DNA from: Petrotoga sp. 9PWA.NaAc.5.4
Lineage (GTDB): Bacteria; Thermotogota; Thermotogae; Petrotogales; Petrotogaceae
Assembly: GCF_002895485.1 (NCBI RefSeq)
Contig: NZ_AZRK01000004.1
Span: forward strand, 1-36,639
Direction of reading: 5' to 3'
Length of the DNA stretch: 36,639 bases
Below are positions 1 through 36,639 of the stretch, piece after piece (the first letter of the stretch is position 1; each line of letters opens with the position of its first letter). A program made the position numbers and the translations under genes. Below the pieces are notes generated by a model. It had not been told where the DNA came from. It made no database searches and saw only the letters and a list, made by a program, of their open reading frames with translations.

Positions 1-16
1 AAAGGAGGAAATATCT

Positions 17-136
17 ATGTGAACAAAAGATGTTTTTTATGTTGAAAAACCTGTATTAGGAATGGTCCATTTTCTACCGCTTCCAGGTACTCCACTTTAC
101 GACTCTGATGGAGGAATAGAAAAAATTAGAAAATAA
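17..136 (+). pseudogene. BtpA-family protein, N-terminal remnant
   Basis: A strong ribosome site (AAAGGAGG, bases 1-8) precedes an ATG at 17, but codon 2 is TGA. The same frame continues to a TAA at 134 and reads VEKPVLGMVHFLPLPGTPLY, which matches the start of the BtpA/SgcQ family (G-M-V-H-L-L-P-L-P-G-x-P). That family has about 250-270 residues and a TIM-barrel fold; only about 38 codons remain. I see no continuation in any frame after 136. The gene is dead through a nonsense codon and loss of the rest. The family call rests on the single conserved block. Confidence 0.65.
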
Positions 137-289
137 AATAAGAGTTACTATAGGAGCAAAAGAAGAAAATCAAATATCTTTAGAGTGTTTTAAAAAGATG
201 ATCAATCATGTTTTATGAAAAACGACATAATATAGCAAGTTAAAGATAAGAAAAGTTCTAAGAGCTTGCTTACTTTTTATAAGAAGAAA

Positions 290-860
290 AATTATGAACT
301 TTCTATTATAGTTCCTTGAATCAACAGATAAAGAAAATTTCCCATATAGAGTGTCTATAAGAAAAGATAACAAAATATTGTTGGCCTTATTTGTACAAAA
401 CAAATGGCGATGTGATTTTCTCTTTTAAAAAAAACAATACAAAACCAAAGCTGGTGATTACGCTTTACTGCATAATGATGTAATAATTGCGGTTGTTGAA
501 AGAAAGAACTTTGAAAGTATAATTTCAGAAATTAAAAATCTGCCTATCTTTCATTTGAACCTTGGTGACTTAGAAAAATATAAGCATTCACCACTTGTTA
601 TCGAAACCAATTACTCTGATTTTTTGAATTCAGATAAATTAAAAATATATTCCCCGGCATACATTTCAAAAGTAATAGCAGAAATTTTTGCATTTCATCC
701 AATAAATTTTTTCAAGCAGTTGTTTCTTACGAAAAAGAATCTATACCCAACATAGTTGAGGAAGAAACTACACAATTCACTTCTTCTAAGAATTTTAAGA
801 CAAGTATTTATTACGATATAAGGAAAGAAATTATCCAAAATATTGAAAGTGATTTTAATA
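290..860 (+). pseudogene. ERCC4-type nuclease, multiply frameshifted
   Basis: The translation must be pieced together across frames. It runs from ENFPYRVSIRKDNKILLALF (about 325-400), through KAGDYALLHNDVIIAVVERK, to a tail ending near 860. GDYAL followed by VVERKNF matches the ERCC4 nuclease core GDY...ERK, whose acidic and basic residues bind metal and cut DNA. The later stretch SPLVIETNYSDFL and the SPAYISKVIAEI block also fit small bacterial ERCC4 nucleases. There are stops and shifts near 330, 427 and 712. At about 857 the sequence changes abruptly into the duplicated regulator/peptide module, so the 3' end was probably lost at that junction. Bases 137-290 hold nothing I can name. Confidence 0.7.
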
Positions 861-972
861 TTTCTATATACTCTTTTGTTTTATAGTTTAAAGGAATTGA
901 TTCAAGATAATTCAGCAATGGCTTTCCAAACTGTCCGTAAGTTGATAACTTGATAACCATTTTTAAAGACAT
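857..972 (-). pseudogene. Regulator copy A, N-terminal stub
   Basis: Starting at the ATG at 972 (ribosome site AAGGAG just upstream), the minus strand encodes MSLKMVIKLSTYGQFGKPLL and continues to about residue 38, nearly identical to the start of the degraded copy at 10774-11470 and homologous to the intact regulator at 34816-36534. Homology stops at about 857, where the ERCC4 remnant begins. Only the first helix or two of a protein of about 570 residues remain. Its promoter region and divergent peptide gene are preserved to the right, so this is the left edge of a duplicated segment. Confidence 0.85.
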
Positions 973-1045
973 TTGAATTATCTCCTTATGAATACCTGTT
1001 TTTGTTGTACAATTGTCATTTAAAAATAACATAATATTTACTTTT

Positions 1046-1059
1046 GTTTCAATGTTAAC
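1046..1059 (-). promoter_or_regulatory. Conserved regulator-promoter motif, copy A
   Basis: Read on the minus strand it is GTTAACATTGAAAC. The TTAACA inside can serve as a -35, with TATTAT 16 bases further on as -10, for the regulator starting at 972; the motif ends 73 bases before that start. The same motif occurs at the same distance and orientation before the other two regulator copies (11545-11558 and 34730-34743). Conservation of the spacer half (ATTSAAAC) suggests an operator as well as a promoter. Confidence 0.6.
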
Positions 1060-1244
1060 GAGTGAATATACAGTTACTTTTTTATCTTTAAACTATTGTA
1101 TCATAACCGTTATCAAAAAAGGGAAAGTAAAAACAGAGTATAAAACACGATAAAAAACATCGAAATTAAAGTTTACATAAGCTTTTTTGAGGTAATCTCT
1201 AAAAATATATTCCAATCTATATTTGAATTCAATAAAAAAATCAC

Positions 1245-1272
1245 TTGTTTATCATATGGAAAAGGATATAAT
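1245..1272 (+). promoter_or_regulatory. Promoter of peptide gene, copy A
   Basis: TTGTTT (1245-1250), a 16-base spacer and TATAAT (1267-1272) form a good sigma-70-type promoter pointing at the exported-peptide gene 67 bases downstream. It is identical in copy B (11745-11772). Confidence 0.6.
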
Positions 1273-1338
1273 AAAAATAGTGAATGGTCTTTTGAGTTTG
1301 TAAGAAAAAAGTGTTACACATTACATATTATGCAAGGG

Positions 1339-1480
1339 GTGAAAAAGTTTGTTGCTATTTTTATTGACAAGAGTATTGTTATTAGGGGGCATTAGTTTTG
1401 GAGGAGATGAAGAAATAATATCAAGTTTAGAATCAATAAATCCTGAAGAAATTGTAAGCTATGCTGAGGAAAGTTGATAA
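1339..1480 (+). pseudogene. Exported signalling-type peptide, copy A, frameshifted
   Basis: The gene starts at GTG 1339. In frame it ends after 18 codons, but removing one base from the T-rich run near 1361 restores a peptide like those at 11839-11982 and 34296-34442: a KKFVAIF hydrophobic lead, then GGDEEIISSLESINPEE and a tail YAEES. Where the intact copies have TGG (Trp) before the stop, this one has TGA. It therefore carries both a frameshift and loss of the invariant terminal Trp, and is not functional. It heads the run into the radical-SAM remnant and ABC genes at 1.57-4.0 kb. Confidence 0.8.
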
Positions 1481-1568
1481 GTATGTATTTTAAAGTTTTG
1501 AAAATATGAGAAATGTTTAGAAACGCAGAGGTAAATATTAGATAGAATAAGAATTAAGATTATTAGCC

Positions 1569-2608
1569 GGTAAATAGTATTCCTTATAAAGAGAAAAAGA
1601 TTGAAAATAAACTTGAAAAGCTTGGAAGTTGGGAATTTATTGTTCCAAGAGAGATGGAGCTTGAAATTACTAACAATTGCAACTTTCACTGTAAACATTG
1701 CTATAATCATAGTGGAGAAAGAGAAAATTTATTGGAGTTAAGTAAAGAATAAACAGCATCTTTTTTCAAAGAGATATTTGAATTAGGAACAAGGACTCTA
1801 GAAATAACGGGGGGAGAACCATCTACACATCATTCTTTTAATTACTTCCATTTGAAATAATCGGAATTCTTTCAAATGGAAGTGCTTTTTCAGAAACAAC
1901 TTTTGAAATTCTAAAAAAGAATAAGGAGAAAGTAATGGTTCAAATTGATTTACATGGAAGTTCTCACGAATACATGGAATGGTTCACCGGGCATACTCAG
2001 TCCTACCAATTAGCCATGAAAACTATAGAAAGGTTAACAGATTTAGGCATCATTGTACGAATAGCTTGCAGTGTTACACCACAAAATGTTACTCAAATAG
2101 AGGAAATAGCTACTATTGATTATAATCTAGGAGCTGATGCAGTAGCTTTTGGTCCCATAGCTCCTATAGGAAGAGCAAAAGACAGAAAAGATTTATTTTA
2201 TCTTACAATGAAAAAGCCTATAATACTTTCATAAGCAATATGGAGGAACTGTTAAAAAAGTATGGATCTTCTTTTATTAATGTAATTGATGCTCAGGCTC
2301 AAGCGAGTACAAATTGTGGGGTTGGTAGTACGGGCTTAGTTATTGCCCCAAATTTAGATGTAAGACTATGCCAAATGTCCGATGTCATTATAGGAAATAT
2401 TAAATCCTATAATGGAAGCATCAAAAATCTGCTAAGAAATAATACAAAAGTTTTAGAAAAAATTTCGCAAACCCCTGCTCCAAACTTTGATATTTGTGGA
2501 GAGTGTGAAGATTTTTGGTTTTGTTCTAATTGTATGGCAAGGGGATTTATTAAAGCCAAAGAAAGAGGTGAAAACTGTAGATGGATACAAAAAATAAAAA
2601 CACTTTAA
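1569..2608 (+). pseudogene. Radical-SAM/SPASM peptide maturase, decayed
   Basis: Three reading frames together give a nearly full-length maturase. The N-terminal part has the radical-SAM cluster motif CNFHCKHCY (CxxxCxxC, about 1678-1704) and the glycine-rich ITGGEP strand. A frameshift lies near 1850 (after THHSF), the middle runs in one frame from about 1860 to 2215, and a second shift near 2216 leads to the C-terminal SPASM part (CGVGSTG...RLC, then CxxCx5CxxC and a last Cys), which would bind extra Fe-S clusters. An in-frame TAA lies at 1750. Such enzymes cross-link ribosomally made peptides, for example by thioether bonds. At least three lesions make it inactive. Its end overlaps the start of the ABC ATPase at 2581, as in a translationally coupled operon. 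Confidence 0.85.
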
Positions 2609-3306
2609 TTTCTGTGAAAGCTTTAACAAAAGAACTTGGAGGAAATAAAATTCTAAAAGGTATTTCTTTTGATATTGTAGAAAATGAAATTGTAGCTCTG
2701 GTTGGCCCAAATGGTGCAGGAAAAACTACTACTATAAGATGCTTAACAGGTATATATAACGTTGACAAAAACCAAATAATAAAAAAAGCTGGACTAACTG
2801 TATCAGTAGTTTCAGAAAAAGATTTACTCTGGGAAAAAGAAACAGGATGGAAAAACATAGAGATCTTCAGAGAGTATCTTGGAGGTAAACTTTCTAACAA
2901 TCAAATAGAAGAATATGCAAAATATTTAGATCTTTCGGAATTTTTAGATAATAAAGTTCATACTTATTCAAAGGGTACACGAAGAAAGTTATCTTTTGTA
3001 TTAGGACTTTTAAAAGATCCAAAACTTATTATATTTGATGAACCAATGAGTGGGCTAGATCCAATTTCAAGGATAAAGATGAGAGAGTTGATTGTTAAAC
3101 TGAACAAAGAAGGAAAAAGTATATTTTATACATCACATGATTTAGCAGAAGTTGAAAAGCTTGCTCACAGGGTTATGTTGATGAAAAGCGGAGAGATATT
3201 GTTAGATAATTTAAAAAGCGATATCTTAAGTAACTACAAAAGTCTTGAAGATTTATTCTTAGAAAAATTGGGGGTGAAAGTTAATGAAGAAAATAATGAA
3301 ATATAA
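2581..3306 (+). CDS. ABC transporter ATPase (ABC-2 type)
   Basis: A 241-residue cytoplasmic ATPase. Walker A GPNGAGKTT is at residues 42-50, a signature-type motif YSKGTRRK at 129-136, Walker B LIIFDEP near 149-155 and the switch His in TSHD at 186. The Gln of the Q-loop is not evident (VVSEKDLLW instead), and the region between Walker A and Q-loop is short. The signature SKGTRRK differs from LSGGQ, as is common in export-type ABC-2 ATPases. It overlaps the maturase remnant upstream by 28 bases and the permease downstream by 23, so the three were one operon. A role in exporting a modified peptide or giving immunity to it is inferred from context. Confidence 0.9.
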   Translation: MDTKNKNTLISVKALTKELGGNKILKGISFDIVENEIVALVGPNGAGKTTTIRCLTGIYNVDKNQIIKKAGLTVSVVSEKDLLWEKETGWKNIEIFREYLGGKLSNNQIEEYAKYLDLSEFLDNKVHTYSKGTRRKLSFVLGLLKDPKLIIFDEPMSGLDPISRIKMRELIVKLNKEGKSIFYTSHDLAEVEKLAHRVMLMKSGEILLDNLKSDILSNYKSLEDLFLEKLGVKVNEENNEI

Positions 3307-3982
3307 TTTTAGAATGTTGTTAACAAGCTTTGTCAACTTTTATTTTCCAGCAATTTTGTTGGTAGCAATAGCAACTTTTATTTTGATGAGTGTAGTGAGT
3401 TCTATGCCATCAGAAGGTTCAGATATAATATTTCAGAGGATGCTAATTCTTATGGCTTTTTTTGTATATACTGTAGGGACATCGATGATGCTTAGAAACT
3501 TAGTTATCCCTGAAAAAGCCAACGGTAGAATAGAGCTTTTATTGTCGAATGGATTTGAAATACAACCTTATCTGTACAGTTCTGTTATAGTTGGTTGGAT
3601 AGTTATGGAAATAGAACTCCTTTTGATCTTTTTAGTTCCTAACTTTGTTTCTGAAATATTTTTAGAAAAAAGGATTATAGATTTCTATTTTTTAAAAATG
3701 TTCCTTCATATCTCAATTTTTGGTCTAGGTTTACTTTCTTTGATGTATTATCTAATTTTTAGGATAAAAAGAATAAGCATAATCAACAATTTATTTTTCA
3801 TTATTGGGTTTATAGCAATCTTTGGAGGAAGCTATTTATCTAATTATCTGCCTCTAACAGAAAATTCAAATAATATATTTCTTTGGATATTTAATATTAC
3901 AGGAATAATTCTTTTTCTCTTCACTGTAATTATGGGAAGAAAAATAACCAAAGAAATAGTTGTCCTTACTCTACCTGATTAG
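3284..3982 (+). CDS. ABC-2 type permease
   Basis: A 232-residue membrane protein with about six hydrophobic segments (around residues 18-40, 55-72, 103-122, 138-160, 173-192 and 207-225) and a basic start KKIMKYNFRML, typical of ABC-2 membrane subunits. The ribosome site GGGGGTGA lies six bases before the ATG. It overlaps the ATPase at 2581-3306, which is its obvious partner. The substrate is unknown; the damaged maturase upstream suggests a peptide. Confidence 0.85.
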   Translation: MKKIMKYNFRMLLTSFVNFYFPAILLVAIATFILMSVVSSMPSEGSDIIFQRMLILMAFFVYTVGTSMMLRNLVIPEKANGRIELLLSNGFEIQPYLYSSVIVGWIVMEIELLLIFLVPNFVSEIFLEKRIIDFYFLKMFLHISIFGLGLLSLMYYLIFRIKRISIINNLFFIIGFIAIFGGSYLSNYLPLTENSNNIFLWIFNITGIILFLFTVIMGRKITKEIVVLTLPD

Positions 3983-4095
3983 AATAAAGGGATAAATGTT
4001 TGAGGCTATCAAAATAATATCTTAAAGTCATATAGAAAAATGTATGATAGATAAAGAGATAAAAATTTATTTAGTAACAAAGGGGGTAGACAACT

Positions 4096-4227
4096 ATGAA
4101 AGTCAAAAAAGAAAAGGAAGGTTTTATGAAAAAACTAAAAAATAAGATTAATAGTTATAAAAAGAAATTAAGATATAACGCAATAACTCATAAAACTCCA
4201 TATAGAAATAAAAAGAATACAAAATAA
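4096..4227 (+). CDS. Small very basic peptide, 43 residues
   Basis: An ATG at 4096 follows AGGGGGT (4081-4087). The peptide starts MKVKKEKEGFMKKLKNKINS and is about 40% Lys/Arg with four Tyr, no Cys and no hydrophobic segment. It follows the ATPase/permease pair by 113 bases. Its position in a maturase/ABC cassette and its size make a substrate or cationic peptide possible, but I recognise no family and cannot exclude a chance ORF. Confidence 0.4.
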   Translation: MKVKKEKEGFMKKLKNKINSYKKKLRYNAITHKTPYRNKKNTK

Positions 4228-4324
4228 TTAGTGGTACTTAGTATTGATTATAGATTCAATTAAAAATGTTGTCAGTAGGTTTGAAAAGATATTTCAGGTT
4301 ACGTATCAAAGACTACGACAATTT

Positions 4325-4360
4325 TACAGAGAAATCATTGAAAGTCAGTTGGTGGTATGA
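4325..4360 (+). pseudogene. ABC exporter, last 12 codons only
   Basis: This short stretch encodes YREIIESQLVV and a stop. It matches, almost base for base, the ends of the tandem exporters at 16345-16383 and 18085-18123 (KEIIESQLVV). Nothing before it aligns. It is the right end of a lost exporter copy and marks a rearrangement point next to the inverted regulator fragment. Confidence 0.75.
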
Positions 4361-4364
4361 AAAG

Positions 4365-4650
4365 AAGAGTTATCGTAGCTTTTTTACTTTTTCTAAATTA
4401 ATGTAAGGAATATAATTTAATTGAGTTCATTATTATAAGAAAGAAGATATAGTATATAAATCACTCAAACATCTTTAACGTTTCAACAAGTTCTTCTCTT
4501 TCTTTTCCTTCAAAAATATAGAAAGAAGTTGCAGATAACCTTCTTTTTAAAATGTACTTCTTCACAAACAAATTGATTTCTTTTGGTACTTTTGGTCTTA
4601 ATTCTTTTGGTATGTTTTTTATTTCATCATACCTTCCATAATTCATTATA
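4365..4650. repeat. Inverted repeat with the window's right end
   Basis: The minus strand of this stretch closely matches 36345-36636: the last 60 or so codons of the regulator, its stop and about 100 bases beyond. Small differences are scattered through it. The two copies are in opposite orientation about 32 kb apart, so recombination between them could invert the region between. Confidence 0.85.
4461..4646 (-). pseudogene. Regulator C-terminal fragment
   Basis: About 61 codons in one open frame, from MNYGRYDEIKNIPKELRPKV to EELVETLKMFE, match the C-terminus of the 572-residue regulator at 34816-36534 and of the degraded copy at 10774-11470. Upstream of 4650 the match ends and a radical-SAM fragment begins. 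It is probably the 3' part of the regulator whose 5' stub lies at 857-972, or a separate copy; the sequence cannot decide. Confidence 0.85.
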
Positions 4651-4701
4651 GACTGCTTTAATTTTGTAGATGATAGTTTTTTGGTCTATTAAAAAAGGAT
4701 T

Positions 4702-5262
4702 AATTGGCGTGAAAATAAGGAATATACTAAAGAATTAATTGATTTGGCACAAAAGGTAAAGATATTAATGGTGATAGAGTTAGTATTCTTTTAGACAGAG
4801 ATGTTGCATATACACTTTAATTTAATAATGAGTGAAGTTTGGAAGGGATGTACTGGGGAGACAGTTAATAATATAATAAATATTAATTCAAAAAATAATT
4901 CCCAAAGATTTGATAATGCAAATCTTATGAGAGTGAATAGAGAAACTTTTTGGCAAAACTTTTATTATCATCCTTGCTTACATGGAACTCTTGCTTTGAA
5001 TTATGAGAGTAAAATATTACCCTGCCCTTATATGAAAGAGGAGATCTTATGCAATATGATAAAGGATATAGAATCTTTTAATATAATGTTTAGTGATCGA
5101 AAGGTTGACAAATACTGGAATCTGAATCTTGGCAAAATTGATAATTGTGAAGATTGTGTATTTAGGTTTGGTTGCTTTGAATGTAGAGCAATGGAGCTTA
5201 AGTTAACAAATAATTTAAATGGTAAGTTATTATGTTCTAGAAACAAAGATAAATCACTTTGA
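4702..5262 (+). pseudogene. Radical-SAM maturase, SPASM C-terminal fragment
   Basis: The N-terminal half, with the CxxxCxxC motif, is missing. The remnant starts WRENKEYTKELIDLAQK, shifts frame near 4757 and again near 4805, then runs open from 4801 to 5262. The open part has the SPASM pattern: HPCLHGTLALNYESKILPC, a further Cys, then CEDCVFRFGCFEC (CxxCx5CxxC) and a last Cys in LLCSR. This would have been the auxiliary-cluster domain of a second peptide-modifying enzyme. Truncation and two shifts make it non-functional. It lies 120 bases before an intact ABC pair. Confidence 0.8.
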
Positions 5263-5384
5263 CTATAAATTTTCCTAAAAAAGAAAAATCCTAAGTATTA
5301 AAAATATGGATGTATTTGTAGTTTTGAAAATAGTTGTTTAGTTCCTTATATTAAATATTTTATTGAAGGAGATGAATTGGACTT

Positions 5385-6302
5385 GTGAATATGATACAAC
5401 TCCAAAATGTTAGTAAGACATATAAAAATGGGGTAAAAGCATTAAATAATATAAATCTATCAATTAAACCGGGAGAAATAGTCGGACTGATAGGACCTAA
5501 CGGTGCTGGGAAAACCACACTTGTAAAGATAATGCTGGGCCTTCTTAATCCTACATCGGGAACAATAAAAATTTTTGGGAAACAGATTGATAAGCTATCA
5601 AAAAATGAAAAAAGGCGAGTAGGATTTCTATTAGATGGACCTGGTTTCTATGATGATTTAACTGTAGAAGAAAATTTAAACTTTTGGTCCGAATTGTATA
5701 ACGTTCCTAATGATCGTAAAAGTGAACTAATTAATCAATGGCAACTTAACGAGAACAAAAAGAGTTTGGTTAAAGAACTTTCCGCTGGTATGAGACAAAA
5801 ACTGTCTATAGTACGCACTTTCCTTCATGAACCTGAAATCATTTTTATGGATGAACCAACTTCAAATTTAGATCCACTCGCTAGAAAAAATATGGTCGAA
5901 TTTTTAAAAAGCTTTCAAGATACAGAAACTGCTTTTCTAATTACCTCTCATGATTTATTTGATGTTGAAAGAATATGCTCAAGAATTGTTTTGATAAGAA
6001 GAGGAGAAATAGTTGTTAGTGGAAACATGGAAGAATTGAAAAGGGCTTTAGGAGTTCAAATAGGTGTAAAAATTAGAGTGAGCAGCGATATTCCTCAAGT
6101 AATAACAAGCAAATTCACCAAAGATTGTGAAATAAGCTTTCTTAATGAAAAAGAATTATTAGTAACTGGAAACAAAGATTGCTCAAAAAATATTATGAAA
6201 TATCTTATTAGTCAGGGTGTAGATGTTGAAAGAGTAGAAGAAGAAAAAATTACCCTTGAAGATATATACCTTTCCATTATACGGGAGGATGAAGAACAAT
6301 GA
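5385..6302 (+). CDS. ABC transporter ATPase (ABC-2 type)
   Basis: 305 residues. Walker A GPNGAGKTT is at 37-45, signature LSAGMRQK at 132-139, Walker B IIFMDEP at 152-158 and the switch His in TSHD at 189. The Q-loop position reads LLDGPGFYDDLT with no Gln, as in many bacitracin-type exporters. A C-terminal region of about 80 residues (from 220) ends KITLEDIYLSIIRE, typical of this class. I prefer GTG 5385, about ten bases after AAGGAGA, over ATG 5391. The stop overlaps the permease start by four bases (ATGA), so the two are coupled. Substrate unknown; peptide export or self-protection is likely from context. Confidence 0.9.
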   Translation: MNMIQLQNVSKTYKNGVKALNNINLSIKPGEIVGLIGPNGAGKTTLVKIMLGLLNPTSGTIKIFGKQIDKLSKNEKRRVGFLLDGPGFYDDLTVEENLNFWSELYNVPNDRKSELINQWQLNENKKSLVKELSAGMRQKLSIVRTFLHEPEIIFMDEPTSNLDPLARKNMVEFLKSFQDTETAFLITSHDLFDVERICSRIVLIRRGEIVVSGNMEELKRALGVQIGVKIRVSSDIPQVITSKFTKDCEISFLNEKELLVTGNKDCSKNIMKYLISQGVDVERVEEEKITLEDIYLSIIREDEEQ

Positions 6303-6943
6303 AAGCTTTAATTAAAAAAGAATTTTATATTTTTCTAAGAAAAAGATTTCAATTTCTTTTATTACTTTTTATAGTTACATATTTAGTAATAATATTAAGT
6401 TTGAACAAATCTAATAATCTAAATTCTATTCTTGTGCCATCTTTATTAACTTCCTTTTTTGTTCCATATACATTTGGTTGGATAAGTTTTCAAGAAGAGA
6501 AAAAGAATAAAAATATTTCGTATCTTTTAGCTTCTCCTTTAAGCATAAAGGAAATATTTTTAGGTAAAATGTTGACGATTTATTTGGTCAGTGTTGGATT
6601 TATGTTATGGTGTTTAATTATTAGTTCTATCATAAGCGTTTTTTCAGGTAAGCCTCTACCTACATTAGAAATTATTTTAGCGGTATTGATAACTCTTCCT
6701 ATTTGGTCTGTAGTATGGAGTGGATTGGTTGGAATTGGACTTCTTTTATTTGATAACCCTTTTATAATAAGGATCTTCCTATTTGTTTTTGTTTTTTTAA
6801 TAGGATTTAATCCTAATTTGTGGAAAGATATATCCAATTTAGGAAGTTGGAAGAACGTTATTTTCATATTGTTGGGATTAGGTATAAACTTAGCAATGCT
6901 TCACTTTGTTAGTTTATTTGGTAACGAAAGAATTCAAGAGTAA
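6299..6943 (+). CDS. ABC-2 type permease
   Basis: A 214-residue membrane protein beginning KALIKKEFYIFLRKR, the usual amphipathic start of ABC-2 subunits, followed by about six hydrophobic segments (roughly 17-35, 47-62, 88-112, 122-150, 155-170 and 185-206). It contains the soluble loop EEKKNKNISYLLASPLSIKE, with the L-x-x-S-P-L/I-S pattern seen before the coupling helix in this family. It is translationally coupled to the ATPase at 5385-6302. Confidence 0.85.
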   Translation: MKALIKKEFYIFLRKRFQFLLLLFIVTYLVIILSLNKSNNLNSILVPSLLTSFFVPYTFGWISFQEEKKNKNISYLLASPLSIKEIFLGKMLTIYLVSVGFMLWCLIISSIISVFSGKPLPTLEIILAVLITLPIWSVVWSGLVGIGLLLFDNPFIIRIFLFVFVFLIGFNPNLWKDISNLGSWKNVIFILLGLGINLAMLHFVSLFGNERIQE

Positions 6944-6964
6944 CGAAAATGTGCTTTTGAAATT

Positions 6965-7198
6965 TTAAAAAATATAGATCTTGATTGATTCAATTTTACC
7001 AATAACTTTCGTGAAATGTATTAACGGTTCTCTCACGAATAGTGTGGGCAAGTAAGCTGGGGTTAAATTAAGTTTACCCAAAGCGATAAAGATAGTTATT
7101 TTTAAATTCTTTGATGTTTTAAATCCAAAAGCTCTTTTAGTAAAATCTCTCAGTTTAGAGTTCATGCCTTCTATTTTGCCGTTAGTTATGTTTGTTTT
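6965..7198 (-). pseudogene. ISL3-family transposase, C-terminal fragment
   Basis: The minus strand reads KTNITNGKIEGMNSKLRDFT then KRAFGFKTSKNLK, the conserved end of ISL3-family DDE transposases (S/TNG-x-x-EG-x-N-x-K-x-K ... KR-x-x-G-F/Y). The catalytic DDE core is absent. The fragment meets a truncated exporter ATPase at about 7205-7217, so an insertion followed by deletion probably removed both the rest of the element and the 5' part of that exporter. Confidence 0.8.
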
Positions 7199-7216
7199 TA
7201 TGTGTAATAAGATACC

Positions 7217-7792
7217 ATCTATAATGAGTTAAACATAGAGTTGAAAAAAGGAGAAATTGTTCAAATAATCGGAGATAATGGTACAGGAAAAACTACTCTA
7301 ATAGATTTGATTTTGAATCTTTTAGAAGTTAAAAAAGGTAGCATAAGTAGCATAAAACTTGATAATGTTAAAGTAGATGATATAGATGATTTTTCATTAC
7401 AAAAGATAGTTGGAATAGTTCCACAAAATATATATCTTTTTAGCGAAACTGTAAGAAATAATATCAAAGTAGGAAGAGATATAAATGACAAAAAAATATT
7501 AAGATTGGCAAAAGAACTTAATTTTGATGATATTGTAAAAAGTGAAGGGATTAATTTAGAGACTTTTATTTTCAATAACGGAGGGAATTTATCAGGAGGT
7601 CAAAAGCAGAAAATTTGTATATTGAGAGCTTTGATAGGCGAACCTGCTTTACTTATATTAGATGAAGCTGATGCTTATCTTGATGTAAAATCTAAACTTA
7701 ATTTTTATAATTTTATTAAGAATACAAAAGATGATAGAATAACAGTATTTGTCTCCCATAAAGAGCAGCCTTTTTTAAACCAGATAGAATAA
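7217..7792 (+). pseudogene. ABC exporter, ATPase domain only (5' truncated)
   Basis: An open frame of about 190 codons has a complete ATPase domain: Walker A GDNGTGKTT, Q-loop PQNIYLFSET, signature LSGGQKQK, Walker B LLILDEAD and switch His in VSHK. Exporters of this type carry a membrane domain of about 330 residues in front; here the coding sequence begins abruptly (IYNELNIELKKG) next to the transposase fragment. A TTG at 7241 could start a soluble ATPase domain, but a remnant is more likely. All catalytic residues are intact, so loss is recent. Confidence 0.8.
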
Positions 7793-7964
7793 TTAGCTTG
7801 CCAAATTCTAATTTGTAGTCTATTACCTATTATCTTGATTGAACATCTAATTTTATTTATAAATATATAGATCCCACTTTAATTTTATACAATATTTTTA
7901 TAATGCACCAATAAGTCAAAAACAATTTTTTAATTTTGAAGTTCGTAAAAGATAAGGGTAGGAG

Positions 7965-8930
7965 GTGATTTCTATTATTAATTTGACGCTCAAAGTTAAT
8001 AATTTAGAAAAAACTTATAGTAATGGTTTTAAAGCTATTGAAAATATTTCATTTTCAATTAATGAAGGAGAAGTTCTAGGAATCATTGGTCCCAACGGTG
8101 GAGGTAAATCTACTCTTCTTCTTTGTATGTGTAGAGTATTAAAATCCACAAAGGGATCTATTAACATTTTTGTTAATAATAAAAAAATTGATGAAGCTAA
8201 TCAAATAAAAAGAATAATAGGTTATCTTCCAGAAGAGGCAAACTTATATAATGATATGACAGGATATGAAAATCTCCAGTTTTACGCAAAATTTTTTGGA
8301 ATCCCCAAAAAACAAATATCTTCATTAATTCAAAGACTTATAAACAAGTTAGATTTAAAAGAATTCATAAATAAAAAAGTCTATGAGTACTCTTCAGGAA
8401 TGAAGAAAAAGCTCATATTAGCCAGAGCGCTTATACATAATCCAAAATTACTAATTTTGGATGAACCAACCAACAATCTCGATCCAACGGCTAAAGAAGA
8501 AATTAAAAAAGTAGTTATGAAACTCAAAGAAGAAAATAATACGATAATAATATCCAGCCATGATTTAAGTGAAATAGAAGATATTTGTGATAAATATTTG
8601 GTATTGAACAAAACGGTGAGATATTTTGGAGAAATTGAAGCAGCTAAAGAACTCCAAAAAGCGGGAGTTATTGTGACTATAACTTTCTTCAATGACGTTG
8701 ATAAAAAAGATTTAGAATTCAAACTCCAAAATTTCCCACTTTTAAACATAATACAGTTTACTAAAGAAAAAGTAAAAATAAATTTAAATGAAATTTCATT
8801 AGTTCCTCAATTGATAAGTCTCTTAGTTAAAAATAATTACCAAATACTGGAAGTAAAAACTGAAGATATTTCTTTGAAAAAACTGTATTTTACATACGCT
8901 AATGAACAAGAGGAAGGTGAGAAAAAATGA
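7965..8930 (+). CDS. ABC transporter ATPase (ABC-2 type)
   Basis: Up to 321 residues. Counting from GTG 7965: Walker A GPNGGGKST at 42-50, Q-loop-region LPEEANLYNDMT (no Gln), signature YSSGMKKK, Walker B LLILDEPT and switch His in SSHD. The start is uncertain: GTG 7965 sits inside the ribosome site (AGGAGGTGA, 7960-7968), so translation more likely begins a few codons later, at TTG 7983 (giving MTLKVNNLEKTY) or an ATT start. A C-terminal domain of about 90 residues ends KTEDISLKKLYFTY. The stop overlaps the permease start. Bases 7793-7964 hold no gene. Confidence 0.88.
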   Translation: MISIINLTLKVNNLEKTYSNGFKAIENISFSINEGEVLGIIGPNGGGKSTLLLCMCRVLKSTKGSINIFVNNKKIDEANQIKRIIGYLPEEANLYNDMTGYENLQFYAKFFGIPKKQISSLIQRLINKLDLKEFINKKVYEYSSGMKKKLILARALIHNPKLLILDEPTNNLDPTAKEEIKKVVMKLKEENNTIIISSHDLSEIEDICDKYLVLNKTVRYFGEIEAAKELQKAGVIVTITFFNDVDKKDLEFKLQNFPLLNIIQFTKEKVKINLNEISLVPQLISLLVKNNYQILEVKTEDISLKKLYFTYANEQEEGEKK

Positions 8931-9676
8931 GGAAACAGTTTTTATCGTATGAAGCTTTAATTCAGAAAGATGTTAGAAAAGTTTTGAGGAAAAAAATGTT
9001 GCTTGTATACTTAATAAGTTTTTTTGCAGCCTTTTTTGTTACTTTCAATTTCTTGGCATTTTCATCTTTTGCAAGCAATTTAGAATCTTTAAATTTAATT
9101 TTGCAATACTTTGGAATGTTCTTACCTATTGCTGGAATATCCATAGTTTTATCTCTTTCATTTAATCTTATAATAGATGAAATTCAGTCAAAAACATTAT
9201 TTTATCTTTTTTCAGGTCCACTTGAAAATAAACACTTATTTATTGGTAAAACCTTGAGTGCCGCTGCTTTACCATTAATTTTATATCTGATACTCTGTGT
9301 AGGTTATTTAATAAATTTCAACATTATTTCTTACATAAAAAATATAGGGTATTATCTGTTTAATTTAAGTTATTTCACTTATCTTTTTATAATAACTCCT
9401 TTGGTAATGCTAACTACCACCATGTTTATAATTTTATTATCTTTAAAAGTAAAAGATGTTAGAATTGTTCGAAAATATGGAGGATTACCAGGATTACTGA
9501 TTTTCCCTGCTTTTCTAAGCTCATATATAAATTCTTTATATAATCAGGGGGCAAGAGTAAATATAATAAAATTAAAGTTTTTACCTATAACCTTTTTAAT
9601 TACATTAATAACAGCACTTATAATTTTCTATTTAGGTGAAAAAAGTTTTGATTATGAAAAGATAATAAAAGAATAA
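8927..9676 (+). CDS. ABC-2 type permease
   Basis: 249 residues. An N-terminal amphipathic stretch (LIQKDVRKVLRKKM) is followed by about six hydrophobic segments (near 25-47, 58-82, 108-130, 150-175, 187-203 and 220-240). The loop FYLFSGPLENKHLFIGK matches the coupling region of ABC-2 subunits. It overlaps the ATPase stop by four bases (ATGA) and is followed 26 bases later by a lipoprotein gene, so the three probably form one operon. Confidence 0.87.
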   Translation: MRKQFLSYEALIQKDVRKVLRKKMLLVYLISFFAAFFVTFNFLAFSSFASNLESLNLILQYFGMFLPIAGISIVLSLSFNLIIDEIQSKTLFYLFSGPLENKHLFIGKTLSAAALPLILYLILCVGYLINFNIISYIKNIGYYLFNLSYFTYLFIITPLVMLTTTMFIILLSLKVKDVRIVRKYGGLPGLLIFPAFLSSYINSLYNQGARVNIIKLKFLPITFLITLITALIIFYLGEKSFDYEKIIKE

Positions 9677-9702
9677 ATATCCTTAAATTTTGGAGGTATA
9701 AA

Positions 9703-10236
9703 ATGAAGTTAAAAAAATATTTTTTTGGTATATTGTTAATAGTATTTATTAGCTTTACTGTTAGTTCTTGTAATACTGAAATGAAACAGGCAAATGTTCC
9801 TTCTTCTATTGATGAAGTAGAGGAGTTCGTAGATTCATATTATTATAATAGTCAAACAGAAATGCAAATAGACACGGGATTAGATTTAGCATATTATCCA
9901 ATACAAAATAGTTATAGAGTTCAACTAACATTAAACAATGGAAATATTGTTGAGTTTATGACACTAGAGTTTGACAACTCCGAAAGTGCACAAAAGTATT
10001 ATAGAGATAATGATAGATTATACAACGTTAAATTAATGAATATTAATACAAATTTACCAAAGTATAAGTATAATAGCTTTAGAACATCAGAAGGAGTATA
10101 TATAACAATATGGCAGAAAGAAAATTGGGTAATTTGGATGAAAGGAAATTCAACAGAAGATATAAATAAGGTAAAAGATGAATTTAATAAATTTTTAGAA
10201 CAGCAAAATAATTCAACACATAACAACTCCTTGTAG
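9703..10236 (+). CDS. Hypothetical lipoprotein
   Basis: 177 residues with a clear lipoprotein signal: basic KLKK, a hydrophobic core (residues 6-19) and the lipobox VSSC with Cys at 23. The mature part is hydrophilic and lacks known motifs; it has YYYNS repeats, an FMTLEFDNSESAQKYY segment and a central WQKENWVIWM. GGAGG precedes the ATG at a good distance. It follows an ATPase/permease pair closely, the arrangement of lantibiotic-type immunity lipoproteins beside FEG transporters; an immunity or sensing role is inference only. I recognise no family. Confidence 0.8.
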   Translation: MKLKKYFFGILLIVFISFTVSSCNTEMKQANVPSSIDEVEEFVDSYYYNSQTEMQIDTGLDLAYYPIQNSYRVQLTLNNGNIVEFMTLEFDNSESAQKYYRDNDRLYNVKLMNINTNLPKYKYNSFRTSEGVYITIWQKENWVIWMKGNSTEDINKVKDEFNKFLEQQNNSTHNNSL

Positions 10237-10330
10237 AGATTAGAATAAATCGTTTATCAACAGGATCATTTCGTATTCTTCACACCTATGTCTAATCTTT
10301 TCCATACTTTCATTGGATTCATAATACAAT

Positions 10331-10476
10331 AGAAGAAATATTTGAAGAATTAAAAGGATACGATATGACGTTAATAATAATATCTTGCATGTTATCGACG
10401 ATAAGAAAAGCAAATAAGGTAGTAGTACACTCTCTACTGTTTACAAAAAAATTATTGAAAGTCAGTAGGTTGTATA
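10331..10476 (+). pseudogene. ABC exporter, C-terminal remnant
   Basis: The sequence reads EEIFEELKGYDMTLIIIS, then a damaged H-loop (SCMLSTIRKANKVVV where intact copies have SHRLSTIRKADKVVV), then frameshifts to a trace of the KEIIESQLVV end. It matches the ends of the exporters at 14665-18123 base for base over long runs, with a deletion near 10430. Followed by a DUF2283 gene in opposite orientation, as at 18.1 kb, so both sites derive from one ancestral junction. Confidence 0.8.
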
Positions 10477-10496
10477 AATATAGGATTTTTTATCTA

Positions 10497-10741
10497 TTAC
10501 TTTTCATTTTCAAATTTTCTTTTACTAACATTAAGTATAGTTATTCCAATAATTTTTCCTTTTTCGTACCTTATTATTACATCATCGTCAGTAAGTTCAG
10601 AATCGTCTGCATGACTTGGTTTTTTGAAATTTATGTATAAAACATCTGCTTCTTTATCGTAAGAAGTCCAAATTCTCGAATAGGGAATTTCTATTAAAAT
10701 GGGAATTAAGTCTAAAATTTTTTTATATCTATTTTTCCCAT
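10497..10741 (-). pseudogene. DUF2283 protein, frameshifted near its start
   Basis: The minus strand encodes RIWTSYDKEADVLYINFKKP and, later, RYEKGKIIGITIL then SKRKFENEK, a good match to the short DUF2283 family (YD-x-E-A-D-x-LYI ... G-I-x-I-L-x-x-S). An ATG at 10741 has a good ribosome site (AAAGGAG), but its frame ends after nine codons. One extra A in the run just after the start would join it to the conserved frame, which otherwise has no start codon. So a single-base loss appears to have killed it. The function of the family is unknown. Confidence 0.75.
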
Positions 10742-10773
10742 ATTTTGGGTCTCCTTTCCAACTGCTTTTTTAC

Positions 10774-11470
10774 TCAACTAAATACCTTTAACGTTTCAAC
10801 AAGTTCTTCTCTTTCTTTTCCTTCAAAAACATAGAACTAAATTGCTGAGTGAATCCTCTTTAACGTGTATTCCTTCACAAACAAATTGATTTCTTTTGGT
10901 ACTTTTGATCTTAATTCTTTTGGTATGTTTTTTATTTCATAATACCTTCCATAATTCATTATGTACCTTTCTATCATATCTTTTTGTTTTGAATTAGCTT
11001 TTATGTATCTTTCTATGAACTCTTGTAAGTAAGCTTTGTTTAAGTTTTTATGGAAGTGTAAAGTTTAAAGAAATGTTTTTATCTACATCTTTTAACCACC
11101 AACTTATATTATTTAAAGCTCCTACCATCCCAGATGGATGAGGTACATCCTTCAATGTCTTAAATGCTTGAATGTTTAACTTAGCTGCTTCTATATAATT
11201 TCCTTCATTCTTTTTTCTTCTTGCATTAGCCATAAGGATAAATCCCTTATTAACAGGATTATTTTCGTAATACAAACTACCTTTTCGTAGTTTTGAAATA
11301 TTTCTTTCTATAGCCTCAAGGACTTCATCATATTTATTATCCCAATATAATTTCAATATTTCTATATACTCTTTTGTTTTATCGTTTAAAGAAATTGATT
11401 CAAGATAGTTCATGAATGGTTTTCCAAACTGTCCGTAAGTTGATAACTTGATAACCATTTTTAAAGACAT
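10774..11470 (-). pseudogene. Regulator copy B, internally deleted
   Basis: It begins at ATG 11470 after AAGGAG and aligns with the intact regulator at 34816-36534, but two large parts are missing. About 70-80 residues are lost after residue 65 (the sequence jumps from SLYYENN to PVNKGFIL), and the whole centre, including the helix-turn-helix-like part, is lost at about 11048. There the frame shifts and ends at a TAA, and the C-terminal part continues in another frame with a further TAG in the FYVFEG region. The conserved block NEGNYIEAAKLNIQAFKTLK survives. It cannot bind DNA as the full protein would; any control here must come from the intact copy. Confidence 0.88.
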
Positions 11471-11544
11471 TTGAATTATCTCCTTATGAATATATCTGCT
11501 TTGTTTCCTGATTGTTATTTAAAAATAACATAATATTTACTTTT

Positions 11545-11558
11545 GTTTCAATGTTAAC
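11545..11558 (-). promoter_or_regulatory. Conserved regulator-promoter motif, copy B
   Basis: Minus-strand GTTAACATTGAAAC, identical to copy A, ending 74 bases before the regulator start at 11470. It contains a -35-like TTAACA, with TATTAT 16 bases on as the -10. See the copy at 34730-34743, which sits in otherwise unrelated sequence. Confidence 0.6.
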
Positions 11559-11744
11559 GAGTGAATATACAGTTACTTTTTTATCTTTAAACTATTGTAT
11601 CATAACCGTTATCAAAAAAGGGAAAGCGAAAACAGAGTATAAAACATGATAAAAAACATCGAAATTAAAGTTTACATAAGCTTTTTTGAGGTAATCTCTG
11701 AAAATATATTCCAATCTATATTTGAATTCAATAAAAAAAATCAC

Positions 11745-11772
11745 TTGTTTATCATATGGAAAAGGATATAAT
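11745..11772 (+). promoter_or_regulatory. Promoter of peptide gene, copy B
   Basis: TTGTTT, 16 bases, TATAAT, directed at the exported-peptide gene starting 67 bases downstream. Identical to copy A. It would drive the peptide gene and the operon running to 14367. Confidence 0.6.
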
Positions 11773-11838
11773 AAAAATAGTGAATGGTCTTTTGAGTTTG
11801 TAAGAAAAAAGTGTTACACATTACATATTATGTAAGGA

Positions 11839-11982
11839 GTGAAAAAATTTGTTGTTATTTTATTGACAGTAGTATTGCTATCAGGGGGAGTTTTTGTTTT
11901 TGGTGGGGATGATGAAGGAATCTCATGTATAGAATCAGTAAATCCAGGAGAAATCGCAAGTAACATTGAAGAAAGTTGGTAA
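11839..11982 (+). CDS. Exported signalling-type peptide, copy B (ends EESW)
   Basis: 47 residues from GTG 11839. Layout: basic KK, a hydrophobic segment of about 19 residues (FVVILLTVVLLSGGVFVFG), a short acidic hydrophilic stretch (GGDDEG), one Cys, and the tail SNIEESW. The copy at 34296-34442 has the same layout and ends NIIEESW. A secretion signal with a small conserved C-terminus next to a divergent regulator is the organisation of peptide pheromones of the RRNPP/Rgg type; this is inference, as I know no named family with EESW. The ribosome site AAGGA abuts the GTG, which is unusually close. It is followed by the 36-residue peptide gene and ABC genes. Confidence 0.75.
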   Translation: MKKFVVILLTVVLLSGGVFVFGGDDEGISCIESVNPGEIASNIEESW

Positions 11983-11984
11983 GT

Positions 11985-12047
11985 ATGTATTTTAAAGTTT
12001 TAAAGAGTATTGCAAAAAGGATTAAAAAGATGAGAAATGTTTGGTAA
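11985..12047 (+). other. Mini-ORF of 20 codons after the peptide gene
   Basis: Two bases after the peptide stop an ATG opens a 20-codon frame, MYFKVLKSIAKRIKKMRNVW, strongly basic and amphipathic. Copy A has the same first codons but stops after eight. Its basic run resembles the start of the Cys-rich precursor candidate at 33873-34050 (YLKKLKRIKNKR), so it may be the leftover leader of a precursor gene. No ribosome site of its own is obvious; coupling to the upstream stop would be needed. Confidence 0.35.
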
Positions 12048-12138
12048 GTTGGGAATGAATTATTAAAGGGAAGTATTATTAGCCGCCATATATTAATCCT
12101 GCAGGGAAGTAAAATTCAAAACGAGAGGAGGTGAAGAA

Positions 12139-12249
12139 ATGTATAAATTAAATGAAGTCAATTTATACGAAAGTCCAGAACTCGCTGTTCATAAAGAATC
12201 TTCAGATCCTGTACTCGAATGGAAAATAACTTTTAGTTTTGAAATTTGA
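12139..12249 (+). CDS. 36-residue acidic peptide, possible peptide-product precursor
   Basis: A near-perfect ribosome site (AGGAGGTGA, 12127-12135) precedes ATG 12139. The peptide starts MYKLNEVNLYESPELAVHKE and ends LEWKITFSFEI. It has no Cys, no signal peptide, and an N-terminal half reminiscent of RiPP leaders (hydrophilic, with a NLYESPEL block). It lies between the EESW peptide and ABC genes, where a precursor would be expected. No family is recognised; the strong ribosome site is the main reason to call it real. Confidence 0.6.
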   Translation: MYKLNEVNLYESPELAVHKESSDPVLEWKITFSFEI

Positions 12250-12331
12250 AATTGAGTAATTGCTAGTAACTACTTTAACTTGTCCTCTTAATATTCAATA
12301 TTAAAGGGATTTTTAAAGGAGGAGAAGTAAT

Positions 12332-12592
12332 TTGGCAAAAGAAAATAATTTAAGTCATATTATAAAAGTTCCCCTTTCAAAAGGTCAAGTCTTATTAGAT
12401 TTTTAAAGCGGTAATATTATATATTTAAAAAATGATAGTCTCTTTATAAATGATTCATCTGAAATTAAGCAAGATGAAGAAGTTTATCTAAATACCAAAT
12501 ATTTAAAATCTGAGAACATTTTTTCGTTATATAAAAAAGCAGTTTCTATTATTATAAAAAAAGAAACTATTAAAAATTTATATTCCCAATAA
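12332..12592 (+). pseudogene. Small unknown protein interrupted by TAA
   Basis: TTG 12332 follows GGAGGAG at good spacing. The frame reads AKENNLSHIIKVPLSKGQVL, meets TAA at 12404-12406 (codon 25), and then continues open for 61 codons (SGNIIYLKNDSLFINDSSEI to IKNLYSQ). Joined, it would be about 86 residues, soluble and mixed alpha/beta-looking. Its place between a peptide gene and ABC genes would suit a peptide-binding or processing accessory protein, but I see no conserved motif. One point mutation would restore it, so it may be a recent nonsense or a sequencing error. Confidence 0.5.
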
Positions 12593-12628
12593 GTATAACA
12601 ATATTAAAAATTAAAGAGGTGAAAAACT

Positions 12629-13396
12629 TTGATAAGAGCTTTAGGTGCAAACTTTAAGAAAACTTTTATTGAGTTTAAAAGGTATTTTTTTAACAGTGCT
12701 TTTAGTCTTTTAACTACCTTCATTATCTTTTACCTTATATTCTTTGGAGTTAAAGTGGTTGGTGGTTCGGCACCCAATTTTGGGGAAACAATAGATGGAA
12801 TTACTGTGAGTTATTTCATGTGGATAATGTTTCTTGCCTCTTTTCAAGGTGTTGCTTATGGAATAATTGAAGAAGCTCAAAGAGGGACTTTGGAGCAACT
12901 TTTTATGTCTCCTATAAGTTTTGAATTTCAGATGGTTTTTCGAATGTTTGGTGATTTTTGTTTTAATATAATTACTATCATACCGTTAATGTATTTTGCA
13001 GCTTTTACTACAGGGAGAACTTTAGGTTTTGATTTGATAACTCTTCTTTACTTAATAATACTTGGATCCTTTTGTGCTTTGAGTGTAGGATTAATTTTCG
13101 GTGGAATGGCTTTAATATTTAAAAAAATATCTTCCTTTTTACAAATTTTAACGTTCGTTTTTCTTGCAATTTTAATGTTTGATCTGAAAAATGTATGGTA
13201 TAGGTTCTTACCTATGGTTCAAGCAACATCTATGATGAGAAAAATGGCAATTGAAGGAACAAAATTTTATCAGTTCCCAATTGAAGAACATTTCATTTTG
13301 TGGATTGCGGCAGGAGCTTACTTACTATTAAGTTTGATTATTTTTAAAGTTTTTGAAAGACGCGCAATGGTTTTAGGAACACTTGGACAATATTAA
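12629..13396 (+). CDS. ABC-2 type permease
   Basis: 255 residues from TTG 12629 (ribosome site AGAGGTGA). About six membrane segments (near 20-42, 65-85, 110-128, 137-163, 170-185 and 225-243). The loop IIEEAQRGTLEQLFMSPISF is the classic ABC-2 coupling segment (E-x-G-T-L-E-x-L-x-x-S-P). Downstream by eight bases lies its ATPase. The pair belongs to the operon headed by the EESW peptide copy B. Confidence 0.9.
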   Translation: MIRALGANFKKTFIEFKRYFFNSAFSLLTTFIIFYLIFFGVKVVGGSAPNFGETIDGITVSYFMWIMFLASFQGVAYGIIEEAQRGTLEQLFMSPISFEFQMVFRMFGDFCFNIITIIPLMYFAAFTTGRTLGFDLITLLYLIILGSFCALSVGLIFGGMALIFKKISSFLQILTFVFLAILMFDLKNVWYRFLPMVQATSMMRKMAIEGTKFYQFPIEEHFILWIAAGAYLLLSLIIFKVFERRAMVLGTLGQY

Positions 13397-13404
13397 GGGG
13401 TGAG

Positions 13405-14367
13405 ATGATGAGTATATTAAAAGTTGAAGGGCTAATAAAAAGATACCCACAAAGAAGTTCTAAAGAAATGCTAAAAGCAGTTGACAATATTTCCTTTGAA
13501 GTTAAAGAAGGAGAAATTTTTGCACTTCTGGGGCCAAACGGTGCAGGAAAAACAACTACAATAAAAAGTATATGTGGGCTTATTATTTATGATGAAGGAA
13601 ATATAAAAATAAAAGATTATGATTTGAAAAAAGAAAGAGCTAAAGCGTTGGATCAAATAAGTGCAGTTTTAGAAGGAAATAGGAATTTGTATTATAGACT
13701 GACGCCAGTTGAAAATATGCAGTATTTTGTGGGAATTAGAGGGAAAAAGATATCAAAAGAAAAAGCTTTGAACATTTTAGATTTCTTGGGTATCAAGGGA
13801 AAAGCAAATGAATTAGTACATCAACTTTCAAGAGGCATGCAACAAAAAGCTGCTCTGGCTGTGTGTCTTGCCTGTGAAACCGACATTTTACTCTTAGATG
13901 AACCTACTCTTGGGTTAGATGTGATTTCAAATGTAGAATTTAGAGAGTTGTTAAAAAAAGTGAAAGAAAGTGGAAAAAGTGTTGTGCTTTCCACACATGA
14001 TATGGCATTAGTTGAAGAAGTGGCTGATAGAGTTGCGATTATAAACAATGGAAAGATAGTTGTTTGTGAAGAAAAGAGGAAACTTATGGATATATTCAAC
14101 GCACGTGGATACACAATAAAAGTGTTATCTATGGATACACTTGAAAAAAAGCTTGAAGAGAAAGGGATCAGTGACGTTCAAAGAGACGGTAATCTTTATG
14201 AATTCATAGTTAATTTTAAAACTTCTGATGAATTGTATAATATTATAGATTTTCTAAAAGAAAATGAAGCAGAAATAGTAAGCTTGGAGAAACAAATGGT
14301 AAATTTTGAAAAAATTTTTATTTCATATACGAAAAACGAAAATCAAAACACAAATTTATCTTTTTAA
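13405..14367 (+). CDS. ABC transporter ATPase (ABC-2 type)
   Basis: 320 residues; ATG ATG starts after GGGGTGA. Walker A GPNGAGKTT at 43-51, Q-loop region AVLEGNRNLYYRLT (Glu instead of Gln, as in a known subgroup of these ATPases), signature LSRGMQQK, Walker B ILLLDEPT and switch His in STHD. A C-terminal extension of about 90 residues has the typical EKIFISYT end. Partner of the permease at 12629-13396. The ATPase class is drug- or peptide-export-like; substrate unknown. Confidence 0.92.
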   Translation: MMSILKVEGLIKRYPQRSSKEMLKAVDNISFEVKEGEIFALLGPNGAGKTTTIKSICGLIIYDEGNIKIKDYDLKKERAKALDQISAVLEGNRNLYYRLTPVENMQYFVGIRGKKISKEKALNILDFLGIKGKANELVHQLSRGMQQKAALAVCLACETDILLLDEPTLGLDVISNVEFRELLKKVKESGKSVVLSTHDMALVEEVADRVAIINNGKIVVCEEKRKLMDIFNARGYTIKVLSMDTLEKKLEEKGISDVQRDGNLYEFIVNFKTSDELYNIIDFLKENEAEIVSLEKQMVNFEKIFISYTKNENQNTNLSF

Positions 14368-14399
14368 AAATATTTTCAAAAAATGAATTTATTTTTGTC

Positions 14400-14525
14400 T
14401 AAAACATCCCTTATGCAACATCCATCCCCTTCGTAGAAGGGGAATGGCAGAGCTATCCTTCCTTTCTCGGCGGTACTTGTAGCGAGAAAGGTAAAAAAAT
14501 TAAGAATTGGTGAGGATTGAAAGTG
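14400..14525. repeat. GC-richer short repeat with two hairpins
   Basis: Between two ABC operons lies a GC-richer patch with two stem-loops: CCAT-CCCCTTC-GTA-GAAGGGG-A-ATGG (14422-14447) and CCTTTCTCG/CGAGAAAGG around a 13-base loop (14461-14491), then AAATTAAGAATTGG. The second part resembles 27478-27545, which interrupts a permease pseudogene, so this looks like a dispersed, possibly mobile, element. Neither hairpin has the T-run of a standard terminator. It accounts for much of the 14368-14664 gap, whose remainder contains only possible promoter sequence (TATAAT at 14622-14627). Confidence 0.5.
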
Positions 14526-14664
14526 GGGGGTATTTTTCAAAAAATTTAAAATTAAAAGATTGACAAAACTTAAATTTTAGAATTTTTAAAGTAAGTATTT
14601 TAATAGTTTATGTGGAGGTAATATAATAATAAAGAAATTATGTAGATGAAAAAGGAGTTTCCCC

Positions 14665-16383
14665 ATGAACTCAACAATAGTTTCTAAAAATGTTAAAAGG
14701 TTATTTAAATATTCGAAAAAATATAAAAGACAAATATTCAATATTTATCTCTTAACTTTTTTCAGTTATCTACTTCTTGTTGCAAATCCTTTCATTCTAA
14801 GATTCTTAATCGATAATGTAATAACTGCTGAAAGGTTTTCTTTAATTCCTTCAGTGATGGCAATATTCTTAACAATAATAATTGGGCAATTTTTGATTGG
14901 ACTTGCAACAGATTATTACTCAAATATGTATCAAATAAGCGTAACAAAAAAAGAACAGATTATTCTATATAACAAAATTCAGAAAATTCCTTTTTTATAT
15001 TCTGATAAAACTTTGTTAGGCGATTTTTTAACAAGAATAGTATCTGATGTATCTGAAGTTGCTAATTTTCTCATACTAACAAAACCTTCTATATACCTAA
15101 ACCTTCTACAACTTGCACTTATTTTAACTGTGTTATTCCTTTTTAGTTGGCATCTTACTATAGTGGTACTTGCAACAATACCTTTTTATTATTTGATATT
15201 GAATAAATTCAGCAAAAACTTTCAACAATCTTCATCTGAAGAAAGGAAAGAATACAGCAACGTTATGGAAAATTTGAGAGAAAAGATAGAAAGTATAAAT
15301 ACTGTAAAAATACTCACTAAAGAATCTTTTTTTCAGCAAAAGGTCAGTGAAAGAACTGAAAACTGGAAAAATAGCATGAAAAAATACGTACGGGATTTTC
15401 TTAAATTAGATCAGGGAATATATTTAATCATATCTATCACCACACCATTAATACTTGGAGTTGGAGGATATCTAATGATGTCTAATATTTTAACAATTGG
15501 GACTTTACTTGCCTTTTATCAATTTTCTACGTGGCTTTTTGTTCCTCTTAAAAATATCAACGAACAACTCGCCCAACTACAACGAGCAGACACACTCTCA
15601 CAAAGGTTCTTTGAAATACTTGATCTTCCTGAAGAAGAAAGTGATGGAATTTATTCTTTTCCTAAAGATTATGACATAAAATACAATAATGTTTCTTTCA
15701 CATACAAAGATGAATTAGTTTTAAAAGATATAAACCTATACATAGACAAAAATGAAAAGATAGCCATAGTTGGAACAAGTGGTTCAGGTAAAAGTACCAT
15801 GATGAATTTGCTTGTTAGATTGTATGAACCAACAAGTGGTGAGATCTTGTTAGACGATAAAAACTTAAAAGACTATAACTTACAAGAGATAAGAGAACAT
15901 ATAAAACTGGTAAGAGGAAATGATCCATTATTCAACATGAGTGTAAAAGAAAACATAATGCTCGGTGATGAATTCAGTGATCAAGAGTTCAACAAAGCTG
16001 TCAAAAAAGCAAAGGTAGATAAATTTATAGACCTTTTAGATAAAGGATACGATACAGTAGTAGGAGAAAGAGGAAGTAAGTTATCAGATGGACAAAGACA
16101 GAGGGTAGCTATAGCAAGGGCATTGATAAGGAAACCAAAGGTATTGATATTAGATGAAGCGACATCGGGAGTAGACTCCCAAACAGAAGAAGAGATATTT
16201 GAAGAATTAAAAGAATACGATATGACGTTAATAATAATATCGCACAGGTTATCAACAATAAGAAAGGCAGATAAGGTAGTAGTATTAAAAGATGGAGAAA
16301 TAATAGGAGAAGGAACCCACAACGAATTAATAGAAAGTTCTCCTGTTTACAAAGAAATCATTGAAAGTCAGTTGGTAGTGTGA
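14665..16383 (+). CDS. ABC exporter half-transporter, first of tandem pair
   Basis: 572 residues: six-segment membrane domain (about 20-300) fused to an ATPase domain (about 340-572), the lipid/peptide/drug exporter type that works as a dimer. ATPase motifs: Walker A GTSGSGKST, signature LSDGQRQR, Walker B VLILDEAT with the catalytic Glu, and ISHR. The Q-loop Gln is replaced: LVRGNDPLF stands where V-x-Q-x-x-x-LF is usual. There is no peptidase domain. ATG follows AAAAGGAG. The next gene is a paralogue 24 bases on, so a heterodimer is likely. From about 15568 its DNA is almost identical to the paralogue, while the membrane domain is diverged. Confidence 0.93.
   Translation: MNSTIVSKNVKRLFKYSKKYKRQIFNIYLLTFFSYLLLVANPFILRFLIDNVITAERFSLIPSVMAIFLTIIIGQFLIGLATDYYSNMYQISVTKKEQIILYNKIQKIPFLYSDKTLLGDFLTRIVSDVSEVANFLILTKPSIYLNLLQLALILTVLFLFSWHLTIVVLATIPFYYLILNKFSKNFQQSSSEERKEYSNVMENLREKIESINTVKILTKESFFQQKVSERTENWKNSMKKYVRDFLKLDQGIYLIISITTPLILGVGGYLMMSNILTIGTLLAFYQFSTWLFVPLKNINEQLAQLQRADTLSQRFFEILDLPEEESDGIYSFPKDYDIKYNNVSFTYKDELVLKDINLYIDKNEKIAIVGTSGSGKSTMMNLLVRLYEPTSGEILLDDKNLKDYNLQEIREHIKLVRGNDPLFNMSVKENIMLGDEFSDQEFNKAVKKAKVDKFIDLLDKGYDTVVGERGSKLSDGQRQRVAIARALIRKPKVLILDEATSGVDSQTEEEIFEELKEYDMTLIIISHRLSTIRKADKVVVLKDGEIIGEGTHNELIESSPVYKEIIESQLVV
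15568..16380 (+). repeat. Tandem exporter repeat, first copy (partner 17308-18120)
   Basis: About 810 bases covering the end of the membrane domain and the whole ATPase domain are nearly identical to 17308-18120 with no insertions or deletions (offset 1740). The boundary is sharp at ...CAACGAGCAGACACACTCTC. The genes upstream of it are clearly diverged, a sign of gene conversion. Fragments of the same sequence lie at 4325-4360 and 10331-10476. Confidence 0.92.
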
Positions 16384-16407
16384 ATATCTCAAATGGAGTG
16401 ATTCTAA

Positions 16408-18123
16408 GTGATAAGTAATTTTCTTTCTTCCAATACAAAAAGGTTATTTAAATATTCGAAAAAATATCAGAAAAAGGTTTTCAATATATTTGCTTTTTTC
16501 TTATCCGTAGAGATACTTCTTCTTATCCAACCTTTTGTTTTAAGATACCTAATTGACGATGTAATGATGCAAAGTAATTTTTCGCTTTTATTACCTTTAA
16601 TAGTGATATACTTGTTACTTGTAATCGGGCATATTACTCTCAATTTTTTTGGAAATTATTATATTATGAGTTACGGAGCAGATGCAATAAAGAACGAACA
16701 ACTTATTTTATATGAAAAGCTTCAAAAGGCGCCTCCCATTTTTTTAAATTTTAAGATTGGAGATATATTAGCTCGTTTAACTTCTGATTTAGAATATATC
16801 TCTAACTTCTTACTAATGACAAAACCTTCTATTATTATAAATATTATTCAATTTGGTCGTGTTTCTCTAATTTTATTCATCTTTAGTTGGCCGCTCGCAC
16901 TGCTAACCTATGCTACAATTCCAATATATTTTTGGATATTGAAACATTTCAAAACTAAATTAATGGAAACCTCAAAAGAAGAAAGAAAAGGTTACAGTAA
17001 AGTCATGGAAAGTTTGAGAGAAAAGATAGAAAATTTAAATACAATCAAGCTTTACAAAAAAAAAGAATTCTTTCAACAAAAGCTAAAAGGAGAAATAGAG
17101 GAATGGAGCGAAAATAAAAAACAATATGTTTGGAATGAAGTAAGTTTAAATAGAGGATTGATATTTATTTCTGCTATCATGACTCCGATTATCTTAGGTT
17201 TTGGTGGATACATGGTAATGAAAGACATACTTACGTTGGGGACCCTAATAGCTTTTTTGGGTGTTTCACAGGGGTTATATGGACCGTTAAATTTGATTAG
17301 TGGTCAATTAGCAACTTTACAACGAGCAGACACACTCTCACAAAGGTTCTTTGAAATACTTGATCTTCCAGAAGAAGAAAGTGATGGAATTTATTCTTTT
17401 CCTAAAAATTATGACATAAAATACAATAATGTTTCTTTCACATACAAAGATGAGTTAGTTTTAAAAGATATAAACCTATTCATAGACAAAAATGAAAAGA
17501 TAGCTATAGTTGGAACAAGTGGTTCAGGTAAAAGTACCATGATGAATTTTCTTGTTAGATTGTACGATCCAACAAGTGGTGAGATATTGTTAGACAATAA
17601 AAACTTAAAAGACTATAACTTACAAGAAATAAGAGAACATATAAAACTGGTAAGAGGAAATGATCCATTATTCAACATGAGTGTAAAAGAAAACATAATG
17701 CTCGGTGATGAATTCAGTGATCAAGAGTTCAACAAAGCTGTCAAAAAAGCAAAGGTAGATAAATTCATAGACCTTTTAGATAAAGGATACGATACAGTAG
17801 TAGGAGAAAGAGGAAGTAAGTTATCAGATGGACAAAGACAGAGGGTAGCTATAGCAAGAGCTTTGATAAGGAAACCAAAGGTATTGATATTAGATGAAGC
17901 GACATCGGGAGTAGACTCACAAACAGAAGAAGAGATATTTGAAGAATTAAAAGAATACGATATGACGTTAATAATAATATCTCACAGGTTATCAACAATA
18001 AGAAAGGCAGATAAGGTAGTAGTATTAAAAGATGGAGAGATAATAGGAGAAGGAACCCACAAAGAATTAGTAGAAAGTTCTCCTGTTTACAAAGAAATCA
18101 TTGAAAGTCAGTTGGTGGTGTAA
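16408..18123 (+). CDS. ABC exporter half-transporter, second of tandem pair
   Basis: 571 residues from GTG 16408. Same build as its neighbour: membrane domain with about six helices, then an ATPase domain with GTSGSGKST, LSDGQRQR, VLILDEAT and ISHR, and the same missing Q-loop Gln (LVRGNDPLF). The first 300 residues share only moderate similarity with the first gene (both begin with ...NVKRLFKYSKKY-like or NTKRLFKYSKKY), while the ATPase domains differ at a handful of residues. Having two membrane domains and one shared ATPase sequence fits a heterodimeric exporter. Substrate unknown. Confidence 0.93.
   Translation: MISNFLSSNTKRLFKYSKKYQKKVFNIFAFFLSVEILLLIQPFVLRYLIDDVMMQSNFSLLLPLIVIYLLLVIGHITLNFFGNYYIMSYGADAIKNEQLILYEKLQKAPPIFLNFKIGDILARLTSDLEYISNFLLMTKPSIIINIIQFGRVSLILFIFSWPLALLTYATIPIYFWILKHFKTKLMETSKEERKGYSKVMESLREKIENLNTIKLYKKKEFFQQKLKGEIEEWSENKKQYVWNEVSLNRGLIFISAIMTPIILGFGGYMVMKDILTLGTLIAFLGVSQGLYGPLNLISGQLATLQRADTLSQRFFEILDLPEEESDGIYSFPKNYDIKYNNVSFTYKDELVLKDINLFIDKNEKIAIVGTSGSGKSTMMNFLVRLYDPTSGEILLDNKNLKDYNLQEIREHIKLVRGNDPLFNMSVKENIMLGDEFSDQEFNKAVKKAKVDKFIDLLDKGYDTVVGERGSKLSDGQRQRVAIARALIRKPKVLILDEATSGVDSQTEEEIFEELKEYDMTLIIISHRLSTIRKADKVVVLKDGEIIGEGTHKELVESSPVYKEIIESQLVV
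17308..18120 (+). repeat. Tandem exporter repeat, second copy
   Basis: Partner of 15568-16380; see there. The differing bases are mostly silent (for example GCGACATCGGG... shared, CTTGAA changes rare), which supports recent homogenisation rather than selection on protein alone. Confidence 0.9.
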
Positions 18124-18138
18124 AAAGGGAATTTATAT

Positions 18139-18180
18139 CTATTGCTTTTCATTTCAAACTTTCTTTTACTAACATTGAAT
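18139..18180 (-). pseudogene. DUF2283 protein, last codons only
   Basis: The minus strand reads NVSKRKFE followed by a shifted end, matching the C-terminus of the DUF2283 gene at 10497-10741. It sits directly behind the second exporter, exactly as the other copy sits behind the exporter remnant at 10476. The remainder has been replaced by unrelated sequence. Confidence 0.6.
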
Positions 18181-18233
18181 ATAAAAAGTTCTTAGGCAAA
18201 TTACAAATATCCAGGTTATTAAGGAAAGATTTA

Positions 18234-18497
18234 TTGAATGAATTTGTTAGAGAATATTTTAAAAAACCAAACTTTCATTACTTTTTACAGTCTATTTAAT
18301 TGAGGGATTTTTATCAATGATTCTAATGATCTTTATGTAAGGTACCATTGATTTTGTTGTTAATAGAGAAGGTCTAATTAAAATATTTTCTAACGGTTTG
18401 ACTTACATAGCTATTTATGTTCTCTCTTATTTATTGCAATTATTGATCTTTAACAAGGCACGCAAAATTAACAATAAAATGAAACGGAATCTCTGAA
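18234..18497 (+). pseudogene. ABC exporter, N-terminal membrane fragment
   Basis: TTG 18234 follows AAGGA. The frame starts NEFVREYFKK, shifts by one base near 18266, and continues KLSLLFTVYLIEGFLSMILM, TAA, GTIDFVVNREGLIKI and TYIAIYVLSYLLQLLIF. This is the first and second membrane helices of an exporter with the usual IDFVV segment between. A frameshift and a stop inactivate it, and it breaks off at an ISL3 transposase fragment, which probably inserted into the gene. Confidence 0.7.
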
Positions 18498-18498
18498 A

Positions 18499-18797
18499 CC
18501 AAATGTACGAATTAATTGCTGACTCAATACTTTTATCTCGTGAAATTTATCAAATATTATCTTTGCTTTTGGAAACTCTTTCTTTGTTTCAGCTTGAAAT
18601 GGTGCCGACATATCCATACATATGAATTTTATATCTTTTGGATCACCTTTTTTCAGGATGCATCTTTCTTTGAATATTGTAAAAAAGTGTTCGCATCTTT
18701 TCCGTCAGTTATTATATACAGCCTTTTCTCTTTCTATATCCAAAAAAATGGTAAAATAAACATGATACTTTTTCCTTGCTATTTCATCAACAGAAAG
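18499..18797 (-). pseudogene. ISL3-family transposase, central fragment
   Basis: The minus strand reads SVDEIARKKYHVYFTIFLDI, one TGA, then FICMDMSAPFQAETKKEFPK and IIFDKFHEIKVL. These are the first and second catalytic blocks of ISL3 transposases (DE...Y-x-x-x-x-x-D and DM-S-x-x-F ... FD-x-FH). Both ends of the gene are absent and one codon is a stop. The C-terminal piece at 6965-7198 is from the same family. No inverted ends are recognisable. Confidence 0.82.
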
Positions 18798-18896
18798 TGG
18801 TTACAGTGGTAATCTAATGCTCTCCAATCTCTATATGGGGTGATTATGAAATGGATGTAAAAAACGAGATAATAATTTTGATAATTAAGTCTTATT

Positions 18897-21800
18897 TTAT
18901 TTCCCCATTTTAAAAAGTTCTTTTATTTCTTCATTGGATAATTTTGTTATCCAATTTTCTCCTGCTAATACTATATTATCTAATAATTCTTTCTTTTTTT
19001 CAAGCATTTCATTTATCTTTTCTTCAAAGGTATTGAGAGTAATAAACCTATGAACTAAAACATCTTTTGTTTGACCTATTCTAAAAGCTCTATCAGTCGC
19101 TTGGTTTTCTACAGCGGGGTTCCACCACAAATCATAGTGTATAACGTGGTTAGCTGCAGTTAGGTTTAACCCTGTTCCACCAACTTTTAATGACAAAATC
19201 ATGATAGGATACTTATGTTTTGTTTGGAAATCTTCAATTAGTTGATCCCTCATTTTTCTGTTAAGTTCTCCATGAAAAAACAGAGGTTCTATATCCATTT
19301 CTTCGAAAATAATTTGTTTTAAAATATCACCCATTTCTTTGTATTGTGTGAATATAATTGCTTTTTCATCATTATTTAAAATACTTTGCAATAAATCTAA
19401 CAATCTTTCTGATTTTCCAGATTCATAGGCAGAAATTTTCCCTTTTTTTGTATAATTAACTGGATGATTACAAATTTGTTTTAAAGAAGTTAGGATCTTT
19501 AAAATAAGTCCTTTTCTTTGAATGCCTTTATATTCTTGTAAATTTTCTAACTCTTCTTCCGCTTTTTCTACTATTTCTTTATACAAGGCTGCTTGTTCAG
19601 GCTTCAAATATACATATTCGTTGTAAGTAAATTTTTCTGGCAAATCTTGGATAATCTTTTTATCCGTCTTTAATCTTCTTATCATAAATGGGCTGATCAA
19701 TTTTTGTAATTTATTAGCGACTTTTGCATCATTATATCGTTCGATAGGCTTTGCAAAAATCTCAAGGAAATATTTCTTTTTTCCTAAATAACCGGGCATT
19801 AAAAAATCGTATAAACTCCATAACTCACTGAGCCTGTTCTCTATAGGAGTACCTGTCACAGCAATACGTTTTTGAGCTTTTAATGATTTTGTCGCTCGTG
19901 ATTGCTTTGTATCAGAGTTTTTTATATTTTGTGCTTCATCTATTACTAAAATTGAAAATTCTTTAGTTTTTAAGTAATCTATATCGTTTCTAACAACACT
20001 ATAAGTAGTTATAATAACGTCACAAGTGTCTTCTAATGTTCTATAATTTCCATGATATATACTAACTTTTAAAGTTGGGGCAAACTTTTCACATTCTTTG
20101 TACCAATTTCCAACAAGCGTGGTTGGACAAATTACTAACACTGGCTCCCCTAACGCCTTTTCTTCTTTCATTTTCAAGATTACCGATATTACCTGCACTG
20201 TTTTACCTAAACCCATATCGTCAGCTATACACACATTGAAACCTTTTTTTAAGTTTGTATATAACCATCTAAATCCTTCTTTTTGATAATTCCTCAATTC
20301 TGCGTTAAGAGTAGTTGGTAATCTAACAGGACTAATTTTTCTCAACTCTTCTAAGAACTTTTGAATGTTGTTATCTAAAATAATCGGTATCCCGTTTATT
20401 TCTTGAGTAAGTATTACTTTCAAAGTATCAAAATCAGAATCTATTTTTATTTTTTTAACTTTTTGCATCATGACTTCAAATTCTTGTGGATCTAAAAATA
20501 CATAATTTTCTTTTATTTTAACTATTCCCTTTGTTTTTTGCACCAATTTCATAAATTCTTCAAAAGAAATCTCTGATTCTCCAATCAGAACCGTGTAATC
20601 AAATTTTATGAGTTGAGAAAGAGACAAATATGTCAATTGAGAATCTTTAGATTTGGCTTTCAACGCTAATTTTGGTCTCAATAATTTTTGAAGAGCTTTA
20701 GGGGCCAATATTTCAACATCTAAAAGTTTTAAAATTGGCATTGCATTTATCATGATTTCTGATAATTGTTCGGGTGTGACGCTTATTTGAGGGCTCTTCT
20801 TTTTCAAAAACTCACCGAAAAACTCCGCATATTTGGATATTGTAGCTATTTGTTTAAGTACTTCTGATTTTCCATCTTCTTGACTTTCAAAAAAGCTTTT
20901 TATGTCTTTTAAAGTGTCGAAAGGACTGTCTTTTCTGTAAATATCAAGTGAGAGGTTGAATAACATTTGTCCCAATTCTTCTATACTAATCACCAATTGG
21001 TATTTACTTTGTTTTAATAGTAACGGTTCTAAATAATTTTTGATACTTGTAAAAGTGCGTTTTTCCTCGAACTTTAGTGCTTTATATACTTTAGATTTAA
21101 AAAATACTTCCGTTATCTTATTTTTTTCTTTAGGTTCGTAATACTTATTTATTAAGTATCTGAGATATTGGGATATAAGATATTCCACAACCTTTTCTTT
21201 TTTCAAGTATTGACCAATTTCATTTTTTACTATACCTTCTGGAACAATTGATTTTAAATAATTAAGATTATCAGTAATAGACTCATTAAATTCAATCGGA
21301 AAATAACCTATGACAAAATCTTCATCGTTTAATTTTTCAGGCATAGGAATAAAAGCTTTCATATCTATTAGCTTATACACAAATGAAAATAAATTTTTTA
21401 AAAATAAAGATTTTTCATTATCTCCATTTGTTTCAGTAAGAGACATAGAGTCGAATAAATCAAAAAAATCTTCTGACGAAACAAGGTAATATTCCTTTTG
21501 TTTTTGATAATTAATTTCTTTTAACGGTTCTCCTTTTAATAATATGTTTGGGTTCAAAAGAGAATATATGACTTCTATCTGTGTTTCTTTGAAATAAGGC
21601 TTTAGTTCTTCATTGATCTTATTGTTTTTATAAACAGCTTCACGTAACTTTTCGTACATTTCCAAAAGAAGTGCTTTAAAAGATTTTCCGTCGTAGAAAT
21701 AAGCTTCCTCTGGAAGTAAATTTATCACTTTTTGAATATCGTAAATCTCATCAATAAGTTCTGGCTTTTCTATTTTTTCGGAACTTTCTTTATGATAATC

Positions 21801-22358
21801 GTCAGTAAATATGTGATCATAAGATTTTTCTGTTTCTTTAGCTATTTCTATTAACTCATCCTTTTTCATTCCATGCATTTCAAAAATCAAAAAAGGATCT
21901 TTATCTATTTCATCAGTGATAATATAAAATACTGCGGCCAGATGCTTACAGGGATTAGCCCAATCAGGGCACGAACAGTAAGCCCCTATATCTTTCCATT
22001 TTTCTGGAAACAATTTTATTCCCATTTCTTTGGTTATATCAAAAAGTTCTTGTGGAAGAGTTCCTGTAAGTAATATGGCCGAAAGATCTATTCTATCATG
22101 AAGTACTTTTTTAATTTTTTCTTTTTCTTCTTCACTAAACGGTGTCAAAGAAATAACTTCTTTGTATGGAACTGGTCTGGTACCTTGAACTCTTGCGACA
22201 ATTTTAGAATTTTTCTGAATTTTTATATCGAGAACAGCTCCTTTTTTCGCATAACTTCTTCCTCGAGGTAATCTGTTAGTATCTCTATCAATCTTTTCAA
22301 GGGCTTCTACCCATTTTTTCCCCCACCATGTTTTACCAAATACATACTTACCGGCCAT
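18897..22358 (-). CDS. SWIM zinc-finger SNF2-family helicase
   Basis: 1153 residues, the largest gene here. An N-terminal SWIM motif CSCPDWANPCKH (Cys 128, 130, 137; His 139) would bind zinc. A long helical middle follows. The SNF2 ATPase begins around residue 690 with LRNYQKEGFRWLY and has Walker A DDMGLGKTVQ, Walker B-type DEAQ, and the TGTPIENRLSELWS motif. The C-terminal helicase lobe has SLKVGGTGLNL and NQATDRAFRIGQ. Such bacterial Swi2/Snf2 proteins move along DNA and may remodel nucleoprotein or help repair and transcription; their exact task is unknown. GAGGAG precedes ATG. It looks like a core chromosomal gene, with no signs of decay. Confidence 0.95.
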   Translation of the reverse strand: MAGKYVFGKTWWGKKWVEALEKIDRDTNRLPRGRSYAKKGAVLDIKIQKNSKIVARVQGTRPVPYKEVISLTPFSEEEKEKIKKVLHDRIDLSAILLTGTLPQELFDITKEMGIKLFPEKWKDIGAYCSCPDWANPCKHLAAVFYIITDEIDKDPFLIFEMHGMKKDELIEIAKETEKSYDHIFTDDYHKESSEKIEKPELIDEIYDIQKVINLLPEEAYFYDGKSFKALLLEMYEKLREAVYKNNKINEELKPYFKETQIEVIYSLLNPNILLKGEPLKEINYQKQKEYYLVSSEDFFDLFDSMSLTETNGDNEKSLFLKNLFSFVYKLIDMKAFIPMPEKLNDEDFVIGYFPIEFNESITDNLNYLKSIVPEGIVKNEIGQYLKKEKVVEYLISQYLRYLINKYYEPKEKNKITEVFFKSKVYKALKFEEKRTFTSIKNYLEPLLLKQSKYQLVISIEELGQMLFNLSLDIYRKDSPFDTLKDIKSFFESQEDGKSEVLKQIATISKYAEFFGEFLKKKSPQISVTPEQLSEIMINAMPILKLLDVEILAPKALQKLLRPKLALKAKSKDSQLTYLSLSQLIKFDYTVLIGESEISFEEFMKLVQKTKGIVKIKENYVFLDPQEFEVMMQKVKKIKIDSDFDTLKVILTQEINGIPIILDNNIQKFLEELRKISPVRLPTTLNAELRNYQKEGFRWLYTNLKKGFNVCIADDMGLGKTVQVISVILKMKEEKALGEPVLVICPTTLVGNWYKECEKFAPTLKVSIYHGNYRTLEDTCDVIITTYSVVRNDIDYLKTKEFSILVIDEAQNIKNSDTKQSRATKSLKAQKRIAVTGTPIENRLSELWSLYDFLMPGYLGKKKYFLEIFAKPIERYNDAKVANKLQKLISPFMIRRLKTDKKIIQDLPEKFTYNEYVYLKPEQAALYKEIVEKAEEELENLQEYKGIQRKGLILKILTSLKQICNHPVNYTKKGKISAYESGKSERLLDLLQSILNNDEKAIIFTQYKEMGDILKQIIFEEMDIEPLFFHGELNRKMRDQLIEDFQTKHKYPIMILSLKVGGTGLNLTAANHVIHYDLWWNPAVENQATDRAFRIGQTKDVLVHRFITLNTFEEKINEMLEKKKELLDNIVLAGENWITKLSNEEIKELFKMGK

Positions 22359-22417
22359 GCTTCTCTCCTCATTTTAACAATAAAATCTTTTTAATAAAAT
22401 AGGGAGCAAAACGCTCC

Positions 22418-23434
22418 CTATTGGTCAGCCTCAAAAATTTTTGGATTAGAAGGAATAAAACAAAACTTTTGTGGTGTATTTTTTCCAACTAAAAGTCTAA
22501 TCCGCTCTCCTTTAAATTCACACTCAACTATTTTGTGCGAAGAATCATAAATATATGTTTCTACAGTAATTGCCTCAAAACCATTTTCTACAACTTTTAC
22601 TTCTTCTGGCCTAAAGCAAAGTTTATACTTCCCGTTTTTATCGTTAAATTTTAATATATCAAATACGTTGCCTTGTTTGATTTCAACGTCTATTGTATTC
22701 AATCCTAATCTTGAAGTAAGCCCCATAACTTTTAAACTATTTGGGTTGTTATATACTTCAAACGTTTTTCCAAACTGTAAAATTTCTCCGTCATCTAAAA
22801 TTGCTATATAGTTACTTATAGCTAAAGCATCCTCTGGATCGCTAAAAACGATTATCGTTGTTTTTCCTAACTCAATAATAAATTTTTTTAGAAGTGTTCT
22901 CATCTGTACGTGAAGCTTTCTATCTAATTGGCTTAAAGGTTCATCAAGAAGTAATAACTTACATTCATGTAATTTTTCTCTTCCTATGGCTATTAATTGT
23001 TTCATTCCTTCTGGCAACTCTTTTGGTTTCACTTCTAAATAATTTGGTAAACCATCAAGCTCTTGCGCTGCTTTTGATGCCACCTCGTACACTTCTTTCT
23101 TTTTCTTTCCACTTATATACAACGGGAAACCAAGATTCATTCGAGTATCTAAATGAGGAAAAATTGCATAACTTTGAAAAACAAATCCTACTTTTCTATC
23201 TTTGGAAGGATAATCTTCTATCCTTTCATCTCCTAAAATTATATAACCTGAATCGATTTTATTCAAGCCAGCAAGTGTTCTTAAAAGAACAGTTTTTCCA
23301 GAACCAGAAGAACCTAAAATTGATAAAACTTCTCCCCCACTAATTTCAAAAGAGATGTTTTTAAGACGAAAGTTTCCTATGTGTGCGTTGAGATTTTCGA
23401 CTTTTAAAGAGTCTTTAATTGAAACTGCTACCAT
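22418..23434 (-). CDS. Sugar-type (MalK/UgpC-like) ABC ATPase with altered motifs
   Basis: 338 residues from ATG 23434; a GTG nine bases upstream lies inside the ribosome site GGGAGGTG and is unlikely to be the start. Walker A GSSGSGKT at 41-48, Q-loop FQSYAIFPH and Walker B LLLLDEP are normal, and a C-terminal regulatory domain (KLCFRPEEVKVV) is typical of CUT1/glycerol-type importers. However, the signature is LPEGMKQL rather than LSGGQ-x-Q, and the switch His is replaced (VFSDPEDA in place of V-T-H-D). One such site per dimer is tolerated in two-ATPase systems like GlpST, so it may work with a partner encoded elsewhere; no permease is adjacent. Downstream gap to 22358 is small. Confidence 0.9.
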   Translation of the reverse strand: MVAVSIKDSLKVENLNAHIGNFRLKNISFEISGGEVLSILGSSGSGKTVLLRTLAGLNKIDSGYIILGDERIEDYPSKDRKVGFVFQSYAIFPHLDTRMNLGFPLYISGKKKKEVYEVASKAAQELDGLPNYLEVKPKELPEGMKQLIAIGREKLHECKLLLLDEPLSQLDRKLHVQMRTLLKKFIIELGKTTIIVFSDPEDALAISNYIAILDDGEILQFGKTFEVYNNPNSLKVMGLTSRLGLNTIDVEIKQGNVFDILKFNDKNGKYKLCFRPEEVKVVENGFEAITVETYIYDSSHKIVECEFKGERIRLLVGKNTPQKFCFIPSNPKIFEADQ

Positions 23435-23539
23435 CTTTTTCACCTCCCTTCATTAAAAATTAAAGAAAAGAAAGTGAACTCATTTACATTAAAATTATAC
23501 ACCCTAATCATAAAATTTTTAAATTAAACGAGTAATTAT

Positions 23540-24412
23540 CTATATTTCTTTACATTGCAGTTGCGGGGACATATTCAATGTATCTAAAACTTTTTCAAGT
23601 AAAATGCCTTCTCTTTTTGGATATTTGTAACCGTGACTTGCTCTCAAACACATAGTAACAAATTGTGTGGCCCTATCTATAGCGATAGGTAAACTGTCAC
23701 CGTTTAAAATACTTCCCACGATTACACTTGTAAAAGCATCTCCCGTACCTGGATACAAGGCATGAATATAATCGTTTGTTACCTTCCAAAATCTTCCATC
23801 GCTTTTATCGTACGCAATTACTCCCGTTCTTGATTTATTCTTTTGAGGAATACTTGTTATAATAACTATTTGTGGACCCATATCAGATAATCTTATTAAC
23901 CAATTTTTTAATACTTTCTCACTAACATTTTCATCAAATTTTTCTCCTAATAGAAAAGATGCTTCCGTAAAATTGGGGGTTATTAGATTTGATTTAGAAA
24001 CTAATTTTTTCATCTCTTGAACTAATTCGTTTGTAATTGTTGGATAAAGCACTCCATCATCACCCATAACCGGATCTACAACAACTAATGTATTACCATT
24101 TTTTGAAAAATATTCGATAAAATCTATAGTAATATCTATTTGCTTTTCAGAACCTAAAAAACCACTATAGATTGCATCAAAACTTAAATCTAATTTTTTC
24201 CAATGATCTATATATTCTTTCAAATAGTTTGTTAAATCTAAGAAAGTGTACCCTTCAAATCCGCCCGTATGCGTAGACAAAATAGCGGTAGGAACAGCAC
24301 ATACTTGTATCTTCATAACTGATAAAACAGGAATCGCTACATTTAAAGAAGCTTTACCAAATCCTGACAAATCATGAATAGCTGCTACCCTTTTTATTGG
24401 CTTCTCGTTCAA
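23540..24412 (-). CDS. Pyridoxal/pyridoxamine kinase-like enzyme
   Basis: 290 residues from TTG 24412 (ribosome site GAGGAGG, eight bases before). It has the pyridoxal-kinase hallmarks: HDLSGFGKASL at about 13-23, PTAILSTHTGGF, DPVMGDDG, the ATP-site block ITPNFTEASFLLG and the catalytic GTGDAF. Family role: ATP-dependent phosphorylation of B6 vitamers (or hydroxymethylpyrimidine-like rings) in the cytoplasm. It starts 13 bases after the psuG stop, so the two are co-transcribed. Beside psuG one expects a PfkB-type pseudouridine kinase; this is from the pyridoxal-kinase branch instead, so its substrate here is open. Confidence 0.88.
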   Translation of the reverse strand: MNEKPIKRVAAIHDLSGFGKASLNVAIPVLSVMKIQVCAVPTAILSTHTGGFEGYTFLDLTNYLKEYIDHWKKLDLSFDAIYSGFLGSEKQIDITIDFIEYFSKNGNTLVVVDPVMGDDGVLYPTITNELVQEMKKLVSKSNLITPNFTEASFLLGEKFDENVSEKVLKNWLIRLSDMGPQIVIITSIPQKNKSRTGVIAYDKSDGRFWKVTNDYIHALYPGTGDAFTSVIVGSILNGDSLPIAIDRATQFVTMCLRASHGYKYPKREGILLEKVLDTLNMSPQLQCKEI

Positions 24413-24425
24413 GGGATTTTCCTCC

Positions 24426-25352
24426 TCATTGTTTTCCCAATTTATTATATTCTATAGCTATTTCTGCTCCAACAATTGCATTATTTAAAATTAACTCAAT
24501 GTTTGCTTCTAAACTTTCTCCTTTTGTCAATTCTTTTATTTTAGAAAGTAAAAAAGGTGTTAATTCTTTACCTTTTATACCTTTATCTTCAGCTTCATTT
24601 ATTGCTTGATCTACTATTTTATTGATTGTTTCTTTATCCATCGAATATTTCTCTGGAATAGGATTTGCTATCAATATTCCACCTTGTAATCCTAAATCCC
24701 ATTTCGCTTTCATTATTAGGCCAGCTTCTTTAGCCGAATCTATTCTATATGGGACTTTTATACCACTTCGTCTTGAATAAAAAGACGGTATCTCGTCGGT
24801 TTGATAACCAATCAAAGGAACACCAAATGTTTCAAGGTATTCTTTTGTAAGTTCTAAATCTAAAATTGCTTTAGGACCAGCACAAACTACAGCAATGTTA
24901 GTTTTTGCAAGCTCTTGCAGGTCTGCTGAAATATCAAAGGTTTGTTGGGCTTTCCTATGTACCCCACCTATTCCTCCTGTTACAAAAACTCTTATATCTG
25001 CTAAATTAGAAATTATCATTGTAGCAGCTACAGTTGTCGCAGCGTTTAATCGTTTAGCGATTATAACAGGTAAATCCATCCTGCTTGCTTTTAAAACATC
25101 TTTAGAACTACCCATAAACTCTAATTCTTCTTCAGTTAACCCAACTTTTATTTTTCCATTTATTATTGCGATTGTTGCTGGTGTAGCTCCTTTGCTTCTT
25201 ATTATATTTTCAACATTTTTTGCTACGGTTATATTTTCAGGATACGGCATACCATGCGAAATTATCGTTGATTCTAAAGCTACAATTGGCTTTTTTTGTT
25301 CTAATGCTTGGAATACTTCATCTTTAACTTCAAGATATTTATAGAATTGCAA
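24426..25352 (-). CDS. psuG: Pseudouridine-5'-phosphate glycosidase
   Basis: 308 residues from TTG 25352 (ribosome site GAGGTGA). It shows the family blocks ALESTIISHGMPYPEN near residue 25-40, the active-site VCAGPKAILDL, FYSRRSGI and IANPIPE. The enzyme reversibly splits pseudouridine 5'-phosphate into uracil and ribose 5-phosphate, using a metal ion and a catalytic Lys that forms a covalent adduct with ribose; it salvages the C-nucleoside from RNA turnover. Length is usual for the family. First gene of a two-gene unit with the kinase behind it. Confidence 0.96.
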   Translation of the reverse strand: MQFYKYLEVKDEVFQALEQKKPIVALESTIISHGMPYPENITVAKNVENIIRSKGATPATIAIINGKIKVGLTEEELEFMGSSKDVLKASRMDLPVIIAKRLNAATTVAATMIISNLADIRVFVTGGIGGVHRKAQQTFDISADLQELAKTNIAVVCAGPKAILDLELTKEYLETFGVPLIGYQTDEIPSFYSRRSGIKVPYRIDSAKEAGLIMKAKWDLGLQGGILIANPIPEKYSMDKETINKIVDQAINEAEDKGIKGKELTPFLLSKIKELTKGESLEANIELILNNAIVGAEIAIEYNKLGKQ

Positions 25353-25477
25353 TTAAATCACCTCAAAATTATTATTTTTATTAATTTTAAAAAGATCTAT
25401 ACATAAAACCCGCATAAATCTAAAAGCTTACTTTTTAAAAAATCTATTTCTAAAATTCTTAATTATTATTTTATTAA

Positions 25478-25486
25478 ATTATAACA
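25478..25486 (-). promoter_or_regulatory. Extended -10 promoter for psuG
   Basis: On the minus strand TG-T-TATAAT forms an extended -10 about 125 bases upstream of psuG. No good -35 is seen, which an extended -10 can do without. The rest of 25353-25580 is AT-rich with no gene. Confidence 0.4.
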
Positions 25487-25580
25487 CGTAAATAAAAGAA
25501 GGGTTATTTGGAAAAAGTGAAGGAGATAAAGAGATCTGTTACCTTTTCTATAATATTTAATCTTAAATCAAACTCTCTTA

Positions 25581-26513
25581 TTATAATTTTTCCAAAAAGT
25601 TTTTATAAGCTTGAGAAAAAGTCGGTAAAACTCTTTCAAAGTTTTTTACAATTAATCCTTTATCTACAAATTTTTTGTAGACATCTTTAATCAAATTTTC
25701 ATCATCAGTCCATATTTTTATTGTTGCCCCTTCAATTGAGAACTTCTGGGAGTTAGGTAAATTGTTCAAAATTTCTTCTAATTTTTCTTTTTCTATCTCT
25801 TTCATCAATTCGATTACATAACAAGGTTCATTTTGTGTGATATCTTGTAATTGTTTTGTTGTTCCTTCAAAAACAATTTCACCTTTATTTATCATGATTA
25901 TCCTATCACAAAGACTTTCGACAACGTAAGGATCATGAGTAGCTATTAACATTGATGTTCCTTCCTTTTTTAGCTTCCTCATATATTCTATTGTTTCTTC
26001 CTTTGAAGCTATGTCTAATCCGTCCGTTGGTTCATCCATTATTAGTAGCCTTGGAGAATGTATAAGTATAGTCAAAAGTTTTGCTTTTTGTTTCATACCT
26101 TTTGAAAAGATACCTAATTTCTTTTTAAATACATCTTGCAAATCAAACATCTCTAAAAGTTCTTCAACGATTGAATTATCTTCAACCTCATGAAGTGTTT
26201 TAAATAGTTCAATATATTGTTCCAAAGTTAATTGTGGGTATACCTGAGCACCTTCAGGTAAGTAACCCATCTGTCCGTAGATCTTTTCTCTTTCCTTCTT
26301 ATCTAAAGGATTGTATTCAAAAATTTGAATATTCCCCTTTGTAGGATAAAGAATTCCTAACAGTACTCTAACAAGGGTTGTCTTACCGGCTCCGTTTGGC
26401 CCTACTAAACCAACACTTTCACCTTGGTATGTGCTTAAAGAAACATTATGCAACACAAGTTGTTTATTATCATAAGTAAAATCAATATTAGATGCATCAA
26501 TATGCTTATTCAC
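25581..26513 (-). CDS. ABC transporter ATPase (ABC-2 type)
   Basis: 310 residues from GTG 26513 (ribosome site GGAGG). Walker A GPNGAGKTT at 38-46, GYLPEGAQVYPQLT at the Q-loop, signature FSKGMKQK, Walker B LLIMDEPT and switch His in ATHD. A C-terminal extension of about 85 residues ends LPTFSQAYKNFL. It lies 15 bases after the permease at 26529-27194 in the same direction; here the permease comes first. No decay is seen. The substrate is unknown. It is the last intact gene before the decayed zone at 27.2-29.5 kb. Confidence 0.92.
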   Translation of the reverse strand: MNKHIDASNIDFTYDNKQLVLHNVSLSTYQGESVGLVGPNGAGKTTLVRVLLGILYPTKGNIQIFEYNPLDKKEREKIYGQMGYLPEGAQVYPQLTLEQYIELFKTLHEVEDNSIVEELLEMFDLQDVFKKKLGIFSKGMKQKAKLLTILIHSPRLLIMDEPTDGLDIASKEETIEYMRKLKKEGTSMLIATHDPYVVESLCDRIIMINKGEIVFEGTTKQLQDITQNEPCYVIELMKEIEKEKLEEILNNLPNSQKFSIEGATIKIWTDDENLIKDVYKKFVDKGLIVKNFERVLPTFSQAYKNFLEKL

Positions 26514-26528
26514 CTTTAATAACCTCCT

Positions 26529-27194
26529 CTACACTACGAAATCTTTAATTTCTATGTTTCTTACAGATAAAAAGAGACATAATAGCGAATAAACTAACAA
26601 AATTGGAATTAAAAATTTAAAAAATATGCCAGTGTTTTTTATAAGAAACGACAAACTAAATAACAAAATTGGGAGAACTATAAGAAATATAATTAAAAGT
26701 ATCTTTCTTAACAGATCCACTTTTGTAAAAATTACACCTAAGGTAACTCCCAACGACGCAAAAATTATAGTAATTAACAATACATATAACCACACAGAAA
26801 TATTATCGTATTGCACATACAAAGGTAAGGTTAACAATGTAAACACAATCAAATAGGTATAACCGATAACAATTCCAAAAAACACACCATTAATCCATTT
26901 AGAAAAGATATATTCAAATGGTTTGATCCCTGATGTTAATACCATTTCAGCTGCTCTAATTTGTTTATCTATTAAAAGAAAACCAAAAGGCAAAGTTAAA
27001 GCTGTTACCCCTCCGCCTAAAAAAGCCATTTGTTGTAAATATATATTATAATAGAACTCCGAAAGTTGAGTAAAACGAGTGATAAGTCCATATAAAAAAC
27101 CAAAACCTAAACCAAACATAAAAAAGTACATTAAAACCAATATTTTTGAGCATAACAAATCTGTTTTTGCAATTGCCATAACTTTCTTTAGCAT
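26529..27194 (-). CDS. ABC-2 type permease
   Basis: 221 residues. I place the start at ATG 27194 (MLKKVMAIAKTDLL), which has AAAGGAGATGA at ideal spacing; a longer frame opens 22 codons earlier but would overlap sequence belonging to the upstream remnant. About six hydrophobic segments (18-40, 60-75, 95-118, 126-146, 155-175 and 185-205) with the cytoplasmic loop IRAAEMVLTSGIKPFEYIFS. A paralogue in pieces lies directly upstream (27224-27985), so this was a tandem pair. Confidence 0.88.
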   Translation of the reverse strand: MLKKVMAIAKTDLLCSKILVLMYFFMFGLGFGFLYGLITRFTQLSEFYYNIYLQQMAFLGGGVTALTLPFGFLLIDKQIRAAEMVLTSGIKPFEYIFSKWINGVFFGIVIGYTYLIVFTLLTLPLYVQYDNISVWLYVLLITIIFASLGVTLGVIFTKVDLLRKILLIIFLIVLPILLFSLSFLIKNTGIFFKFLIPILLVYSLLCLFLSVRNIEIKDFVV

Positions 27195-27223
27195 AAAATC
27201 ATCTCCTTTATCTAATAAAATCT

Positions 27224-27985
27224 TTAATTCCCAATATTTTTTATTGATAAAAACAACCATAGAAGTGCGTAAATAGTTAAAATGATAAGGGAAAATTTTA
27301 ATATCAAATCAAGGTTTAAATGTTGGAGAATTTCTATACTTCTTAGATATTCTAAATTACTTATTATATAAAAAGCAAGAATTAAAATTAGAATGACTAG
27401 AAAAGAAGTGGGAACTTTAGAAATGAGAGTTTTCAGAAAATAATCTTTTGAATTTAAAATGGGCCCAGGGCGGAGTCCTCCCCCCTTCTTTGGCTACACA
27501 TAGCGAAAAACTAAAGAAATTAAGAATCAGTAAGAATTAGAACACGGTATAACTGCTATCAATAAAACTAAAAGAATCTTTAATAAGATTCCATTCTTTG
27601 CAAACATTATTCCTAATACTACACTAAATGCTGAAAATGCTATAGCTACTAAAATTACATTAACCCAAATATCCAAACTTCCATATTGTGCGTACAAGGA
27701 AGTAGTTAATGAAATAAAAATGACTAAATAACTGTAACCAGTAATTATTCCAGAGATTATACCTTAAAACCATTTAGCAAATACGTACTCTTTTGGCTTC
27801 AACTTTGTTGTTAAAATCATCTCAGAAACCTGGAATCTTTTTTCTTGGGAGATACTATAAGAAGGGATAGCAAAAGATAATGATGCTTAAAAAATTACTC
27901 CGCACCGTAACCATAAAAATAAAAATTTTGAGTTTAGAAAATCTGTTTTAATTAAAGAAATAATTTTTTTGATATAGAAATTCAC
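27224..27985 (-). pseudogene. ABC-2 permease, decayed and split by a repeat
   Basis: A paralogue of the next permease. It begins at GTG 27985 (NFYIKKIISLIKTDF), is frameshifted after FIFM, continues as SEMILTTKLKPKEYVFAKWF, a TAA, then GIISGIITGYSYLVIF and IMFAKNGILLKILLVLLIAV. There, at about 27545, it is interrupted by a GC-richer stretch of some 85 bases, after which the last part resumes (SFLVILILILAFYI ... LLWLFLSIKN) and stops at 27224. Segment by segment it aligns with 26529-27194. It is dead through frameshifts, nonsense and insertion. Confidence 0.8.
27461..27545. mobile_element. Short GC-rich insertion in permease pseudogene
   Basis: The coding remnants on either side are two parts of one permease, so this stretch was inserted (or replaced a small part). 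It starts GGGCCCAGGGCGGAGTCC, far richer in G+C than its surroundings, and its second half (TAGCGAAAAACTAAAG then AAATTAAGAATCAG) resembles 14478-14510. No ORF fits; a non-autonomous miniature element is plausible, but terminal repeats are not clear to me. Confidence 0.5.
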
Positions 27986-28140
27986 CTCTTTGCCATAAGA
28001 ATATCCAAAAAGTCGAAAATCTCTTGATATAATCCATATTGAGTTTGAGTTGGAGGAGAACCTGGATCTCCTAAAACAGCATTACTTACCAAGTAAGAAT
28101 CTGATAAAATAGCGATTTGTCCAGAACCAAAGGATTTTTT
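27982..28140 (-). pseudogene. C-terminal remnant of ABC auxiliary-type protein
   Basis: The minus strand reads SFGSGQIAILSDSYLVSNAV, then GDPGSPPTQTQYGLYQEIFD and stops at 27982 overlapping the permease start. The G-x-G-x-I-x-x-x-x-D-S-x-x-x-x-N pattern resembles the end of DUF4350/GldG-like proteins, which often sit next to ABC-2 permeases. Upstream the frame is lost; 28141-28232 shows only a weak lysine/asparagine-rich trace. The family call is tentative. Confidence 0.4.
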
Positions 28141-28232
28141 TTAATTTGTACATTATTATTTTCTATTTTTTGTTCATTTTGGTATTGACTTTTACACAGC
28201 CTGAACTGATTATTCTTGTCCCCACCCAATAT

Positions 28233-29495
28233 TTAAAGCAAAATTATCTTTGCATCTTTTGGAATGTGTTCTGTGCGATGAGTAATCATAATGCCAAAGG
28301 TTTCTGAACCTAAGATAAACTCTAAAGAAACTAAAATTTGATTAATGGTTAAGTCATCTAGTGATGCAAAGATTTCGTCCAATAAAAGTATAGGTTTCTG
28401 TCTATAAAAAGCTATTGCTAAACATCTTCGAGAACGTTGCCCTTGAGACATTTCCTTTCCATTATCGTGCATAACTGTGTCGAATCCTTCTGGAAGACTG
28501 GCCACATAATCATAAATTCCAGCCTTTTTGCTTGCTTCAATAAGTTTTTGTTTATCAGCATTTGCTTCAAATGCAATATTCCCGCCTATGATACCATTAA
28601 AAACATATGGATTTTGAGAAATATAGGTAATCCATTTTTAATTCAAAGGTATTCTCTGATTCTTTTGGTATTTCTAAATATATGCTTCCATAATTTGCCG
28701 AAAGTAAACCAAAGAAAGTCTTGAATAAAGTTATTTTTCCTACCCCACTTCTTCCCTATATATATGTCATTTTACCAGATTTTGCTCGAAAGGATAAATG
28801 TTCTAAAAGAGGTCTATTTCCCCCAAATAAAATTTTCAGCTTCATAAGATTTAATTTCAAAAATATGATCAAATACATCCTCTGTTGATTTATTTAGTTT
28901 TGAGACATGCTGTTGAAGTTTTTTAGTCTCAATTTCTAGTTTTTTCCCAAAACGTTATATAACTTCTGAAAGCAAAAGAGTTAGTAAAAAGCTATCAGTA
29001 TAAGGCGGATATCAAAATTAACCACATAGCCGAGTACAAATATTAAGGATAAGATACTAGATACTATTTCTACTTTTTTATACCCACTAAATTGAAGGAA
29101 TCGTTTAAATCCGATGTAAAAGAGTCACTAAGTCTCCATGAATAAATGAATTAAGATTTGATGGAGATATTTCACTAATCCTTTCATAAAAAAGGCTTCT
29201 CAATATGTGTGCAATATTACAATAATATTTTTTGTTCCATCGTTTAGTTATACAGCCAGCAATCAGCATAATAAGTCTAAAAACAAAAAAACATGGCTAA
29301 ACTAAAAATAATTTGATGCGCATTTCCTTTCCGCAAATCTTCTTTCAATAGTATTAGATAATAAACACTTAATAGGTAGACTATTGATTGGAATACTTTT
29401 AATGTAACAATAGCAAAGAAATAACGTAATTCTCCCTTTAATATTCTTTCTATGGTAAAAACGTTTTTTCTTATACTTTCTTTAGCCCCTATCAT
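28233..29495 (-). pseudogene. ABC exporter, decayed
   Basis: The N-terminal end (29277-29495) is open: KESIRKNVFTIERILKGELR then two hydrophobic helices. The centre is full of stops. The ATPase part can be followed from about 28600 (NPYVFNGIIGGNIAFEAN) into an open frame 28233-28505 with PEGFDTVMHDNGKEMSQGQR, Walker B PILLLDEI and THRTEHI at the H-loop. The signature is MSQGQRSR. Several frameshifts, stops and probably deletions separate the parts; total length (1.26 kb) is less than the usual 1.7 kb. ATG 29495 is followed downstream of the intact permease pair's operon end. Confidence 0.8.
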
Positions 29496-29589
29496 TTCCC
29501 CCCCTGTTTCGTAGAATTATCTTTTAATGCCTTAATGATTCAAAATATTAATTCCTATTTACTTATTATCATATCTTTTTTCACTTGTT

Positions 29590-30183
29590 TTAACTCAAAA
29601 TCTTCTCCTTATCTTTTTCTGCATAAAATAAGGCTAATATTCCTGAAATTACAAAACTAATAAATAAAACAGTGAAAACTAATAAATCAAATTTAGGAAA
29701 GTTTATTGCAATTATTACTCCAAACATGATAGCAATAGTGAAGATAGAAGAAAGTTTATTATATCTATACCAAATACAATAACCTTCAACTAAAATACAG
29801 GCAATTGTCCATACGATAGCAGCAATAGCACATAAAATATAACTCCATCCCCCTATTATGATTATCGCTGGTAGTGAAAGAAGAAGAATAATCGTTCCAA
29901 TTAATCCACCCGTTAATCCTCTAATCAACAAAATTGTCCTTGCACTTGAAATAACTAAAAAATAGTCTATTAACTCTTTTGACTTGTCTATTCTTCTAAA
30001 TTTATCTGATTGAACAAACAAGGGTACTGTTACAATTAAAAGTATGGGAAGATAATTTAAAAAAGACAAACCGATATATTTTGAGATGACAAGTAAAATA
30101 TATATAATGATAGAAATTGATATAACAACAAACCAAAGTGGTTTATTTAATGATTTAATCTCTAACCAAAAAATATATTTCAT
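29590..30183 (-). CDS. ABC-2 type membrane protein
   Basis: 197 residues, ATG 30183, overlapping the preceding gene's stop by four bases. Starts KYIFWLEIKSLNKPLWFVVI and has about five or six hydrophobic segments (17-35, 42-58, 85-105, 110-130, 140-160 and 168-188). The loop KFRRIDKSKELIDYFLVISS corresponds to the coupling region of ABC-2 subunits. Third gene of the ATPase/permease/permease unit at 29590-31746; two different membrane subunits suggest a heteromeric transporter. Confidence 0.82.
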   Translation of the reverse strand: MKYIFWLEIKSLNKPLWFVVISISIIIYILLVISKYIGLSFLNYLPILLIVTVPLFVQSDKFRRIDKSKELIDYFLVISSARTILLIRGLTGGLIGTIILLLSLPAIIIIGGWSYILCAIAAIVWTIACILVEGYCIWYRYNKLSSIFTIAIMFGVIIAINFPKFDLLVFTVLFISFVISGILALFYAEKDKEKILS

Positions 30184-30857
30184 TGTTTAATCACCGCCTT
30201 TTCTTTATCCAAAAATACTCCAATTAGGATGTCTATCATAAAAAAAATTAAAATGGAAACCGAAGTAAAATGAATCCACGAAATATTTATTTGTCTGATA
30301 AGCTGTAAAAAAGGAAGTATGATAATAGACATAAAAAAGAATATCAAATAGATAATTCCATAGACCCATTGAACTTTTAATGAGAAAAGTAGGTAAGTAG
30401 AATTACTCAAAGCGATGAGGAAACCTAGCACACATGGTATTAATAAAATGTAGAAAAAAACAGTAACAGTAAATGAACTTTTAAAAATCAACAACATGAT
30501 TAAAGCAAGTATTAATGAACTTGGAATAACAAAAAAAGTTGACATTAAAGCTCCGAAAAGACTAACTGATAATACATAACCATTAGGACTTATTGGCATA
30601 GCTAAAATGTAATCAAACATTTCTCTTTTCCAATCTTCTTTGAAATTAGTGGCTGAACTTGCTACAAATAGAGTAGAACTGATCAGAAAAAAGAATAATC
30701 CATTCCACGGGTTTGAATCATCTAATAAGCTCAATAATATAGAGAAGAGTGAAAAAATAACTATATACATAGCACAAAAGATCTTATTTAAATTAGGAGT
30801 CTGCTTAAATTTTCTAATATTACGTTTAAATTCACGCCAAAATATAGCTTTAAGCAT
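30180..30857 (-). CDS. ABC-2 type permease
   Basis: 225 residues from ATG 30857 (LKAIFWREFKRNIRKFK), with AAAGGAG upstream; an earlier in-frame ATG lies inside the ATPase gene and lacks a ribosome site. About six hydrophobic segments; the loop KEDWKREMFDYILAMPISPN shows the ABC-2 coupling pattern (L-x-x-P-I-S). It overlaps the ATPase end by eight bases and the next permease start by four, showing tight translational coupling. Confidence 0.87.
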   Translation of the reverse strand: MLKAIFWREFKRNIRKFKQTPNLNKIFCAMYIVIFSLFSILLSLLDDSNPWNGLFFFLISSTLFVASSATNFKEDWKREMFDYILAMPISPNGYVLSVSLFGALMSTFFVIPSSLILALIMLLIFKSSFTVTVFFYILLIPCVLGFLIALSNSTYLLFSLKVQWVYGIIYLIFFFMSIIILPFLQLIRQINISWIHFTSVSILIFFMIDILIGVFLDKEKAVIKQ

Positions 30858-31746
30858 CTCTTTTTTTCTCCTTTCTATAAACATCTTCAAGAGTTGTCTG
30901 CACTTTGTCTATACTCTTTATTTCTATATTTTCCTTAGAAATAACATTTATAACATCAGATATCTTCCCTGTCATAAGTCTTATGAAAATCCTTTTTTCT
31001 TTAGAGTCATAAGAAGTAAAACCATACATCTCTAAGGATCTTAATAATGAATTTGGTGCTTCATCGTTTATAATTATCTGGTAATCTTCACTCTCGTTTT
31101 TTAAAATATTTTCTATTGAATCCATTTTCACGATCTTTCCATTGAAAATAAAAATAACCTTATTACATATTTGCTGAAGCTCGTATAGGTCATGAGAACT
31201 TATCAACATCGGGATTTTAGTTAAAGTAAGCTCTTTGATAAGATCCCTTACCAGAAGTTTTCCATCTACATCTAACCCACTTGTTGGTTCATCCATTATT
31301 ATAGCTTTTGGTTCTCTTAAGAATAAACGCGCAATAGTTAATCTTTGCTTCATACCCCTTGAAAATGTTTTAACAAGTTTATTTCTAACGTCGTAAAGCT
31401 CAACTTTTTTAAGAATGTTATCTATATTACTAATTTTTGCATGATATACCATTGAATAAAATTTAAGATTTTCATAAGCTGTTAGATCGTCATCTACCCC
31501 CGGATGATCCAATACAAAATCGATCTTCTTTCGAGCGTTCAAACTTGAATAAGGATTTTCACAGAAAACTTTTACTTCACCAGCAGAGGGTTTCAGAAGT
31601 CCGAGTATAAGTTTTATAGTTGTCGTTTTTCCAGCTCCGTTTGGTCCTACATAAGCAATAACATCTCCTTCTTGCATGTCGAATGAAATGTTATCTAAAA
31701 CTTTTGTTTTTCCAAACTTTTTTTCAACGTTATTGAGAAAAATCAT
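30850..31746 (-). CDS. ABC transporter ATPase (ABC-2 type)
   Basis: 298 residues from ATG 31746, which follows AGGTAGGTGG closely; the frame stays open 26 codons further up but through an odd GC-rich patch without a plausible start. Walker A GPNGAGKTT at 34-42, VLDHPGVDDDLT at the Q-loop (no Gln), signature FSRGMKQR, Walker B IIMDEPTSG and switch His in SSHD. The C-terminus QTTLEDVYRKE is the usual end of this class. First gene of the unit with two permeases. Confidence 0.92.
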   Translation of the reverse strand: MIFLNNVEKKFGKTKVLDNISFDMQEGDVIAYVGPNGAGKTTTIKLILGLLKPSAGEVKVFCENPYSSLNARKKIDFVLDHPGVDDDLTAYENLKFYSMVYHAKISNIDNILKKVELYDVRNKLVKTFSRGMKQRLTIARLFLREPKAIIMDEPTSGLDVDGKLLVRDLIKELTLTKIPMLISSHDLYELQQICNKVIFIFNGKIVKMDSIENILKNESEDYQIIINDEAPNSLLRSLEMYGFTSYDSKEKRIFIRLMTGKISDVINVISKENIEIKSIDKVQTTLEDVYRKEKKRDA

Positions 31747-31759
31747 CGAACCACCTACC

Positions 31760-31835
31760 TTTATGTGGATGCGATGCTCTTTGTCACAGCTAGGGTGTGG
31801 CAGCAGACGGGGTAGTTTAACCATTTTAAATTCAA
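31760..31835. other. GC-rich patch of unknown origin
   Basis: About 70 bases between a maturase remnant and the ATPase gene are close to 50% G+C in a 30% G+C setting (for example CACAGCTAGGGTGTGGCAGC). The patch does not continue either neighbour's homology. It may be a small insertion like the one at 27461-27545, but I could not align the two. Confidence 0.35.
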
Positions 31836-32069
31836 ATGCTTATTTTTAGAAAATCTTCTTTATAAACGTTCCTAATCTCTTCTAACATGGTTCCAATTAA
31901 TTCTTACTGTTCTTTGCTAAAGTAAAGTCCGTCATAACTTACCTTTTTATTTTTAATGTATTCTCATATTACATTTAACAAGATTGTTAATATTAAAAAT
32001 TAAACCCGAATCATTATCATATATATATAAGTTTTCTTCATTAATCTGATATCTTAGAAAATTAGACAT
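31832..32069 (-). pseudogene. Radical-SAM maturase, N-terminal remnant
   Basis: ATG 32069 overlaps the exporter stop, as in a coupled operon. The frame reads SNFLRYQINEENLYIYDNDS then GLIFNINNLVKC, meets a stop, and continues in another frame as VSYDGLYFSKEQ, TAA, ELIGTMLEEIRNVYKEDFLK. The N-K/x-LYIYD-x-x-SG-x-IF-x-I pattern is that of the region before the CxxxCxxC motif in SPASM peptide maturases. The catalytic part is gone. Assignment rests on this N-terminal pattern and on context beside a Cys-rich precursor candidate. Confidence 0.5.
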
Positions 32070-33741
32070 TTTGTTCACTCCAACTGTTTTGCTTTAACAT
32101 CAAATTTATTGTTCTATTGCATATGTCATTAAAATAGTCGGAGTGGTCTATTATTATGCATATTTTTTCACATAATTCTGTCCCTATAAACGTTTTAATT
32201 AACTCTCTTGTTTCTTTATCTAAATGTGCAGCTGCTTCATCAAAAATAAATAAATCAGAGGAATCTGATTTTATAAGTGCACGCGCTATTGCTACTTTTT
32301 GTATTTCTCCTCCAGAAAGCTTTACCCCATTTTCCCCTACTAAGGTCTTATCCTTTAAAGGAAGGTTATCTATAAACTGCTTTAACCCGGATTTTTTTAG
32401 TGCTGTCTCGTATTTTTCCTCACTTACGTCTCCTACTATTTTTATATTGTTTTCTATGGTATCGTTGAATAAGAATATTTTCTGTGAAACTATTGATATT
32501 CTACTTCTTAAAGATCTTTTTGAAAGGTTTTTCAACTCTATAGAATTTATTAAAATTTCACCATCATAATTGCCATATAAACCTAATATCAACCTTATGA
32601 TTGTAGACTTTCCACTACCATTGGGTCCTTTCAAAAGTAATTTATCCCCTCTTTTTGTTTTTAAATTAAAATTATTTAATACATTCTCTTTCCCATCAGG
32701 ATATCTAAATGTCACATTTTTCATTTCTATATTATTTATTTCGTTTATTTTTATTTTGTCGGATGTTTCACTCTCTTGTGGATACTTTAAGAAGAAATCC
32801 TTGATTCTATCAAGAGCTACAAAAGCTGGTTTGAAAGTAAACATACTTAAATTCCAATTGATTACTGGAGCATATAATTTTCCAAAATATCCGACAAATG
32901 CCATATAAGTTCCTATTGATAAACTTTCTTGGAGGACACCTTTTCCACCTATATAGAGAAGAAGAACACTTACAATTGAAGAAAGAAGAATAATAGCTTC
33001 AGAGCCAACCGATAATAGGATACTGTATTTTATCGAAGATTTTACATAATCTTTATTGATTTTGTTTATCTTTTCAGTTTCTTTATCTTCTAAATTCATT
33101 CTCTTTATTTCTTCAACTCCACTTACTGACTGCTGAAATTTACCATGAAATGTAGCTGCTTTTTCCATTGTTTGACTTGTGAGTTTACCAAAAGTGGTTT
33201 CAAAGGTTTTTGTGATTAAATAGAATACAGGTATTATTAAGACTAATATTATAGTTAACTTAACATTCATTAAAAACATGATTACCATTGCTCCTATGAA
33301 TTCAAAAATACTCAGAATCAGTTTGAAACTTTGCATAGAAAATAATGGACTTAAAGAATCAACTTCTCCAAATCTTGAAACAATGTAACCACTTTCACTA
33401 TTTGAAAAAAATTCCAAAGGTAATTTCATAATGTGATTTGTCAAATCTTTTTTTATTTCAAATAAAGTGTTTTGACTAACTATGGTGAAAAGTGCCGAAC
33501 TTAAATAATTAAATATACTTTTTAAAATATAAATTACAACAAGTATTAGAACGTATTTTGTCAGAATACTCAAGTTTTTCATCATTATTCCTTCATCAAA
33601 AGCTAACTTGGTAACATAGGGAGGCAAAAGAGAAATTAACGATAAACCAATTAAAAAAAGAAAAGATATAATAAATAATTTTATTCTTGGTTTTATGTAA
33701 TTAAAAACAAATTTCACAAGTTGAGTATTTTTCACATTCAT
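32062..33741 (-). CDS. ABC exporter half-transporter
   Basis: 559 residues from ATG 33741 (ribosome site AAAGGAGG). Membrane domain with about six helices (18-300), ATPase domain from about 335: Walker A GPNGSGKST, Q-loop VSQKIFLFND, signature LSGGEIQK, Walker B LFIFDEAA with catalytic Glu, and an unusual H-loop IIIDHSD. There is no N-terminal peptidase domain. It works as a dimer, exporting a peptide, lipid or drug. It lies between the Cys-rich precursor candidate and the maturase remnant in one direction, so peptide export is the best guess. Confidence 0.92.
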   Translation of the reverse strand: MNVKNTQLVKFVFNYIKPRIKLFIISFLFLIGLSLISLLPPYVTKLAFDEGIMMKNLSILTKYVLILVVIYILKSIFNYLSSALFTIVSQNTLFEIKKDLTNHIMKLPLEFFSNSESGYIVSRFGEVDSLSPLFSMQSFKLILSIFEFIGAMVIMFLMNVKLTIILVLIIPVFYLITKTFETTFGKLTSQTMEKAATFHGKFQQSVSGVEEIKRMNLEDKETEKINKINKDYVKSSIKYSILLSVGSEAIILLSSIVSVLLLYIGGKGVLQESLSIGTYMAFVGYFGKLYAPVINWNLSMFTFKPAFVALDRIKDFFLKYPQESETSDKIKINEINNIEMKNVTFRYPDGKENVLNNFNLKTKRGDKLLLKGPNGSGKSTIIRLILGLYGNYDGEILINSIELKNLSKRSLRSRISIVSQKIFLFNDTIENNIKIVGDVSEEKYETALKKSGLKQFIDNLPLKDKTLVGENGVKLSGGEIQKVAIARALIKSDSSDLFIFDEAAAHLDKETRELIKTFIGTELCEKICIIIDHSDYFNDICNRTINLMLKQNSWSEQNV

Positions 33742-33781
33742 GTTTCTTGAGCCTCCTTTTAAATAAGCTAACTTTGGTAAT

Positions 33782-33818
33782 AGAGAAGAAGAGTATTTTG
33801 ATTATACTCACCTTCTCT
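33782..33818 (-). terminator. Hairpin between precursor candidate and exporter
   Basis: An interrupted inverted repeat (AGAGAAG.A.AGAGTAT / ATACTC.AC.CTTCTCT) with a 7-base loop lies between the Cys-rich peptide gene and the exporter on the minus strand. No U-run follows, so it is more like an attenuator, RNA-stability or processing element than a full terminator. Such a hairpin after a precursor gene commonly keeps precursor transcript levels above those of transporter genes. Confidence 0.45.
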
Positions 33819-33872
33819 TATTTACTTACTCAATCGACTGTTCATTTAACTAATCATAAGAGTAGAATTTTA

Positions 33873-34050
33873 TTAAATAAAAGAAGCTGAAGCTAAACTA
33901 GTTTTACTACCAGCGGTTGAGCCTGCAGCATCAGCAATAGGTACTGGACCATCAACGGCACATATAATATATGGAAATAAGCAAACCACACATGCTGCGC
34001 AACCTATTCTTTTGTTTTTTATCCTTTTTAATTTTTTAAGATATGCTCAT
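33873..34050 (-). pseudogene. Cys-rich precursor candidate, sactipeptide-like, start out of frame
   Basis: A 57-codon frame on the minus strand reads AYLKKLKRIKNKRIGC, then AACVVCLFPYIIC, then AVDGPVPIADAAGSTAGSKT and SLASASFI. Four Cys (spacing CxxCxxCx6C) lie in the first half; the second half is rich in Ala, Ser, Gly and Thr. Hairpin sactipeptides such as thurincin H have this build, the Cys being joined to alpha carbons of the second half by a radical-SAM maturase. The frame has no usual start: ATG 34050 runs into TAA after four codons, but one base more or less in the A-run after it would join them. So it is either a fresh frameshift or starts unconventionally. It lies between the EESW peptide and an exporter. 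Confidence 0.55.
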
Positions 34051-34295
34051 CTTGAGAATGAAAAACCCTGTACCTTCTGCAAAACTTTGGGTTGTTACCT
34101 AAAAAACGTGCTTTCTGATTTAACATACTATTTAGTTCAATTAGTAAATATCTTTGATTAGGTCAAAAGCAAGACTATTTTTCAAAGGTAAATGCTAATC
34201 AAAAGGGTTCAATCAGAAACTAAGATCTGGTAACTGTACTTCCAAGAATAATAGAATGATTAAAAATAGGTAATCATAAAGTTTAAAATACACAT

Positions 34296-34442
34296 TTACC
34301 AACTTTCTTCAATAATATTCATAATAGCTCCAGTTTCCAACATATTTGTTTTAACCGTATCCTTATCATCTTCTCCAGCAAATACAACTATTCCACCTAA
34401 AAGTAAAAGTGAAACAATAAAAACAACAAATATTTTTTTCAT
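34296..34442 (-). CDS. Exported signalling-type peptide, copy C (ends EESW)
   Basis: 48 residues from ATG 34442, with GGGGAGG and GAGAGG upstream. KK, a hydrophobic run of about 18 residues (IFVVFIVSLLLLGGIVVF), A-G-E-D-D-K-D, a polar middle, and the tail MNIIEESW. The AxG-like site after VVFA suits signal-peptidase cleavage, leaving about 26 residues. It is divergent from the intact regulator at 34816 and heads the minus-strand run of Cys-rich peptide, exporter and ABC genes. Conservation of the last four residues with copy B, while the middle varies, is what one expects if the mature signal is the C-terminus. Confidence 0.82.
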   Translation of the reverse strand: MKKIFVVFIVSLLLLGGIVVFAGEDDKDTVKTNMLETGAIMNIIEESW

Positions 34443-34518
34443 CCTCTCTATCCTCCCCTTCTAATAATTCACCTACCTTTTAAATACTAACTGCACAATT
34501 ACCTTCTCTCTATTTCTT

Positions 34519-34546
34519 ATCATATCACTTACCATATGACTGTCAA
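34519..34546 (-). promoter_or_regulatory. Promoter of peptide gene, copy C
   Basis: Minus-strand TTGACA (34546-34541), a 16-base spacer and TATGAT (34524-34519): one mismatch from consensus in all. It lies 77 bases upstream of the peptide start and would drive the whole minus-strand operon. The strongest promoter in the window by eye. Confidence 0.7.
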
Positions 34547-34610
34547 GTACCATACCAACTTCTAAAATATGCATGAACAAAGGATTGTTATTTTTGATTT
34601 TTTAAAAAAT

Positions 34611-34628
34611 AATGTTAACATGAACATT
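34611..34628. promoter_or_regulatory. Palindromic AATGTT-N6-AACATT, possible operator
   Basis: Six-base inverted arms in the 373-base intergenic region between peptide and regulator copy C, about 65 bases upstream of the peptide -35. Its left half, AATGTTAAC, is the core of the motif before all regulator copies (see 34730-34743). The remainder of the 34443-34815 gap contains only promoters. Confidence 0.4.
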
Positions 34629-34729
34629 AACTTTAAAGATGCTTGAAGTAAATATTCTTCTTTCTCTTTAATTAATGCTAATTATGATATAATAATTTTT
34701 GTAAAATAAAATTTATTTTTATGTAAGCT

Positions 34730-34743
34730 GTTAACATTCAAAC
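34730..34743 (+). promoter_or_regulatory. Conserved regulator-promoter motif, copy C
   Basis: GTTAACATTCAAAC, one base different from copies A and B, ends 72 bases before the regulator ATG in the same orientation. TTAACA can be a -35, with TATATA/TATATT 16-18 bases on as -10. The surrounding intergenic sequence is otherwise unlike A and B, so retention of this block points to function. Confidence 0.6.
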
Positions 34744-34815
34744 GATGCGTTTTATATATTATTTTTCTGTACCTATTAGGTAACAAAAAGATTGTGTAAT
34801 TGGGGGTCTTTTAAA

Positions 34816-36534
34816 ATGCGTATAAAAGAGTTTGTTCACATTTTAGATTTTGGTGTATTTTCAAAACCTTTTTTGAACTATATTATCGACAGTGAAAATG
34901 ATTTTAAATTAGAAAAAGGAATTAGAGAGTATATAAAAGTACTGAAATTAGTTTGGGAAATGGAATACGAAGAAGCTTTAAAAACAATAGATGAAAATAT
35001 AAATAGAGTAAAGAATACTTCCATTTATTTCTTATTTCTCTGCGAAAAGATGTCAATATCAAATAAATTAAGAAATATAGAAGAAGTTTTTAAAATATAC
35101 AATGAATTAAGAATAAAGTTTGATCATATTTCTGAAATTATAAGAGGAATAGTTGTTGAAGCTTTATGTAATAATTATCAAATGTACAAAGATCATACAA
35201 ATGAAGAAATACAACTCACAAGATTTTGGAGTAAAAAATATGAAGAAATTGCTCCTGTGAAAGGATTCATATTAATTTCACAAGCTAGAGGAAAAAAGAA
35301 TGAAGGAAATTATATAGAAGCAGCTAAGTTAAACATTCAAGCATTTAAGACATTGAAGGATGTACCTCATCCATCTGGGATGGTAGGAGCTTTAAACAAC
35401 ATAAGTTGGTGGTTAAAAGATGTAGATAAAAACATTTCTTTAAACTCTACACTTCCATTAGGATTTTATGCATCCTATTACTTTGACGATAATAATTACA
35501 AAGTTTTCAATTCGCTTGATACTATCTTTCAAGTGCAAAAAAATAACAACGATCCAATGGTGTATGAAACAGCTTTTATCTTCTCAAAGTGTTTATCAAA
35601 GGTTGATAAAGAAAGATACAATGCTTTAAATAGAAAATGTAGAAAAAGTATCAATCATTTAAAATACTTTGTTTTTAATTTAGATAGCAATTATTATTTA
35701 AACACAAAGACTTTAAGAAATTTTATAAAACAAGAAATAGAAAAAGAACAAGTTTCTATTAAAGAATTAAATATCTCAAAAAGAACTTTGAATGATTTCT
35801 TATCTGGAAAAAGAAAATACCTTCAACCAAATACATTGAGAAACATAATAGAGAATCTTGAGTTTGAAATAAACAGTTCCCTTGCTATTCCAATAATAAA
35901 AGAACTAAAAAAGAAAGATATAGACCAAAAGTTTGAAGAAAACTTTTACAAATTTATGAGGTTAAAGATAGAAAAGCAACTCTCAGAATTTTTTACTTCG
36001 TATCTTGTTCATTATTACAAGCAAGAGGTTAAATTAGAAAAAGTGATTAAAGGCATAGAAAGTGGAAGTTTAATCAAAGAAAGATGTGATTATTACACAA
36101 GAGAGTTAATAAACTCAATATTTGAAAAAACTCCAAAGTTAGATGTTGATTCATTACTTACAAACAACCAAGAACAAAAAACATACACAAACAAAGATAT
36201 AACCTTCAAAGAACATCCCTTTTATTTAGCAAGGAAAGAGCTTGTAAAAAGGTTCATGAAAGATTTAAATAAGATACACTTACAAGAGTTCATTGAAAAC
36301 TATATAAAAGCTAATTCAAAACAAAAAGATATAATAGAAAGGTACATAATGAACTATGGAAGGTATTATGAAATAAAAAACATACCAAAAGAATTAACGC
36401 CAAAGGTGCCAAAAGAAATCGATCAATTTGTAAAGGAATACACGTTAAAGAGGATTCCCTCAGCAATTTCGTTCTATGTTTTTGAAGGAAAAGAAAGAGA
36501 AGAACTTGTTGAAACGTTAAAGATGTTTGAGTGA
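34816..36534 (+). CDS. Putative peptide-responsive regulator, helical with central HTH
   Basis: 572 residues from ATG 34816, which has GGGGG eight bases before; a TTG eight codons earlier is possible but lacks a ribosome site. No signal peptide or membrane helix, so cytoplasmic. Residues 1-290 look like helical TPR-type repeats (for example EGNYIEAAKLNIQAFKTL near 163-180). Around 298-352 comes an XRE-like helix-turn-helix: LRNFIKQEIEKEQ, IKELNISKRTLNDFLSGKRK and TLRNIIENL. The last 100 residues (HPFYLARKELVKRFM to LVETLKMFE) are conserved between copies but match nothing I know. A TPR part plus HTH beside an exported peptide gene recalls RRNPP regulators, though in those the HTH is N-terminal. 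The only intact copy here. Confidence 0.75.
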   Translation: MRIKEFVHILDFGVFSKPFLNYIIDSENDFKLEKGIREYIKVLKLVWEMEYEEALKTIDENINRVKNTSIYFLFLCEKMSISNKLRNIEEVFKIYNELRIKFDHISEIIRGIVVEALCNNYQMYKDHTNEEIQLTRFWSKKYEEIAPVKGFILISQARGKKNEGNYIEAAKLNIQAFKTLKDVPHPSGMVGALNNISWWLKDVDKNISLNSTLPLGFYASYYFDDNNYKVFNSLDTIFQVQKNNNDPMVYETAFIFSKCLSKVDKERYNALNRKCRKSINHLKYFVFNLDSNYYLNTKTLRNFIKQEIEKEQVSIKELNISKRTLNDFLSGKRKYLQPNTLRNIIENLEFEINSSLAIPIIKELKKKDIDQKFEENFYKFMRLKIEKQLSEFFTSYLVHYYKQEVKLEKVIKGIESGSLIKERCDYYTRELINSIFEKTPKLDVDSLLTNNQEQKTYTNKDITFKEHPFYLARKELVKRFMKDLNKIHLQEFIENYIKANSKQKDIIERYIMNYGRYYEIKNIPKELTPKVPKEIDQFVKEYTLKRIPSAISFYVFEGKEREELVETLKMFE

Positions 36535-36636
36535 TTTATATACTATATCTTCTTTATCTTCTTTCTTATACTAACGAACTCAATTAAATTATATTTCTTA
36601 CATTAATTTAGAAAAAATTAAAAAGCTAAGATAACA
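36345..36636. repeat. Inverted repeat, right copy (partner 4365-4650)
   Basis: The regulator's 3' end and about 100 bases beyond match the minus strand of 4365-4650. The shared stretch beyond the stop, to the window edge, contains no gene. Confidence 0.85.
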
Positions 36637-36639
36637 CTT

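Follow-up and report, generated by a model that had tools for sequence, protein, structure and literature searches.

A small exported peptide and a large regulator encoded divergently from it were found to recur as a gene pair across the phylum Thermotogota, and the pair looks like a previously undescribed family of bacterial cell-to-cell signalling systems, this function being putative. The pairing, the peptide family, the promoter box, the linkage to operons and the domain structure of the regulator were all established by computation. We put a probability of roughly 0.7 on the reading that the module is a peptide-signalling (quorum-type) system, similar to the RRNPP systems in its working but with a separate architecture.

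The peptide and regulator genes of the window

The window, i.e., the whole stretch of DNA analysed (36,639 nucleotides), is the entire contig C4 of a 2.22-Mb genome, and the features annotated in it are provided in Table 1. A 48-residue exported peptide divergent from a large protein had been proposed in the earlier note, and both open reading frames are indeed present, with a ribosome site before the peptide gene. The likely start of the regulator is the ATG at 34816 rather than the TTG at 34792, since the homologues begin there and the first residues of the structure model are disordered. Only one intact copy of the regulator exists in the genome, the remaining matches all being scraps. Neither Pfam nor NCBIfam has a family for the regulator, and an Rfam scan of the window gave no match. 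A defence system was considered and rejected, as PADLOC found no match for the window pair and gives only a generic TPR model for the homologous locus L113.

Table 1. Features of the signalling module, its decayed copies and its divergent operon in the window
Feature	Position	Strand	Remarks
Exported peptide gene	34296-34442	-	48 aa, MKKIFVVFIVSLLLLGGIVVFAGEDDKDTVKTNMLETGAIMNIIEESW; upstream ribosome site; signal-type N-terminus of MKK, hydrophobic core and VFA|G; tail MLETGAIMNIIEESW
Promoter/operator box of the peptide gene	34519-34546	-	TTGACAGTCATATGG...TATGAT (-35 box and -10); conserved; putative operator
Regulator	34816-36534	+	572 aa with the ATG start, or 580 aa with TTG 34792
Cys-rich RiPP precursor remnant	33873-33989	-	Has lost leader and start by deletion; follows the peptide gene
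ABC exporter (membrane + ATPase) of the divergent operon	32062-33741	-	
Radical-SAM maturase	31953-32078	-	Truncated to first residues; intact (484 aa) in relative L041
Second exported peptide	11839-11982	+	GTG start, 47 aa, ...SNIEESW; intact; adjoins decayed regulator
Decayed regulator copy	10780-11473	-	Most of middle deleted; stops
C-terminal regulator scrap	4461-4661	-	
Decayed third peptide	1338-1477	+	Frameshift in signal region; final Trp codon is a stop (...YAEES-stop)
Regulator scrap of third, decayed module	811-1032	-	

The pair had also been said to recur at 10.8-12.0 kb and 0.86-1.48 kb. Traces of both copies are present and one of the peptides is intact, but both regulators are decayed and the other peptide is broken; two further working pairs in the window are ruled out, both being remnants.

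Occurrence and pairing in the Thermotogota

Homologues of the regulator were found in 60 of the 103 Thermotogota genomes and in 32 of the 38 genera in a phylum search that used a 42-row alignment as query. Searches of the plasmid, phage and viral collections gave no relatives, and a phage- or plasmid-borne (arbitrium-like) module was rejected on this ground. A total of 88 intact regulator genes were gathered within the same order and in many families outside it, and the 79 with 550 bp of upstream DNA were scanned within that distance for an open reading frame of 28-75 aa with a secretion-type N-terminus. Such a frame is present on the divergent strand of 57 of these 79 regulators, with a ribosome-site-like sequence at 54. 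The same scan returned ten on the other upstream strand (none with a ribosome site), and ten (four with a ribosome site) and fourteen (two) downstream. Seventy-six unrelated genes from the same loci, with mostly non-coding upstream DNA, served as controls; five of them have such a frame and none has a ribosome site (Fisher p ~1e-22, a value that is too small because the loci are related to each other, although the contrast itself is unaffected). The pairing of the small exported peptide with the regulator is real and far beyond chance, and regulators mostly devoid of an adjacent peptide, the outcome named beforehand as the one that would count against the pairing, were not what was observed. 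Around 18-22 of the 79 regulators have no recognisable peptide, some of these loci having longer or shorter candidates or a truncated peptide.

The exported peptides

Judged by their sequences, the peptides are one homologous family throughout the phylum, in which the signal end is common and the tail has diversified. Nearly all of them start with MKK or MRR followed by about 18 hydrophobic residues that end in F[AG][DG], and the motif T[DN]S.NP is common to many. The tails differ by clade (...VVEEVE, ...EESW, ...FDINQ, ...NPQIQIEFSE and ...NPHPPVVTKQK). The EESW tail, which had been taken as the signature of the signal, marks a single clade and is ruled out as a family signature. In the Petrotoga-like set, pN/pS is 0.44 in the signal and 0.84-0.95 after it, a pattern as for a coding, diversifying peptide.

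The distance between two tails correlates with that between their regulators (r=0.70, Mantel p=0.0005, 17 pairs), the best partial signal being found for regulator residues 66-145. A weaker correlation is seen inside single genomes (rho 0.46, p 0.007), with clear exceptions, as in one genome where identical peptides adjoin regulators that are only ~0.63 similar in their N-terminal halves. Strong coevolution was rejected; the covariation is moderate and is partly due to phylogeny as a confounder. The tails tend to go with the regulator, as the earlier note had expected, though more loosely within genomes.

Upstream of the regulators at L077:6380-8140 and L029:1465-3114, exported peptides with internal repeats were observed (DYDPPDGEVVDG and ANDPPDVDNLESV respectively, each occurring twice), which resemble multi-copy pheromone precursors.

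The promoter box

Group-by-group alignment of the divergent promoters gave the same box, ACTTGAAAAnCATATGG, in the Petrotoga-like, Marinitoga-like and Thermotoga-like sets, where TTGAAA is the -35 element and a TATAAT-like -10 follows. The pattern TTGAnAnnCATnT was detected upstream in 41 of the 82 distinct regions, exclusively on the divergent strand, and once downstream (shuffled controls: mean 0.84, maximum 3), and a weight matrix finds the box in 54 of 84 regions. No box was found in family f7. A stricter pattern that includes the -10 has two sites in the entire window genome, namely this promoter and another decayed locus, and of the 14 box sites in four other genomes, all except one or two lie at such loci, the control pattern having none. 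Some sites (L152, L155) sit immediately upstream of a radical-SAM or ABC gene without an intervening peptide. A box shared by the peptide gene and the target operon is a feature of SHP/Rgg-type control and is present here as well.

Behind the second site in the window genome (G000:C13:69841-69868) lie a peptide that has decayed (MKKVTAVLLAGVLLLG...) and an MFS-like transporter that is intact.

The divergent operons

The main partner of the module, missed by the earlier note, is the divergent radical-SAM/RiPP/ABC operon behind the common promoter box. Among the 56 regulators with at least 5 kb of upstream DNA, the divergent strand carries a radical-SAM gene in 28 and an ABC exporter in 32, while the other direction from the regulator gave none and three respectively. 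The identity of the radical-SAM cargo genes was confirmed by Pfam, and short Cys-rich open reading frames lie between the exported peptide and the radical-SAM gene. A precursor, a radical-SAM enzyme and an exporter make up a target operon of the SHP/Rgg kind, although it is decayed in the window itself.

The intact form of the window operon is seen in L041, where an exported peptide (...NIIKESW) is followed by two Cys-rich precursors (MAEIDVDPEGIGCLACAGC... and MKEMNPDGVGCWIVCGSGC..., both homologous to the window remnant), the ABC exporter and two radical-SAM genes. With the precursor start deleted and the radical-SAM gene cut down to its first residues, the RiPP product is probably no longer made in the window strain although the peptide/regulator pair is intact. 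Frameshifted radical-SAM/SPASM remnants at 1601-2608 and 4801-5262 indicate that the two other RiPP modules of the contig are also left without maturases, their ABC genes being intact. A lipoprotein-like open reading frame at 9703-10236, with sub-threshold matches to DUF3242 and DUF4830, is found between RiPP-type ABC genes.

The segment of ~300 nt that separates the peptide from the precursor remnant (33990-34300) is 94% identical to that of L041 and is more conserved between the two than the signal region of the peptide. L041 has a second copy (79%, 147 nt) beside an apparent IS110 transposase remnant, and Rfam gave no match for the segment, which is possibly an insertion-sequence end or an RNA.

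The pair in L113, from genome G090, which we take to be T. maritima MSB8, faces a 31-aa Cys peptide (MQKMPKPVVPNDYLNPGKGCGGAGLVCGWCG), a radical-SAM/SPASM enzyme and ABC genes. The 31-aa peptide is presumably TM1316 of the TM1315-TM1319 operon. In this locus the gene of the exported peptide directly precedes that of the 31-aa peptide, and both are divergent from the regulator. Frock et al. 2013 reportedly describe stationary-phase and nutrient control of a locus containing TM1316. Our literature search returned no description of the divergent regulator of the TM1316 locus, of the exported peptide as a signal or of the promoter box, and no paper linking such a peptide/regulator pair to the Thermotogota.

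RiPP genes are not the only cargo. In one conserved version found in Marinitoga-like genomes, the cargo consists of an HD-domain protein and an MFS transporter with both the pair and the box kept, and at further loci without RiPP genes secreted proteins follow the pair. These loci bear on an explanation in which the regulator controls the divergent operon in response to something else and the small exported protein, instead of being a signal, serves the RiPP operon as an accessory, such as an immunity protein, a chaperone or an envelope factor. At many loci a RiPP/ABC operon begins with the peptide gene, and the peptide tail is only mildly constrained, as would suit an accessory, but the presence of the pair where no RiPP genes follow, the persistence of the peptide beside decayed RiPP genes as in the window, and the change of its tail by clade make this explanation unlikely.

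Architecture of the regulator

The AlphaFold model (pLDDT 92, pTM 0.92) predicts an N-terminal TPR-like solenoid (~10-300), a central Cro/C1-type HTH (~300-360) and an all-helical C-terminal domain (~366-577). The HTH-like region recognised in the earlier note is a genuine HTH, and the L113 homologue has Pfam matches above cut-off to TPR_12 (148-212) and to HTH_26 and HTH_3 (285-335). An HTH segment is present in 77 of the 88 intact members at a median relative position of 0.52. The other 11 have no central HTH, which makes the DNA-binding part of the protein uncertain, and the box is nevertheless kept at nine of these 11 loci; in genome G025, every intact regulator examined is HTH-less and boxes are frequent at its loci. 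The central HTH is therefore doubtful as the sole reader of the box, and the C-terminal domain may carry the DNA output. Paralogues within a genome are 33-60% identical in the first 140 residues and 62-99% in the last 100, a pattern that would be expected if specific sensors had one output in common. From these observations we infer that the solenoid acts as the sensor, which diverges, and that the C-terminal domain provides a common DNA output.

The three T. maritima paralogues (L113:5311-6918, L113:12874-14484 and L114:4943-6511) are 99% identical in the last 100 residues and ~50-56% in the N-terminal half, which suggests strong homogenisation of one domain.

A full-length fold search against the PDB gave no significant match (none at E<=0.001), only generic TPRs. 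No single peptide receptor significantly matches the fold of the solenoid, and the PDB gave no significant match for the C-terminal domain. Matches of the latter to the archaeal AGOG DNA glycosylase recur but are weak (E>1) and are not counted as evidence, and its Pfam match to SRI is below cut-off.

Comparison with known systems

The sbo-alb cluster of subtilosin A and other sactipeptide and ranthipeptide clusters contain a Cys-rich precursor, a radical-SAM SPASM enzyme and an ABC transporter. The RiPP parts are the same in the Thermotogota, but those clusters are not known to have a TPR regulator/exported-peptide pair in front. The central HTH matches HTH_26 and HTH_3, and HipB weakly, as in the HipB and Cro/C1 regulators, although here it is flanked by a TPR solenoid and a new C-terminal domain, and some members are without it.

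The closest likeness is to the SHP/Rgg systems of streptococci (streptide, tryglysin), which belong to RRNPP and in which a small exported pro-peptide likewise lies beside a TPR/HTH regulator, with a radical-SAM RiPP operon with exporter as target and a box close to the -35. In both, moreover, one genome carries several paralogous systems (PMC8092268, PMC12445099). In contrast, the Thermotogota module occurs in a different phylum with a diderm envelope, and its regulator has 520-580 aa, with the TPR N-terminal and the HTH central (as in L113), the reverse of the RRNPP order, and with an extra conserved C-terminal domain that is absent from RRNPP. By analogy, the best reading is that the module would work like SHP/Rgg control of RaS-RiPPs while lying outside RRNPP on the tested features, given the reversed domain order, the missing homology signal and the extra domain. 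The suggestion of an RRNPP-like but unrelated-looking pair thus survives in that most homologues have an adjacent exported peptide, and needs correction in three details, as EESW belongs to one clade, the copies are decayed and the operon had been overlooked.

A divergent RRNPP member, derived from an Rgg/PlcR-type protein by domain rearrangement, would account for the same set of parts (TPR, HTH, exported pro-peptide, RaS-RiPP target), and the matches of the fold search include RapF (rank 32, E 0.055). The box near the -35 for the streptococcal Rgg PdrA, AATTGTxTATATGGGAT (PMC8092268), loosely resembles the Thermotogota box variant ACTTGTTTATCATATGG, which may be coincidence or a deep link. 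We regard such a descent as rather improbable, since the domain order is reversed, a PDB profile search gave no RRNPP match at E<=10, nothing corresponds to the C-terminal domain and the top-ranking folds are generic TPRs. The RRNPP_detector survey covered Firmicutes and viruses only and discarded N-terminal TPRs (PMC10075063), so that the Thermotogota family would have been missed.

A bacteriocin or toxin function of the small peptide itself, with control and immunity provided by the regulator and the ABC exporter, is very improbable, since separate Cys-rich precursors are the evident products and the exported peptides, fast-evolving and beside exporters though they are, are essentially Cys-free and acidic with a kept Sec-type signal.

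Proposed mechanism and implications

In the peptide-signalling reading, we infer that the pro-peptide would be exported by means of its signal sequence and cut down to its C-terminal ~10-25 residues; this mature peptide would accumulate and then be re-imported by an oligopeptide ABC importer; nine importer-type oligopeptide-binding proteins are encoded in the window genome. The mature peptide would be bound by the N-terminal solenoid of the regulator, which may then act, by activation rather than repression and possibly through contact of its C-terminal domain, on the box overlapping the -35 of the divergent promoter. The peptide gene would thereby be switched on (autoinduction) together with the operon behind it, usually one for a radical-SAM-modified Cys-rich peptide with exporters.

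We lean slightly towards the wider view of a phylum-wide Thermotogota quorum-sensing family, independent of RRNPP, with its own peptides and its own receptor (a TPR solenoid, an optional HTH and a new C-terminal DNA-output domain that reads the box), controlling RiPPs and other cargo. Cytoplasmic TPR peptide receptors have been described for Gram-positive bacteria and their mobile elements, to which the large survey was confined (PMC10075063). If true, the module would represent a second solution to peptide sensing, phylum-wide in deep-branching thermophiles with a diderm envelope, and would account for the control of the stationary-phase TM1316 locus in T. maritima. With one box, one peptide and one regulator per locus and an organism already in culture, the module is readily testable.
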